Source: Lachnoanaerobaculum sp. ICM7 (GTDB lineage Bacteria; Bacillota; Clostridia; Lachnospirales; Lachnospiraceae). From it: DNA of 49,677 nt. Position numbers and translations under genes: made by a program. This document shows positions 1 through 49,677 of this stretch, piece by piece. The DNA lies in NCBI RefSeq assembly GCF_000287675.1, contig NZ_ALJL01000020.1, positions 1 through 49,677 on the forward strand, in the 5' to 3' direction. The notes under the pieces are model-generated. The model was not told the DNA's origin. It saw nothing but the letters and a program-made list of their open reading frames with translations, and did not search any database. Positions within the stretch are counted from its first letter, which is position 1. Every line of letters begins with the position of its first letter.

Positions 1-70
1 ACAGGGGACATAAAATAATTTTAAAATAATATTTAAAATTCGCTTGACATATAAAAATAAGTCTGTTATA
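1..70. repeat. Left copy of a 70-bp direct repeat flanking the IS (target duplication)
   Basis: These 70 bases recur without a mismatch at 2103-2172, on the other side of the insertion sequence. Identity stops at 70/2172, exactly where the IS begins on the left. The window starts inside the repeat, so the true left copy is probably longer: the 57-60 bases at 2043/2046-2102 should also lie just upstream of base 1. Long, variable target duplications are known for the IS1634 family. Confidence 0.85.
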
Positions 71-72
71 CG
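44..72 (+). promoter_or_regulatory. Duplicated promoter copy reading into the IS
   Basis: TTGACA at 44-49, a 17-base spacer, then TATACG at 67-72. This is the duplicated clpB promoter with the last two bases of its -10 replaced by IS sequence (TATAGT becomes TATACG). It could still drive the transposase weakly. Confidence 0.5.
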
Positions 73-73
73 G

Positions 74-87
74 GTCTTTGACAGTTT
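74..87 (+). repeat. IS left terminal inverted repeat
   Basis: GTCTTTGACAGTTT, the exact reverse complement of 2029-2042. Confidence 0.85.
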
Positions 88-227
88 GTTCACCTAAATA
101 ATCATTAAAAAAGTCCTACAACCCGCATATAACCTACATTCTTCAGTTGAAATTTTTGTCAAAATATTCGTTTTATTATATAGTATTTTCTAGTATTTTA
201 TGTTATAATAAGGTGTGGAGGTTATCT

Positions 228-1943
228 ATGAAAGTTACTACATCAAAATCAAAAAATGCAGAGTCATTCTATATTTCCAAAAGCTTTATAAATGACAAAG
301 GGGTTAGCACCTCTGTAAATGTACGCAAACTTGGTACTCTCGCTGATTTATTAAAAGAGCATGGACCCACTAGAGATGACGTCATGAAATGGGCTCGTGC
401 CGAGGCAAAACTTGAAACACAGAAGTACAAAGAAGATAAAACAGTAAATATTTCTTTTAACTCAAGCAAAAGACTACAGCCTCAGCAACAGGTCTTCTAT
501 CGTGGAGGTTACCTGTTTTTACAGTACTTTTATTATCAACTTGGCTTAAACAAAGTTTGCAGAAAGATAAGGGATAAGTATAACTTCAAGTTTGATATCA
601 ACTCGATACTATCCGATTTGATTTACTCCAGAATACTCGAACCTTCCAGCAAACGCTCAAGTTACTCTTGTTCTATGGACTTTTTAGAGCCACCGTCTTA
701 CCAATTACATGATGTATATCGCTCTTTAAATGTACTCGGTAAAGAATGTGACCTTATACAATCTGAAACTTATAGAAATAGTCATTTAGTAGGTAAGCGT
801 AATGATAATCTTCTTTTTTATGATTGTACTAACTATTATTTTGAGATTGAGGATGAAGATGGCATTAAGAGATACGGCAAAAGTAAGGAACATAGACCAA
901 ACCCTATAATACAAATGGGTATGTTTATGGATGGTGACGGTATTCCTCTTGCTTTTTCTCTATTTCCCGGAAATGCAAATGAACAAACCTCTATTAAACC
1001 ACTTGAAGAAAAAATTTTAAATGAGTTTGATTGTCAAAAGTTTATTTACTGTAGTGATGCCGGACTTGGTTCGGAAAAAATAAGAAAATACAATCACATG
1101 GGTGAAAGAGCTTTTGTAGTCACTCAATCAATAAAAAAGCTTAATGCACAGGATAGGCAATGGGCTTTAGATACTAAAGGATTTAAAAGTTTGTACGATA
1201 ATAAAGTGGTAGACCTGGCTGAAATCTCAAAGGATGATGAGACTATATATTACAAAGATGCTCCCTATACACCAAAAGATTTATCTCAAAGACTTATCAT
1301 CACATATTCACCAAAATATGCCAAATACCAAACGGCTATTAGAGAAAGACAAGTTGACAGAGCTAAGTTAATGCTTGAAAAAGGCAGTATCAAAAAAGAA
1401 AGAAGAAATCCTAATGATCCGGCCAGGTTTCTTGGCAGTATCGCAGTAACTGATGATGGTGAAAAGGCAAAGGTACATAGCTTTCTTAATACAGACAAAA
1501 TAGATGAGGAAGCAAAGTATGATGGTATGTATGCCGTCTCAACAGACCTACTTGATGATAATGTAAGTGAAATACTAAATATAAGCGAAAAGCGTTGGCA
1601 AATAGAAGAATGCTTTAGAATTATGAAGACCGAGTTTGAAGCAAGACCGGTATTTTTACAAAGGACTGATAGAATTACGTCTCACTTCTTAACCTGCTTT
1701 TTAGCCTTGATTATTTACAGATATCTCGAAAAATTTTTAGACCACAAGTATACATGCGAAGAGATTCTAAAGACCTTAAAAGATTTTAATTTTGCATATG
1801 TGAAAGAGCAAGGTTTCATACCTCTATATAAACGAACAGAGCTCACAGACAAACTACATGAGATTTGTCATTTTAATACAGATTTTGAATTTATAACAAA
1901 AAGTCAAATGCGGACAATACAAAAACAAAGCAAAGGAAAATAA
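228..1943 (+). CDS. IS1634-family DDE transposase
   Basis: Transposase of the IS above, 571 residues from the ATG at 228, which follows a GGAGG-like site; an in-frame ATG at 147 lacks one. The catalytic acids are visible: Asp199 in FYDCTN, Asp277 in CSDAGLG, and Glu460 in RWQIEECFRIMK. The last fits the IS4/IS1634-type signature R-x3-E-x6-K (Arg456, Glu460, Lys467), with the usual leading Tyr replaced by Ser453. A conserved RPV follows the signature. Length is normal for the family and there is no frameshift, so the enzyme is probably active. It cuts and joins DNA at the terminal repeats. A terminator closes the gene inside the element. Confidence 0.93.
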   Translation: MKVTTSKSKNAESFYISKSFINDKGVSTSVNVRKLGTLADLLKEHGPTRDDVMKWARAEAKLETQKYKEDKTVNISFNSSKRLQPQQQVFYRGGYLFLQYFYYQLGLNKVCRKIRDKYNFKFDINSILSDLIYSRILEPSSKRSSYSCSMDFLEPPSYQLHDVYRSLNVLGKECDLIQSETYRNSHLVGKRNDNLLFYDCTNYYFEIEDEDGIKRYGKSKEHRPNPIIQMGMFMDGDGIPLAFSLFPGNANEQTSIKPLEEKILNEFDCQKFIYCSDAGLGSEKIRKYNHMGERAFVVTQSIKKLNAQDRQWALDTKGFKSLYDNKVVDLAEISKDDETIYYKDAPYTPKDLSQRLIITYSPKYAKYQTAIRERQVDRAKLMLEKGSIKKERRNPNDPARFLGSIAVTDDGEKAKVHSFLNTDKIDEEAKYDGMYAVSTDLLDDNVSEILNISEKRWQIEECFRIMKTEFEARPVFLQRTDRITSHFLTCFLALIIYRYLEKFLDHKYTCEEILKTLKDFNFAYVKEQGFIPLYKRTELTDKLHEICHFNTDFEFITKSQMRTIQKQSKGK

Positions 1944-1974
1944 AATACTATTTTTTTATTTTCAAAACGAAATA

Positions 1975-2020
1975 AAAATGCCCTGAAAGCCAGTAAAATA
2001 CTGGGGTTCAAGGGCATTTT
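1975..2020 (+). terminator. Terminator inside the IS, after the transposase
   Basis: AAAATGCCCT-GAA pairs with TTCA-AGGGCATTTT. An inner CCAGTA/TACTGG hairpin extends the structure, and the 3' arm ends in four T. It would limit readthrough from the transposase towards clpB. Confidence 0.7.
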
Positions 2021-2028
2021 AACTTTTG

Positions 2029-2042
2029 AAACTGTCAAAGAC
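2029..2042 (+). repeat. IS right terminal inverted repeat
   Basis: AAACTGTCAAAGAC, the exact reverse complement of 74-87. Confidence 0.85.
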
Positions 2043-2045
2043 AGG

Positions 2046-2172
2046 ATTATAGTCCAAATTTTACACTTTTACAAGACCTAAAATGGAAAAAGAAATTAAT
2101 TAACAGGGGACATAAAATAATTTTAAAATAATATTTAAAATTCGCTTGACATATAAAAATAAGTCTGTTATA
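2046..2172. repeat. Right target-duplication copy; 2103-2172 matches bases 1-70
   Basis: From 2103 to 2172 this is identical to bases 1-70. Bases 2046-2102 lie between the IS end and the visible repeat. If the IS made the duplication, they belong to it too, which gives about 127-130 bp. Their partner would lie upstream of this window. Confidence 0.7.
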
Positions 2173-2174
2173 GT
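2146..2174 (+). promoter_or_regulatory. clpB promoter
   Basis: TTGACA (2146-2151), a 17-base spacer and TATAGT (2169-2174), close to the sigma-A consensus. The predicted RNA start near 2181 lies after the upstream in-frame GTG at 2177, which supports the ATG at 2210. No CIRCE repeat or CtsR tandem site was seen nearby. Confidence 0.8.
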
Positions 2175-2209
2175 ACGTGTATAACAAAGATAACAAAGGT
2201 GGTGATATA

Positions 2210-4801
2210 ATGAATATAAGCAAATTTACACAAAAGTCAATTGAAGCTGTCCAAAACATGGAAAAGGTGGCAGCTACTCATGGCAATCAGCAAATAGAAC
2301 AAATACATTTGTTGGCATCACTATTAGATATAGATGGTTCATTGATAGTTAATCTTATAAAAAAGATGGGCATCAATGAAAATGAATTTAGAAACGAAGT
2401 GGAATCCGCCATAGAAAAACTTCCGAAGGTAAGCGGCGGAAATTCCTATATCAGTAATGATTTAAATAATGTGCTTATTACTGCAGAGGATGTAGCAAAA
2501 GGCATGGGAGATGAATATGTTTCAGTAGAGCATATTTTCCTAAATCTTTTGGAAAATCCGTCTTCTAATGTGGCACAGATTTTCAGAATGTATGGAATAA
2601 ATAAAAATAAGTTTTTACAGGTACTCTCCGAGGTAAGAGGTAATCAAAGAGTGGTTTCCGACAATCCCGAAGCTACTTATGATACTTTGAATAAATACGG
2701 ATATGACCTTGTTGAGCGTGCAAGGCAGCAAAAACTTGATCCTGTTATCGGAAGAGACAGTGAGATAAGAAATGTTATAAGGATATTAAGCCGTAAGACA
2801 AAGAACAATCCTGTACTTATAGGTGAGCCCGGTGTAGGTAAAACCGCAGTTGTTGAGGGACTTGCAGGAAGAATTGTGGCAGGTGATGTTCCTAATAATC
2901 TTAAAGATAAGAAACTCTTTGCCCTTGATATGGGTGCGCTTATAGCAGGTGCGAAGTATAGAGGTGAGTTTGAAGAAAGATTAAAGGCGGTTTTGGATGA
3001 GGTAAGAAAGTCCGAAGGTGAGATTATTCTTTTCATAGATGAGCTTCATACAATAGTAGGTGCAGGTAAAACAGAGGGCAGTATGGATGCCGGAAATATG
3101 TTAAAGCCTATGCTTGCAAGAGGTGAATTGCATTGTATCGGTGCCACCACACTTGATGAGTATAGAAAGTATATTGAAAAGGACCCTGCACTTGAGAGAA
3201 GATTCCAGCCTGTGCTTGTAGAAGAACCTACAATAGAGGATACTATATCAATACTTCGTGGTTTGAAGGACAGATATGAGGCATATCACGGAGTTAAAAT
3301 AACTGACGGTGCCCTTGTGAGTGCGGCTGTACTTTCAGACAGATATATAAGTGACAGATTCCTTCCTGATAAGGCCATCGACCTTGTAGATGAGGCTTGT
3401 GCTCTTATAAAGACTGAGCTTAATTCGGTGCCTACAGAGATAGATGAACTCTCAAGACGACAGATGCAGCTTCAGATAGAAGAAACCGCACTTAAGAAAG
3501 AAAACGATAATCTTTCAAAGGAAAGACTTGAAGCTTTGCAAAAAGAACTTGCAGAGGTTAATGACGAGTTAAATGAAGCAAAGTCAAAATGGGAAAATGA
3601 GAAAAAGAGTGTTGAAGGTCTTGCAAAACTCAGAGGTGAAATTGACGAGGTCAACAGACAGATAAATGCAGCAAAGCAAAGCTATGACCTTAACAGAGCT
3701 GCAGAGCTCCAATACGGAAAGTTGCCTGAGCTGCAAAAACAGCTTCAGATTGAAGAGGAAAAGGTTAAAAAAGAAGACCTCAGACTTCTTCGTGAGTCTG
3801 TAACAGATGAAGAAATTGCAAGAATTATCTCAAGATGGACAAATATTCCTGTTTCAAAACTGAGTGAGAGTGAAAGAGAAAAGACTCTTCACCTTGGAGA
3901 CACTCTCCATGAGAGAGTAATAGGACAGGATGAGGCTGTTGAGAAGGTTACCGATGCTATAATTCGTTCAAGAGCCGGTATTAAAGATCCTTCAAAACCT
4001 ATAGGTTCATTCCTTTTCTTAGGACCTACCGGTGTAGGTAAGACTGAGCTTGCAAAATCTCTGGCAAAGTCTCTGTTTGATGATGAAAACAATATGATAA
4101 GAATCGATATGAGTGAGTATATGGAGAAATTCTCCGTGAGCAGACTTATAGGAGCTCCTCCGGGATATGTAGGATATGATGAGGGCGGACAGCTTACAGA
4201 AGCTGTAAGAAGAAAGCCATATTCAGTAGTGCTCTTTGATGAGATAGAAAAGGCACATCCTGATGTATTTAACGTACTTTTACAGGTGCTTGATGACGGT
4301 AGAGTAACCGATTCACTTGGAAAGACTGTAGACTTTAAGAATACCATCATAATAATGACATCAAATTTGGGCTCTGCATACTTACTTGACGGTATCAACA
4401 CATATGGTGATATCACTGAAGATGCAAGAAAGAAAGTAATGGATGAGCTTAGAAACAGCTTCAGACCTGAGTTCTTAAACAGACTTGATGAAATCATTAT
4501 GTTTAAGCCGCTTACAAAGGATAATATCGGAAATATCATAAATCTGTTAATGGACGAGCTCAATGAGAGACTTGAAAGTAAGGAACTTAAAGTGGAACTT
4601 AGCGATGCGGCAAAGAACTATATCATTGATAACGGATATGACCCTGCATATGGTGCAAGACCGCTAAAGAGATATCTGCAAAAGAATGTCGAGACCATGG
4701 TTGCAAAGCTAATACTTTCAGACAGCGAGTTGAAAGCGAAAGATATAATATATATCGACTTGGATCCTTATAATGAGCTGACTGCAGTTGTACAAAAATA
4801 A
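2210..4801 (+). CDS. clpB: ATP-dependent chaperone ClpB (Hsp100 disaggregase)
   Basis: Cytoplasmic hexameric disaggregase that pulls polypeptides out of aggregates together with DnaK; 863 residues, normal for ClpB. Order: two Clp N repeats (about 1-145); AAA module 1 with Walker A GEPGVGKT (205-212) and Walker B LFIDELH; a long coiled-coil middle domain (about 400-520) that separates ClpB from ClpC/ClpA; AAA module 2 with Walker A GPTGVGKT (605-612) and Walker [13 protein letters not shown]. The start is the ATG after AAAGGTGGTG; the GTG at 2177 lies upstream of the predicted RNA start. It stands alone, preceded by the IS and closed by its own terminator. The promoter survived the IS insertion because it lies within the target duplication. 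Confidence 0.97.
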
Positions 4802-4806
4802 ATATT

Positions 4807-4834
4807 AAAGAGTCGGGCAACCGGCTCTTTTTTT
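4807..4834 (+). terminator. clpB terminator
   Basis: AAAGAGTCGG, loop GCAA, CCGGCTCTTT (one G-T pair), followed by a T run. Confidence 0.9.
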
Positions 4835-4859
4835 AATTAATGTAAAAAAACAATATTAG

Positions 4860-4868
4860 TGGTATAAT
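4860..4868 (+). promoter_or_regulatory. Extended -10 promoter of the cls operon
   Basis: TGGTATAAT is an extended -10 element (TG one base before TATAAT). No good -35 is visible. It lies 92 bases upstream of cls. Confidence 0.5.
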
Positions 4869-4959
4869 AGACAGGATTATAGAAACTTTCAGAGCTATAG
4901 TAACGGATATTACTAAAGTATACTGCTTATTGTGATAAAATCAATGGAACAGGAGTTTT

Positions 4960-6438
4960 ATGTTTGATTTTTTGACTTCAAGTCATTTTGGATTTGTACA
5001 TTTATTTTACCTGAATTTGATACTTTCGTTGATAATTGTTTTTTTTCAAAGAAGAGATCCCAGAACGGTTTGGACATGGATTTTAGTACTTAATTTTCTG
5101 CCGATTATAGGAATAATACTGTATTTATTTATAGGTCAGGATTACAGAAAATCCAGAATGTTTAAATTAAAAAGTGTTGAGGACAGCATAAGGAGAGCCA
5201 CCATCAGGCAGGAAAAATTCTTCACAAAAAGTGAAATGATGAAGAATGATTTGTATGCAAAGGAATATCACAGATTGATGCAGTACAACCTTATGTCCGG
5301 AGGCTCACTTTTGACAATGAAAAATTCTTTGGATATATTCACGGACGGAAATAATAAATTTGATGCACTGATTGAAGATATTAAGAATGCCGAAAAATAT
5401 ATACACTTGGAATATTATATTATAAAGCAGGACTATCTTTTCCTAAATATAGCCAAGGAGCTTATAAAAAAAGCAGATGAGGGTGTTGAGATAAGGATTC
5501 TGTTTGACGGAATGGGCGGAAGGTTTATGTCAAAGAAGATTTTAGAAAATTTAAAATCTCATGGCATAAAGTTGGGGGTATTTTTTCCTGCAACTTTGGG
5601 AAGAATCAACTTCCGTATAAACTACAGAAACCATAGGAAAATAGCCGTAATAGACGGTAAAATCGGTTATGTAGGAGGCTTTAACATCGGAAAAGAATAT
5701 GTTGACGGCTCAAAGAAATTCGGACACTGGAGAGATACACATCTTAGAATAGTAGGAGAGGCTGTAAACGGACTTGAACTTAGATTCGGACTGGATTGGA
5801 AGTACGCGACAAAAGAAGATATTTTCTTAAATGACAAATATTTTACCGAACTGGATGAGATGGATTTTGTACCTGAGGAAGGTGACAATATTCTCAGAAT
5901 GCAGATAATTTCAAGCGGACCGGATTCCGAGACTAAACTTATACGAGATAATTACATAGAGATTATAAATCATGCAAAGAATCATGTGTATATCCACACG
6001 CCTTATTTTATTCCTGATGAGGCTTTTATAAGTGCGCTGAATATCGCGGCAAGATCGGGAGTTGATGTAAGACTTATGATTCCATGTATGCCTGATCATC
6101 CATTTGTATATTCCGCTACGCTTAGCTGGGCGGGAACTCTTCTTGAAGCGGGTGGAAAGGTATATACTTATGAGAAGGGATTCTTACATGCAAAGTCCGT
6201 AATGGCTGACGGCAAGGTGGCCTGTGTGGGCACGGCAAATATGGATATAAGAAGCTTTGAGCTTAATTTTGAGGTCAATGCAATGATTTATGATGAGGAT
6301 ATTGCAATAGAACTTGAAGACAATTTTATGAGAGATATTTATGATTCGAAGGAGTATACGCTTTCCATGTATAAGAATCGTTCACTTATTCAAAGAGTTA
6401 AAGAACAGGTGAGCAGACTCCTTAGTCCATTATTATAA
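4960..6438 (+). CDS. cls: Cardiolipin synthase (phospholipase D family)
   Basis: Membrane enzyme joining two phosphatidylglycerols into cardiolipin and glycerol. 492 residues, usual for bacterial Cls. The N-terminus carries two membrane segments (about 8-30 and 38-60), then two PLD domains. Both HKD motifs are complete: His225-x-Lys227-x4-Asp232 (HRKIAVID) and His410-x-Lys412-x4-Asp417 (HAKSVMAD), each followed by the usual Gly/Asn strand. The start follows AGGAG at 4951. It is the first gene of a run (cls, plsC, pheA, DUF815, ppx-like, ppk) with gaps of only 12-19 bases, so co-transcription is likely. Confidence 0.94.
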   Translation: MFDFLTSSHFGFVHLFYLNLILSLIIVFFQRRDPRTVWTWILVLNFLPIIGIILYLFIGQDYRKSRMFKLKSVEDSIRRATIRQEKFFTKSEMMKNDLYAKEYHRLMQYNLMSGGSLLTMKNSLDIFTDGNNKFDALIEDIKNAEKYIHLEYYIIKQDYLFLNIAKELIKKADEGVEIRILFDGMGGRFMSKKILENLKSHGIKLGVFFPATLGRINFRINYRNHRKIAVIDGKIGYVGGFNIGKEYVDGSKKFGHWRDTHLRIVGEAVNGLELRFGLDWKYATKEDIFLNDKYFTELDEMDFVPEEGDNILRMQIISSGPDSETKLIRDNYIEIINHAKNHVYIHTPYFIPDEAFISALNIAARSGVDVRLMIPCMPDHPFVYSATLSWAGTLLEAGGKVYTYEKGFLHAKSVMADGKVACVGTANMDIRSFELNFEVNAMIYDEDIAIELEDNFMRDIYDSKEYTLSMYKNRSLIQRVKEQVSRLLSPLL

Positions 6439-6454
6439 CGAGAGGTTTTTTCAA

Positions 6455-7198
6455 ATGATTAGATTTATTTTGGTAGCACTGTGTCTACTTTTATACCTGT
6501 TACTTTTTATACCGACAATGCTTGTTTTACTTATAGTAAAAAGGTTTAAACCTGTTACTTCTTCCGCTATTGCACAAACAATGGTGCGTATAACTTTCAG
6601 AATCTTACTTTTTTTGGCAGGTGCAAAAGTGGAAGTAAGGGGGATTGAAAATATTCCAAAAGACGGAGGAGTTTTATTTGTAAGTAATCATAGAAGTTAT
6701 TTTGATATACTTGCAGGATATGCATATACTCATAAACCGCTCGGTTTTGTTGCAAAGTATGAAATGATAAAGGTTCCGCTTCTTAAACAGTGGATGGATT
6801 TGCTCAATTGCCTTTTCCTAAACAGGAAAGATATAAAACAGGGACTTAAGACAATATTACAGGGTGTAGAAAAGGTTAAATCAGGTGTTTCGATATGGAT
6901 TTGTCCTGAGGGAACAAGAAACTTAAATGATGATGTCACAAATGTAAAGGATTTTAAAGAAGGCTCATTGAAGATAGCCGAAAAAGGAAAGGTTCCTGTT
7001 ATACCTGTAGCTATTTACGGTACATATGAGATATGGGAACAGCATTTACCTTTTATGAAAAAGAGCAATGTAATAATTGAGTATGGTGAGCCGATAATAA
7101 TATCGGAATTGTCTGATGAGGAGAAGAAAAAGCTTGGTGCATATGCAAGAAATAAAATTGTAAATATGCTTGAAAACATGGTGAAAGAAAAAAGATAA
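6455..7198 (+). CDS. plsC: 1-acyl-sn-glycerol-3-phosphate acyltransferase (PlsC family)
   Basis: Adds the second acyl chain to lysophosphatidic acid, giving phosphatidic acid, the precursor of membrane phospholipids. 247 residues. An N-terminal membrane helix (about 2-27) is followed by the acyltransferase domain. The catalytic NHxxxxD box is His79-Asp84 (NHRSYFD), and the substrate-binding box is PEGTR at 151-155. The start follows GAGAGG, 16 bases after cls. Its place next to cls fits a phospholipid supply role. Confidence 0.93.
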   Translation: MIRFILVALCLLLYLLLFIPTMLVLLIVKRFKPVTSSAIAQTMVRITFRILLFLAGAKVEVRGIENIPKDGGVLFVSNHRSYFDILAGYAYTHKPLGFVAKYEMIKVPLLKQWMDLLNCLFLNRKDIKQGLKTILQGVEKVKSGVSIWICPEGTRNLNDDVTNVKDFKEGSLKIAEKGKVPVIPVAIYGTYEIWEQHLPFMKKSNVIIEYGEPIIISELSDEEKKKLGAYARNKIVNMLENMVKEKR

Positions 7199-7213
7199 GA
7201 CTATGGGAGTACT

Positions 7214-8104
7214 ATGCAAAGACTTGAGGAAATTAAATTTAACAAAATGCCAAGCGGATTTAAATGCAAAGAGTATATGGATTCCAATATAAAAAAAATA
7301 GTGTATCAGGGTGTGGAAGGTGCATATTCACATATAGTAACACAGACATTATTTCCGGATGCAGATACAGAGAATGTAAATACTTTTGAAGATGCTATAA
7401 ATTCCGTTTTAAACGGTGAAGCGTCATACTGTGTTGTACCGATTGAGAATTCATCTGCCGGGATTGTTACAGATATTTTCGATTTGCTTTTAAAAAAGGA
7501 TGTGGTAATTGTAGCGGAATATGATTTACATATCAGTCACTGTCTTTTGGGTATAAAGGGGGCAAAATTTTCTGATATCAAAAGAGTATATTCGCATCCC
7601 CAGGCTTTAATGCAATGTGCTTCTTATTTGAAAGAACATCCTGAATGGAGTCAGATAAGTCTTTTAAACACTGCAGTGTCTGCAAAAAAAGTAAAAAATG
7701 AAGGCAAGATCGAGCAGGCGGCAATTGCTTCCGAGCTTTCAGCAAAGCTTTACAATCTGGATATTTTAGACAGGGGAATTAACAGAAACTCCAATAATAC
7801 CACAAGATTTGTAGTACTAAGTAAGGAAAAGATTTTTTCGAAAAATTCAAATAAACTCAGCCTTATATTGGAACTTCCACATGAAAAGGGTATGCTGTAT
7901 AATATTCTCGGAATATTTGTATTAAACGGATTGAACCTTGTGAAGATAGAATCAAGACCTATACCTGAAAAAACATTTGAGTACAGATTTTTTATAGATG
8001 TTGAGGCAAATCTAAACTCGGAAAATGTTTCAAATGTACTGGAAATACTTAGTGAGAAAGTCCCTTTTTTAAAGATTTTGGGAAACTATTGTTCCAATAA
8101 TTAA
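7214..8104 (+). CDS. pheA: Prephenate dehydratase with ACT domain
   Basis: Converts prephenate to phenylpyruvate in phenylalanine synthesis. 296 residues: a catalytic domain (about 28-205) with the essential Thr-Arg-Phe at 197-199, then an ACT domain (about 215-292) with ESRP at 246-249, the usual phenylalanine feedback site. The first 27 residues are a short lysine-rich lead, not a chorismate mutase domain, so this is the single-function form. It is placed 15 bases after plsC and 19 before the DUF815 gene, among genes of unrelated pathways. The aminotransferase at 20308 could in principle complete the pathway, but that is a guess. Confidence 0.93.
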   Translation: MQRLEEIKFNKMPSGFKCKEYMDSNIKKIVYQGVEGAYSHIVTQTLFPDADTENVNTFEDAINSVLNGEASYCVVPIENSSAGIVTDIFDLLLKKDVVIVAEYDLHISHCLLGIKGAKFSDIKRVYSHPQALMQCASYLKEHPEWSQISLLNTAVSAKKVKNEGKIEQAAIASELSAKLYNLDILDRGINRNSNNTTRFVVLSKEKIFSKNSNKLSLILELPHEKGMLYNILGIFVLNGLNLVKIESRPIPEKTFEYRFFIDVEANLNSENVSNVLEILSEKVPFLKILGNYCSNN

Positions 8105-8123
8105 TGCAGCTTAAGGAGGAAAA

Positions 8124-9395
8124 ATGTACAGTATAAAAGCATGTAAAGATTCAAAGATAGATGATTTGATATTATATAGAGACTTGAAGTTTGAAGACAC
8201 AATAAGAATGTTTTGTGCTTTGGATAAGAACAGCAACAATGTAAGTAAAACCATATCAAAGATGATTGAAGTTGCCGGTGAGTACGGTCTTCACGGAAAT
8301 CTTTGGGCTAATATACTTGCTTTGGCACTTGCATACAATGAGAATGTATACTCAAAAGCTACAGAGATTGTAGGTGAAACTTCAGGAAGTATAAATACAT
8401 TTGCAATACATGATTTTAGAATATTAAGAGAGTTGATTCATTTTGTACCTAATATTAACGGTGATTTATTAAAAGAGATATATAATTATGAAGGTAACGG
8501 AAGAGATTCAAAGCTTGTAAACACCAGAGTAAGAGACAGGATTCTAAGACTTTCAAAGCAACTTATTGAGGCGGACTCAGACAATGAGTTTAAAGATATA
8601 ATAACTGAATTTTATAAGGAGTATGGTGTAGGGAAGTTTGGTTTAAATAAAGCTTTTCGTATAGAAGAAGGTACTGATTTAAAGACCGCAAATATAATAC
8701 CGATAACCAGAGTCGAGCATGTTTATTTGAATGATATAATCGGTTATGATCTTCAAAAGAAAAAACTCACAGACAATACAGAGAGTTTTATAAACGGTAA
8801 ACCTACAAATAACTGTTTATTGTACGGAGATGCCGGAACCGGAAAATCTTCAAGTGTAAAAGCTATTGTAAATGAGTACTATGATAAAGGGCTCAGAATT
8901 ATTGAAATCTATAAGCATCAATTCAGATATTTATCCGATATACTTGAGCAGCTTAAAGACAGGAATTACAAGTTTATAATATATATGGATGATTTAAGCT
9001 TTGAAGAGTCTGAGCTTGAATATAAATATTTAAAGGCGATTCTGGAAGGAGGATTTGGAAGAAGACCTGAGAATGTATTGATATATGCTACAAGCAACAG
9101 AAGACATCTTATCAGAGAAAGTTTCAGAGATAAGACTGAAACAGATGAAGAACTTCATACAAGAGATACTGTGGAGGAAAAGCTTTCATTATCTGCAAGA
9201 TTCGGTGAAAAAATTTATTACGGTTCACCTGATAAAAGAGAGTTTAACTCTATTGTACTTTCTTTGGCAAAGAAGCATAATATAGATATGGATGAGGGTG
9301 AAATACTTTCAAAAGCCAATATGTGGGAATTGTCTCACGGAGGTATGTCAGGAAGAAGTGCAACACAATTTATAACTTATTTACAGAGTCAATAG
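8124..9395 (+). CDS. DUF815-family AAA ATPase
   Basis: Cytoplasmic P-loop ATPase of unassigned role, 423 residues. The N-terminal half (1-190) is helical with no motif I recognise. The ATPase core has Walker A GDAGTGKS (235-242) and a Walker B-like IIYMDDLSFEE, followed by a sensor-like ATSNRRH. This layout matches the DUF815 family, whose members are common in Clostridia and poorly characterised. A strong AAGGAGG site precedes the ATG. It lies between pheA and the polyphosphate genes with gaps of 19 and 13 bases. Confidence 0.88.
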   Translation: MYSIKACKDSKIDDLILYRDLKFEDTIRMFCALDKNSNNVSKTISKMIEVAGEYGLHGNLWANILALALAYNENVYSKATEIVGETSGSINTFAIHDFRILRELIHFVPNINGDLLKEIYNYEGNGRDSKLVNTRVRDRILRLSKQLIEADSDNEFKDIITEFYKEYGVGKFGLNKAFRIEEGTDLKTANIIPITRVEHVYLNDIIGYDLQKKKLTDNTESFINGKPTNNCLLYGDAGTGKSSSVKAIVNEYYDKGLRIIEIYKHQFRYLSDILEQLKDRNYKFIIYMDDLSFEESELEYKYLKAILEGGFGRRPENVLIYATSNRRHLIRESFRDKTETDEELHTRDTVEEKLSLSARFGEKIYYGSPDKREFNSIVLSLAKKHNIDMDEGEILSKANMWELSHGGMSGRSATQFITYLQSQ

Positions 9396-9408
9396 ACTTG
9401 GAGAGCGT

Positions 9409-10926
9409 ATGGAAAAGAGTGGGATAAAATATTTTGCAGCAATTGATGTAGGCTCATTTGAGCTTGAACTTGGAATTTATGAGATATCAAGTAAATCAGG
9501 AATAAAGAGAATTGATTATGTCAAGCATACTATTGCGCTTGGGAGCGACACCTATAAATTCGGAAAAATCAGTTATGAAATGATAGATGAGCTATGTGAT
9601 ATTTTATCGGATTTTAAGAAAATAATGCATAGCTATAAGGTGGATGCGTATAAGGCATATGCAACCAGCGCCATGAGAGAAGCCTCAAACAATATGCAGG
9701 TGCTTGACCAGATAAAGGTAAGGGCAGGGATTGATATAAGTATAATATCAAACTCCGAGCAAAGATTTATCAATTATATGTCTATCGATTCAAAAGGTGA
9801 GCTGTTTGAGAAATATATAAGGAGCGGTACCGCTATTGCCGATGTCGGATTTGGAAGTATGCAGCTTACTCTTTACGATAACGGTGCAATACAGAGCACA
9901 CAAAATTTATCACTTGGAGTTTTAAGACTTCGAGAGATGGTGGAAGAGATTGATAATATCAACGAAAAAAAGCATAATGTACTTACAGAGCTTATAGATA
10001 ACGACCTTAATACATTTAAGAAGATTTATCTTAAGAATAAAAAGGTAAAGACTATAATCGGTATCGGAGAACCTCTTATGCATGTATTCAGATATATGGA
10101 TCATGAATCCACAGATATGATAATAGATTATGAGAGATTTATTAAATTATTCGATAGAATACGCGGAAAGAGTGTTGAGGAAATAGAGAATATACTTGGT
10201 GTAAGTAAAAATTATGCAAAGATGATTTTGCCTAGTGTGCTTATTTTTCAAAGAATTTTTGATCTGTTTAATGCTAAGGAAATATGGATGCCGGGTACAC
10301 TTTTGATAGACGGTATTGCGGCGGAGTATGCAAAGAAAACCGGAATCATAAGTGTAGGTCATAATTTTGAAGAAGATATAATTGCGGCATCAAAAAATCT
10401 TGCCAAAAGATACAGAGGAAACAGCAAACATACCGGTGCGGTGGAAAAGAATGCTCTTCTTATATTTGATGCCATAAAAGAGGTCAGCGGCTTAACGGAA
10501 AGAGACAGACTCTTGGTACAAATAGCCGCCATACTTCATAATATCGGTAAGTTTATAAATATGAAAAACAGTGATACAGCCACATACAATATCATATCAT
10601 CAGGAGAAATTATAGGTATATCTCATGATGAGAGAATGCTTATGGCGGAAATATCAAATATTGATAATGAAGAAAATATTTATAATAAAAGAGATATCAG
10701 GCTTGCAAAATTAAGTGCAATACTGCAAATGGCAAATGCACTTGACAGATCTCATAAGCAGAAAATAAAGAATTTTATATTGAAATTAGATGAAAATAAG
10801 CTGAAACTGGAAGTGAATTACATGGGTGATTTGAGTCTTGAAATATTAAGCTTTAATTCTCACAGAGATTTTTTCAGAGAAATCTTCGGAATAGAATTTA
10901 TTTTGAAGCAGATAAGAACTTTTTGA
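9409..10926 (+). CDS. Divergent Ppx/GppA-family phosphatase with HD-like C-terminus
   Basis: Relative of exopolyphosphatase and pppGpp phosphatase, 505 residues, directly before ppk. The actin-like fold starts with AAIDVGSFELELGIY, and a later phosphate loop reads ADVGFGSMQL where most members have DxGGGS. The C-terminal HD-type domain (about 330-500) keeps LHNIGKFIN, but the metal-binding His-Asp is His377-Asn378, and the later histidines of the usual HxxHS stretch are absent. Ppx function is inferred from the ppk neighbour. The weakened motifs leave open that it senses polyphosphate or nucleotides instead of cutting them. Start is the ATG after TTGGAGAG. Confidence 0.82.
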   Translation: MEKSGIKYFAAIDVGSFELELGIYEISSKSGIKRIDYVKHTIALGSDTYKFGKISYEMIDELCDILSDFKKIMHSYKVDAYKAYATSAMREASNNMQVLDQIKVRAGIDISIISNSEQRFINYMSIDSKGELFEKYIRSGTAIADVGFGSMQLTLYDNGAIQSTQNLSLGVLRLREMVEEIDNINEKKHNVLTELIDNDLNTFKKIYLKNKKVKTIIGIGEPLMHVFRYMDHESTDMIIDYERFIKLFDRIRGKSVEEIENILGVSKNYAKMILPSVLIFQRIFDLFNAKEIWMPGTLLIDGIAAEYAKKTGIISVGHNFEEDIIAASKNLAKRYRGNSKHTGAVEKNALLIFDAIKEVSGLTERDRLLVQIAAILHNIGKFINMKNSDTATYNIISSGEIIGISHDERMLMAEISNIDNEENIYNKRDIRLAKLSAILQMANALDRSHKQKIKNFILKLDENKLKLEVNYMGDLSLEILSFNSHRDFFREIFGIEFILKQIRTF

Positions 10927-10944
10927 TAGGAAGGAGTGGCTATT

Positions 10945-13104
10945 ATGGAAAAGTTTGATAATGTAGAATATTTTACAAACAGGGAGCTGTCCTGGCTGAA
11001 GTTCAATATCAGAGTTTTAAATGAAGCTGAGGATGATGATGTTAAACTTTTTGAAAGATTGAAATTTTTAAGTATAACATCTTCAAACCTTGACGAGTTC
11101 TTTATGGTAAGGATTGCTTCATTAAAGGATATGGTGGATGCTGATTATAAGAAAAAAGATATCTCGGGAATGAGTGCGGAAAAGCAACTTGGTATACTGA
11201 CTAAGGAGACTCACGATTTTGTTAAAAAGCAGTATGAGGTTTATAACAAATCTTTGGTTCCGCTTTTAAAGAAGGAAAATCTGCATATAATAAGTCATGG
11301 TGATGAACTTGATGCAAATGAAAAGAAATTTATAGATGAATATTTTGATGAATTTGTATATCCGGTACTTACACCTATGGCAGTGGATGCTTCAAGACCT
11401 TTCCCGCTTGTCAGAAATAAGACTTTAAATATTGCAGCCCTTATAAGAAAGAGAAAAGAAGAAAACTCTAAAAAGAAAAAGAAGGATGTGTATCTTGGAA
11501 ATGTAGATGCCGATCTTGATTTTGCGATGGTGCAGGTACCGTCTGTACTACCAAGAATTGTAGAGATCCCTTGTGAGTCTGAGGAGAGAAAGATAATCTA
11601 TCTTGAAGATATCATAGAGAAAAATATTGATAAACTTTTCTTAAACTATGAAGTAATATCCGCAGCAACATTCAGAGTAATGAGAAATGCGGAGTTTAAG
11701 CTTGATGAGGATGATGCATCGGATCTGTTAGAGGAAATAAAGAAAAAACTTAAGAAGAGACAGTGGGGAGAGGCTATCAGACTTGAAGCCGAAGAAAGAA
11801 TGGATGCAAGCCTTTTAAATTTCCTGAAGAGTGAGCTGAATGTTGATGAAGAGGATATATTTAAGATAAACGGACCTCTGGATTTGACAGTTCTGATGAA
11901 AATATATTCTCTCGAAGGTTTTGAGAGGCTAAAGGATAAAAAGCATGTTCCTGTAATGAACCAAAGGCTTATAGACTGTGAGGATATATTTGAGGAGATA
12001 AAAAAGAAGGATATTTTACTTTCACATCCATATGAGAGCTTTGATCCGGTAATAGATTTTGTTTCAAAGGCTGCGGCAGATAAAAATGTTCTTGCTATAA
12101 AGCAGACTTTATACAGAGTCAGCGGAAACTCGCCTATTATTAAGGCGCTTGCAAATGCTGCTGATAACGGTAAGCAGGTTACAGTTTTGGTGGAGCTTAA
12201 GGCAAGATTTGATGAGGAGAATAATATCAACTGGGCAAGGATGCTTGAAAAAGCAGGCTGTCATGTAATCTACGGACTTGTAGGATTAAAGACTCACTCA
12301 AAGATAACTCTTGTAGTGAGAAGAGAAGAAGACGGTATCAGAAGATATGTACATCTTGGCACCGGAAACTATAATGATTCTACTGCAAAGCTTTATACAG
12401 ACCTTGGTATGTTTACAGCAAGAGAAAGCTATGGTGAGGATGCTACGGCAGTCTTTAATATGTTAAGCGGATATTCAGAACCTCCGTTTTGGAAAAGATA
12501 TGTGGTTGCACCGCTTTGGATGAAGGATATATTCTTAAAGAAGATAAGCCAATGTGCAGAGGCGGCCGGGAGAGGATCCGAGGTAAGAATCATAGCAAAG
12601 ATGAACTCGCTTTCAGATAAGGATATTATATGCGCGCTTTATTCGGCAAGCTGTGCAGGAGTAAAGATAGATTTGATTGTCAGAGGCATATGCTGTCTTA
12701 AGGTAGGAATAAAAGGAGTCTCTGAAAATATAACGGTCAGATCAATTGTCGGAACATTTCTTGAACATGCCAGAATATTTGATTTCCGTATAGACGGTGA
12801 AGAGGAGATTTTCCTTGGCAGTGCCGACTGGATGAACAGAAATCTGGAAAAGAGAGTAGAGATTGTATTTCCGGTGGCGGATGAGGATATAATAAAGAGT
12901 ATAAAGCATTACCTGGATGTGGAACTTGAGGATAATGTAAAGGCCTCCATCCTTTTAACTGACGGTAGATATGAAAAAGTGGAAAGAGGGGGAAGTGCAA
13001 AGAAAAACTCACAGATGATATTTATTAAAGAAGCAAATCAAATATATGAAAATGCTGTTAAAATAAATAAGGTGGAAGCTGATAGAACTTTTATACCTTT
13101 ATAA
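10945..13104 (+). CDS. ppk: Polyphosphate kinase 1
   Basis: Makes inorganic polyphosphate from the gamma phosphate of ATP, reversibly; membrane-associated homotetramer in studied cases. 719 residues from the ATG at 10945, eight bases after AGGAAGGAG; the in-frame GTG at 10936 overlaps that site and is unlikely to be the start. Domains run N, head, C1 and C2. The phosphorylated histidine is His451 in LKTHSK, and the second conserved histidine is His470 in VHLGTGNYN. Last gene of the cls-to-ppk run and paired with the Ppx-like gene. Length is typical and nothing is missing. Confidence 0.96.
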   Translation: MEKFDNVEYFTNRELSWLKFNIRVLNEAEDDDVKLFERLKFLSITSSNLDEFFMVRIASLKDMVDADYKKKDISGMSAEKQLGILTKETHDFVKKQYEVYNKSLVPLLKKENLHIISHGDELDANEKKFIDEYFDEFVYPVLTPMAVDASRPFPLVRNKTLNIAALIRKRKEENSKKKKKDVYLGNVDADLDFAMVQVPSVLPRIVEIPCESEERKIIYLEDIIEKNIDKLFLNYEVISAATFRVMRNAEFKLDEDDASDLLEEIKKKLKKRQWGEAIRLEAEERMDASLLNFLKSELNVDEEDIFKINGPLDLTVLMKIYSLEGFERLKDKKHVPVMNQRLIDCEDIFEEIKKKDILLSHPYESFDPVIDFVSKAAADKNVLAIKQTLYRVSGNSPIIKALANAADNGKQVTVLVELKARFDEENNINWARMLEKAGCHVIYGLVGLKTHSKITLVVRREEDGIRRYVHLGTGNYNDSTAKLYTDLGMFTARESYGEDATAVFNMLSGYSEPPFWKRYVVAPLWMKDIFLKKISQCAEAAGRGSEVRIIAKMNSLSDKDIICALYSASCAGVKIDLIVRGICCLKVGIKGVSENITVRSIVGTFLEHARIFDFRIDGEEEIFLGSADWMNRNLEKRVEIVFPVADEDIIKSIKHYLDVELEDNVKASILLTDGRYEKVERGGSAKKNSQMIFIKEANQIYENAVKINKVEADRTFIPL

Positions 13105-13116
13105 AGGGAATAAAAA

Positions 13117-13142
13117 ATAGCCACTGCAAAAGCGGTGGCTAT
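13117..13142 (-). terminator. Terminator for ilvC, also between convergent ppk and ilvC
   Basis: ATAGCCACTGC, loop AAAA, GCGGTGGCTAT (one G-T pair). On the minus strand the stem is followed by a run of T, so it mainly serves ilvC; on the plus strand the tail is weaker. Confidence 0.85.
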
Positions 13143-13156
13143 AAACTTTTAAATTA

Positions 13157-14203
<1,047 letters not shown>

Positions 14204-14240
14204 TTAACCCATTTAGGCTGGGGAACCATCAAAATAAAAA

Positions 14241-14738
14241 CTAGTTGAAAACAACTACATCATCACTTCCTCTTGAAAGAGCAGTGAGTCCTGTTCTGGC
14301 AAGTTCCAAAACTTCATAATCGGAAAGAAGATTTGAAAGCGCTTCAAGTTTTGAATTATCACCTGTAAGCATAACTGTCAAACAATCCTTGGCTACATCT
14401 ACAATAGTAGCTCTGAAAATATCACAAAGAGCTGCGATATCCTGTCTCTGTGAAGCATCGGCTTTTACCTTTATCATTATAATTTCACGGAAAACACTTT
14501 TGCCTTCCTCTAAAACCTTGATATCTCTTACATCTTCAAGTTTTCTCAGCTGTTTTACTATTTGATCAAGTGTATCCTCGTCTCCGATAGAAACAACTGT
14601 CATTCTTGAAAAGCGCGGATCGGCTGTCTCTCCAACAGTGAGAGAGTCGATATTGTATCCTCTCCTTGAGAACAGACCTGACACACGACTTAAAACACCT
14701 GCAGAATTATCTACAATAAGTGAAAATACTCGTCTCAT
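14241..14738 (-). CDS. ilvN: Acetolactate synthase small (regulatory) subunit
   Basis: Regulatory subunit that activates acetolactate synthase and gives valine feedback; 165 residues. An N-terminal ACT domain (about 2-78, FSLIVDNSAGVLSRVSGLF) is followed by the ALS small-subunit C-terminal domain. The ATG at 14738 was chosen: the in-frame TTG at 14750 overlaps the GGGAGG ribosome site. The large subunit gene is not in the window; ilvN leads directly into ilvC. Confidence 0.95.
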   Translation of the reverse strand: MRRVFSLIVDNSAGVLSRVSGLFSRRGYNIDSLTVGETADPRFSRMTVVSIGDEDTLDQIVKQLRKLEDVRDIKVLEEGKSVFREIIMIKVKADASQRQDIAALCDIFRATIVDVAKDCLTVMLTGDNSKLEALSNLLSDYEVLELARTGLTALSRGSDDVVVFN

Positions 14739-14793
14739 TTTACCTCCCAATATTAAAAGTAGTAATTAATAAAATCATATTGGTTTTCAATTT

Positions 14794-14821
14794 ACTATAG
14801 CACCATTATGATAAATGTCAA
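14794..14821 (-). promoter_or_regulatory. ilvN-ilvC promoter
   Basis: On the minus strand: TTGACA (14816-14821), a 16-base spacer and TATAGT (14794-14799), about 56 bases before the ilvN ATG. Confidence 0.75.
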
Positions 14822-14841
14822 TTTATTATATAATATAATTA

Positions 14842-14860
14842 TTATAACCTGAGGTTATAA
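14842..14860. promoter_or_regulatory. 19-bp perfect palindrome between ilvN promoter and sortase gene
   Basis: TTATAACCT, central G, AGGTTATAA. It ends 21 bases upstream of the ilvN -35 box and 21 bases after the sortase stop codon. It could be an operator for the ilv genes or a weak sortase terminator; the lack of a clear T run favours an operator. Confidence 0.45.
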
Positions 14861-14881
14861 TACAAAAAAACAGTATATATT

Positions 14882-15679
14882 TTACCTGTGATCTTCTCCA
14901 AAATCAATAGTTGATAAATCATATTGTGCAGGTTCATCATTATCATCCAATTCATATGCGTATAAAACAGTTCTTGTATCATCACCCTCATATGAACAGG
15001 TTATAAAAGACCAAATCTTATTTACACCGGTTTCAGGAATCTCTCTGAAGGTACATTTTTCTGTCATTCTGTCCACATAGTTGTGGAAATAATCCATATC
15101 GTCAAAATATGTCTGTCTTCTTTCAGGTGCCGAATCGGTATAAAGAGCGGCAACAGTCTTTAATCTATAAGTTTTATTCGGAGTATAAATATATATCATT
15201 CTATGTTCTTTAAAAAAATCTTCTTTTTTGAACTTAGTGATATCGGTAAACATTTTACCGTCTTTCATATGATGACCGTAGATAATATTATTCAGAGTTG
15301 AAAAATCCGAATTACTGTAGCCGTCCATATATACGGAATAATATGATTCCTGATGGTTTATATCATGATGTAAATAATATTCTATATCATATTCTTTCCA
15401 TAATATCGGATAATCAATTACAGTTCCGGGAATATACACCCATGCGATAACATCCGGATTTGTAGCCTTTAACGAATCAAAATCAATTTTTCTTGTATAA
15501 TTTTCATCAGTCTCATAAGCCTTTGTAGGCGGCTCGGTTGTAGTTTCTTCTTGAGTGGTGGTAGTTTCAAGAGTAGTTTCAGGTTCTTTATTTTTGTTTT
15601 TTATATTTGAAAATATGACTGCAATCGCTGTAAGTAATATTGCGAAAGCTAAAATAGGTAATAAAATTTTCTTTTTCAT
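14882..15679 (-). CDS. srtB: Class B sortase
   Basis: Membrane-anchored transpeptidase that cuts a sorting motif and attaches proteins to the cell wall or builds pili; 265 residues. An N-terminal anchor helix (5-24) is followed by a Thr/Glu-rich spacer (about 30-60) and the catalytic domain. The triad is visible: His136 in YGHHM, Cys228 in FITCSYE and Arg236 in DDTRTV; the long TCSYEGDDTRTV stretch is typical of class B. Start is the ATG after TTAGGAG; an upstream in-frame ATG at 15715 has no such site. No substrate with a sorting signal is adjacent, so it may be the housekeeping enzyme. Confidence 0.9.
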   Translation of the reverse strand: MKKKILLPILAFAILLTAIAVIFSNIKNKNKEPETTLETTTTQEETTTEPPTKAYETDENYTRKIDFDSLKATNPDVIAWVYIPGTVIDYPILWKEYDIEYYLHHDINHQESYYSVYMDGYSNSDFSTLNNIIYGHHMKDGKMFTDITKFKKEDFFKEHRMIYIYTPNKTYRLKTVAALYTDSAPERRQTYFDDMDYFHNYVDRMTEKCTFREIPETGVNKIWSFITCSYEGDDTRTVLYAYELDDNDEPAQYDLSTIDFGEDHR

Positions 15680-15752
15680 ATATCTCCTAACGACTTTTAG
15701 GTAGAAGTATAGCATTTTTTTTTACTATTGTATATAAATCTTATGAATTAGA

Positions 15753-15781
15753 TTGATAAAAAAAAAATCCTCTACTATAAT
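15753..15781 (+). promoter_or_regulatory. Promoter of the yfhO-argH run
   Basis: TTGATA (15753-15758), a 17-base spacer made mostly of A, and TATAAT (15776-15781). The RNA start near 15788 gives a leader of about 17 bases and rules out the GTG at 15784. Confidence 0.8.
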
Positions 15782-15804
15782 TAGTGAGAAGACGGAGGAG
15801 AAAA

Positions 15805-18555
15805 ATGAACGATTTGAATTTGAATCAGAGAGATGAAATTATAATGGATAAAAGGGCAATATTTGCTTTATCTTTTTTAATACCGGTTTTTATAATGATA
15901 TTAATATTCATACAAAGAGGAATATTCCCGTTTGGTGATGAGAGCTTTTTGAGAACTGACATGTATCATCAGTATGCTCCGTTTTTTTCAGAGTTTAAAT
16001 ATAAGCTGAGTAATGGAGGTTCACTTCTTTACAGTTGGGACCTCGGTATGGGAATAAATTTCTCGGCACTTTATGCCTACTATCTTGCCAGCCCTCTAAA
16101 CTGGCTTATTATTCTATGTCCGCAAAAATATGTGATAGAGTTTATGACATATATGATAGTTGCAAAGATAGGACTTTCAGGACTTGGTTTCACATATTAT
16201 TTATCTAAACATACTTCAGGAAACAAAGCCGGAATATTATTCTTCGGAATATTCTATGCACTTTCAGGATATATGGCGGCATATAGCTGGAACATTATGT
16301 GGCTGGATTGTATTATACTTTTTCCGATAGTATGCTTGGGTATTGAAAGACTTGTAAAAACAGGAAAAGGTTTACTGTATACACTAATACTCGGTCTATG
16401 TATACTGTCAAATTATTATATTTCAATAATGATTTGTCTGTTTATGGTAATATACTTCATTTCTCTTAATCTAATGGATAATGAAAACAATTGGAGAAAA
16501 TTTGTAATTGCTTCAATCAGATTTGCTGTTTATTCATTGCTTGCAGGAGGACTGAGTGCACTTGTTTTATTGCCTGAAATATATGCACTTAAGCTTACAG
16601 CCTCGGGAGACTTTGACTTTCCAAGTACATTTAATTCATATTTTTCTATTTTCGATATGATTGCCAGACATATGGGCAATGTAAAAGTTGAAATCGGACT
16701 TGATCATTGGCCGAATATATTCTGTGGTGTTGGAATATTTTTATTTGTTGTTCTGTACATATTGAACAGAAAGATTTCCAAGAAAGAAAAAGCGGTTTAT
16801 ATTTCATTGCTTGTATTTTTTCTTGCAGGTTTTTCAATAAATGTATTGAATTATATATGGCACGGACTTCATTACCCGAACTCACTACCTGCGAGACAGA
16901 GTTTTATCTATATATTCCTTGTACTCTTTATATGTGCAAAGGCATATGATAATTTCAGTGCGAATACAACCAAGGATCTTGGATTGGCATTCGGAATCAG
17001 TATGATATATATTTTGCTTGCACAAAAGATAGTAAATAATGAGGATTTCCATTTTGCAGTATTTTATGCGGCAATGATTTTTATAAGCATATATGCGATG
17101 TTAATGTATTTGCATATGGCAAAGAGAATATCAAAAACATATTTATTTTTGATTACACTTGCAATAGTGGTAATTGAATCAAGTGTCAATATGTCGGTTA
17201 CAAGTGTGACAACAATAAACAGAAGTAATTATATAAATGACAATGCCGATGTAAGAGCTTTGCTTAAGAAATTGCCGATGGATGATTTTTATCGTATAGA
17301 TAAGGTGGACAGAAAGACAAAGGATGACGGTGCATGGTTGAATTTTAAATCGGTATCTATTTTTTCATCTACGGCAAACGCTTCACTTACTGAATTATTT
17401 GAAAAACTTGGAAATGAAGCATCTACAAATGCATATTCTATAACCGGAGAAACACCTCTTTTAGATATGCTTTTTGCGGTAAAATATGCAATATATACCG
17501 GTGAGTCAAGAAATACAAATATTTCTTATGTGGATATATCAGGAAACAGTTATTTATATGAAAATCCTTATACTCTGCCTCTTGGATATATGGTTGATGA
17601 AAGATTTACAGATGATTGGAACTTGAATCTCGGAGATCCTATAGATGTTCAAAATGATTTGGCCGCCGTTTACGGTTTACCTGATATATTTGAGCAAATA
17701 GAGACTATAAAGGAGTCTACTTCCGTAAACTTTCAGACCGATATAGACGGTGAATACTATGCCTATGTTACAAATCCGGCAATTGACGAAGTGGAATTCA
17801 GTTATGGAGACGGAGATGTTAAAAAGTCATTTAAGAATCTGAAGAGACATTATATATTGGAGCTTGGAACTCTTGAGGGAGAGAAAAACGGAAGATTTGT
17901 AAGTACGGATGATAAGGATGAATCAATTGATGCAAGAGTTTATAGAGTCAACTATGATTCTCTGAAGAAATTGTATTATATCCTAAATAAGAATCCTTTA
18001 TATCTCAGTAAGATTTCAGATTCATACCTGTCAGGAAATGTTCATGCGGTTGAAAATACCACATTGTTTACTTCTATTCCATATGATGAAGGATGGAGTG
18101 TTTATGTAGACGGAAAGAAAGCTGAAAAGATAAAGATTATGGATGCCTTTATCGGCTTAAAACTTGAAAAAGGACAGCATGAAATAGAATTTAAATATTT
18201 AAGTTCAGGTATTATTGAAGGTGCAATAATAAGTGCGGCTTCATTGGCTTTATTATTACTGATATGCCTTGTGAAAAAAGTTATTGAAAACGGCGGAATC
18301 AAATTCAAAAAGAAAGAAGTTATTGAAGACGATGAGTTTGAAGAACTTGATATAGAAGATTCGGATGATGATGAAGATAACGATGAAGACGATGATGATG
18401 AAGAATACGATGACGAATCTGAAGAAAAAAACGGTGAAAATAAACGTGTATACGTTGATATAACCACAGGCGGTGGAAAAGGTGTAGTTGAACTGCTTAC
18501 AAAAAACTATAATCCTGAAACTGATGAAAATACAAATGATGAAGATTTGAAATAG
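15805..18555 (+). CDS. YfhO-family multi-spanning membrane protein with acidic tail
   Basis: Large integral membrane protein, 916 residues from the ATG after GGAGGAG. The first 500 or so residues hold about a dozen hydrophobic segments with the N-terminal FRTDMYHQYAPFF stretch typical of the YfhO family. An extracytoplasmic domain (about 460-800) follows, then a last membrane helix near 805-825. In Bacillus and Listeria, YfhO-type proteins take part in adding sugars to teichoic acids; the same role here is inferred. Unusual: the cytoplasmic tail after the last helix has a run of about 35 residues that are nearly all Asp or Glu. It is followed 15 bases later by argH. Confidence 0.85.
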   Translation: MNDLNLNQRDEIIMDKRAIFALSFLIPVFIMILIFIQRGIFPFGDESFLRTDMYHQYAPFFSEFKYKLSNGGSLLYSWDLGMGINFSALYAYYLASPLNWLIILCPQKYVIEFMTYMIVAKIGLSGLGFTYYLSKHTSGNKAGILFFGIFYALSGYMAAYSWNIMWLDCIILFPIVCLGIERLVKTGKGLLYTLILGLCILSNYYISIMICLFMVIYFISLNLMDNENNWRKFVIASIRFAVYSLLAGGLSALVLLPEIYALKLTASGDFDFPSTFNSYFSIFDMIARHMGNVKVEIGLDHWPNIFCGVGIFLFVVLYILNRKISKKEKAVYISLLVFFLAGFSINVLNYIWHGLHYPNSLPARQSFIYIFLVLFICAKAYDNFSANTTKDLGLAFGISMIYILLAQKIVNNEDFHFAVFYAAMIFISIYAMLMYLHMAKRISKTYLFLITLAIVVIESSVNMSVTSVTTINRSNYINDNADVRALLKKLPMDDFYRIDKVDRKTKDDGAWLNFKSVSIFSSTANASLTELFEKLGNEASTNAYSITGETPLLDMLFAVKYAIYTGESRNTNISYVDISGNSYLYENPYTLPLGYMVDERFTDDWNLNLGDPIDVQNDLAAVYGLPDIFEQIETIKESTSVNFQTDIDGEYYAYVTNPAIDEVEFSYGDGDVKKSFKNLKRHYILELGTLEGEKNGRFVSTDDKDESIDARVYRVNYDSLKKLYYILNKNPLYLSKISDSYLSGNVHAVENTTLFTSIPYDEGWSVYVDGKKAEKIKIMDAFIGLKLEKGQHEIEFKYLSSGIIEGAIISAASLALLLLICLVKKVIENGGIKFKKKEVIEDDEFEELDIEDSDDDEDNDEDDDDEEYDDESEEKNGENKRVYVDITTGGGKGVVELLTKNYNPETDENTNDEDLK

Positions 18556-18570
18556 AAAGACGGTGTATAT

Positions 18571-19953
18571 ATGAAACTTTGGGGTGGAAGATTTACAAAA
18601 GAAACAAATAAACTGGTGGAGAGTTTTAATGAATCACTTTCATTTGACCATAGATTCTATAAGCAGGATATCAGAGGAAGTATAGCTCATGTAAAGATGC
18701 TTGCAAAACAAAATATACTTACAGATGATGAGAGAGATAAAATCATTGAAGGACTGAATTCTATAGAAAAGGATATAGAAAGCGGTGTATTAAAATTTGA
18801 TGACGGTTCAGAGGATATTCATTCATATGTTGAAGCACATTTGATTGAGAGAATAGGAGATACAGGTAAGAAGCTTCATACCGGAAGAAGCAGAAACGAT
18901 CAGGTGGCACTTGATATGAAACTCTATGTAAGAGATGAGATTGATGAGCTTAAGGACCTTCTATATGAACTGCTTAGTGAAGTTCTTCGTATAATGGAAG
19001 AAAATACTACAACATATATGCCGGGATTTACACATTTACAAAAGGCACAGCCTACAACTCTGGCACATCATTTCGGTGCATATTTTGAGATGTTTATCAG
19101 AGACTTTGACAGGCTACGCTCTACAAGAAAGAGAATGAATCTTTCACCTTTGGGCTCAGGAGCTTTTGCAGGAACGACATATGATCTTGACAGAGATTAT
19201 GTGGCAAGCCTTTTGGAGTTTGAGACTGCTACAAGAAACAGTATGGATTCCGTAAGTGACAGAGATTATCTTTTGGAGTTGTTATCTGACCTTGCTATAA
19301 TATCAATGCATCTTAGCAGGCTGTCAGAGGAAATTATCGTATGGAATACAGATGAATACAGATTTGTGGAGATGGATGACACATATTCTACAGGTTCATC
19401 TATAATGCCGCAGAAGAAAAATCCTGATATTGCAGAGCTTATAAGGGGAAAAAGCGGTAGAGTATACGGAAGTCTGATATCTCTTCTTACAACAATGAAG
19501 GGCTTACCGCTTGCATATAACAAAGATATGCAAGAAGACAAGGAGATGTCTTTTGATGCTATAGATACTGTAAAAAGTTTGATAAAACTTATGAGCGGAA
19601 TGCTTTCAAGTATGAAGTTCAATAATGAAAGAATGGCAGAAAGTGCAAGAGGAGGCTTTACAAATGCAACCGATGCGGCAGATTATCTTGTAAAGAAAAA
19701 TGTTGCCTTCAGAGATGCACATGAGATTGTCGGCAGGCTTGTACTTTACGGAATTGAGCATGGAAAGGCACTTGATGATTTCTCACTTGAGGAGTTTAGA
19801 AATATATCTGAATATTTTGATTATGATATCTATGATGCTATTTCTTTAAAAACTTGCGTGGAAAAGAGAAATACCAAGGGAGCTCCGGGACTTACAGCTA
19901 TAATGAATGAAATAAAAGAATCAAAAAAGCTTTTAGAGTCTATAAAGAAATAG
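18571..19953 (+). CDS. argH: Argininosuccinate lyase
   Basis: Last step of arginine synthesis: splits argininosuccinate into arginine and fumarate. 460 residues, typical. The family signature GSSIMPQKKNPDIAE is present, and the N-terminus reads KLWGGRFTKETN as in most members; HTGRSRNDQVALD is the second conserved substrate region. 15 bases after the YfhO gene and 7 before the next. No argG is in view. Confidence 0.97.
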   Translation: MKLWGGRFTKETNKLVESFNESLSFDHRFYKQDIRGSIAHVKMLAKQNILTDDERDKIIEGLNSIEKDIESGVLKFDDGSEDIHSYVEAHLIERIGDTGKKLHTGRSRNDQVALDMKLYVRDEIDELKDLLYELLSEVLRIMEENTTTYMPGFTHLQKAQPTTLAHHFGAYFEMFIRDFDRLRSTRKRMNLSPLGSGAFAGTTYDLDRDYVASLLEFETATRNSMDSVSDRDYLLELLSDLAIISMHLSRLSEEIIVWNTDEYRFVEMDDTYSTGSSIMPQKKNPDIAELIRGKSGRVYGSLISLLTTMKGLPLAYNKDMQEDKEMSFDAIDTVKSLIKLMSGMLSSMKFNNERMAESARGGFTNATDAADYLVKKNVAFRDAHEIVGRLVLYGIEHGKALDDFSLEEFRNISEYFDYDIYDAISLKTCVEKRNTKGAPGLTAIMNEIKESKKLLESIKK

Positions 19954-19960
19954 GAAATTT

Positions 19961-20299
19961 ATGAAATTAAGAAAGAATGATATATATCTGATAATTGTTG
20001 CAGTTATTCTTGGAATTGTTGCAGGACTTTATATTTACTTAAATAAGAAGCCGGGCGGCAAAGCCGTTTTAAAGTACGGAAATAATCAAAGTATGGATAT
20101 CGATCTGTCAAAGGACAGGGAAATCAATCTGGAAAGTAACGGAATAGATATACATCTTGATATAAAGGACGGTGCAATAGCATTTATTCAAAGTGAATGC
20201 CCCGACCACATCTGTGAAAGATTCGGTTATATAAAAAATATCGGTGAGTCGGCAATCTGCTTGCCGGCACAGGCTTCAGTCACGATTATCAGTGAATAG
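19961..20299 (+). CDS. NusG domain II-containing small membrane-anchored protein
   Basis: 112 residues: a signal-anchor helix (about 8-26), then a small beta domain of the NusG_II type seen in many Firmicutes. The Cys pair in SECPDHICERFG and the later AICLPAQASVTI are the usual conserved features. It probably faces outside the cell. Function unknown; the link to transcription factor NusG is only by fold. Set tightly between argH and an aminotransferase gene. Confidence 0.85.
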   Translation: MKLRKNDIYLIIVAVILGIVAGLYIYLNKKPGGKAVLKYGNNQSMDIDLSKDREINLESNGIDIHLDIKDGAIAFIQSECPDHICERFGYIKNIGESAICLPAQASVTIISE

Positions 20300-20307
20300 G
20301 AGAGATT

Positions 20308-21495
20308 ATGGTTTCAAAAAAGATGCTTGACCTCGGTACAAAGAGGTCGGTTATTAGAGATATATTTGAGTATGGAAGTATGCTTGCAAAGGAGATCGGA
20401 GCGGAAAATGTACTTGACTTCAGCCTTGGCAATCCAAGCACTCCGGCTCCGAGAGAGGTAGCAAATACTATAAAATATATGGTGGAGGAGCTTTCTCCAA
20501 AGGAGTACAACAGTTATACATCATCAGCAGGAAACACCGATACAAGAATTGCAGTTGCAAAAAACTTGAATAAGCGTTTTGCTACAGACTATAATGAAAA
20601 CAATATTTTTATGACTTGCGGTGCCGCAGCTTCACTTAATATTATATTTAAGGCAATTATAGAGTCGGATGATGATGAGATAATAGTAAATATTCCGTAT
20701 TTTCCTGAATATAAAGTTTTTATAGAGGGACAGGGGGGGAAGCCGATATTTGTAAAATGCAGTGAGAATCTTCATCTGGATATAGACGAAATTGAAAGCA
20801 AGATAAATGAAAATACAAAGGCTGTACTTATAAACTCTCCAAACAATCCTTCAGGTGTAATCTATCCTAAGGAGAATTTGGAAGCACTGGCAGAGCTTTT
20901 GCAGGAAAAACAAAAAGAATATTCACATCCTATATTTTTAATAAGCGATGAGCCGTACAGAGAACTTGTGTTTACAAATGAGAAACCTGAGTTTTTACCG
21001 AATATATATGATAATACACTTGTAGCATATTCATGGTCAAAATCTCTATCACTTCCGGGTGAGAGAATCGGCTATATCCTAGTTCCAAATAAGGTTAAAA
21101 GTCATGAAGATGTGTTCGCGGCGGTAGGCGGAGCGGCAAGAGTACTCGGGTATGTCTGTGCGCCTTCCATGTTTCAGTATGTGATAAAAAACTGTGTAGA
21201 CGCACAGCCTAATATTGAAGTGTACAGGACTAACAGAAATATCTTGTTTGAGTCACTGCCGAAGTTTGGGTATACGGTTGCAAATCCGGGAGGAGCTTTC
21301 TACATGTTTATCAAGTCACCAAGCGGCGACGGAAACGAATTTTGTGAAAGAGCAAAAAAATATCATATACTTTTGGTTCCGGGAGAGGGATTCGGAATGA
21401 AAGAATATGTCAGACTGTCTTTTTGTGTGGATACAGAGAAGATAGAAAAGTCAATAGATGTATTTAAGAAGTTAATGGATGAGTACAATCTCTGA
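20308..21495 (+). CDS. Pyridoxal-phosphate aminotransferase, class I/II
   Basis: Fold-type I aminotransferase, 395 residues. The PLP lysine is Lys245 in SWSKSLSLPGERIGY, and NSPNNPSGV carries the cofactor-binding Asn. This subgroup resembles aspartate or broad-range amino acid aminotransferases of Lachnospiraceae; the substrate cannot be set from sequence. It is eight bases after the NusG_II gene and closes the yfhO run with a strong terminator. A role next to argH in aspartate supply is conceivable but not shown. Confidence 0.88.
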   Translation: MVSKKMLDLGTKRSVIRDIFEYGSMLAKEIGAENVLDFSLGNPSTPAPREVANTIKYMVEELSPKEYNSYTSSAGNTDTRIAVAKNLNKRFATDYNENNIFMTCGAAASLNIIFKAIIESDDDEIIVNIPYFPEYKVFIEGQGGKPIFVKCSENLHLDIDEIESKINENTKAVLINSPNNPSGVIYPKENLEALAELLQEKQKEYSHPIFLISDEPYRELVFTNEKPEFLPNIYDNTLVAYSWSKSLSLPGERIGYILVPNKVKSHEDVFAAVGGAARVLGYVCAPSMFQYVIKNCVDAQPNIEVYRTNRNILFESLPKFGYTVANPGGAFYMFIKSPSGDGNEFCERAKKYHILLVPGEGFGMKEYVRLSFCVDTEKIEKSIDVFKKLMDEYNL

Positions 21496-21552
21496 TATGT
21501 ATAAAATAAACTAAAACATTTGTAAGAATATACAAAATAATACTCCTGTTAG

Positions 21553-21594
21553 GGCTATAGAACCTGTAATGTTGAACAGTTCTATAGCCTTTTA
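21553..21594 (+). terminator. Terminator after the aminotransferase
   Basis: GGCTATAGAAC pairs exactly with GTTCTATAGCC, followed by TTTT; an inner TGT/ACA extends the stem past one bulged base. Confidence 0.88.
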
Positions 21595-21614
21595 TTGTGC
21601 ATTACCCCGAATTT

Positions 21615-21790
21615 ATACTTTATTGGTAAAGTATATTGACTATTATATATAATGTTTTATACTTTACTATAAGAGTAAACTTTTTAAAAATACATATAAT
21701 CAGATATGTGTTTATTACATTATAGTAAGTTTTCTATAATGTATCGGAGTTGTAATATACAGCTCAAAATATCGACTTTATGTCGATACA
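21615..21790 (+). promoter_or_regulatory. Promoter and dyad-rich leader of the ACAD-ETF-rubredoxin operon
   Basis: The 317-base gap 21496-21812 holds the terminator above and several dyads. ATACTTTA-TTGG-TAAAGTAT (21615-21634) sits just before a likely promoter, TTGACT (21636-21641), 16 bases, TATACT (21658-21663). TTTACT-ATAAG-AGTAAA (21663-21679) overlaps the RNA start. In the RNA leader, ATCGAC-TTTAT-GTCGAT (21771-21787) can form a hairpin, and TGTATCG (21740-21746) can instead pair with CGATACA (21784-21790). The two pairings exclude each other. A second weak promoter (TTATTA, 17, TATAAT at 21735-21740) is possible. Confidence 0.5.
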
Positions 21791-21812
21791 ACAATATAAG
21801 TGGAGGGAATGT

Positions 21813-23723
21813 ATGTCTTATCAAACAACAAAGGAACATGAGTTGCTTAGAGAGAAGGTTCGTGAGTTTGCGGAGAGAGAAATAAAGCCTGTAGCTTTCA
21901 GTCTTGATGTAAAGAGCGAATTTCCTACTCAAATCGTGAAGAACATGGGAAAGCTTGGCATTATGGGATTGCCATATGAAAAGAAATATGGTGGAGCAGG
22001 TCTTGATGTTATAAGCTATGCCATAGCGGTAGAAGAACTTTCAAGAGTTGACGGCGGTGTAGGTGTTATACTTTCAGCACACACCTCGCTTGGTACTTAT
22101 CCTATAGCGGCTTTCGGTAATGAGGAGCAAAAGAAGAAATATTTACCGGGACTTTGCAGCGGTGAGCTTTTAGGTGCTTTCGGACTTACGGAACCGAATG
22201 CCGGATCCGATGCGGGAGGCACGGAAACTACTGCTGAGGATATGGGAGATTATTATCTCTTAAACGGAAATAAGATATTTATCACAAACGGCGGTGAAGC
22301 CGATGTTTATGTAATCTTTGCACTTACCACACCTAATATAGGTACAAGAGGTATCTCAGCACTTATAGTGGAAAAGGGTATGGAAGGATTTACATTCGGT
22401 GATCACTACGACAAGCTCGGAATCAGATCAAGCGCTACATGTGAGCTTAACTTTAATAATGTAAAGGTTCCAAAGGCGAATTTACTTGGTAAAGAAGGTC
22501 AGGGATTTAAGATTGCAATGGCTACACTTGACGGCGGTAGAATAGGAATTGCAGCTCAGGCACTTGGTATTGCACAGGGAGCTTTTGAAGAAGCTGTTGA
22601 ATACAGTAAGGAAAGAGAGCAGTTTGGAAAGCCTATAGCCGCACAGCAGGCAATTGCATTTAAGATTGCGGATATGGCTACAAAGCTCAGATGTGCAAGA
22701 ATGCTTGTATATTCCGCTGCGGAACTTAAAGAAGCTCATGCTCCGTACGGAATGGAATCGGCTATGGCAAAGCAGTATGCATCTGATGTTGCACTTGAGA
22801 TAACTTCAGAAGCACTTCAGATTTTCGGTGGAAACGGATACTTAAAGGGAATGCCTGTAGAGAGAATGTATCGAGATGCCAGAATTACTCCTATATATGA
22901 GGGAACAAATGAGATACAAAGAGTTGTTATAGCAGCTCATATATTAGGTAAGATATCAAGAGGTGAAACTGCTGCCGTTAAGAAAACAAAGGGACCTGAA
23001 ACCGGTGAGAGAAAGAGAATGATCATAGGAGAAGGTTCAATAAAAGAAAAAATTGATGTGCTTGTATCAAATCTTCAAAAGGACGGCTATGACTTTAGCG
23101 TCGGCATTCCTATGGATACACCTATCGTAGCTGCAGAAAGAGTTGTCAGTGCAGGACAGGGCATCGGTTCAAAAGAGAATATGAAACTTGTAGAGAATTT
23201 GGCCAAGGCTGCAGGTGCCGCAATAGGTTCTTCAAGACCTGTAGCGGAGACTCTTGGATATTTACCGCTTGACAGATATGTCGGTATGTCAGGCCAAAAG
23301 TTTAAAGGAAATCTTTACATAGCCTGCGGTATATCAGGTGCATTACAGCATTTAAAAGGTATCAAGAATGCTTCTACAATAGTTGCTATTAATAAAGACC
23401 CGAATGCGAGAATCTTTAAAAATTGTGATTACGGTATAGTCGGTGATGTAAATGAGGTATTACCTGCGCTTACAAAAGCACTTGATACAGGTGAGAAGAA
23501 ACCTGCGCCACCGATGAAGAAAATCAAGAGAGCTGTAGCTAAGAAACATACACCTTCAAGAAAGCTCTATCTGTGTAACGGTTGTGGTTATGAATATGAT
23601 GTACTTCTGGGAGATGAAGAGGGCGATGTAAGACCGGGAACGGAGTTTAAAGACCTTCCGAAGGAATGGGTATGTCCACACTGTGGTGAAGCTGCAGACA
23701 ATTTCATAGAGATTGAAGTATAA
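21813..23723 (+). CDS. Acyl-CoA dehydrogenase / ETF-alpha FAD domain / rubredoxin fusion
   Basis: 636 residues with three redox modules. Residues 1-380 are a short-chain acyl-CoA dehydrogenase with catalytic Glu363 in IYEGTNEIQR and the FAD stretch FGLTEPNAGSDAGG. About 420-560 is the FAD-binding domain II of ETF alpha (GSSRPVAETLGY, ACGISGALQHLKG, IVAINKDPNARIF); ETF domain I and ETF beta are missing. 588-636 is rubredoxin with Cys588/591 and Cys621/624. Electrons could run from flavin to ETF flavin to iron within one chain. The flavodiiron gene starts 13 bases later, so rubredoxin probably feeds it. The ATG at 21813 follows GGAGGG; an in-frame ATG at 21780 has no such site. Acyl substrate unknown, butyryl-CoA plausible. 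Confidence 0.95.
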   Translation: MSYQTTKEHELLREKVREFAEREIKPVAFSLDVKSEFPTQIVKNMGKLGIMGLPYEKKYGGAGLDVISYAIAVEELSRVDGGVGVILSAHTSLGTYPIAAFGNEEQKKKYLPGLCSGELLGAFGLTEPNAGSDAGGTETTAEDMGDYYLLNGNKIFITNGGEADVYVIFALTTPNIGTRGISALIVEKGMEGFTFGDHYDKLGIRSSATCELNFNNVKVPKANLLGKEGQGFKIAMATLDGGRIGIAAQALGIAQGAFEEAVEYSKEREQFGKPIAAQQAIAFKIADMATKLRCARMLVYSAAELKEAHAPYGMESAMAKQYASDVALEITSEALQIFGGNGYLKGMPVERMYRDARITPIYEGTNEIQRVVIAAHILGKISRGETAAVKKTKGPETGERKRMIIGEGSIKEKIDVLVSNLQKDGYDFSVGIPMDTPIVAAERVVSAGQGIGSKENMKLVENLAKAAGAAIGSSRPVAETLGYLPLDRYVGMSGQKFKGNLYIACGISGALQHLKGIKNASTIVAINKDPNARIFKNCDYGIVGDVNEVLPALTKALDTGEKKPAPPMKKIKRAVAKKHTPSRKLYLCNGCGYEYDVLLGDEEGDVRPGTEFKDLPKEWVCPHCGEAADNFIEIEV

Positions 23724-23735
23724 GAGGAGGAGAGT

Positions 23736-24944
23736 ATGTATAATTACCGTAAAGTTACAGATGATTTGTATTGGGTAGGTGGAGATGACCATAGATTAAG
23801 TCTTTTTGAAAATATTCATCCTATATATCATGGAGTATCTTATAATGCATATCTCTTAATGGATGAAAAAACAGTTCTGGTAGATACAGCCGACTGGTCG
23901 GTCGGAAGACAGTTCCTTGACAATGTAGAAGGTGTTTTAGGTGAGAGAAACTTGGATTTCTTACTTATAAACCATGTAGAGCCTGACCATGCGGCTTCTA
24001 TTCCTGAGATTTTACTTCGTTGGCCGAATGTGAAGATTATTACAACTGAGAAGGCGGCTATGATACTTCGTCAGTTCGGTTTCAATATCAGACCTGAGCA
24101 GGTTGATGAAGTTACAGAAGGCGACAGCAGATGTTTCGGAAAACATACAATTGCATTTGTAAAGGCTCCGATGGTACATTGGCCTGAGGCAATGGTCAGC
24201 TTTGATACTACAAACGGTGTACTTTTCTCGGCAGATGCCTTCGGTTCATTCAGAGCACTTGACGGAAAACTTTTTGCTGATGAAGTAGAGTTTGATAAAG
24301 AATGGCTTGATGATGCCAGAAGGTACTATACAAATATAGTCGGAAAATACGGTCCGCAGGTTTTACAGGTATTAAAAAAGGCTTCTACTCTGCCTATTAA
24401 GTATATCTGCCCGCTTCACGGTCCGGTTTGGAGAAAAGATATTCCTTATATCTTGGACAAATATATGCACTGGGCAAGCTATGAGCCTGAAGAGAAGGGT
24501 ATAATGATAGTATATGCTTCTATGTATGGAAATACTGAGGCCGCTGCAGAAGTTTTAGCAAGAAAGCTTTGTGAAAAAGGTATTACAAAGACAAGACTTT
24601 ATGATGTTTCAAGTACACATATGAGCTATCTTATCTCGGATTTGTTCAAATACAGCCATTTGGTGCTTGCATCTGTGACATATAATCTTGGAATATTCCC
24701 TCCGATGCACAACTTCCTTATGGATCTTAAGGCTCTCAATCTGCAAAAGAGAACATGTGCCATAGTTGAAAACGGCTCATGGGCACCAAATTCAGGAAAT
24801 TTGATGAAGGCAGAGCTTGAAGAGATGAAGCATATGGATATTTTGGATGATGAAGTGAATATAACATCTTCATACAGAGAGAACAATGAAAGTGATATGG
24901 ATGCATTGGTAGACGCTCTTGTTGCTTCATTTAATAAAAAATAA
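23736..24944 (+). CDS. fprA: Flavodiiron protein (FprA/Rbo-type oxygen or NO reductase)
   Basis: Cytoplasmic enzyme reducing O2 to water and/or NO to N2O, 402 residues. The metallo-beta-lactamase-like diiron domain carries the full ligand set: His80, Glu82, Asp84 (NHVEPDH), His148, Asp167 and His228. A flavodoxin domain follows from about 255 (IVYASMYGNTEAAA) and binds FMN. There is no rubredoxin domain of its own; the preceding fusion protein ends in one. A strong terminator follows. Confidence 0.95.
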   Translation: MYNYRKVTDDLYWVGGDDHRLSLFENIHPIYHGVSYNAYLLMDEKTVLVDTADWSVGRQFLDNVEGVLGERNLDFLLINHVEPDHAASIPEILLRWPNVKIITTEKAAMILRQFGFNIRPEQVDEVTEGDSRCFGKHTIAFVKAPMVHWPEAMVSFDTTNGVLFSADAFGSFRALDGKLFADEVEFDKEWLDDARRYYTNIVGKYGPQVLQVLKKASTLPIKYICPLHGPVWRKDIPYILDKYMHWASYEPEEKGIMIVYASMYGNTEAAAEVLARKLCEKGITKTRLYDVSSTHMSYLISDLFKYSHLVLASVTYNLGIFPPMHNFLMDLKALNLQKRTCAIVENGSWAPNSGNLMKAELEEMKHMDILDDEVNITSSYRENNESDMDALVDALVASFNKK

Positions 24945-24965
24945 TTTAATATAATTATAATTTCG

Positions 24966-24992
24966 GGTCGGGGAGTATTCTCCGACCTTTTT
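24966..24992 (+). terminator. Terminator after fprA
   Basis: GGTCGGGGA, loop GTAT, TCTCCGACC, then TTTTT. Confidence 0.9.
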
Positions 24993-24995
24993 ATA

Positions 24996-25024
24996 TTGAC
25001 AAAAAGAATTTTTGGTTTAAGAAT
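24996..25024 (+). promoter_or_regulatory. Promoter of the DUF4375 gene
   Basis: TTGACA (24996-25001), 17 bases, AAGAAT (25019-25024). Consensus -35 with a weaker -10. Confidence 0.55.
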
Positions 25025-25059
25025 ATGACCAGATAATAAAATATTATTGGAGGAGTAGT

Positions 25060-25656
25060 ATGAACTCATTTAACAACTTTGATAATAAAGAGAATGCTAC
25101 AACTGTGCATAACAGTAAGAAGGAACTTGATAAAGATATAGCCGGAAAAACCTATGCAAAAATAACTGTAGAGGATATTGAAAAAACGGATGAATTTTGG
25201 GATATTTTGGATCCGATATACTGGACTGTAGATATTTACAGTTCATATGAGAAGTACTTAAATTCCGCCAAGGATTTCACATTGGAGCAAAGATATCTTA
25301 ACGCAATATCATGGTATTTTATGGAAGTAAATAACGGAGGACATTTTCAGTTTTTTGACAACTCTACAGGAATAGTATGGGAAGATGCCCTAAACGGACT
25401 TAAGGAGTTCGGCATGGAAGAACTGGCTGATAATTTCAAAAAGATTGTAGAACTGTTTGGAGGAAAGATTCCATTTGACAGAGAAGAGCGATGGGAAGCT
25501 ATGGATAAAATGAGTGAAAATTTTGAGGAACTTTTGGATAAGGCCGACAGTGTTGTATACGATTTGTATGACTATGACTATGCATTCGAGATGAAATATA
25601 TAAAAGAGCATCCTGATAAGTTTGTATTTGAGGGATATTATAATAAGATTGTCTAA
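25060..25656 (+). CDS. DMP19/DUF4375-family protein
   Basis: Soluble acidic protein, 198 residues. The central part (about 85-140) with WYFMEVNNGGHFQFF and the helix after it match the DMP19/DUF4375 family; DMP19 of Neisseria is a DNA mimic, but most clostridial members are uncharacterised. Strong GGAGGAG site before the ATG. Single gene between two terminators. Confidence 0.75.
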   Translation: MNSFNNFDNKENATTVHNSKKELDKDIAGKTYAKITVEDIEKTDEFWDILDPIYWTVDIYSSYEKYLNSAKDFTLEQRYLNAISWYFMEVNNGGHFQFFDNSTGIVWEDALNGLKEFGMEELADNFKKIVELFGGKIPFDREERWEAMDKMSENFEELLDKADSVVYDLYDYDYAFEMKYIKEHPDKFVFEGYYNKIV

Positions 25657-25683
25657 TGGTATAGAAAATATATAAGTAAAGAT

Positions 25684-25720
25684 AAGGCTGAGATCATTTT
25701 TACATGTATTCTCAGCCTTT
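25684..25720. terminator. Bidirectional terminator between DUF4375 gene and msrAB
   Basis: AAGGCTGAGA pairs exactly with TCTCAGCCTT across a 16-base loop. It lies between convergent genes and has short T/A tails on both sides. Confidence 0.8.
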
Positions 25721-25728
25721 AAAATATA

Positions 25729-26859
25729 TTATTCAAGCAGATATTTTAAGTATCCATATCCTCGTTCATCCATTTTTTCATATGGAATAAATTCAAGAGA
25801 TGCACTGTTGATACAGTATCTTTTGCCACCTGATTCTTTTGGACCGTCATCAAAAACATGACCTAAGTGGGCGTTACCGCTTCTGCTTCTTACCTCTGTT
25901 CTGTTCATATTGAAGCTGTCATCTTCACTGTATTTTACTACATCCTCATTTATAGGTTTTGAAAAACTTGGCCAACCGCAACCTGATTCAAACTTGTCTG
26001 TTGAGACAAAGAGTGGTTCTTTTGTTGTAATATCTACATAAATTCCCTTTTCAAAATTGTTCCAATATTCATTTGCAAAAGGTCTTTCAGTATCACTGTT
26101 AATAGCAACTTGGTATTGCTCATCTGTAAGCTGTTTTTTGAGTTCATCATCTGAAGGTCTTGGATATTTTGAAGCATCTATTTCAGGTTCATTGTTTTTT
26201 GATATATCTTTATCAGAAAGCGGTTTGTCTGCAAGAGACAGATCTATATGGCAGTATCCACCGGGATTTTTATCAAGGTAGTCTTGGTGATATTCCTCTG
26301 CAATAAAAAATTGTTGTAGAGGGAGTACTTCTATTGCTATAGGCTTATCATACTTATTTTGTTCATTTGCTAAAACTTTTTCTATTATAGTTTTTTCCGA
26401 ATTATTTGTATAATAAACCCCGGTTCTATACTGAGTACCTGTATCATTACCTTGTTTATTAATACTTACGGGGTCTACTACACGAAGATAATATTCGAGC
26501 AGTTCTTCAAGACTTACCATATCAGGATTATATACAACTTTTACAGTTTCAGCATGACCGCTTGTATGTAGATCTTTATAGCTTGGATTATCGGTTTTAC
26601 CGTTTGCATATCCGCTTACGGCATCCTCAACACCTTTAATCTTTTGCATATATGCTTCCAGTCCCCAAAAACATCCTCCGGCAAGATAGATTTCTTTAAG
26701 CTTTACTGAATCTACAGTATTATTATCATTAACTGTAAATTCGGTTGTATCGTCATTTGTAAGAGTCTTATCTTTGTTTTTAAAATACATGGCAAAAACA
26801 TATACAGCTGTTACTACTAAAAGTACCGGTATTATCAAAAGTAATTTGTTTTTATTCAT
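25729..26859 (-). CDS. msrAB: Membrane-anchored methionine sulfoxide reductase MsrA-MsrB fusion
   Basis: Repairs both isomers of oxidised methionine; 376 residues. An N-terminal anchor helix (about 6-26) places the enzyme outside the membrane. MsrA domain (about 55-210) with catalytic Cys63 in GGCFWG; MsrB domain (about 233-370) with Cys294 in GCGWPSF and catalytic Cys349 in [10 protein letters not shown]. No thioredoxin-like partner is adjacent. It is divergent from the alkD operon across a 113-base gap with a palindrome. Confidence 0.95.
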
Positions 26860-26873
26860 TTTTGTTCCTTTCT

Positions 26874-26924
26874 ATTATATTTGACTTCCAATATATTGGA
26901 TTTGGTAATGATATATATTATAAT
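26874..26924. promoter_or_regulatory. Divergent promoters of msrAB and alkD with a shared palindrome
   Basis: Plus strand: TTGGAT (26896-26901), 17 bases, TATAAT (26919-26924) for the alkD operon. Minus strand: TATAAT at 26874-26879 for msrAB, with no clear -35. The perfect palindrome TCCAATATATTGGA (26887-26900) overlaps the plus -35 and lies over the minus -35 region, so one regulator could control both directions. Confidence 0.5.
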
Positions 26925-26972
26925 ACGACTTACAAGGTAAAGGATTGGTAAAACTTTTAAAAGGGGTGTGAT

Positions 26973-27665
26973 ATGATTTTGGATGAAATAAGAAATGAAT
27001 TATTTAAAATGCAGGATACAGCGTATAGAGATTTTAACAGTAAGTTGATACCTACGGTTGATAAGAGTCTTTTTATAGGGGTAAGAACACCTGAACTTAG
27101 AAAGTATGCCAAGCAACTTGCTAAAAGAGAAGATATCGAAGAATTTTTGCATTCATTACCACATAAATATTTTGATGAGAATCAGCTTCATGCATTTATT
27201 GTATCTGAAATAAAGGATTTTAAGAGCTGCGTTGATAAAGTGAATGAATTTTTACCTTATGTAGATAACTGGGCGACTTGTGACCAGCTCTCACCGAAAG
27301 TATTTAAAAAATATCATAAGGAGTTGATAAACTATATAGAAATATGGCTAAAATCTGATAAAGTATATACTGTTAGATTCGGTATCGGTATGCTTATGGA
27401 ACATTTCTTGGATGAGGATTTCGATATAAGTTACCTCGAGACGGTTTCAAATATAAGGTCAGATGAATACTATGTAAATATGATGATTGCCTGGTATTTT
27501 GCAACGGCACTGGTAAAGCGGTATGAGAGTGTACTACCCTTTATTGAAAACAGAAGGCTTGATATATGGACCCATAATAAGGCTATACAAAAGGCGGTGG
27601 AAAGTTATAGAATAAGTACAGAAAGAAAAACTTATTTAAAAGAGCTGAAAGTAAAGAAGGGATAA
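26973..27665 (+). CDS. DNA alkylation repair protein (AlkD-like HEAT-repeat glycosylase)
   Basis: 230 residues, all-helical AlkC/AlkD-type fold. Stretches such as YVDNWATCDQLSPK and GVRTPELRKYAKQLAK are typical of the family, which removes alkylated bases from DNA. First gene of a run with an MGMT-like protein next, so the pair looks like an alkylation-repair module. Start is the ATG after AAGGGGTGTG. Confidence 0.88.
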   Translation: MILDEIRNELFKMQDTAYRDFNSKLIPTVDKSLFIGVRTPELRKYAKQLAKREDIEEFLHSLPHKYFDENQLHAFIVSEIKDFKSCVDKVNEFLPYVDNWATCDQLSPKVFKKYHKELINYIEIWLKSDKVYTVRFGIGMLMEHFLDEDFDISYLETVSNIRSDEYYVNMMIAWYFATALVKRYESVLPFIENRRLDIWTHNKAIQKAVESYRISTERKTYLKELKVKKG

Positions 27666-27674
27666 GGTGTTTTA

Positions 27675-28298
27675 TTGAGGACAAGAGAGGAGGCCTGTAG
27701 TTTCGGGCTGGAATTTGAAAATACATACTTGGATAAGCCCTTTAGAAAGGCGGATTGGCAACTGATCAGAGTAAAGGACAATAAGAAAGCCTTTCTTTGT
27801 ATTTATGAAAGAGACGGTTTTGTAAATTTAAATGTAAAAGTTGACCCTGCGTGGAGAGACTTTTGGAGAAGTACATATGCTTCAGTAATTCCAGGGTATC
27901 ATCAGAATAAGGAGCATTGGAATACTATAATACTTGACGGCAGTATAAAGGAAGATGATATAAAGAGGATGATTGCCGAAAGCTATGATTTGGTAACGGA
28001 TTCACCTACAAAAAGGATATATGAGGCGGTAAAGAGAATACCTAAAGGCAAGGTTGCAACCTATGGCAAGGTGGCAGAGATGGCGGGAAATAAAAAGATG
28101 TCAAGAGCGGTAGGAAATGCTCTTCATAAAAACCCGGATCCTGACAATATTCCTTGCTTTCGTGTAGTCAATTCAAAAGGTGAGCTTGCACCTGAATTTG
28201 CCTTTGGAGGAATCGGTGAACAGAGAAAGCTTTTAGAGGCTGAGGGAATAGAAGTTAAAGATAATAAAGTGGATTTATCAAAGTATGGTTTAGAATAG
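27675..28298 (+). CDS. MmcQ/YjbR-like domain fused to an MGMT-like domain
   Basis: 207 residues. Residues 1-110 resemble the MmcQ/YjbR fold (small DNA-binding-like); 115-195 match the DNA-binding and active-site domain of O6-alkylguanine transferases, with VATYGKVAEMAG and the active-site loop. That loop reads PCFRVV: the acceptor Cys161 is kept, but the usual His of PCHRV is Phe162. In transferases this His helps activate the Cys, so activity may be changed; alkyltransferase-like proteins instead lose the Cys. The start appears to be TTG at 27675, five bases after AAGGTG; no nearby ATG fits. It overlaps no gene and follows alkD by nine bases. Confidence 0.82.
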   Translation: MRTREEACSFGLEFENTYLDKPFRKADWQLIRVKDNKKAFLCIYERDGFVNLNVKVDPAWRDFWRSTYASVIPGYHQNKEHWNTIILDGSIKEDDIKRMIAESYDLVTDSPTKRIYEAVKRIPKGKVATYGKVAEMAGNKKMSRAVGNALHKNPDPDNIPCFRVVNSKGELAPEFAFGGIGEQRKLLEAEGIEVKDNKVDLSKYGLE

Positions 28299-28305
28299 GA
28301 GTCTT

Positions 28306-29637
28306 ATGAAGTTATTTGGAGGTGCGGACCTAATTATATATTTCTTTATATATGGGCTTTTGGCTTGGGTACTGAATACGGTCATATACAGTTTAAAAGA
28401 ACAAAAGTATATAAATACAGGTGTTTTAAATATTCCGATTCTTATATGTCCTGCCTTAATTATGATTTTGATGATAATAGTATCATCAGGAAAAAATGTC
28501 AGCTATTACGGAATGCTTATGATGGCTTTTATAGATTATTTTATACTGGATAAGTTAGGACTGTTCTTCTCACAAAGGCTTCTTTTAAAAAAGGAAATAA
28601 GCCCTGAAAGGCTGGGATATGGTAAGAACCTGAAGATTAGTTTAATAAATGCGATTATTATAACAGCTGTATGTTTTACCTGTTTAAAAACTTTACAGCC
28701 TATTATATTTTCTTTGGTATCGCTGATTCCAAGAATAATAGTAAATATAATTGCCATTGTTCTCTTACTGCTTCTGATTTCGGATATTGTGTTTACATAT
28801 ATTTTTGTCAGAAAATACCCTATGCAAAGTATGGACAGCAATATAGCCAAGAGAAAAAATACTTTTGGAGAATGGATTTCAAAAAACATCTGGAAGAGAA
28901 TTTATAAAATTTACCCAAGTCTTTTGTCAGATGATTTTGAAGACAGCAATAAAGGTATTTCAGATGCGGATAAATTACTTGAAGAACAGGGCATTATATT
29001 TGCAAGAGGAATAAATGCCGCTAAGCTTATTTGGGTGCTGTTTATATCCTCACTTATCGGAGATATCGTAGAAACCATATATGTACTTATTGTAGGCCAT
29101 GAACTTATGAGACGCTCAAGCTTTGTACTCGGACCTTTCAGCCTTGTGTGGGGACTGGGTGCGGTAATACTTACTTTAGCACTTTCAAAAGTAAAAAGGC
29201 AGAATAATCTGTCTATATTTATATCAGGTTTCTTTTTTGGAGGAGTATTTGAATACTTGTGCTCCGTATTTACTGAAGTATTCTTCGGTATGAAGTTTTG
29301 GGACTATTCACATATGCCTTTTAATATTGACGGCAGAACAAATCTTTTGTTTATGTTCTTTTGGGGCATAGTGGCTTTGGTATGGTTTAAATTTATATAC
29401 CCTCCTTTTTCAAAGTTTATAGAGAAAATTCCGCCTGTCACAGGTTCAGTCCTTGCAGTATTTATAGCGCTGTTTTTTATCTGTAACGGAACGGTTACTT
29501 CAATGGTGATGATAAGGACTACAGACAGAAAAAAACACCCTGAAGCAAGGAATGTGATAGAGCAGTTCATAGATGATGAATATCCAAATAAAGTGGTAAG
29601 AAAGCTTTGGCCGAATATGAATTTTTTGGAGGAGTAG
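28306..29637 (+). CDS. CmpB-type (putative ABC transporter type IV) membrane protein
   Basis: Integral membrane protein, 443 residues, with about ten hydrophobic segments in two blocks (about 8-165 and 240-400). The second block, with FVLGPFSLVWGLGAV and FFFGGVFEYLCS, matches the ABC_trans_CmpB family, whose members are predicted permease-like proteins without a known substrate. No ATPase gene is adjacent. Seven bases after the MGMT-like gene and four before eamA. Confidence 0.72.
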   Translation: MKLFGGADLIIYFFIYGLLAWVLNTVIYSLKEQKYINTGVLNIPILICPALIMILMIIVSSGKNVSYYGMLMMAFIDYFILDKLGLFFSQRLLLKKEISPERLGYGKNLKISLINAIIITAVCFTCLKTLQPIIFSLVSLIPRIIVNIIAIVLLLLLISDIVFTYIFVRKYPMQSMDSNIAKRKNTFGEWISKNIWKRIYKIYPSLLSDDFEDSNKGISDADKLLEEQGIIFARGINAAKLIWVLFISSLIGDIVETIYVLIVGHELMRRSSFVLGPFSLVWGLGAVILTLALSKVKRQNNLSIFISGFFFGGVFEYLCSVFTEVFFGMKFWDYSHMPFNIDGRTNLLFMFFWGIVALVWFKFIYPPFSKFIEKIPPVTGSVLAVFIALFFICNGTVTSMVMIRTTDRKKHPEARNVIEQFIDDEYPNKVVRKLWPNMNFLEE

Positions 29638-29641
29638 ATAT

Positions 29642-30697
29642 ATGAAAAAGAGCAAAAAAAGTATGGCTGTAATTATGGCATTACTTGCGGCAACATTCTA
29701 TGCGATAAATACTCCTTTTTCTAAAGTACTTTTGAAAAATGTTACACCGACATTTATGGCTTCATTTTTGTATCTGGGAGCCGGTATCGGTGTAGGTATA
29801 ATGTATCTGTTTAATTCAAAAAGAGAGAAGAATATTGAAAAGCTGTCAAAGACAGACTTGCCATATACTCTAGGGATGATTGTTCTTGATATTTTGGCAC
29901 CTATATTTTTAATGATCGGAATAAATATAGGTTCGGCTTCAAATGCATCATTACTTGGAAACTTTGAAATCGTAGTGACCACACTCATCGCTCTTTTGAT
30001 ATTCAAAGAGGTTGTAACATCAAGGCTGTGGCTTGCCATAGGATTTATTACATTATCAAGCATAGTTCTATCATTTGAAGGAAGCGAAAGTTTTAAATTC
30101 TCTTTGGGCTCATTGTTTGTAATACTTGCAACATGTTGTTGGGGACTTGAAAACAACTGTACAAGAATGATTTCGGAAAAGAGTACTTATGAGATAGTAA
30201 TATTAAAAGGAATATTTTCAGGTACAGGTTCATTTATAATTGCAATAATACTTGGGGAGTGGATACCGGATATAAAATATATTTTGATTTCAATGTTGCT
30301 TGGGTTTGTGGCATATGGTCTCAGTATATTTTTATATATCAGGGCACAAAGAGATTTGGGAGCCGCAAAAACAAGTGCATATTATGCAATAGCTCCTTTT
30401 ATAGGTACATTCTTATCATTTGTGGTAGACGGTGACAGATTGACAGAAGTTTATTTTATCGGACTTATATTTATGATAATAGGAAGCGTGATTGTTGTAT
30501 ATGATACGATGTTAAAAAATCATATTCATTACCATATACATACGATTGTTCATACACATAACGGCTCAACACATAAGCATGTAATTAAGCATGAGCATAC
30601 TCACTCTCATTTGGTTTCAGAAGAAAAACATTCTCACAGTCATGATGATTATATAAACAGTGTGGAGCATAAGAGGATGCATGAGACGGGTGTGTAG
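29642..30697 (+). CDS. EamA/DMT-family transporter with histidine-rich C-terminal tail
   Basis: Ten predicted membrane helices in two EamA repeats (about 8-145 and 160-290), 351 residues. The last 55 residues form a hydrophilic tail with about 20 His, in patterns such as HNHIHYHIH, THKH and HTHSH. Such tails bind Ni, Co, Zn or Cu in other transporters and chaperones, which suggests a metal-linked role; most DMT proteins carry metabolites, so the substrate is unsure. Last gene of the alkD run; its stop codon is six bases before the Rrf2 operator. Confidence 0.85.
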   Translation: MKKSKKSMAVIMALLAATFYAINTPFSKVLLKNVTPTFMASFLYLGAGIGVGIMYLFNSKREKNIEKLSKTDLPYTLGMIVLDILAPIFLMIGINIGSASNASLLGNFEIVVTTLIALLIFKEVVTSRLWLAIGFITLSSIVLSFEGSESFKFSLGSLFVILATCCWGLENNCTRMISEKSTYEIVILKGIFSGTGSFIIAIILGEWIPDIKYILISMLLGFVAYGLSIFLYIRAQRDLGAAKTSAYYAIAPFIGTFLSFVVDGDRLTEVYFIGLIFMIIGSVIVVYDTMLKNHIHYHIHTIVHTHNGSTHKHVIKHEHTHSHLVSEEKHSHSHDDYINSVEHKRMHETGV

Positions 30698-30703
30698 ATT
30701 TAT

Positions 30704-30746
30704 ATTTAATGTAAATGTTGACATTACATTAAATAGGTTATATTAT
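30704..30746 (+). promoter_or_regulatory. Rrf2 gene promoter with overlapping palindromic operator
   Basis: A perfect inverted repeat has arms ATTTAATGTAA (30704-30714) and TTACATTAAAT (30724-30734) with a nine-base spacer. It covers the -35 of a strong promoter: TTGACA (30718-30723), 17 bases, TATTAT (30741-30746). This is a classic layout for autorepression by the regulator that follows. Confidence 0.82.
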
Positions 30747-30769
30747 TTTACTAAAAAAGGAGTATACAA

Positions 30770-31201
30770 ATGCAGATATCCAGCAGATTTACAATAGCAT
30801 TACATATTTTTGCATGTGTAGAATATTTTAAAGATAAAGAGAAGATAACCAGTGACTTTCTGTCAGGCAGTATAAGATCAAATCCTGTAATTATCAGGAA
30901 CATTCTTTCTCAGTTAAAGAAAGCCGGGCTTATAAATGTAGTCAGAGGAACCGGAGGTATAGAGATTTTAAAAGATCCGTCTGAGATAACATTTTACGAT
31001 GTTTATAAGGCGGTTGAAGCAGTCAAAGAAGAGGGACTGTTTCATTTCCATGAGGAGCCGAATCCTGCTTGCCCTGTGGGAAAAAATATACATAGAATAT
31101 TGGACGGTAAGCTTAGTGAAATACAGGAAGCGATGGAAAACAAGATGAAAAGCTATACTCTTTTGGATATTGAAAAGGGTATTAAAGAGATTAAAGACTA
31201 A
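30770..31201 (+). CDS. Rrf2-family transcriptional regulator
   Basis: 143-residue winged-helix DNA-binding protein of the Rrf2 family. The N-terminus MQISSRFTIALHIFACVEY and the wing stretch RGTGGIEIL are typical. There is one mid-protein cysteine in NPACPVG plus one in helix 1, not the three-Cys set of iron-sulfur members such as IscR or NsrR, so it is closer to the YwnA/CymR/HypR type and might sense thiol state or a small molecule. Its own promoter and that of the next operon carry the same operator core. Confidence 0.9.
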   Translation: MQISSRFTIALHIFACVEYFKDKEKITSDFLSGSIRSNPVIIRNILSQLKKAGLINVVRGTGGIEILKDPSEITFYDVYKAVEAVKEEGLFHFHEEPNPACPVGKNIHRILDGKLSEIQEAMENKMKSYTLLDIEKGIKEIKD

Positions 31202-31228
31202 AAGATGCTTATAACAGGCATCTTTTTT
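31201..31228 (+). terminator. Terminator after the Rrf2 gene
   Basis: AAAGATGC ... GCATCTTTTTT; it overlaps the stop codon end. It separates rrf2 from the macrodomain operon, which has its own promoter. Confidence 0.85.
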
Positions 31229-31239
31229 AATATAAAGTA

Positions 31240-31271
31240 TTGACAAGTTTGATGTAATATTTTATATTACA
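31240..31271 (+). promoter_or_regulatory. Macrodomain-Nudix-SirTM operon promoter with second Rrf2-type operator
   Basis: TTGACA (31240-31245), 17 bases, TATATT (31263-31268). The palindrome TGTAATAT-TTT-ATATTACA (31253-31271) covers the -10. Aligned on centres with the site before the Rrf2 gene, both have TTTnATGTAA, three free bases, then TTnAnATTACA. Confidence 0.8.
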
Positions 31272-31305
31272 ACTATCATGTGTTCTGTTTTTGAAGGAGG
31301 CAAGT

Positions 31306-32118
31306 ATGAATCAAAATGAAAGACTTGATTATCTCATAGAAGCTTTTAAAGAAGATTCCGTAGAGTATAAGAACTTAAAAGTACCTGTAGATACAGAAGG
31401 GAAGAAAAGAATACTGCGTTCTCTTATGAATATCAGAATGCCAAGGGAAATGAATACTGAGGTATTAAAAATACAAGATGAATATCTTAGAGAAGCTATA
31501 AATGAAAACGGTATAGTATATCTTTCGGATATAGATACAGTGGAAGATAATATCTCTATATGGCAGGGAGATATTACAAGGTTAAAGGTGGATGCAATAG
31601 TTAATGCTGCAAACTCACAGATGCTCGGTTGCTTTATTCCTATGCATACCTGTATTGATAATTGTATACATACATTTGCCGGTGTGGAGCTTAGAAATGA
31701 ATGTAACAAAAAAATGAACCGGCTAAGGATTCGTTATGGCAGGGATTATGAACAACCTACAGCAATTCCTATGCTCACAGATGCTTACAATCTTCCCGCA
31801 AAAAAGATTGTTCATATAGTCGGCCCTATTGTACAAGGGGGACTTAGCAAAAGGAATGAGGAAGATCTTAAAAACTGTTATAAAAACACTTTAGATCTTT
31901 GCGTTGAAAACAGATTGAGAAGCGTGGCATTTTGCTGTATATCTACCGGAGTATTTCATTTTCCGAATAAAATGGCGGCAGAAATTGCAGTAGCAACTGT
32001 AAGAGAATGGTTAAAAGAAAATCAAGGCAAAATTGATAGAATAATATTTAATGTATTTAAGGATGAGGATAAGAAATATTACGAGAGGGAACTATGGATA
32101 AAAAAGAATGTTGGTTAA
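31306..32118 (+). CDS. Zinc-type macrodomain protein (ADP-ribosyl hydrolase)
   Basis: 270 residues. A helical N-terminal part (1-85) is followed by a macrodomain (about 90-265). The ADP-ribose-binding stretch is VNAANSQMLG (Asn100, Asn103), followed by Cys109, His114 and Cys116 in GCFIPMHTCIDN. This is the zinc-binding insertion of the Zn-Macro class that removes the modification made by SirTM. The later loop CISTGVFHFP binds phosphate. Start is the ATG after AAGGAGG; an in-frame ATG at 31291 lies upstream of that site. It overlaps the Nudix gene by 25 bases, suggesting coupled translation. In staphylococci and streptococci this gene and SirTM sit with gcvH-L and lplA2; neither is here. Confidence 0.92.
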   Translation: MNQNERLDYLIEAFKEDSVEYKNLKVPVDTEGKKRILRSLMNIRMPREMNTEVLKIQDEYLREAINENGIVYLSDIDTVEDNISIWQGDITRLKVDAIVNAANSQMLGCFIPMHTCIDNCIHTFAGVELRNECNKKMNRLRIRYGRDYEQPTAIPMLTDAYNLPAKKIVHIVGPIVQGGLSKRNEEDLKNCYKNTLDLCVENRLRSVAFCCISTGVFHFPNKMAAEIAVATVREWLKENQGKIDRIIFNVFKDEDKKYYERELWIKKNVG

Positions 32119-32714
32119 AGTGGGCAATAGAATTACAAAGTCTGGCACAGATAGGTCTTAATTATTGTAAAGATATATATGATAAAGAAAGATATCAGAG
32201 GATTAGAGATATTTCTGCAGAAATAGTTTCATTTATGACAGATATTCCAAATATGAAAGTTAAAGATCTTTTCTGCAATGAAAGTGGTTATCAGACACCA
32301 AAACTTGACACCAGAGCCGCCATTTTTAAAGATGAAAAAATTCTTCTTGTACATGAAAATGACGGCAAATGGTCTTTACCCGGAGGATGGGTGGATGTTA
32401 ATGTATCAGTAGGCGAAAATGTAGTAAAAGAGGTTAAGGAAGAATCAGGGTTGGATGTTATCACAGAGAAAGTAATAGCGATTCAAGACAGATCAAAACA
32501 TAATCTACCCGTCTATGCATATGGAATATGTAAAATTTTTGTCCAATGTTCTGTAATTGGTGGTAAATTTGAAGAGAATAATGAAACGACGGAATATCGT
32601 TATTTTTCAATATCAGAATTACCTGAACTGGCAACAGAGAAAAATACTGTAGAACAAATCAAAATGTGTTTTGAGGCTTATAAATCAGATAATTGGAAAA
32701 CATTATTGGATTAA
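32094..32714 (+). CDS. Nudix hydrolase with N-terminal domain (ADP-ribose or similar substrate)
   Basis: 206 residues. Residues 1-65 match the small helical N-domain found in some Nudix enzymes acting on ADP-ribose or CDP-choline. The Nudix box spans 97-120: GGWVDVNVSVGENVV then KEVKEESGL, with the first conserved Glu absent, as is usual in this subgroup (GGWxDV), and Lys112 in place of Arg. The metal-binding Glu113, Glu116 and Glu117 are kept. It lies between the macrodomain and SirTM genes, so cleaving free ADP-ribose released by the macrodomain is a sensible inference. Confidence 0.88.
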   Translation: MDKKECWLKWAIELQSLAQIGLNYCKDIYDKERYQRIRDISAEIVSFMTDIPNMKVKDLFCNESGYQTPKLDTRAAIFKDEKILLVHENDGKWSLPGGWVDVNVSVGENVVKEVKEESGLDVITEKVIAIQDRSKHNLPVYAYGICKIFVQCSVIGGKFEENNETTEYRYFSISELPELATEKNTVEQIKMCFEAYKSDNWKTLLD

Positions 32715-32748
32715 TTATTTTAGAAAATTCACAGAAAGGATCAGAACT

Positions 32749-33741
32749 ATGGATATTGAAGTTTTAAAAATATCTGACGGTTACAGAGAGTCTATCAGCA
32801 AAGGAATAGCTGCAATACAGTATTTTAAGGGCAGAGTCAATTATGGAACCGGCGACAGAGAAGAGCAGTTACAAAGATTAAAGAATGAAATTAGAAGTTG
32901 TGATGCAATTTTGATTGGAGCCGGTGCAGGTCTCTCCACATCTGCAGGATTATCATACTCCGGTGAGAGATTTGATAAGTATTTCTTTGATTTTGGAAAG
33001 GCTTTCGGTATAAAAGATATATATTCAGGCGGTTTTTATCCGTTTCCTGAAAAAGAGATATTTTGGGCATGGTGGGCAAGGCATATTTATTTTAACAGAT
33101 ATGTTGATGCGCCAAAACCTGTATATAAGGACTTATTTAACTTGGTTAAGGATAAGGACTATTTTGTAATTACCACAAATGTAGACCATCAGTTTCAAAG
33201 AGCAGGATTTGATAAGAAAAGACTTTTCTACACTCAGGGAGATTACGGACTTTTTCAAAGTACAAATCCGGATTGTAAAGTTACCTTTGATAATAAGGAG
33301 TGGGTAGAAAAAGCCTTAAAAGCACAGGGATTTATTCAAGATGAGAGCGGTGTATTTATAGTACCTAATGATAGAGAGATTATTATGGAAATACCTACTG
33401 ACCTTATACCGAAGACTCCAACCGGTGATAATGTGACTACAAATCTTCGAGCTGATGATACTTTCGTAGAGGATGAAGGCTGGCATAATGCTTCAAGTAA
33501 TTATGCTGATTTTATAAGAAGACATGAAAACTTGCATATACTCTTTTTGGAACTTGGAGTAGGAGCAAATACACCTGTTATCATAAAATATCCTTTTTGG
33601 CAGATGACATATGACAATAAAAAGGCGGTATATGCCTGTTTAAATTATGGAGAAGCCTTCTGCCCTGAGAAGATAAATGATAGAAGTATATGTATTGACG
33701 GGGATATTGGTGAAATTCTGTCACAGATTAAAGAAAAGTAA
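32749..33741 (+). CDS. SirTM-class sirtuin, protein ADP-ribosyltransferase
   Basis: 330 residues from the ATG after AAAGGA; the in-frame ATG at 32671 lies inside the Nudix gene. NAD site GAGAGLSTSAG at 57-67; Asn144 and Asp146 in ITTNVDHQF. Where ordinary deacylase sirtuins have the catalytic His-Gly, this protein has Gln163-Gly (TQGDYG), the mark of SirTM enzymes that transfer ADP-ribose to lipoylated carrier protein in staphylococci and streptococci. The target here is unknown because no GcvH or lipoate ligase gene is in the operon. 34 bases after the Nudix gene. Confidence 0.92.
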   Translation: MDIEVLKISDGYRESISKGIAAIQYFKGRVNYGTGDREEQLQRLKNEIRSCDAILIGAGAGLSTSAGLSYSGERFDKYFFDFGKAFGIKDIYSGGFYPFPEKEIFWAWWARHIYFNRYVDAPKPVYKDLFNLVKDKDYFVITTNVDHQFQRAGFDKKRLFYTQGDYGLFQSTNPDCKVTFDNKEWVEKALKAQGFIQDESGVFIVPNDREIIMEIPTDLIPKTPTGDNVTTNLRADDTFVEDEGWHNASSNYADFIRRHENLHILFLELGVGANTPVIIKYPFWQMTYDNKKAVYACLNYGEAFCPEKINDRSICIDGDIGEILSQIKEK

Positions 33742-33772
33742 TAGTTATAAGGCTACTTTATTACAGATATAA

Positions 33773-33898
33773 TATCCTTTTTGGCAGATGACATATGACA
33801 ATCAAAAAGCGATATATGCCTGTTTAAATTATGGAGAAGTCTTTTATCCGGAAATTCTTAATGACAGAAGTGTACCCCATCAAATCAACAGAAGTTAA
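33773..33898 (+). pseudogene. Remnant of a second SirTM C-terminus
   Basis: This 126-base stretch reads as a 41-codon C-terminal piece of SirTM, from YPFWQMTYDNQKAIYACL to a stop at 33896. It parallels the intact gene at about 33590-33690. DNA identity is high, and several changes are silent or conservative (Val to Ile, Phe kept). It diverges after NDRS. There is no start codon or upstream part, so it is a leftover of a tandem or recombined gene copy. Confidence 0.8.
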
Positions 33899-33936
33899 TA
33901 ATATCTTTATGCAAATCTTTTCTTAAATTTTAAAAA

Positions 33937-33975
33937 AAGTGTACTAAGCAGTATAGAATCAGGCTTAGTACACTT
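33937..33975 (-). terminator. Terminator of the malolactic gene
   Basis: AAGTGTACTAAGC pairs exactly with GCTTAGTACACTT. On the minus strand it is followed by seven T. It also separates the SirTM operon from the convergent gene. Confidence 0.88.
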
Positions 33976-34001
33976 CATTCCTGTGTTATTTAATTAATAT
34001 T

Positions 34002-35624
34002 TTAGTAGTTCGGGTACCACTTTAAGTCATGAACCGCTTTTGCCATATCTGTTTCTTGTGAACGGGCAAGACCTTGTTCTTGTGCTTTTTTAGCTACCGC
34101 TTCGGCAACTTTAATAGAAACATCGGCTACATACTTAAATGGTGGTAAGACAGGTGCACCGGCTTGCCCGGGATTTACAATACCACTCAATGAATGTGCG
34201 GCTGCTCCAATCATTTCATCTGTCAAAAGACTTGCTTCAGAGGCCAACATACCAAGTCCAAGACCCGGATAGATCAAGGCATTATTAGCCTGGCCAATAA
34301 TATAGTCCACACCTTTATAAGAAACGGTACCGGAAGGAATTCCCGTTGCAACAAATGCTTTTCCGTCCGACCATTCAATTAAATCTTTAGCACTTGCTTC
34401 TGCCAGAATTGTAGGGTTTGAGAGAGGGAAGATCATTGGACGTTCGGTATTCTTACACATAGCTTCTACAATTTCTTTAGTGAAAGTATTAGGTTGAGTT
34501 GAAGTTCCTACAAGAATAGTCGGCTTGACTGTCTTCACCACTTCCAAAAGATCTGTCAACTTATCTGCATTAGCAAAGTCTGAACGCTTCTTGGCAAAAG
34601 GCTTTTGCTCAGGGGTTAAGTCTTCCATGTCATCAAAGAGAAGACCTTGTTTATCAACCATAAAGAAGCGTTTATAGGCTTCTTCTTCTGATAGACCTTG
34701 ATTTATCATTTCACGTAAAACACGAGAGGCAATTCCTGCTCCGGCAGTACCGCCACCATAACAGAGATAAATTTGATCCGTTAATTTTTCACCGGTAATA
34801 TCAAGAGAACCGAAGATACCTCCCAAAGTTACAATTCCTGTACCCTGAATATCATCATTAAATGTTGGAATTTGTTTACGATATTTTTCAAGGATATTTG
34901 CAGCATTTAAGCGACCGAAATCTTCCCAGTGAAGATAGAGCTTAGGAAATAAACGTTCTGCAGTTTTGACAAATTGGTCAATGAAGTTGTAGTAACGATC
35001 ACCACGGACACGTTCGTGACGATTTCCTAAATAATTTGGATTGTTCCGAAGTTCGTCACGGTTAGTACCTGCATCAATAACTAAAGGAAGCACCATAGAA
35101 GGATCGATCCCTGCTGCAGCAGTATAAACCATCAATTTTCCAACAGAAATATCCACACCGTTTGTTCCCCAGTCACCAATACCAAGTATTCCTTCTGCAT
35201 CTGTTACAACAATCAAACGAATCTCACGTTCACCCGCCGCATTTTTTAAAGTATCCTCTATATTTTCAGGGTGGTTAATATCCAAATATCCGGCGTACTG
35301 AGGATTTACAAAGAGATCACTATAACCTTCAATAGAATCTGCAATAGTCGGGTCATACACAATAGGATTGAATTCTTCCAAATGTTGAGAAAAAAGGTAA
35401 TAGAAAAGTGTACGATTTGTATTAAAGATTTCCATCAAAAAAATTCTTTTTTCCAAATCATTTACCTTTGTTTGCATTTGTGCATAAGTTTGCGCCGCCT
35501 GTTCTTCAATAGTTTGAACATAAGGCGGCAACAGTCCAATCAGCCCAAGTTTTTTACGTTCCTCCAATGTAAAGGCAGTTCCTTTATTAAGGAAAGGGTT
35601 ATTTAAAATATCATGTGCAGTCAT
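34002..35624 (-). CDS. mleS: Malolactic enzyme (NAD-malic enzyme family)
   Basis: Decarboxylates L-malate to L-lactate and CO2 using bound NAD and Mn2+; raises internal pH and gives acid tolerance in lactic bacteria. 540 residues. The start [18 protein letters not shown] and stretches such as [16 protein letters not shown] and [13 protein letters not shown] closely resemble streptococcal and lactobacillar MleS. Arginine codons CGT and CGA are frequent, unlike the AGA-rich neighbours, which points to transfer. The ATG at 35624 follows AAAGGAGG, so it is translated on its own although the frame is open into the upstream transporter remnant. No malate permease gene is present. Confidence 0.93.
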
Positions 35625-36179
35625 AATAATACCTCCTTTTGTACACGATAATTTTTCTCTTTCTAACCAAGCCATTAATGCTGACAGAAAAATTGAAATT
35701 GCAATAATAATTGTCATAGTGGCCGCAGTTTTATCTGCAAATACAGCCAAAAGCACTGACGGTACAACGCCGCTTCCATATTGGAGGGATCCTAAGAGGG
35801 CTGCGGCAGAACCTGACATATCACTTGATACAGTATTTAGTGCGGCGGCATTTGCACATGCCGCAACGATTCCGTTCATACTGAATACCAAAAACATAGG
35901 TATAACAATTCCTAACAGTCCAAATGAATGTGTTACTCCCATTATAGCCAAAATCACAGAAAAAATAAAGGCCGGAGAAGTTGATATGGCAAGAAGCCGG
36001 CTTATATTAACAAGTGCAAATCCGATAACAAAACCTGTTACAGTCAATTCCGCACGACCTCCTAAATCCGCCTGCATAGAAGGCATAGCAGGTAAATAAA
36101 TATCGGTTGACAAAGATGTAAATGCCATAAAAGCACTTAAGATAATCAAAAAAGATAGCGATGTTTTTTCCTTATTCAT
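35625..36179 (-). pseudogene. Gutted Bcr/CflA-type MFS transporter fused in frame upstream of mleS
   Basis: About 185 residues. The first 50 match the start of Bcr/CflA drug transporters ([30 protein letters not shown]). The rest matches the last helices of the same family ([21 protein letters not shown]). The middle, roughly helices 3 to 8, is missing with the frame kept; after GFVIGFA the usual WGPxSDRxGRR loop is absent. The 3' end runs in frame through the mleS ribosome site into mleS with no stop. The first ATG has no good ribosome site. It probably lost transport function; a 725-residue hybrid is possible but unlikely. Confidence 0.75.
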
Positions 36180-36391
36180 AACATATTCTACTTACAGTTG
36201 TTACGGACGGTTTACAATGATTTTCAGATAAAGTACAATATAAAAATTAGAAGTCTGTATGCAAAAAATAAATAGTGAAGGAAGCAAGTAAGGATTATTA
36301 TTTATCCTTTTACCCGAGATTTAAAGATAAGCTTTTATTCTTATTTTATAATGATAAAAGTGAGATGGAAGAGTAAAGGAGTGGAGAAAAA

Positions 36392-36922
36392 ATGAGTATA
36401 TTTACACCTGAAGCAAACATAATAATAAAAGAAGCAAAACCTGAAGATGCAGCTAAGCTGATTGAATACACAAAGTTTGTAGGTGCACAAACCGATAATC
36501 TAAGCTTCGGAAAAGAAGGTATAGGAGATGCACTTGAGGTAGAGAAAGAATTTATCGAAAGAATTAATTCAGATCCGAGGTCTGTGATGTATTTTGCATG
36601 GAAAAATGATGATATAGTCGGATGTGCAAATATAAGCGGTATGAAGCGAAGAATGAGTCATAGAGCAAACTTTGCTATCAGTGTAGCCAAATCGGAATGG
36701 GGAAGCGGAATTGGAAGTGCACTTTTAGAAAAATGTATTTCTTTTGCAAAAGATAACGGAATAGAAATAATAAACCTCGATACAAGGAGTGATAATATCC
36801 GTGCGATTAGCCTCTATAAAAAGTTCGGTTTTGTAAAAATCGGACAAATGCCTGCTTTTTCAAAAATAAAAGGTGAGTATATAGATGCGGATTTGATGTA
36901 TCTCGATTTAAGAGAGAAATAG
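36392..36922 (+). CDS. GNAT-family N-acetyltransferase
   Basis: 176 residues. The acetyl-CoA loop WGSGIGSALLEKCISFA and the C-terminal LYKKFGFVKIG are typical GNAT motifs. Substrate unknown; resembles the RimI/YhhY side of the family. Start after AAAGGAGTGGAG. A TATAAT at 36347-36352 could be its -10. The 212-base gap before it (36180-36391) also has a small AAGGAT/ATCCTT hairpin followed by T at 36290-36312, perhaps a terminator from the transporter side. Confidence 0.88.
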   Translation: MSIFTPEANIIIKEAKPEDAAKLIEYTKFVGAQTDNLSFGKEGIGDALEVEKEFIERINSDPRSVMYFAWKNDDIVGCANISGMKRRMSHRANFAISVAKSEWGSGIGSALLEKCISFAKDNGIEIINLDTRSDNIRAISLYKKFGFVKIGQMPAFSKIKGEYIDADLMYLDLREK

Positions 36923-36954
36923 ATACAATAACAATAATAGATAAAAGAGTATAA

Positions 36955-36992
36955 CCCCACACCGGATAAAAAATCTGATGTGGGGACATTTT
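36955..36992 (+). terminator. Terminator after the acetyltransferase gene
   Basis: CCCCACACCGGAT, AAAAA loop, ATCTGATGTGGGG with two weak pairs, then a short T tail. Also close to the end of the convergent hicB-like gene. Confidence 0.7.
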
Positions 36993-37218
36993 ATATGTTT
37001 ATCTTGGCAGCAGCAGAATTATTTAAAGTTTCTTCGGACTTACAGATATCAAGATAGTCATCAACAGCACCATGAAAATCATCTAACAGTTCTTTAGCAT
37101 TTTCACCCTCATAAGAGATCAACGATCTTATACCTAGAACTTTTCCAAAGAAAATACAGTCTTCTTCAGAAAATTCAACGCTTCCTATATATCCTTTATA
37201 CATAATAGTATTATTCAT
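36991..37218 (-). CDS. Truncated HicB-like antitoxin, orphan
   Basis: 75 residues from the ATG after GGAGGG; the longer frame upstream has no ribosome site. It matches the N-terminal partially degraded RNase H-like domain of HicB (YKGYIGSVEFSEED, GKVLGIRSLISYEGEN, DDFHGAVDDYLD). The C-terminal ribbon-helix-helix domain found in full HicB is absent; it ends after CKSEETLNN. No hicA toxin gene is beside it. Either a degraded antitoxin or a stand-alone regulator. Confidence 0.78.
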   Translation of the reverse strand: MNNTIMYKGYIGSVEFSEEDCIFFGKVLGIRSLISYEGENAKELLDDFHGAVDDYLDICKSEETLNNSAAAKINI

Positions 37219-37291
37219 ATGAGTCCCTCCTAATCTATATTGTATATTATTAAAGTTGATTGAACAACACAAAATATATGCAATATTATTT

Positions 37292-37351
37292 TTGATGATT
37301 TGAAATGTATAGCTTGCTATTTGACTCAAATAATGAGATAATTGAGTCAAA
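37292..37351 (+). promoter_or_regulatory. Promoter and operator of the relB-PIN pair
   Basis: TTGATG (37292-37297), 17 bases, TGCTAT (37315-37320). Just downstream is a perfect 10-bp inverted repeat, TTTGACTCAA (37320-37329) and TTGAGTCAAA (37342-37351), with 12 bases between. Its place over the RNA start fits autorepression by the RHH antitoxin. Confidence 0.65.
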
Positions 37352-37370
37352 ATAGGAAAAGGAGAAAGCT

Positions 37371-37667
37371 ATGAAGACTATAAGTATTAGACTGGAAGAT
37401 TCAATTTATGAAGAATTAGGAAATATGCTTGATGAAATGGGACAGACTAAGCAAACTTTCTATGAGACATTTACAAGAACTGCGTTGAGAGAGAGAAGTA
37501 TTCCTTTTATTATAAAAGCTCCTTTAGCAGATCAAAGCAATAATAATAACAGAAAAATAGAAGCATTTGAAAGATTAGAGGCAATAAGAAGAGAAAATAA
37601 AAAAGAAATTGATTTTAATAAAGAAAGAGAGGAGGCAATGAATGAAAAGTATGGTATTGTTGATTGA
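37371..37667 (+). CDS. RelB/DinJ-type antitoxin (ribbon-helix-helix)
   Basis: 98 residues. The N-terminal MKTISIRLEDSIYEELGNM is a ribbon-helix-helix DNA-binding start; the rest is helical and charged, as toxin-wrapping tails are. It overlaps the PIN gene by 26 bases. It probably binds the palindrome at 37320-37351. A DinJ-like antitoxin usually pairs with a RelE-like toxin; pairing with a PIN toxin also occurs in Firmicutes. Confidence 0.85.
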   Translation: MKTISIRLEDSIYEELGNMLDEMGQTKQTFYETFTRTALRERSIPFIIKAPLADQSNNNNRKIEAFERLEAIRRENKKEIDFNKEREEAMNEKYGIVD

Positions 37668-38064
37668 TACAAATGTTCTCTTAAATTATTTGACAAATAG
37701 AGATGCAATATACGGTCAACAATCTTGTGATATTGTTAGATTATGTGCAACAGGAGAATGTATTGGGTATATTGCCTTTCATACATTACCTACAATTTGG
37801 TATGTGCTTAGAAAATGGGATGATTGTAAAAGAAGACAGAGCTTAAAAGATTTATGTGAGATTTTTACAGTTGCATCTGCCACACAATCAGAAATTCTTT
37901 CTGCAATAGAAAATGATTCTTTTTCAGATTTTGAAGATTGCCTACAAGATAAATGTGCAAAGGATATCGGAGCGGACTATATTATTACTTGTAATATTAG
38001 AGACTTTGAAAATTCTGAAGTTCCGGCAGTAACACCGGATGAATTTTACCGAATATTCAAATAA
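37642..38064 (+). CDS. PIN-domain toxin (VapC-like ribonuclease)
   Basis: 140 residues. PIN-domain acids: Asp9 in LIDTNVLLNY, the acidic DFEDCLQD, and Asp in CNIRDFENSEVPAVTP. Expected to cut RNA when not bound by its antitoxin. The ATG at 37642 follows GAGGAGG inside the antitoxin gene; a second ATG nine bases on is possible. The overlap suggests coupled translation. Confidence 0.86.
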   Translation: MKSMVLLIDTNVLLNYLTNRDAIYGQQSCDIVRLCATGECIGYIAFHTLPTIWYVLRKWDDCKRRQSLKDLCEIFTVASATQSEILSAIENDSFSDFEDCLQDKCAKDIGADYIITCNIRDFENSEVPAVTPDEFYRIFK

Positions 38065-38106
38065 AATACAGCCTCAATCTCAATAAGTATCAAGGCTGTA
38101 TTTTTG
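38065..38106. terminator. Terminator between PIN gene and convergent ABC permease
   Basis: AATACAGCCT pairs with AGGCTGTATT across an 18-base loop, followed by TTTTT on the plus strand and A/T-rich sequence on the minus. Confidence 0.82.
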
Positions 38107-38118
38107 TTAAATATTCCT

Positions 38119-39630
38119 CTACCTTCCCGTTTTTATATCGGTTCTGTTCAGATAAAGTAATCCTATAGCAAAAGATATAAGAATATAAAGTAAACAAGTT
38201 ATTATTACAACAGGTAGATTTATTTCACCGGTTATATTTGTGCTGCCCATAGAGTATATAAGCATTGAAAAAGGTGTTGCATAGAAAAATCCCTTTACTG
38301 TGAGGAGAAGTCCTAAAATATTTCCAAGGAAGGAAAGTCCTACAGGTATTGCAAATGAAGGTATTATCAGTGAAAGCATACACTGAAAACTTGAAACGGC
38401 AATTATACAAAGTATACTTGCAAGGATTCTTAAATAGAATTCATTCGGTATGCTTCCGGTAATACCGATAAGCTTTCCTGAAACAACATAGATAAATGCA
38501 ATCCATAACATACAAACAGTTGAAATGACAGCTACAGTAAGCCATTTATCCTTTAATACTTTGAAGCGTGAGCTTGATGTAAGCATTATATTCCAGTTGG
38601 TTCCAAGATGTTCCATACGAAAATCAAGGCTTGCAAGTATGGCAATTAAAGGTGATAAGAAAAACAAACCTAAAAATAATGACTCCTGTGTCCAAAGGGC
38701 TGCCCAGTCAAATGATAATACTCCTTGATTTGAAAGGAAATTTATAATACCGATGCCGGCAGATATTAACGGAATCAATGCAAACGGAATCCATACAGGG
38801 TTTCTCTTCATCTTGATAAGTTCGGCCGGCAATAGTGTATGAGCGTTTTTGCTTTTCCTATGTACATGAGCAATCTTAAAATTACCTGTTTCAGGATCAT
38901 TAAATACGGATAGACTAAGCTTATATGTAACAAAGAAATATAAAAAGCTTATAAATATCGCTTTTATATCTATTGCATTCCATGAAAGCAGCATATCTCT
39001 TGTAGCAGAGTCATAATCCATAGTAACTGTACTTAAAGAAAAGAGTACGGACCATGGAGTAAGTGCCGCTTTACTTACAAAAGCAATAAATACACCTGCA
39101 AGTGTGCCTCCGAATGCGATTGAAAGTGCTGCAAATTGATTCCTGAACTTTAATGACAGCAGACATTGAAGCTGAAATATAATCATTCCGAAAATAATCT
39201 CTGCAAATTCAGTCTGAAGTAATGCAAAGATTGGGAATCCTCCACCAATCATAAATTTAATACCTAAATATAAAATTATTATTGTCTGTATAAAACAAAA
39301 TAAAGCTATATGTATTAAGCCGAATAAAAGTTTGGAAGAAAAGAGTTTTTTCCTGCTTTCCAGTGTAGGAAGAGTATTCCACATATTTCCTTTATTTTCT
39401 ATATCAATGCATCTGCTTGCCAGTACCGACATCATAATGGAAATCAACATTGTATTCAAAAACGGAATCGAACTGAAAATCATCTGCCATTCCTGTCCTT
39501 TAGGTAAATCTCCATATGAGATGTAGAAATAGTTTAGTCCTGTTACAATAAATAATAATGATAATGAAATCAGGAATTTATTTTTTGTAAATTCAATGGA
39601 TAGTGACTTGTTTAAGCTGATTTGTTTCAT
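38119..39630 (-). CDS. ABC-2 permease, fused double type (peptide or lantibiotic immunity)
   Basis: 503 residues with about 12 hydrophobic segments in two similar halves (about 1-245 and 265-500). Each starts with a short cytoplasmic lead before the first helix (LSIEFTKNKFLIS; LPAELIKMKRNPVWIP). This resembles the two separate permeases of lantibiotic self-protection transporters (EpiE/G, MutE/G type) joined in one chain. Its start overlaps the ATPase stop by four bases (ATGA), and both are followed upstream by a response-regulator box. Likely role: removal of, or resistance to, membrane-active peptides. Confidence 0.82.
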   Translation of the reverse strand: MKQISLNKSLSIEFTKNKFLISLSLLFIVTGLNYFYISYGDLPKGQEWQMIFSSIPFLNTMLISIMMSVLASRCIDIENKGNMWNTLPTLESRKKLFSSKLLFGLIHIALFCFIQTIIILYLGIKFMIGGGFPIFALLQTEFAEIIFGMIIFQLQCLLSLKFRNQFAALSIAFGGTLAGVFIAFVSKAALTPWSVLFSLSTVTMDYDSATRDMLLSWNAIDIKAIFISFLYFFVTYKLSLSVFNDPETGNFKIAHVHRKSKNAHTLLPAELIKMKRNPVWIPFALIPLISAGIGIINFLSNQGVLSFDWAALWTQESLFLGLFFLSPLIAILASLDFRMEHLGTNWNIMLTSSSRFKVLKDKWLTVAVISTVCMLWIAFIYVVSGKLIGITGSIPNEFYLRILASILCIIAVSSFQCMLSLIIPSFAIPVGLSFLGNILGLLLTVKGFFYATPFSMLIYSMGSTNITGEINLPVVIITCLLYILISFAIGLLYLNRTDIKTGR

Positions 39631-40343
39631 AATGACTCCTTTTCTCCGGTAAGCTTAAGGAAAATCTGCTCCAAACTCTGACCTGATGATTCAAGATTTG
39701 ACAGCTTTCCTTGGTAGAGCATTTGACCGTGATTTATAATACCCACATAGTCAGCCATTTGTTCTATCTCATTAAGCAGATGGCTTGAGATAATTACAGT
39801 TATATCTCTTTCTTTAGGCAGGGAAGTTATTAGTTTTCTTATCTCCATTATTCCGGCAGGATCAAGGCCGTTTGTAGGCTCATCCAATATAAGTAATTTC
39901 GGATTTCCCAGAAGTGCCATAGCGATACCGAGCCTTTGCTTCATACCGAGTGAATAAGCGGCAAGCTTTTTATCTCTTTGTTCATACAGTCTTACTGTTT
40001 TCAGAGCTTTTTCTATTTCAGCTTCTTTGACACCTTTTAACTTTGCTATGATTTGCATATTTTCAAGTCCTGTTAAATGAGGGTATCCGCCGGGATTTTC
40101 TATAAGACTACCTGTTTGATGAAGCAGATTTAAAAGATTCTTGTTTGAAACTTTTTCACCAAAGAGTTTAATCTCTCCCGAGTCTTTCTTTATAAGTCCT
40201 AAAATCATTTTCAATGTAGTACTTTTTCCCGCTCCGTTTGGTCCAAGAAATCCGTATACACAGGATTTAGGTACACTCATGGATAAATCATGTACACGAT
40301 TTTTTTTAGATAAATTTTTTGTTTCAAGTATTGTATCAGTCAT
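39627..40343 (-). CDS. ABC transporter ATPase (BcrA/MutF-like)
   Basis: 238 residues. Walker A GPNGAGKST, signature SLGMKQR, Walker B LLILDEPTNGLDP. The C-terminal EQIFLKLTGEK is usual for ATPases of bacitracin and lantibiotic export pairs. It powers the fused permease encoded next. A box shared with the response regulator gene lies 57 bases upstream of its start. Confidence 0.92.
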   Translation of the reverse strand: MTDTILETKNLSKKNRVHDLSMSVPKSCVYGFLGPNGAGKSTTLKMILGLIKKDSGEIKLFGEKVSNKNLLNLLHQTGSLIENPGGYPHLTGLENMQIIAKLKGVKEAEIEKALKTVRLYEQRDKKLAAYSLGMKQRLGIAMALLGNPKLLILDEPTNGLDPAGIMEIRKLITSLPKERDITVIISSHLLNEIEQMADYVGIINHGQMLYQGKLSNLESSGQSLEQIFLKLTGEKESL

Positions 40344-40399
40344 TGTTTTTCTCCTTTTGCTTGATATGTGAGTATGATAATAACTGAAGATTAAAGGAA

Positions 40400-40429
40400 G
40401 ATTATCTCTACATTATGATTACATTAAGA
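40400..40429. promoter_or_regulatory. Direct-repeat box upstream of the ABC operon (copy 1)
   Basis: Two ACATTA units (40410-40415 and 40421-40426) with an 11-base period, the spacing used by OmpR/PhoB-type regulators, in a 30-base block identical at 27 positions to 41221-41250. A TATTAT -10 on the minus strand at 40377-40382 would serve the ABC genes. Confidence 0.72.
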
Positions 40430-40445
40430 GTTTAAACTTGAAACT

Positions 40446-40474
40446 AAAAAACGATATGGAATATCCCATATCGC
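40446..40474 (-). terminator. Terminator after the flavodoxin-family gene
   Basis: Minus strand: CGATATGG, loop, CCATATCG, then TTTTTT. Confidence 0.85.
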
Positions 40475-40480
40475 TTGGTT

Positions 40481-41113
40481 TTATCTTATGAAGTTTGTAT
40501 GTACGTCTTTTTTAGTATCCGGATAAGGGATACCGTTTTCTTTTGCCAGTGCAAAGCTTCTCATCATCCAAATCATGTTTTTTGCAAGATTTCTCATTGT
40601 CTGCATTCCTTCAAGGTCTTTAGCGGCATCTTCAGCTACTGCCCCATGTGAGATATTCCAATAGGTTGAGCCTGCTATCGGCATCTGAGTAATACCGAAG
40701 TATTTATTGAGCACATCAAAAGATGCTGTTGTTCCGCCTCTTCTTGCTACAGCAACAGATGCCCCCGGCTTAAACTTAAAAGGATTTTCTTCAATACCTC
40801 CTGCCGCATAGAACACGCGATCAAGAAATGAAAGTATTCTTCCTGAAGGGTGAGCATAGTATACAGGTGTTGCAAAGATAAAACCGTCAGCTTCCTTTGC
40901 CTTTTCTATAAACTCGTTTACATCGTCATTAAATACACATTTAGCATGTGTGTAGCAGTATCCGCATTGTATACAGTCCTGTATCGGCTTATTTCCAAGC
41001 TGAATCACTTCGGTTTCTATATTTTGTGATTCAAATACTTTTTGCATTTCTTTTACAGCCTGCATTGTAGTACCGTTTTTGTGACTGCTGCCGTTTACAA
41101 ATAAGACTTTCAT
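40481..41113 (-). CDS. Flavodoxin-fold NADPH-dependent FMN reductase family protein
   Basis: 210 residues from the ATG after CAGGAGG. FMN-binding start MKVLFVNGSSHKNGTTMQ and the ATPVYYAHPSG loop are typical of the flavodoxin-like reductases. The cysteine set CIQCGYCYTHAKC (about 49-61) resembles the cluster of iron-sulfur flavoproteins, but the spacing differs from a classic 4Fe-4S motif, so a cluster is uncertain. It lies between the ABC operon and the two-component genes and is divergent from the latter. Confidence 0.85.
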   Translation of the reverse strand: MKVLFVNGSSHKNGTTMQAVKEMQKVFESQNIETEVIQLGNKPIQDCIQCGYCYTHAKCVFNDDVNEFIEKAKEADGFIFATPVYYAHPSGRILSFLDRVFYAAGGIEENPFKFKPGASVAVARRGGTTASFDVLNKYFGITQMPIAGSTYWNISHGAVAEDAAKDLEGMQTMRNLAKNMIWMMRSFALAKENGIPYPDTKKDVHTNFIR

Positions 41114-41220
41114 TGATTTTCCTCCTGAAAATTTGAGCAAATTTATAGTGAAACATTATAGTATAAGTCTCTCCGGACAACAAGTATAAATCTTGTTTTA
41201 TTCTAAGAACAATTTGATCC

Positions 41221-41292
41221 GATTATCTTCACATTATGTTTACATTAAGAAAAGTATTTTTATATAGCGACTTTACTTAAATGCGATATAAT
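41221..41292 (+). promoter_or_regulatory. Direct-repeat box (copy 2) and promoter of the two-component genes
   Basis: The 30-base block 41221-41250 carries ACATTA at 41231-41236 and 41242-41247 (11-base period) and nearly repeats 40400-40429. A TATAAT -10 lies at 41287-41292 with no good -35, as expected for an activated promoter. Confidence 0.7.
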
Positions 41293-41320
41293 AAGAAAAC
41301 AAAATAATTTAGGAGTATAT

Positions 41321-42025
41321 ATGGAAAAGAAAGATTGTAAAATCCTGATAATAGATGATGAAACAGAACTGTCAAAGGTTTTAGGAGATATTTTAAAAAG
41401 TGACGGATATACTGATATAGAATATGCCGATAATCTAAAGAAAGGAAGAGAGAAAATAGACAGCACTCAGATTCATCTTATTTTACTTGATGTAATGCTT
41501 GGTGACGGAAACGGATTTGATTTTTATGAGGAATTAAAAAGAGTCGGCATATTTCCAAAACTTCCTGTTATCTTCCTGTCGGCAAGAGATGAGGATGAAG
41601 ACAGACTTCACGGTCTTGGATTGGGAGCGGATGACTATATAACAAAGCCCTTCCTTCCAAAAGAATTGTTACTACGTATCGGTGCGGTACTTAGAAGATG
41701 TTATTCACTTGATGAAAACACATCAGATATTATTTTAGGTGAAAGCAGAGTTTCTATAGATGGAGGTATTGTAAAAAAGAATGGAGATGTCATAACCTTG
41801 ACAGCCAAAGAACTTGCATTATTTTCAATTCTTTATAGAAATAGAGGTAGGATAGTAACCACAGATATGCTTTGTGAAGAGCTTTGGCCGGACGGCAGTT
41901 TCGGACTTGAAAATTCCTTGATTGTGCATATGCGCCATTTAAGAGAAAAGATAGAAAAAGATCCTTCAAAACCGATTTTTCTAAAGACGGTAAGAGGTCT
42001 GGGATATAAGATGGAGAAGATATGA
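41321..42025 (+). CDS. OmpR-family response regulator
   Basis: 234 residues: receiver domain with Asp12, Asp13, phosphorylated Asp57 (LLDVMLG) and Lys109, then a winged-helix DNA-binding domain (about 135-232) ending KTVRGLGYKM. It overlaps the kinase gene by four bases. It probably binds the 11-base-period boxes at 41221-41250 (own promoter) and 40400-40429 (ABC transporter). Start follows AGGAG. Confidence 0.94.
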   Translation: MEKKDCKILIIDDETELSKVLGDILKSDGYTDIEYADNLKKGREKIDSTQIHLILLDVMLGDGNGFDFYEELKRVGIFPKLPVIFLSARDEDEDRLHGLGLGADDYITKPFLPKELLLRIGAVLRRCYSLDENTSDIILGESRVSIDGGIVKKNGDVITLTAKELALFSILYRNRGRIVTTDMLCEELWPDGSFGLENSLIVHMRHLREKIEKDPSKPIFLKTVRGLGYKMEKI

Positions 42026-43245
42026 GAAAAAGCCCGGAGAGAAGATTACAATTTATACTGTGGGTACTTGTTTTTGCCATAGCCATATTGTTTGTGGATT
42101 TCATAATCTGTATGGCTGTGATGTACAAAAGCTCAGATATAAACTATACGGATGCAAGCGATATAATGGACAGCTTATCATATAATAGCGGTGAATATAT
42201 TTTAAGTGATGAAGAAAGTACACAGTTACAAAAGAATAATGAATTTGCTTTTTTACTTGATAGTACCGGAAATATTACATGGTCTGAAAACATGCCTGAA
42301 TCTTTAAAAAAATCAAAGTATACTTTACAGGATGTAGCTAAGTTTACAAGGTATTATCTGGATGACTATCCTGTACGTACTTATATAGTCAGTGAAGACA
42401 GATTGCTTATAGTCGGAAAGTTGAATGCGGATATATGGAAATATACTTTGGAATATGATGCAAATAATGTTTTGACATTCTTGGAAATAACACCTGTATT
42501 ATTTATTTTTAATATAATTTTGTTTATCTTTGTTTCGATAAGGATGTATAAGGCAAGACAAAGAAGAATAGAGGAAGAAAGGGTAGAGTGGATTGCCGGA
42601 GTTTCTCATGATATCAGAACACCGCTTGCTGTTATTTTAGGTAATGCACAAATGATTCCTAAAGAAAGCAGTATTGATGAAATAAAAAGAAAATCCGAGA
42701 TTATTGAAAGTCAGGGGCTTCGTATCAGAGCCTTGGTAGAGAATTTAAATATTACAAGTAAGCTGGATTTCGGTACAAAAAGATTTGAAAAAACTAAGGT
42801 TTTTCTAAGTGTACTCATTAGAAAGATTGTAAGTAATACGATAAATTCACTTGATATTGACGCACAGTATAAGTATGATTTTGAACTGAACATAGATGAC
42901 GAAATGCAAAAATATGAAGTTTTATTAAATGAAGAACTGTTTGAGAGAGCTGTTGTAAATATTTTAAATAATACTATTCGTCACAATCCCGACGGATGCC
43001 AAGTATATATAAATCTATATAAAGAAAATAAAAAAACGATTTTGGAGATAGGAGATAGCGGAATCGGGGTATCGGCTGAAATTTTGCAAAGGCTGAATCA
43101 AAATGCATATGCTGAGACCAAAAGTGTAGGAAAACATGGACTTGGACTTAAGATAGTTAAGAAAGTAGCAGCATTTCATAGATGGAAGGTGAGATTTTAT
43201 AACGGTGAGGATGTGGGATTTGTGTGTAGGATGGAAATAAAATAG
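42022..43245 (+). CDS. Sensor histidine kinase
   Basis: 407 residues with two membrane helices (about 10-34 and 155-175) and a short extracytoplasmic loop of about 120 residues. The phosphorylated His196 is in GVSHDIRTPLAV; the ATPase domain has N box NILNNTIRHN, G1 GDSGIGVS and G2 KHGLGLKIV. With the regulator and the ABC transporter it forms a peptide-sensing style module. What it senses is unknown. Confidence 0.93.
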   Translation: MRKSPERRLQFILWVLVFAIAILFVDFIICMAVMYKSSDINYTDASDIMDSLSYNSGEYILSDEESTQLQKNNEFAFLLDSTGNITWSENMPESLKKSKYTLQDVAKFTRYYLDDYPVRTYIVSEDRLLIVGKLNADIWKYTLEYDANNVLTFLEITPVLFIFNIILFIFVSIRMYKARQRRIEEERVEWIAGVSHDIRTPLAVILGNAQMIPKESSIDEIKRKSEIIESQGLRIRALVENLNITSKLDFGTKRFEKTKVFLSVLIRKIVSNTINSLDIDAQYKYDFELNIDDEMQKYEVLLNEELFERAVVNILNNTIRHNPDGCQVYINLYKENKKTILEIGDSGIGVSAEILQRLNQNAYAETKSVGKHGLGLKIVKKVAAFHRWKVRFYNGEDVGFVCRMEIK

Positions 43246-43339
43246 GTAGTAGTGAAGATTGACAGTGATTTATTATAATGTTATTCTATAGACACAGGTG
43301 GGAATTCCCACAAATTAAGCATTTATTTTAGAGGAACTT

Positions 43340-43582
43340 ATGAATACAAGTATAAGAGAATATGATGCAAAGTTAGATTCAAAGAAAAGGATTACTTTAA
43401 GAGGATGTATATTTGAGTACTACCATGTGAAAGAGAAAGAAGACGGTACAATACTGCTTGAGCCTCGTGAACTTAGAGAGCCTTTCCGAATTTCTGAGAA
43501 TACATTACATATGATGGATACAGCAGTTGAAAATATTAAAGCCGGGATTACATCAGATGAAATCGACCTGTCTGAGTTCTAA
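43340..43582 (+). CDS. Small antitoxin-like protein
   Basis: 80 residues, KKRITLRGCIFEYYHVKEKEDGTILLEPREL followed by an acidic tail. I know this layout from small proteins encoded before RelE-like toxins in Firmicutes; the beta-rich start may be AbrB-like. Intact, with GAGGAA before its ATG. Its partner toxin directly downstream is broken. Confidence 0.65.
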   Translation: MNTSIREYDAKLDSKKRITLRGCIFEYYHVKEKEDGTILLEPRELREPFRISENTLHMMDTAVENIKAGITSDEIDLSEF

Positions 43583-43590
43583 GGTGAGAT

Positions 43591-43968
43591 ATGCATAAAA
43601 TAAAATTGGGTGTACCTGAGATGAAAAGTCTTTGGGAGAATCTCTCATCAAAGGTAAAGAATAAAACTGCAAATAAGGATGAATAAAAGCAATATAAAAA
43701 GATAGGTAAAGCACTTAAGTTATTGTCGGAAAATCCAAGATATCCGGGTCTGCAAACACATGAGATAGATTCTTTATCAAATAGATATGGATTAAAGGTG
43801 TGGGAGTCATATTTGGAAAATAATACTCCGAGAGCAGGTAGGATTTTTTGGGTGTACGGACCGGAAAAAAACGATATTACCGTCATCGGATTGGAACAGC
43901 ACCCTAATGATAAATCTAATGCATACAAGAAAATTACATTATCTAAGTTTGGCGAAGAAGTAGGTTAA
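43591..43968 (+). pseudogene. RelE-like toxin gene interrupted by an in-frame stop
   Basis: From the ATG at 43591, eight bases after the antitoxin stop, the frame reads 31 codons and then TAA at 43684-43686. The same frame continues without other stops to 43968, through NPRYPGLQTHEI, KVWESYLENN and GRIFWVYGPEKND, all typical of the toxin family. A single base change (from GAA, CAA or AAA) would explain it. Restart at the TTG at 43723 would lose the N-terminal helix and lacks a ribosome site. The toxin is probably dead. Confidence 0.8.
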
Positions 43969-43970
43969 AA

Positions 43971-43996
43971 AATAAGAGGGCAAGTACCCTCTTATT
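43971..43996 (-). terminator. Terminator of the Xre-membrane protein pair, overlapping its stop codon
   Basis: AATAAGAGGG, loop CAAGTA, CCCTCTTATT. On the minus strand a run of T follows. The stop codon of the Xre gene (43992-43994) lies inside the stem. It may also end the toxin transcript. Confidence 0.85.
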
Positions 43997-44189
43997 CTTC
44001 TTCCCAGAACAATTCATCTAAAGTCTTATCAAGTGCGCGGCAGATGGATAGACATAGGCGAATTGTGGGATTGTAGTCTCCCTTTTCTATAGCATTTATT
44101 GTTTGACGGCTGACTCCTACCAGATCCGCAAGCTGCTGTTGGGAGAGGTCTTTGGCAGCTCTGGCGGATTTTAATTTAAGGTTTTTCAT
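43992..44189 (-). CDS. Small Xre-type HTH regulator
   Basis: 65 residues, nearly all one helix-turn-helix domain (LSQQQLADLVGVSRQTINAIE). Belongs to the small YozG/YvaO-like regulators that often sit next to a multi-helix membrane protein, as here: the membrane gene ends nine bases before. Likely represses its own operon and perhaps the divergent gene through the inverted repeat at 44775-44812. Confidence 0.92.
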   Translation of the reverse strand: MKNLKLKSARAAKDLSQQQLADLVGVSRQTINAIEKGDYNPTIRLCLSICRALDKTLDELFWEEE

Positions 44190-44198
44190 AGTTCTCCC

Positions 44199-44705
44199 TT
44201 ATTCCTCATCTTTTTTATACCTGTCTATAATCAATTTTATTACCAAGTTTAAAGCTAAAATAATAATGGCAACAGCTGCAATAAGATTTATGCCTTCTCT
44301 AAACTGTAATACTCCATCTTTAAACAATGTGTGATCTGATACAGACCTTATTAAGTAGTAGGCATTTAATAAAAATATAATGATATAGGTGATAAATTGC
44401 TTTATATAATTATTCTTTTTATAACTGCCGCAGGCGTCATTAAAAATAATATAAGTATTCAGCACAATACCTGATATAAAAAGTATTATAACACTTATGA
44501 GATCATTTGAAATAGGTAATGATACAATATCTTTTGTGAATACATGTAAAGGTGAAAGTATCATTACGGTAAAGTATGCATAAGTATAACCACGTCCTCT
44601 AACAGCCAACTGTCTTTCATCATATTCTTCTTTCGACTTTTTTGAATTAAAAGCCAAAACTCCAAATACACCTGCAAAAAATAAACCAATCATAAAATAT
44701 TCCAT
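44199..44705 (-). CDS. Four- to five-helix membrane protein of unknown function
   Basis: 168 residues from the ATG after GGAAGGAG. Hydrophobic segments near 2-20, 45-65, 75-97, 105-127 and 140-158; the cytoplasmic stretch SKEEYDERQLAVRGRGY is a feature of small membrane proteins paired with Xre regulators. Function unknown. Confidence 0.82.
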   Translation of the reverse strand: MEYFMIGLFFAGVFGVLAFNSKKSKEEYDERQLAVRGRGYTYAYFTVMILSPLHVFTKDIVSLPISNDLISVIILFISGIVLNTYIIFNDACGSYKKNNYIKQFITYIIIFLLNAYYLIRSVSDHTLFKDGVLQFREGINLIAAVAIIILALNLVIKLIIDRYKKDEE

Positions 44706-44749
44706 AAAAACTCCTTCCAGACAAAATGTCATATATGTTTTACATCATC

Positions 44750-44837
44750 AATATAACTCTATAATTACATTATGTCAAGTATATTTTACCTTATGTAAGA
44801 TTATATACTTGATTAAAGCATTTATAATTGATATAAA
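44750..44837. promoter_or_regulatory. Divergent promoters with a shared inverted repeat
   Basis: Minus strand for the Xre pair: TTGACA (44773-44778), 17 bases, TATATT (44750-44755). Plus strand for the GH114-like gene: TTGATT (44809-44814), 17 bases, TATAAA (44832-44837). The exact inverted repeat TCAAGTATA (44775-44783) and TATACTTGA (44804-44812), 20 bases apart, covers both -35 boxes. Confidence 0.72.
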
Positions 44838-44869
44838 TAGGATGTATCAAAATAGAAAGGAGTTTTCCT

Positions 44870-45685
44870 ATGAAGAAATTCGTGCTTATCGTAGTGGCTG
44901 TTGTCTGCGGTCTTGTTCTTTTTGCTTTTGCTAAAGCTGATTTTATGGCGGATAAATATTATGGTGTATTTATTGGAATCAGCAAAGAAGATGGAATGAA
45001 GCTTAATAATTACAAAGTCCTTGTACTTGAACCGACTGAATTTAATAAAGATGATATAAAGAAACTACATGAGAAAAATAAAAAGATATATGCCTATCTT
45101 AATATAGGGGCTTTGGAAAACTATCGTCCATACTATGAGGAGTTTAAAGATAAAACACTTGGTACATATGAGAACTGGAAAGATGAGTCATGGATGGACG
45201 TATCTGATAAGAACTGGCAAGACCTTATAGTAGATGATCTTGGGAAAAGTATCGCAGATAAAGGCTTTGACGGATTTTTTATAGATAACTGTGATGTGTA
45301 TTATCAGTTTGAGAATGAAAAGATATTTGGCGGACTTTGTTCTATACTTAAGGGAATTCGAAAATATAATCTTAATATTATAATAAACGGCGGAGATACA
45401 TTTGTAAGCAAATGTATAGATGAAAAAAATGCAAAGGAAATGTTTGATGGAGTCAATCAGGAATGTGTATTTACAGATATAGATTTTGAACATAAAACAT
45501 ATACTGAAAAGAGCATGGAAGAAAGAGGGTACTTCATCAAATATCTGGAAAATGTTAAATCACAGGGACTTAAAGTTTATATTTTAGAATACGGTGCAAA
45601 CAAAAGTATGTTAAGAGAAATTAAAAACTTTTGCAATGAAAACGGATTTCACTTTTATAATGCAAAAAGTTTGGAATTAAGTTAA
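44870..45685 (+). CDS. GH114-like (endo-alpha-1,4-polygalactosaminidase/TM1410-type) exported protein
   Basis: 271 residues with an N-terminal signal or anchor helix (4-20). The rest fits the TIM-barrel family GH114 that includes TM1410-type proteins, with KIYAYLNIGALENYR and GFDGFFIDNCDVY as conserved strands carrying the likely catalytic Asp residues. It acts outside the cell, perhaps on a galactosamine-containing surface polymer or biofilm matrix. Substrate not proven. Divergent from the Xre pair. Confidence 0.82.
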   Translation: MKKFVLIVVAVVCGLVLFAFAKADFMADKYYGVFIGISKEDGMKLNNYKVLVLEPTEFNKDDIKKLHEKNKKIYAYLNIGALENYRPYYEEFKDKTLGTYENWKDESWMDVSDKNWQDLIVDDLGKSIADKGFDGFFIDNCDVYYQFENEKIFGGLCSILKGIRKYNLNIIINGGDTFVSKCIDEKNAKEMFDGVNQECVFTDIDFEHKTYTEKSMEERGYFIKYLENVKSQGLKVYILEYGANKSMLREIKNFCNENGFHFYNAKSLELS

Positions 45686-45691
45686 TTGATA

Positions 45692-45707
45692 ATACCCAAA
45701 GGGGTAT
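45692..45707. promoter_or_regulatory. G/C-tract dyad resembling a CsoR-family operator
   Basis: ATACCC-AAAG-GGGTAT. CsoR/CstR-type regulators (copper, sulfide and related signals) use operators of the form ATACCC..GGGTAT. It lies 32 bases upstream of the metal-uptake -35 box. A possible older promoter TTGATA (45686), 19 bases, CATATT would have this site in its spacer. It could instead be a weak end-of-gene hairpin, but no T run follows. Confidence 0.35.
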
Positions 45708-45739
45708 AGCCATATTGCATAAAAATATAGAATTATATA

Positions 45740-45767
45740 TTGACTTTATTTATTAGAATGCTAAAAT
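45740..45767 (+). promoter_or_regulatory. Promoter of the substrate-binding/FecCD transporter genes
   Basis: TTGACT (45740-45745), 16 bases, TAAAAT (45762-45767), about 60 bases before the gene. Confidence 0.55.
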
Positions 45768-45827
45768 ATCTATTTGTTACAAATTTTTATTTTTATATAC
45801 TAATTTGAATTACTTGAAGGGAGAAAA

Positions 45828-46883
45828 ATGAAAAAAATAGCATTATTTGCCGGAATCGGTATTTCGTTATTTGCATTGGCAGGATGTAGTAATCAAAAGA
45901 GAGTTGTAGGTTCCAAGGGAGATCAATATACAGTAAATAAGGATGTACAAAAGGTTGACAATGACTCTTCAGAAAAGGAATATGAGCCATATACAATCAC
46001 TTTAAATCTTGAGAGATCGGGTGCCGGACAAAATATGGAAGAGACATTTACCTCAGCACCAAAGAGGGTGGTAGCAGACGGTGATCAGATGGTTGATTTT
46101 TTTCTGGATTTAGGTCTTGAAGATCATATAGCAGGATTTACAAGAGGTTCATGCCTTGATACGGTAAATGATTTTCCGGCAAGAGATAAATTAAATAAGA
46201 TTCTACCTGACGGACAAAATCTTAATAAAGCATCTAAGGAGCAAATCCTAAGTTTAAATGCGGATTTTATGATAGGATGGGATTCTCTTTTCTCAGATGA
46301 CAATTTCTCTGTAGACTGGTGTCTAAAGAATAATATTATTCCTTATTTCCCATATTCATGTTCAGATAAGGCAACTATGGAAGATGTATATAAGGATTAT
46401 GATACTCTGGGACATATCTTCGGTGTAAGTGATTTGGCCGAGCAAAGAGTTCAGGTTATGAAGAATACAATAGAAGAAGTAAAGAATACGCTTGGTGAAG
46501 ATGTTTATAAAAACCCTGTTTCAGTGTTTGTATATGACTCGGGTGAGGATGCACCTTTTACAGCTTGTCAAGGAATACCGGGAGATATGATTAAGCTTGC
46601 AGGCGGTATTTCAATCTTTAATGATATTGATAAGGGATGGGCAACTCCTTCATGGGAAGAGGTTGTTGCAAGAGATCCTGATGTAATACTTATACTTGAC
46701 TATGATCATGATACTGAGGCAAAGAAGAAGTTCCTTGAGACAAATGAATTCACAAAAAATCTTCGTGCAGTAAAGGAAGGTAGAATTTACAGTGCAAGTT
46801 GTTCAGATATGCAGGGCTCTGCCGGTTCTGCAAATGCCGTAAAGCTTATGGCAAATGAATTCTATCCTGATAAATTCAAATAA
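45828..46883 (+). CDS. ABC transporter substrate-binding lipoprotein (FepB/BtuF-like)
   Basis: 351 residues. Signal peptide with lipobox LAGC (Cys20), then a spacer and the two-lobe class III binding fold joined by a long helix (PKRVVADGDQMVDFFLDLGL at the start of lobe 1). It captures a metal chelate, heme or cobalamin outside the cell and hands it to the permease. The ligand cannot be set from sequence. Followed by a hairpin that may lower expression of the next two genes. Confidence 0.9.
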   Translation: MKKIALFAGIGISLFALAGCSNQKRVVGSKGDQYTVNKDVQKVDNDSSEKEYEPYTITLNLERSGAGQNMEETFTSAPKRVVADGDQMVDFFLDLGLEDHIAGFTRGSCLDTVNDFPARDKLNKILPDGQNLNKASKEQILSLNADFMIGWDSLFSDDNFSVDWCLKNNIIPYFPYSCSDKATMEDVYKDYDTLGHIFGVSDLAEQRVQVMKNTIEEVKNTLGEDVYKNPVSVFVYDSGEDAPFTACQGIPGDMIKLAGGISIFNDIDKGWATPSWEEVVARDPDVILILDYDHDTEAKKKFLETNEFTKNLRAVKEGRIYSASCSDMQGSAGSANAVKLMANEFYPDKFK

Positions 46884-46898
46884 TATTTTAACATTTAA

Positions 46899-46926
46899 AG
46901 CTGTCACTGATTGTGGCAGTTTTATT
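46899..46926 (+). terminator. Intercistronic hairpin (partial terminator)
   Basis: CTGTCAC, loop TGATT, GTGGCAG, then TTTTATTTT, between the binding-protein and permease genes. It would let the binding protein be made in excess. Confidence 0.7.
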
Positions 46927-46938
46927 TTAGGAGTTAAT

Positions 46939-48015
46939 ATGTCAAAATTTAAAAAACACTTTTTACCGCTTGAGTCAAAAAGTACATATTTAGGATTTAT
47001 ATTAATTATGGTACTGATACTTTGTGTTTCAATAGTAATATCAATAATTTTAGGAAGTGTGGACATTGAACTTAAGGACATTGCGGGATTTTTAGCCAAT
47101 AAATTCAGTGGTAGGAGAGTAGTGGAAGTCACATGGGATAAAAGTATTGAATCTATAGTATGGGATATCAGATTCCCAAGAGTATTCGTTGCATTCTTTG
47201 TTGGAGCAGGACTTACACTTTGCGGAATTATAATGCAGGCTTTAACAAAGAATACATTGGCAGATCCCTATGTACTCGGTATTTCACAGGGAGCATCTGC
47301 AGGTGCGGTATTTATGATAATGTACGGATCTTTGTTTTTTTACGGTCCTTACGGTACAATGCTTGGTGCATTTATAGGTGCTGTAATTTCTATAATCATT
47401 GCGCTTAATATAGCAAAAATAAGAAATAAGATAACGGCAACACAGCTTATACTTGCAGGAATAGCGGTAGCCGCGCTTTTCGGAGCTGCAACAAATCTGA
47501 TGATTTATATGCAAAGAACAGGCTCGGATAAAGTAAAAACCGCACAGTACTGGATGATGGGTTCGCTGAGCGGATCAACATGGGAAAGGCTTTTATACGT
47601 AAGCATTACATTTTTACTTTGTTTTATAGTTATTTATTCCATAAGAAAAATGCTTGATGCGATGCTGTTAGGTGATGATGTGGCAATGACACTTGGTGTA
47701 AATACTTCAAAGTTGAAGTTGATTATGATATTGGTGGCGACATTGCTTACCGGTGTTATCGTTTCAATAAGCGGAGTAATAGGATTTGTCGGGCTTACCA
47801 TTCCACATATTACAAGGTCAATTGTCGGAAGTAAGCATACAAGGCTTATACCTGCCGCAACTTTGGTGGGAGGAACATTCCTTGTGGTGGCTGATGTCAT
47901 ATCAAGAGTTATTATTTCACCGGAAGAATTGCCTATAGGAGTTGTTTCCGCATTCTTTGGAGCACCATTCTTTTTATACTTGATTAAAAAATCCAATAAC
48001 GGAGGAAGAGGATGA
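46939..48015 (+). CDS. FecCD-family ABC transporter permease
   Basis: 358 residues from the ATG after TTAGGAG; the in-frame ATG at 46855 lies within the preceding gene. About ten helices; DPYVLGISQGASAGAVF and GFVGLTIPHITRSIVGSKH are the family signatures, the second being the ATPase-coupling loop. Moves the metal chelate, heme or cobalamin. It overlaps the ATPase gene by four bases. Confidence 0.93.
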   Translation: MSKFKKHFLPLESKSTYLGFILIMVLILCVSIVISIILGSVDIELKDIAGFLANKFSGRRVVEVTWDKSIESIVWDIRFPRVFVAFFVGAGLTLCGIIMQALTKNTLADPYVLGISQGASAGAVFMIMYGSLFFYGPYGTMLGAFIGAVISIIIALNIAKIRNKITATQLILAGIAVAALFGAATNLMIYMQRTGSDKVKTAQYWMMGSLSGSTWERLLYVSITFLLCFIVIYSIRKMLDAMLLGDDVAMTLGVNTSKLKLIMILVATLLTGVIVSISGVIGFVGLTIPHITRSIVGSKHTRLIPAATLVGGTFLVVADVISRVIISPEELPIGVVSAFFGAPFFLYLIKKSNNGGRG

Positions 48016-48782
48016 TAAAGCTGGAAACAAAGGGAATCACTTATTCCATTGACGGAAAAATCATAATTGACGGAATAGATATAAGCGTAAAAGAAGGAGA
48101 GCTTGTAGGTATTGTAGGACCTAACGGTTGCGGTAAGTCTACACTTCTAAAAAATATCTATAAGGTATTTACTCCGGATAGCGGTGCGGCATTTATAGAC
48201 GGAGAGGATCTGTCAAAACTTTCCAACAGAAAAACGGCAAAAAAGATGTCTGTAATGCAACAGGAAAATATTGTGGATTTTGATATGACAGTTTATGATA
48301 TGGTGATGCTTGGAAGATTTGCACATCAAAAACTTTTCTCGGGAAGCAGTGAAGAGGATAGAATTATTGTAAATGAGTATATCAAGGAGGTTGGACTTTC
48401 GGGATATGAAAACAGACATTTTCTTTCATTATCAGGTGGAGAAAAGCAAAGAACTTTACTGGCGAGAGCATTGAGCCAGAAAGCATCCTTAATACTTCTG
48501 GATGAACCTACAAATCATTTGGATATAGGATACCAGTATCAAATCATGAATATACTTAAAAGACAAAGCCTGACAATACTTTGTTGTGTACATGATCTTA
48601 ATATAGCGGCAGCATATTGTGACAGAATTATTTTGATGAAAAACAAGAAAATATTTGATGTCGGAAGTCCGAAAGAGATGCTGACAAGAGAAAATATTAG
48701 GGCGCTTTTTGATATAGATACAATGATAATAGAAAATGAGAAAACCGGCAGACTGAATATAATCTTTATGCCGGAGCTGTAA
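48012..48782 (+). CDS. ABC transporter ATPase (FepC/BtuD-like)
   Basis: 256 residues. Walker A GPNGCGKST, Q loop, signature LSGGEKQR, Walker B LILLDEPTNHLD, switch His in VHDLN. Energises the FecCD permease. A strong terminator follows. Confidence 0.94.
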   Translation: MIKLETKGITYSIDGKIIIDGIDISVKEGELVGIVGPNGCGKSTLLKNIYKVFTPDSGAAFIDGEDLSKLSNRKTAKKMSVMQQENIVDFDMTVYDMVMLGRFAHQKLFSGSSEEDRIIVNEYIKEVGLSGYENRHFLSLSGGEKQRTLLARALSQKASLILLDEPTNHLDIGYQYQIMNILKRQSLTILCCVHDLNIAAAYCDRIILMKNKKIFDVGSPKEMLTRENIRALFDIDTMIIENEKTGRLNIIFMPEL

Positions 48783-48797
48783 AAGACACAGGATAAT

Positions 48798-48836
48798 AAA
48801 TAGTGTGAATGAGATTATCATTTGCACTATTTTTTG
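48798..48836 (+). terminator. Terminator after the FecCD transporter genes
   Basis: AAATAGTG pairs with CACTATTT, with an inner AATGA/TCATT, then TTTTTT. Confidence 0.85.
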
Positions 48837-49043
48837 CTTTATAGACAGCTGTATAAAACATTATAAATATAAAAAATAAGAAAAGTTTAAGAAAAAAACT
48901 TTCAAAGTATCATTTGATAGTTCCAAAAACATAAAAAATAGAGTAGAATAGTAGGGATTTAAAAATCAAATTTTATTGTTATTAAGGAGGTGTAGGGTTA
49001 ATCGGGTAAATTTTCATTTTTTTGCAAAGCAAGAATGCAATAA

Positions 49044-49276
49044 AATGAAGTCTTTGTTTATATGGATAAGGGCTAGATTCGTATAAACAAATTTCATTCT
49101 TCTACTAAGAAGATTGTTTTAAATTAAATTGGGCAGTTTATCTATGCAAGAGGGTAAACAAAGGTAAAATAAAGGATATAAAATCAAGGGCAGATTACTT
49201 GGGCTAGGTAAGAAACCCTTATTTTGAGAATAAAAACAAGGGTAACTTACATGGGCTAGGTAGGAAACTCTTGTTT
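49044..49276 (+). ncRNA. Structured leader with three hairpins sharing loop NNGGGCTAG
   Basis: The 590-base gap 48783-49372 has no gene of size. Hairpin A: stem TTTGTTTATATGGAT / ATTCGTATAAACAAA (49053-49067 and 49077-49091), loop AAGGGCTAG, with an outer AATGAA/TTCATT. Hairpin B: AAGGG/CCCTT (49186-49220), internal loop, TTAC/GTAA, loop TTGGGCTAG. Hairpin C: AAACAAGGG/CTCTTGTTT (49234-49276), internal loop, CTTAC/GTAGG, loop ATGGGCTAG. A further hairpin GTTTATC/GGTAAAC lies at 49136-49159. Loop length is nine in all three. It matches no riboswitch class I can recall. Bases 48837-49043 hold an AAGGAGGTG at 48984 with no open frame after it. Confidence 0.6.
49098..49120 (+). terminator. Possible terminator or attenuator inside the leader
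   Basis: TCTTCT, loop ACTA, AGAAGA, then TTGTTTT, directly after hairpin A. Weak stem, but its place suggests attenuation. Confidence 0.4.
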
Positions 49277-49332
49277 AAGGTGCGAAAAATACGATTTTAG
49301 ATTCTTTATATTTCATGGAGGATAACAAGATA

Positions 49333-49395
49333 ATGATTTTATTTTGTACGAAAAGAAAAATAGAGGTGATATATGAAAAAGAAAAGTATACTTAA
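49333..49395 (+). CDS. Possible 20-residue leader peptide
   Basis: ATG at 49333, 11 bases after GGAGG, reads MILFCTKRKIEVIYEKEKYT and stops at 49393-49395, overlapping the next gene's start in another frame. It may couple translation or be chance; the ribosome site is good but the spacing is long. Confidence 0.25.
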   Translation: MILFCTKRKIEVIYEKEKYT

Positions 49396-49677
49396 TTACG
49401 CAGGATTACTGGCAGTTTCTACTCTGTGTTTTTTAGGTTTTACAACTACTGTTCATGCAGAAGGATGGGATAGTACAAGTGGGGAGTGGAAATACCTTGA
49501 TAGCGCAAATAATCCGGTATATGAAGCTTGGAGAATGTCGGGTGACGCATGGTACTATTTAGGTGATGACGGTAATATAGTTAAAGATTCCATGGTTACA
49601 ATAGGCGATGGCATTTACTATTTGAATGCTGATGGAGCTATGGCAGCTAATCGTTGGGTTCTTGCAAAAGATATCGA
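49373..49677 (+). CDS. Secreted protein with cell-wall/choline-binding-type repeats, 3' end beyond window
   Basis: ATG at 49373 after GAGGTGAT. The first 29 residues are a signal peptide ending VHA. The mature part contains aromatic-glycine repeats (GEWKYLDS, DAWYYLGDDGNIVKDSMV, IYYLNADGAMAANRWV) of the CW_binding/choline-binding type that attach proteins to wall polymers or glucans. The frame is open to the end of the window (101 codons), so the catalytic or other domains are unseen. Confidence 0.88.
   Translation, partial: MKKKSILNYAGLLAVSTLCFLGFTTTVHAEGWDSTSGEWKYLDSANNPVYEAWRMSGDAWYYLGDDGNIVKDSMVTIGDGIYYLNADGAMAANRWVLAKDI

Follow-up and report, generated by a model that had tools for sequence, protein, structure and literature searches.

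A SifR-type operator sequence shared by an Rrf2 regulator gene and a macrodomain–Nudix–SirTM operon in Lachnoanaerobaculum sp. ICM7

The window, by which we mean the whole 49,677-nucleotide stretch of DNA from Lachnoanaerobaculum sp. ICM7 that was analysed (contig NZ_ALJL01000020.1), contains a gene for a predicted Rrf2-family repressor and, behind it, a putative operon for a zinc-containing macrodomain (Zn-macrodomain) protein, a Nudix hydrolase and a class M sirtuin (SirTM). The features of this locus are as follows.

30705..30733, no strand: operator 1, 29-bp inverted repeat TTTAATGTAA-N9-TTACATTAAA with its core at 30710-30728, overlapping the rrf2 -35
30718..30746, plus strand: putative rrf2 promoter, TTGACA-17-TATTAT, by consensus match only
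30770..31201, plus strand: predicted Rrf2-family repressor of SifR/YwnA type, 143 aa (Pfam Rrf2; HEEPNPAC101PVG)
31202..31228, plus strand: terminator-like hairpin AAGATGC/GCATCTT with a T run, found by eye between rrf2 and the operon
31240..31268, plus strand: putative macro-nudix-sirTM promoter, TTGACA-17-TATATT, by consensus match only
31248..31271, no strand: operator 2, core TGTAATATTTTATATTACA at 31253-31271, over the promoter spacer and -10
31306..32118, plus strand: Zn-macrodomain protein (predicted protein-ADP-ribose hydrolase), 270 aa, ATG at 31306, above the NF003163 cut-off
32094..32714, plus strand: Nudix hydrolase, 206 aa, CDP-Chase-like (Nudix_N and NUDIX)
32749..33741, plus strand: predicted SirTM, 330 aa, matching 5a3a (E 3e-42)
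33761..33874, plus strand: 3′-terminal remnant of a second SirTM, with 74% identity to residues 277-314

The sirtuin has no match in Pfam or NCBIfam at E 1e-3 and is recognised by its similarity to the SirTM crystal sequence 5a3a. In its TQGDYG motif Q163-G164 replaces HG and is aligned to the QG of 5a3a, and a change of the catalytic HG to QG defines SirTM in the available text of PMC4518038. Q163, G164, N144 and D146 are invariant in 23 aligned rows. Judged by the QG motif and the linked macrodomain gene, the window protein is predicted to be a SirTM. The macrodomain protein scores 317.6 bits against NF003163 (cut-off 272), its best PDB matches are 8rsi and 5kiv, and C109, H114 and C116, which we take to be the zinc ligands, are invariant across 15 rows; full-length homology together with the zinc-binding motif in the catalytic loop places it among predicted Zn-macrodomain proteins. 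The macrodomain gene lies upstream of sirTM in the window, and macrodomain matches occur in most of 80 SirTM loci, some of which have none or are ended by a contig end.

A first-pass annotation of this DNA had stated that gcvH-L and lplA2 are part of the known SirTM operons and that a Nudix gene takes their place here. Neither gene is among the typed ORFs of 27.5-37 kb, as that annotation had said, and the GcvH family has no match in the whole genome. The premise, however, is not supported, since independent SirTM/macrodomain operons have already been described, with Lachnospiraceae named among their holders in the available text of PMC4518038. As far as the available parts of PMC4518038 and PMC11490716 go, these lone pairs have the same zinc-motif macrodomain adjoining a QG-type sirtuin and, like the window operon, are without gcvH-L or lplA2, whereas the window operon has in addition a Nudix gene between the two and a SifR-type operator in front. 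The extended SirTM operon of Staphylococcaceae and Lactobacillales likewise combines SirTM, a Zn-macrodomain protein and redox partners (there OYE and LLM) but carries the gcvH-L and lplA2 that the window operon lacks. In the available parts of the same two papers "Rrf2" does not occur, and Nudix is absent from PMC11490716 and appears in PMC4518038 within a reference title only.

The presence of the Nudix gene allows the operon to be read as a closed cycle in which SirTM would write, the Zn-macrodomain protein would erase and the Nudix enzyme would hydrolyse the released ADP-ribose or trim the protein-bound form. The Nudix gene does overlap the macrodomain gene, with sirTM close behind, the best PDB match of its product, 3o8s, is labelled ADP-ribose pyrophosphatase, and the available part of the reference list of PMC4518038 includes work on Nudix hydrolases processing protein ADP-ribosylation. 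However, 3o8s is listed without a determined function, and homology points to CDP-Chase of Bacillus cereus (3q1p, 6nch, 6nci), the best characterised relative, which has the same Nudix_N and NUDIX domains and aligns along nearly the full length; CDP-Chase comes from a different genomic setting, and its own substrate is CDP-choline, ADP-ribose being hydrolysed but called suboptimal. The gene, moreover, is an insertion seen in this genus only, being present in four of its six genomes and, by tblastn, in 3 of 160 SirTM loci, all from congeners. Because the enzyme is genus-restricted and resembles a protein that handles ADP-ribose poorly, the proposed recycling of ADP-ribose is unsupported, and we regard the closed cycle as unlikely; confinement to the genus also rules out the Nudix gene as a general stand-in for gcvH-L and lplA2. 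The enzyme appears to have been added to the operon recently, and ADP-ribose may or may not be among its substrates.

The window contains exactly two copies of TTTNATGTAANNNTTNANATTACA (30705-30728 and 31248-31271), and no further copy appears when up to two mismatches are allowed; in 100 shuffled windows there were on average 0.03 matches, and none of the 100 had two. The 19-bp cores (30710-30728 and 31253-31271) are 543 bases apart, and both match TGTAA-N9-TTACA in sequence. The two putative promoters, with 11 of 12 consensus matches each, are the top two of the 15 pairs listed within 30500-34000, a scan that overall gave no excess over shuffles (mean 17.0). From the positions of these promoters relative to the cores it follows that site 1 overlaps the -35 of the rrf2 promoter and site 2 covers the -10 of the operon promoter, in agreement with the first-pass annotation, which had placed one palindromic core at both promoters in this way. 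The hairpin between rrf2 and the operon has a loop of 9, beyond the limit of 3-8 in the hairpin scan, and was hence not listed by it; an Rfam search of the window gave no match reaching gathering scores.

The operator is conserved at SirTM loci of other genomes. We examined 80 loci from 78 genomes, two of which contributed two loci each (set 1: the top SirTM matches together with two congeners whose SirTM is broken, with four congener loci and one near relative, L067, among them), and a further 73 loci (set 2: 80 minus seven near-duplicates of set 1), nine of which had no SirTM recognised by the gene caller and were kept in the motif counts but left out of the gene-context listing. With a spacer of 9 the motif occurs 47 times in set 1, as against 0-6 times for every other spacer from 0 to 20, and 35 times in set 2 (0-4 for other spacers). 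It is present at all 20 Rrf2-linked loci and at 7 of the 60 loci without a linked Rrf2 gene in set 1 (p 2.5e-13) and at 13 of 15 and 11 of 58, respectively, in set 2 (p 2e-6), and the exact core lies immediately 5′ of rrf2 in 15 of the 20 Rrf2-linked loci of set 1; 53 of 80 and 47 of 73 loci have neither a linked Rrf2 gene nor the motif. Two sites are retained in all of the close relatives L062-L067, the counterpart of operator 2 lying upstream of macro in L063, L064 and L067 and of a SnoaL gene in L062 and L065. Sharing of an operator by rrf2 and the SirTM operon is thus borne out by sequence conservation in many other genomes. Where a SifR-like protein is encoded elsewhere in the genome, 4 of 16 SirTM runs carry a site, compared with 1 of 44 in genomes that gave no such match (p 0.015); since 12 of the 16 are without a site, this link is not universal.

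Elsewhere in the ICM7 genome (G000) the bare 19-bp core matches at 29 places, versus 6 for a reversed-pattern control, and 22 of the 29 matches fall inside called ORFs, so that the core by itself lacks specificity here and was discarded as a finder of regulon members. Three of the seven intergenic matches fit an operator in context, namely the two window sites and one on another contig (G000:C28:63528), the remaining four being in L147, L152, L153 and L169. This third site precedes an operon for a SnoaL protein and a flavin/[4Fe-4S] protein (PPOX-Fd); in this genome and in G189 the gene order is SnoaL then PPOX-Fd, with the operator lying 84 bp upstream. PPOX-Fd genes also lie inside SirTM operons in relatives, and among the genomes of the family 57 of 60 with PPOX-Fd have SirTM, compared with 119 of 250 overall (p 7e-19), where the SirTM counts, made at E 1e-25, take in relatives of about 30% identity, some of which may be sirtuins of another kind. 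At E 1e-25, 62 of the 119 SirTM-positive genomes, congener G001 included, gave no PPOX-Fd match in a search that in most genomes scored the best 12 first-look candidates and may have missed some; PPOX-Fd therefore cannot be the sole target. Where PPOX-Fd is unlinked, the exact site lies upstream of its run in only 4 of 20 stretches, in 15 of which the gene caller recognised PPOX-Fd.

These distributions bear on a rival reading, plain autoregulation, in which the Rrf2 protein would bind its own promoter only and site 2 would be a roleless leftover of a joint operon or a local duplication. Autoregulation alone would indeed predict the motif at Rrf2-linked loci; four loci (L130, L141, L181, L228) consist of a single run of rrf2 and macro-sirTM under one site, from which a second site could arise as a by-product, and the site 2 core is AT-rich within a low-GC intergenic stretch. 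Against this, both sites are kept in L062-L067 despite different genes following site 2, a site immediately precedes Macro or SirTM at loci that have no Rrf2 gene (L079, L104, L229, L230, L233, L238, L249), and the third site lies in trans and recurs in G189, and we consider plain autoregulation improbable. The third site equally rules out the idea of a regulator dedicated to the SirTM operon, as does the fact that its class is a known one (SifR/YwnA). What stands of the first-pass annotation is the shared, conserved operator; the gcvH-L/Nudix replacement, the recycling and the dedicated regulator do not.

The best PDB matches of the Rrf2 protein are 1ylf and 1xd7 (YwnA). The available text of PMC9218516 describes SifR of Streptococcus pneumoniae as a monothiol quinone sensor with the operator TGTAA-N9-TTACA and gives as class signature HxxPNPxC, whose conserved Cys occupies the N-cap position of alpha 5. 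All 21 aligned rows have Cys101, and 13 of them, the window protein (HEEPNPAC101) included, match the full signature exactly; the only other cysteine of the window protein, Cys16, is absent from the Rrf2 proteins of L073, L106 and L129. Because the operator is identical to the published SifR/HypR core and HxxPNPxC is present, we assign the window protein, as a prediction, to the SifR/YwnA monothiol class; it is not HypR of Staphylococcus, scoring 45.7 bits against the NF041852 equivalog (cut-off 180). A signal of the kind that IscR or NsrR responds to (iron, Fe-S status or nitric oxide) would suit the Rrf2 family in general and the iron-related genes among SifR targets (PMC9218516, available text), but is very unlikely given an invariant Cys101 and a Cys16 that some rows lack, which leave no three-Cys cluster site, and a signature and operator that match SifR.

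The SifR regulon and the egtU operon, as presented in the available parts of PMC9218516 and PMC9732360, include a SnoaL-type gene, a YwnB-like reductase and an EgtU/OpuC-type transporter, all of which also neighbour SirTM in relatives. The EgtU-like neighbour, which those relatives have and the window has not, is a fused permease/binding protein of 512 aa that matches, in order, 8dp6 (titled osmoprotection protein), choline/nicotine sensor scaffolds and EgtUC (9o5f). Among the pneumococcal SifR targets, in contrast, no SirTM or macrodomain is named, and "ADP-ribos" has no occurrence in the available text of PMC9218516. A literature search found no published link between SirTM and Rrf2 or HxlR regulation; the S. 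aureus sirTM operon is named beside the quinone/thiol regulators QsrR and HypR, with no regulatory link, in the available text of PMC12710355.

From the genes, the motif and its conservation, the regulator class and the co-occurrence with PPOX-Fd, we infer binding, quinone sensing and a target in the following model of an electrophile-responsive SirTM regulon of SifR type, which we consider probable. A reduced Rrf2 dimer would occupy TGTAA-N9-TTACA over its own -35, over the -10 of macro-nudix-sirTM and at the third site, before the SnoaL/PPOX-2[4Fe-4S] operon. Once a quinone-like electrophile had formed an adduct with Cys101, the dimer would leave the DNA, and SirTM (the writer), the Zn-macrodomain protein (the eraser) and redox partners would be induced together. 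SirTM may then mono-ADP-ribosylate one of the regulon's redox proteins, the best candidate being the PPOX-Fd flavin/ferredoxin protein, and the Zn-macrodomain protein would reverse the modification. SirTM and its eraser appear to be switched on through a quinone-sensor-type repressor, with redox genes elsewhere in the genome. If true, this would tie bacterial ADP-ribosylation to quinone and electrophile stress in anaerobic gut-type bacteria, at least one of them without the lipoyl carrier GcvH, and give a lead on when SirTM/eraser gene pairs act and which proteins they might tag; with the repressor class, the operator and a few co-regulated proteins defined, signal, promoter and substrate become testable.

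A broader and decidedly more speculative proposal, to which we give little credence as yet, is that lone SirTM/Zn-macrodomain pairs are in general the effector arm of a quinone response, guarded alternately by two cysteine repressors of unrelated type, SifR-like Rrf2 or CPV-type HxlR, with a PPOX-2[4Fe-4S] target replacing the lipoyl-GcvH-L of staphylococci and streptococci. Other relatives do have, in the place of Rrf2, an HxlR regulator with an N-terminal cysteine (22 of 26 set 1 members aligned). Mutual exclusion of Rrf2 and HxlR in set 2 is not significant (15 and 5 of 73 loci, none with both, p 0.58). On a quick FastTree of SirTM there are 14 changes between the Rrf2/site and HxlR labels over 78 rows (the 63 unlabelled ones among 141 rows were excluded), versus a mean of 24 and a minimum of 19 in 100 label shuffles, which indicates repeated regulator exchange on a clustered background. 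GTTAC-N6-GTAAC, which we would guess to be bound by HxlR, occurs in 9 of 29 stretches upstream at HxlR loci, and in none with each other spacer from 0 to 15.

The first-pass annotation had placed an Rrf2-type regulator and an operon for a class M sirtuin (SirTM, an ADP-ribosyltransferase), its zinc-macrodomain eraser and a Nudix enzyme under one shared operator, and the positions it claimed for both promoters and both operators hold. The genes concerned are as follows.

30770-31201, rrf2, the regulator gene
31202-31228, hairpin followed by a T run (read by eye)
31306-32118, macro, first gene of the operon
32094-32714, nudix, second gene of the operon
32749-33741, sirTM, third gene of the operon

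The nearest named relatives of the encoded SirTM are those of Butyrivibrio, [Clostridium] aminophilum, Pseudobutyrivibrio and Lachnospira (71-76% identity). With up to two mismatches allowed, the full motif occurs at only two places in the 49.7 kb (shuffles average 0.03), one before rrf2 and one before macro. The bare 19-bp core, TGTAA-N9-TTACA, matches 29 times (22 within called ORFs, 7 intergenic) in the whole 2.78-Mb ICM7 genome (G000; assembly 98.6% complete), versus 6 times for the reversed pattern. Because the bare core is frequent and lies mostly in ORFs, we took conservation in relatives as the main test. We note that a longer perfect inverted repeat, ATCATATGTAAAT...ATTTACATATGAT, at the intergenic position G000:C15:26384 is probably a different operator.

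PMC9218516 describes SifR/YwnA proteins as a third Rrf2 class with a single conserved cysteine in HxxPNPxC, an operator of the form TGTAA-N9-TTACA, and release from DNA upon quinone adduction. The Rrf2 protein of the window carries the signature HEEPNPAC101PVG, its closest solved structures are 1ylf and YwnA (1xd7), and comparison with NCBIfam did not identify it as HypR. Cys101 is invariant in all 21 rows of our Rrf2 alignment, the exact HxxPNPxC being present in 13 of the 21, and Cys16 is absent from three rows. Across 250 genomes of the family, SirTM is found in 44 of the 54 that encode a SifR-like Rrf2 (E 1e-25) versus 119 of 250 overall (p 1e-8).

In 80 SirTM loci from relatives (set 1, L062-L141; 1.07 Mb in total, window excluded), TGTAA-N9-TTACA occurs 47 times, and the same half-sites at every other spacer from 0 to 20 occur 0-6 times. 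A search for the operator at Rrf2-linked SirTM loci, proposed by the first-pass annotation as a check, came out in its favor: the motif is present in 20 of 20 loci with a linked Rrf2 versus 7 of 60 without (Fisher 2.5e-13). In 15 of these 20 the exact core directly precedes rrf2; the others have either a weaker match upstream of rrf2 or an exact site before a neighboring gene. A second set of 80 loci, drawn from titled genome contigs and reduced to 73 by removal of near-duplicates, gave 35 occurrences at spacer 9 versus 0-4 at other spacers, and the motif in 13/15 Rrf2-linked versus 11/58 other loci (p 2e-6). Sites precede rrf2 in Eggerthia (locus L191), Pseudoscardovia (L189) and an Oscillospiraceae bin (L181), and precede SirTM in an Atopobiaceae bin (L233). 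Judged by record titles, several of which denote metagenome bins and are possibly misassigned, the motif extends past the family of the window. Of the 82 sites, 67 have a recognized gene that gives their orientation, and these are alike outside the core too, mostly reading [AG][AT]-TGTAA-Y-N-A-TTGA-N-A-TTACA-[AT]C.

A repressor of the SifR/YwnA class would have this motif for autoregulation alone, and sites before SirTM runs therefore weigh more. Both sites are kept in four congeners (G005, G002, G001, G003) and a further relative (G189), and two sites are also present in the congener G004; in G005 and G003, rrf2 and macro are separated by SnoaL-EgtU-like-ATPase genes and the second site precedes SnoaL. 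Other loci (L079, L104, L229, L230, L233, L238 and L249) have no Rrf2, yet a site stands directly before Macro or SirTM. Of the 60 set-1 loci without a linked Rrf2, 16 belong to genomes that encode a SifR-like protein elsewhere and 44 to genomes in which none was found (E 1e-25); a site occurs in the SirTM run of four of the former versus one of the latter (p 0.015), and that single site (L136) falls within a coding sequence. L094, which is among the four, additionally carries an HxlR gene in divergent orientation, and no site was found in the SirTM run of the other 12. Neither Rrf2 nor the motif is present in 53/80 set-1 and 47/73 set-2 loci. Control of SirTM loci through the operator is thus predicted to be common, not universal.

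Regulators of the HxlR family, assigned by Pfam on one representative, are encoded in 26 of 80 set-1 loci, none of which has Rrf2 (p 1.7e-4); set 2 has them in 5 of 73 (L188, L222, L223, L239, L243), again none with Rrf2, at a level that is not significant (p 0.58). HxlR genes near Rrf2-less SirTM runs are mostly divergent. The TGTAA-N9-TTACA core appears in two of the 26 set-1 HxlR loci (L094, L136) and one of the five in set 2 (L188). Upstream stretches of HxlR loci carry GTTAC-N6-GTAAC in 9 of 29 cases, and 0 carry it with any other spacer from 0 to 15. Of 22 set-1 members aligned (from 26), 21 have an N-terminal Cys and 20 a CPV motif, a cysteine that we take to be reminiscent of the quinone sensors YodB and QsrR. 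In a quick SirTM tree of 78 rows, the Rrf2/site and HxlR labels swap at least 14 times (shuffle mean 24).

A third promoter-type site in the ICM7 genome (G000:C28:63528) precedes a SnoaL-like gene by 84 bp, and this gene is followed by one for a 207-aa protein with a PNPOx_N domain and two [4Fe-4S] motifs (PPOX-Fd). The arrangement recurs in G189, where the site stands at equal distance, and in other genera PPOX-Fd genes lie within SirTM runs. Of the 250 family genomes, 60 encode PPOX-Fd and 57 of these also encode SirTM (p 7e-19; both at E 1e-25). In 20 further stretches where PPOX-Fd lies away from SirTM, an exact site is found upstream of the PPOX-Fd run in four (L253, L254, L258, L264) and an HxlR gene beside PPOX-Fd instead in five (L266, L268, L270, L271, L272), four of which have EgtU/OpuC-type transporter genes behind; the remaining stretches have neither exact site nor HxlR. 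The transporter near SirTM in relatives belongs to the EgtU/OpuC kind, with ergothioneine as a possible substrate; none was found in G000 at E 1e-40. An independent parallel comes from the pneumococcus, whose egtU operon includes a SnoaL2 gene and is reported to be partly under SifR control (PMC9732360). A fused permease/binding-protein ABC transporter of EgtU/OpuC type is seen inside SirTM operons (L062, 3457-6621; L065, L066, L077, L129, L136) and behind PPOX-Fd in stretches without SirTM (L267, L271, L272).

A search for GcvH-family proteins came up empty in both G000 and G001. The lipoyl-GcvH-L route used by staphylococci and streptococci is therefore unlikely to operate in G000, barring absence of the gene from the 98.6%-complete assembly; four congeners have short, weak GcvH matches, two of them barely above the cut-off. 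Linkage, co-regulation and co-occurrence make PPOX-Fd the best candidate substrate of SirTM. It cannot be the only one, since G001 and 61 further genomes with SirTM yielded no PPOX-Fd at the cut-off applied (E 1e-25). Building on the genes, operators, regulator class, conservation and co-occurrence observed here, we propose that reduced Rrf2 would repress, that an electrophile at Cys101 would release it and induce its targets jointly, and that a redox partner would then be ADP-ribosylated, a modification that the Zn-macro protein would reverse. The SirTM/Zn-macro pair and the SifR/YwnA class are each already known; among open-licence papers we did not find in print their union in a single regulon, an alternation with HxlR, or PPOX-Fd as a partner.

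The recycling role first assigned to the Nudix enzyme fares less well. Its gene lies within the operon in the window and in G005, G002 and G003; G001 and G004 yielded no homologue, and tblastn over 160 fetched SirTM loci recovered it in those three congeners only. Its closest solved relatives are 3o8s, which its depositors named an ADP-ribose pyrophosphatase and which PMC5389931 lists as undetermined, and CDP-Chase, for which ADP-ribose is a suboptimal substrate according to PMC6384729. ADP-ribose recycling is therefore possible but unsupported, and the Nudix gene stands outside the conserved SirTM module.

In part of the genus the module appears to be undergoing decay, with the writer perhaps lost first. 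SirTM is broken in G003 (locus L065; two pieces) and G004 (L066; short pieces), and rrf2, two operators and transporter genes persist in both despite this. L065 retains full-length macro and nudix and has a shortened SnoaL; in L066 macro and nudix were not found. Directly behind sirTM in the window, 33761-33874 is a remnant of a second SirTM 3′ end, and further SirTM fragments lie behind SirTM in L064 (G001), L108, L121 and L130, which suggests that tandem duplication and decay have occurred repeatedly. Upstream of rrf2, an EamA-type transporter (29642-30697) has a His-rich C-terminal tail (HIHYHIHTIVHTHNG...HSHSHDD) that is possibly metal-binding. On the minus strand, a malic enzyme ORF (34002-36179) has a long N-terminal extension in the same frame with the look of a membrane protein; Pfam found only malic enzyme domains, the malic domain starting at residue 253, and the extension is possibly a truncated transporter fused to the enzyme.
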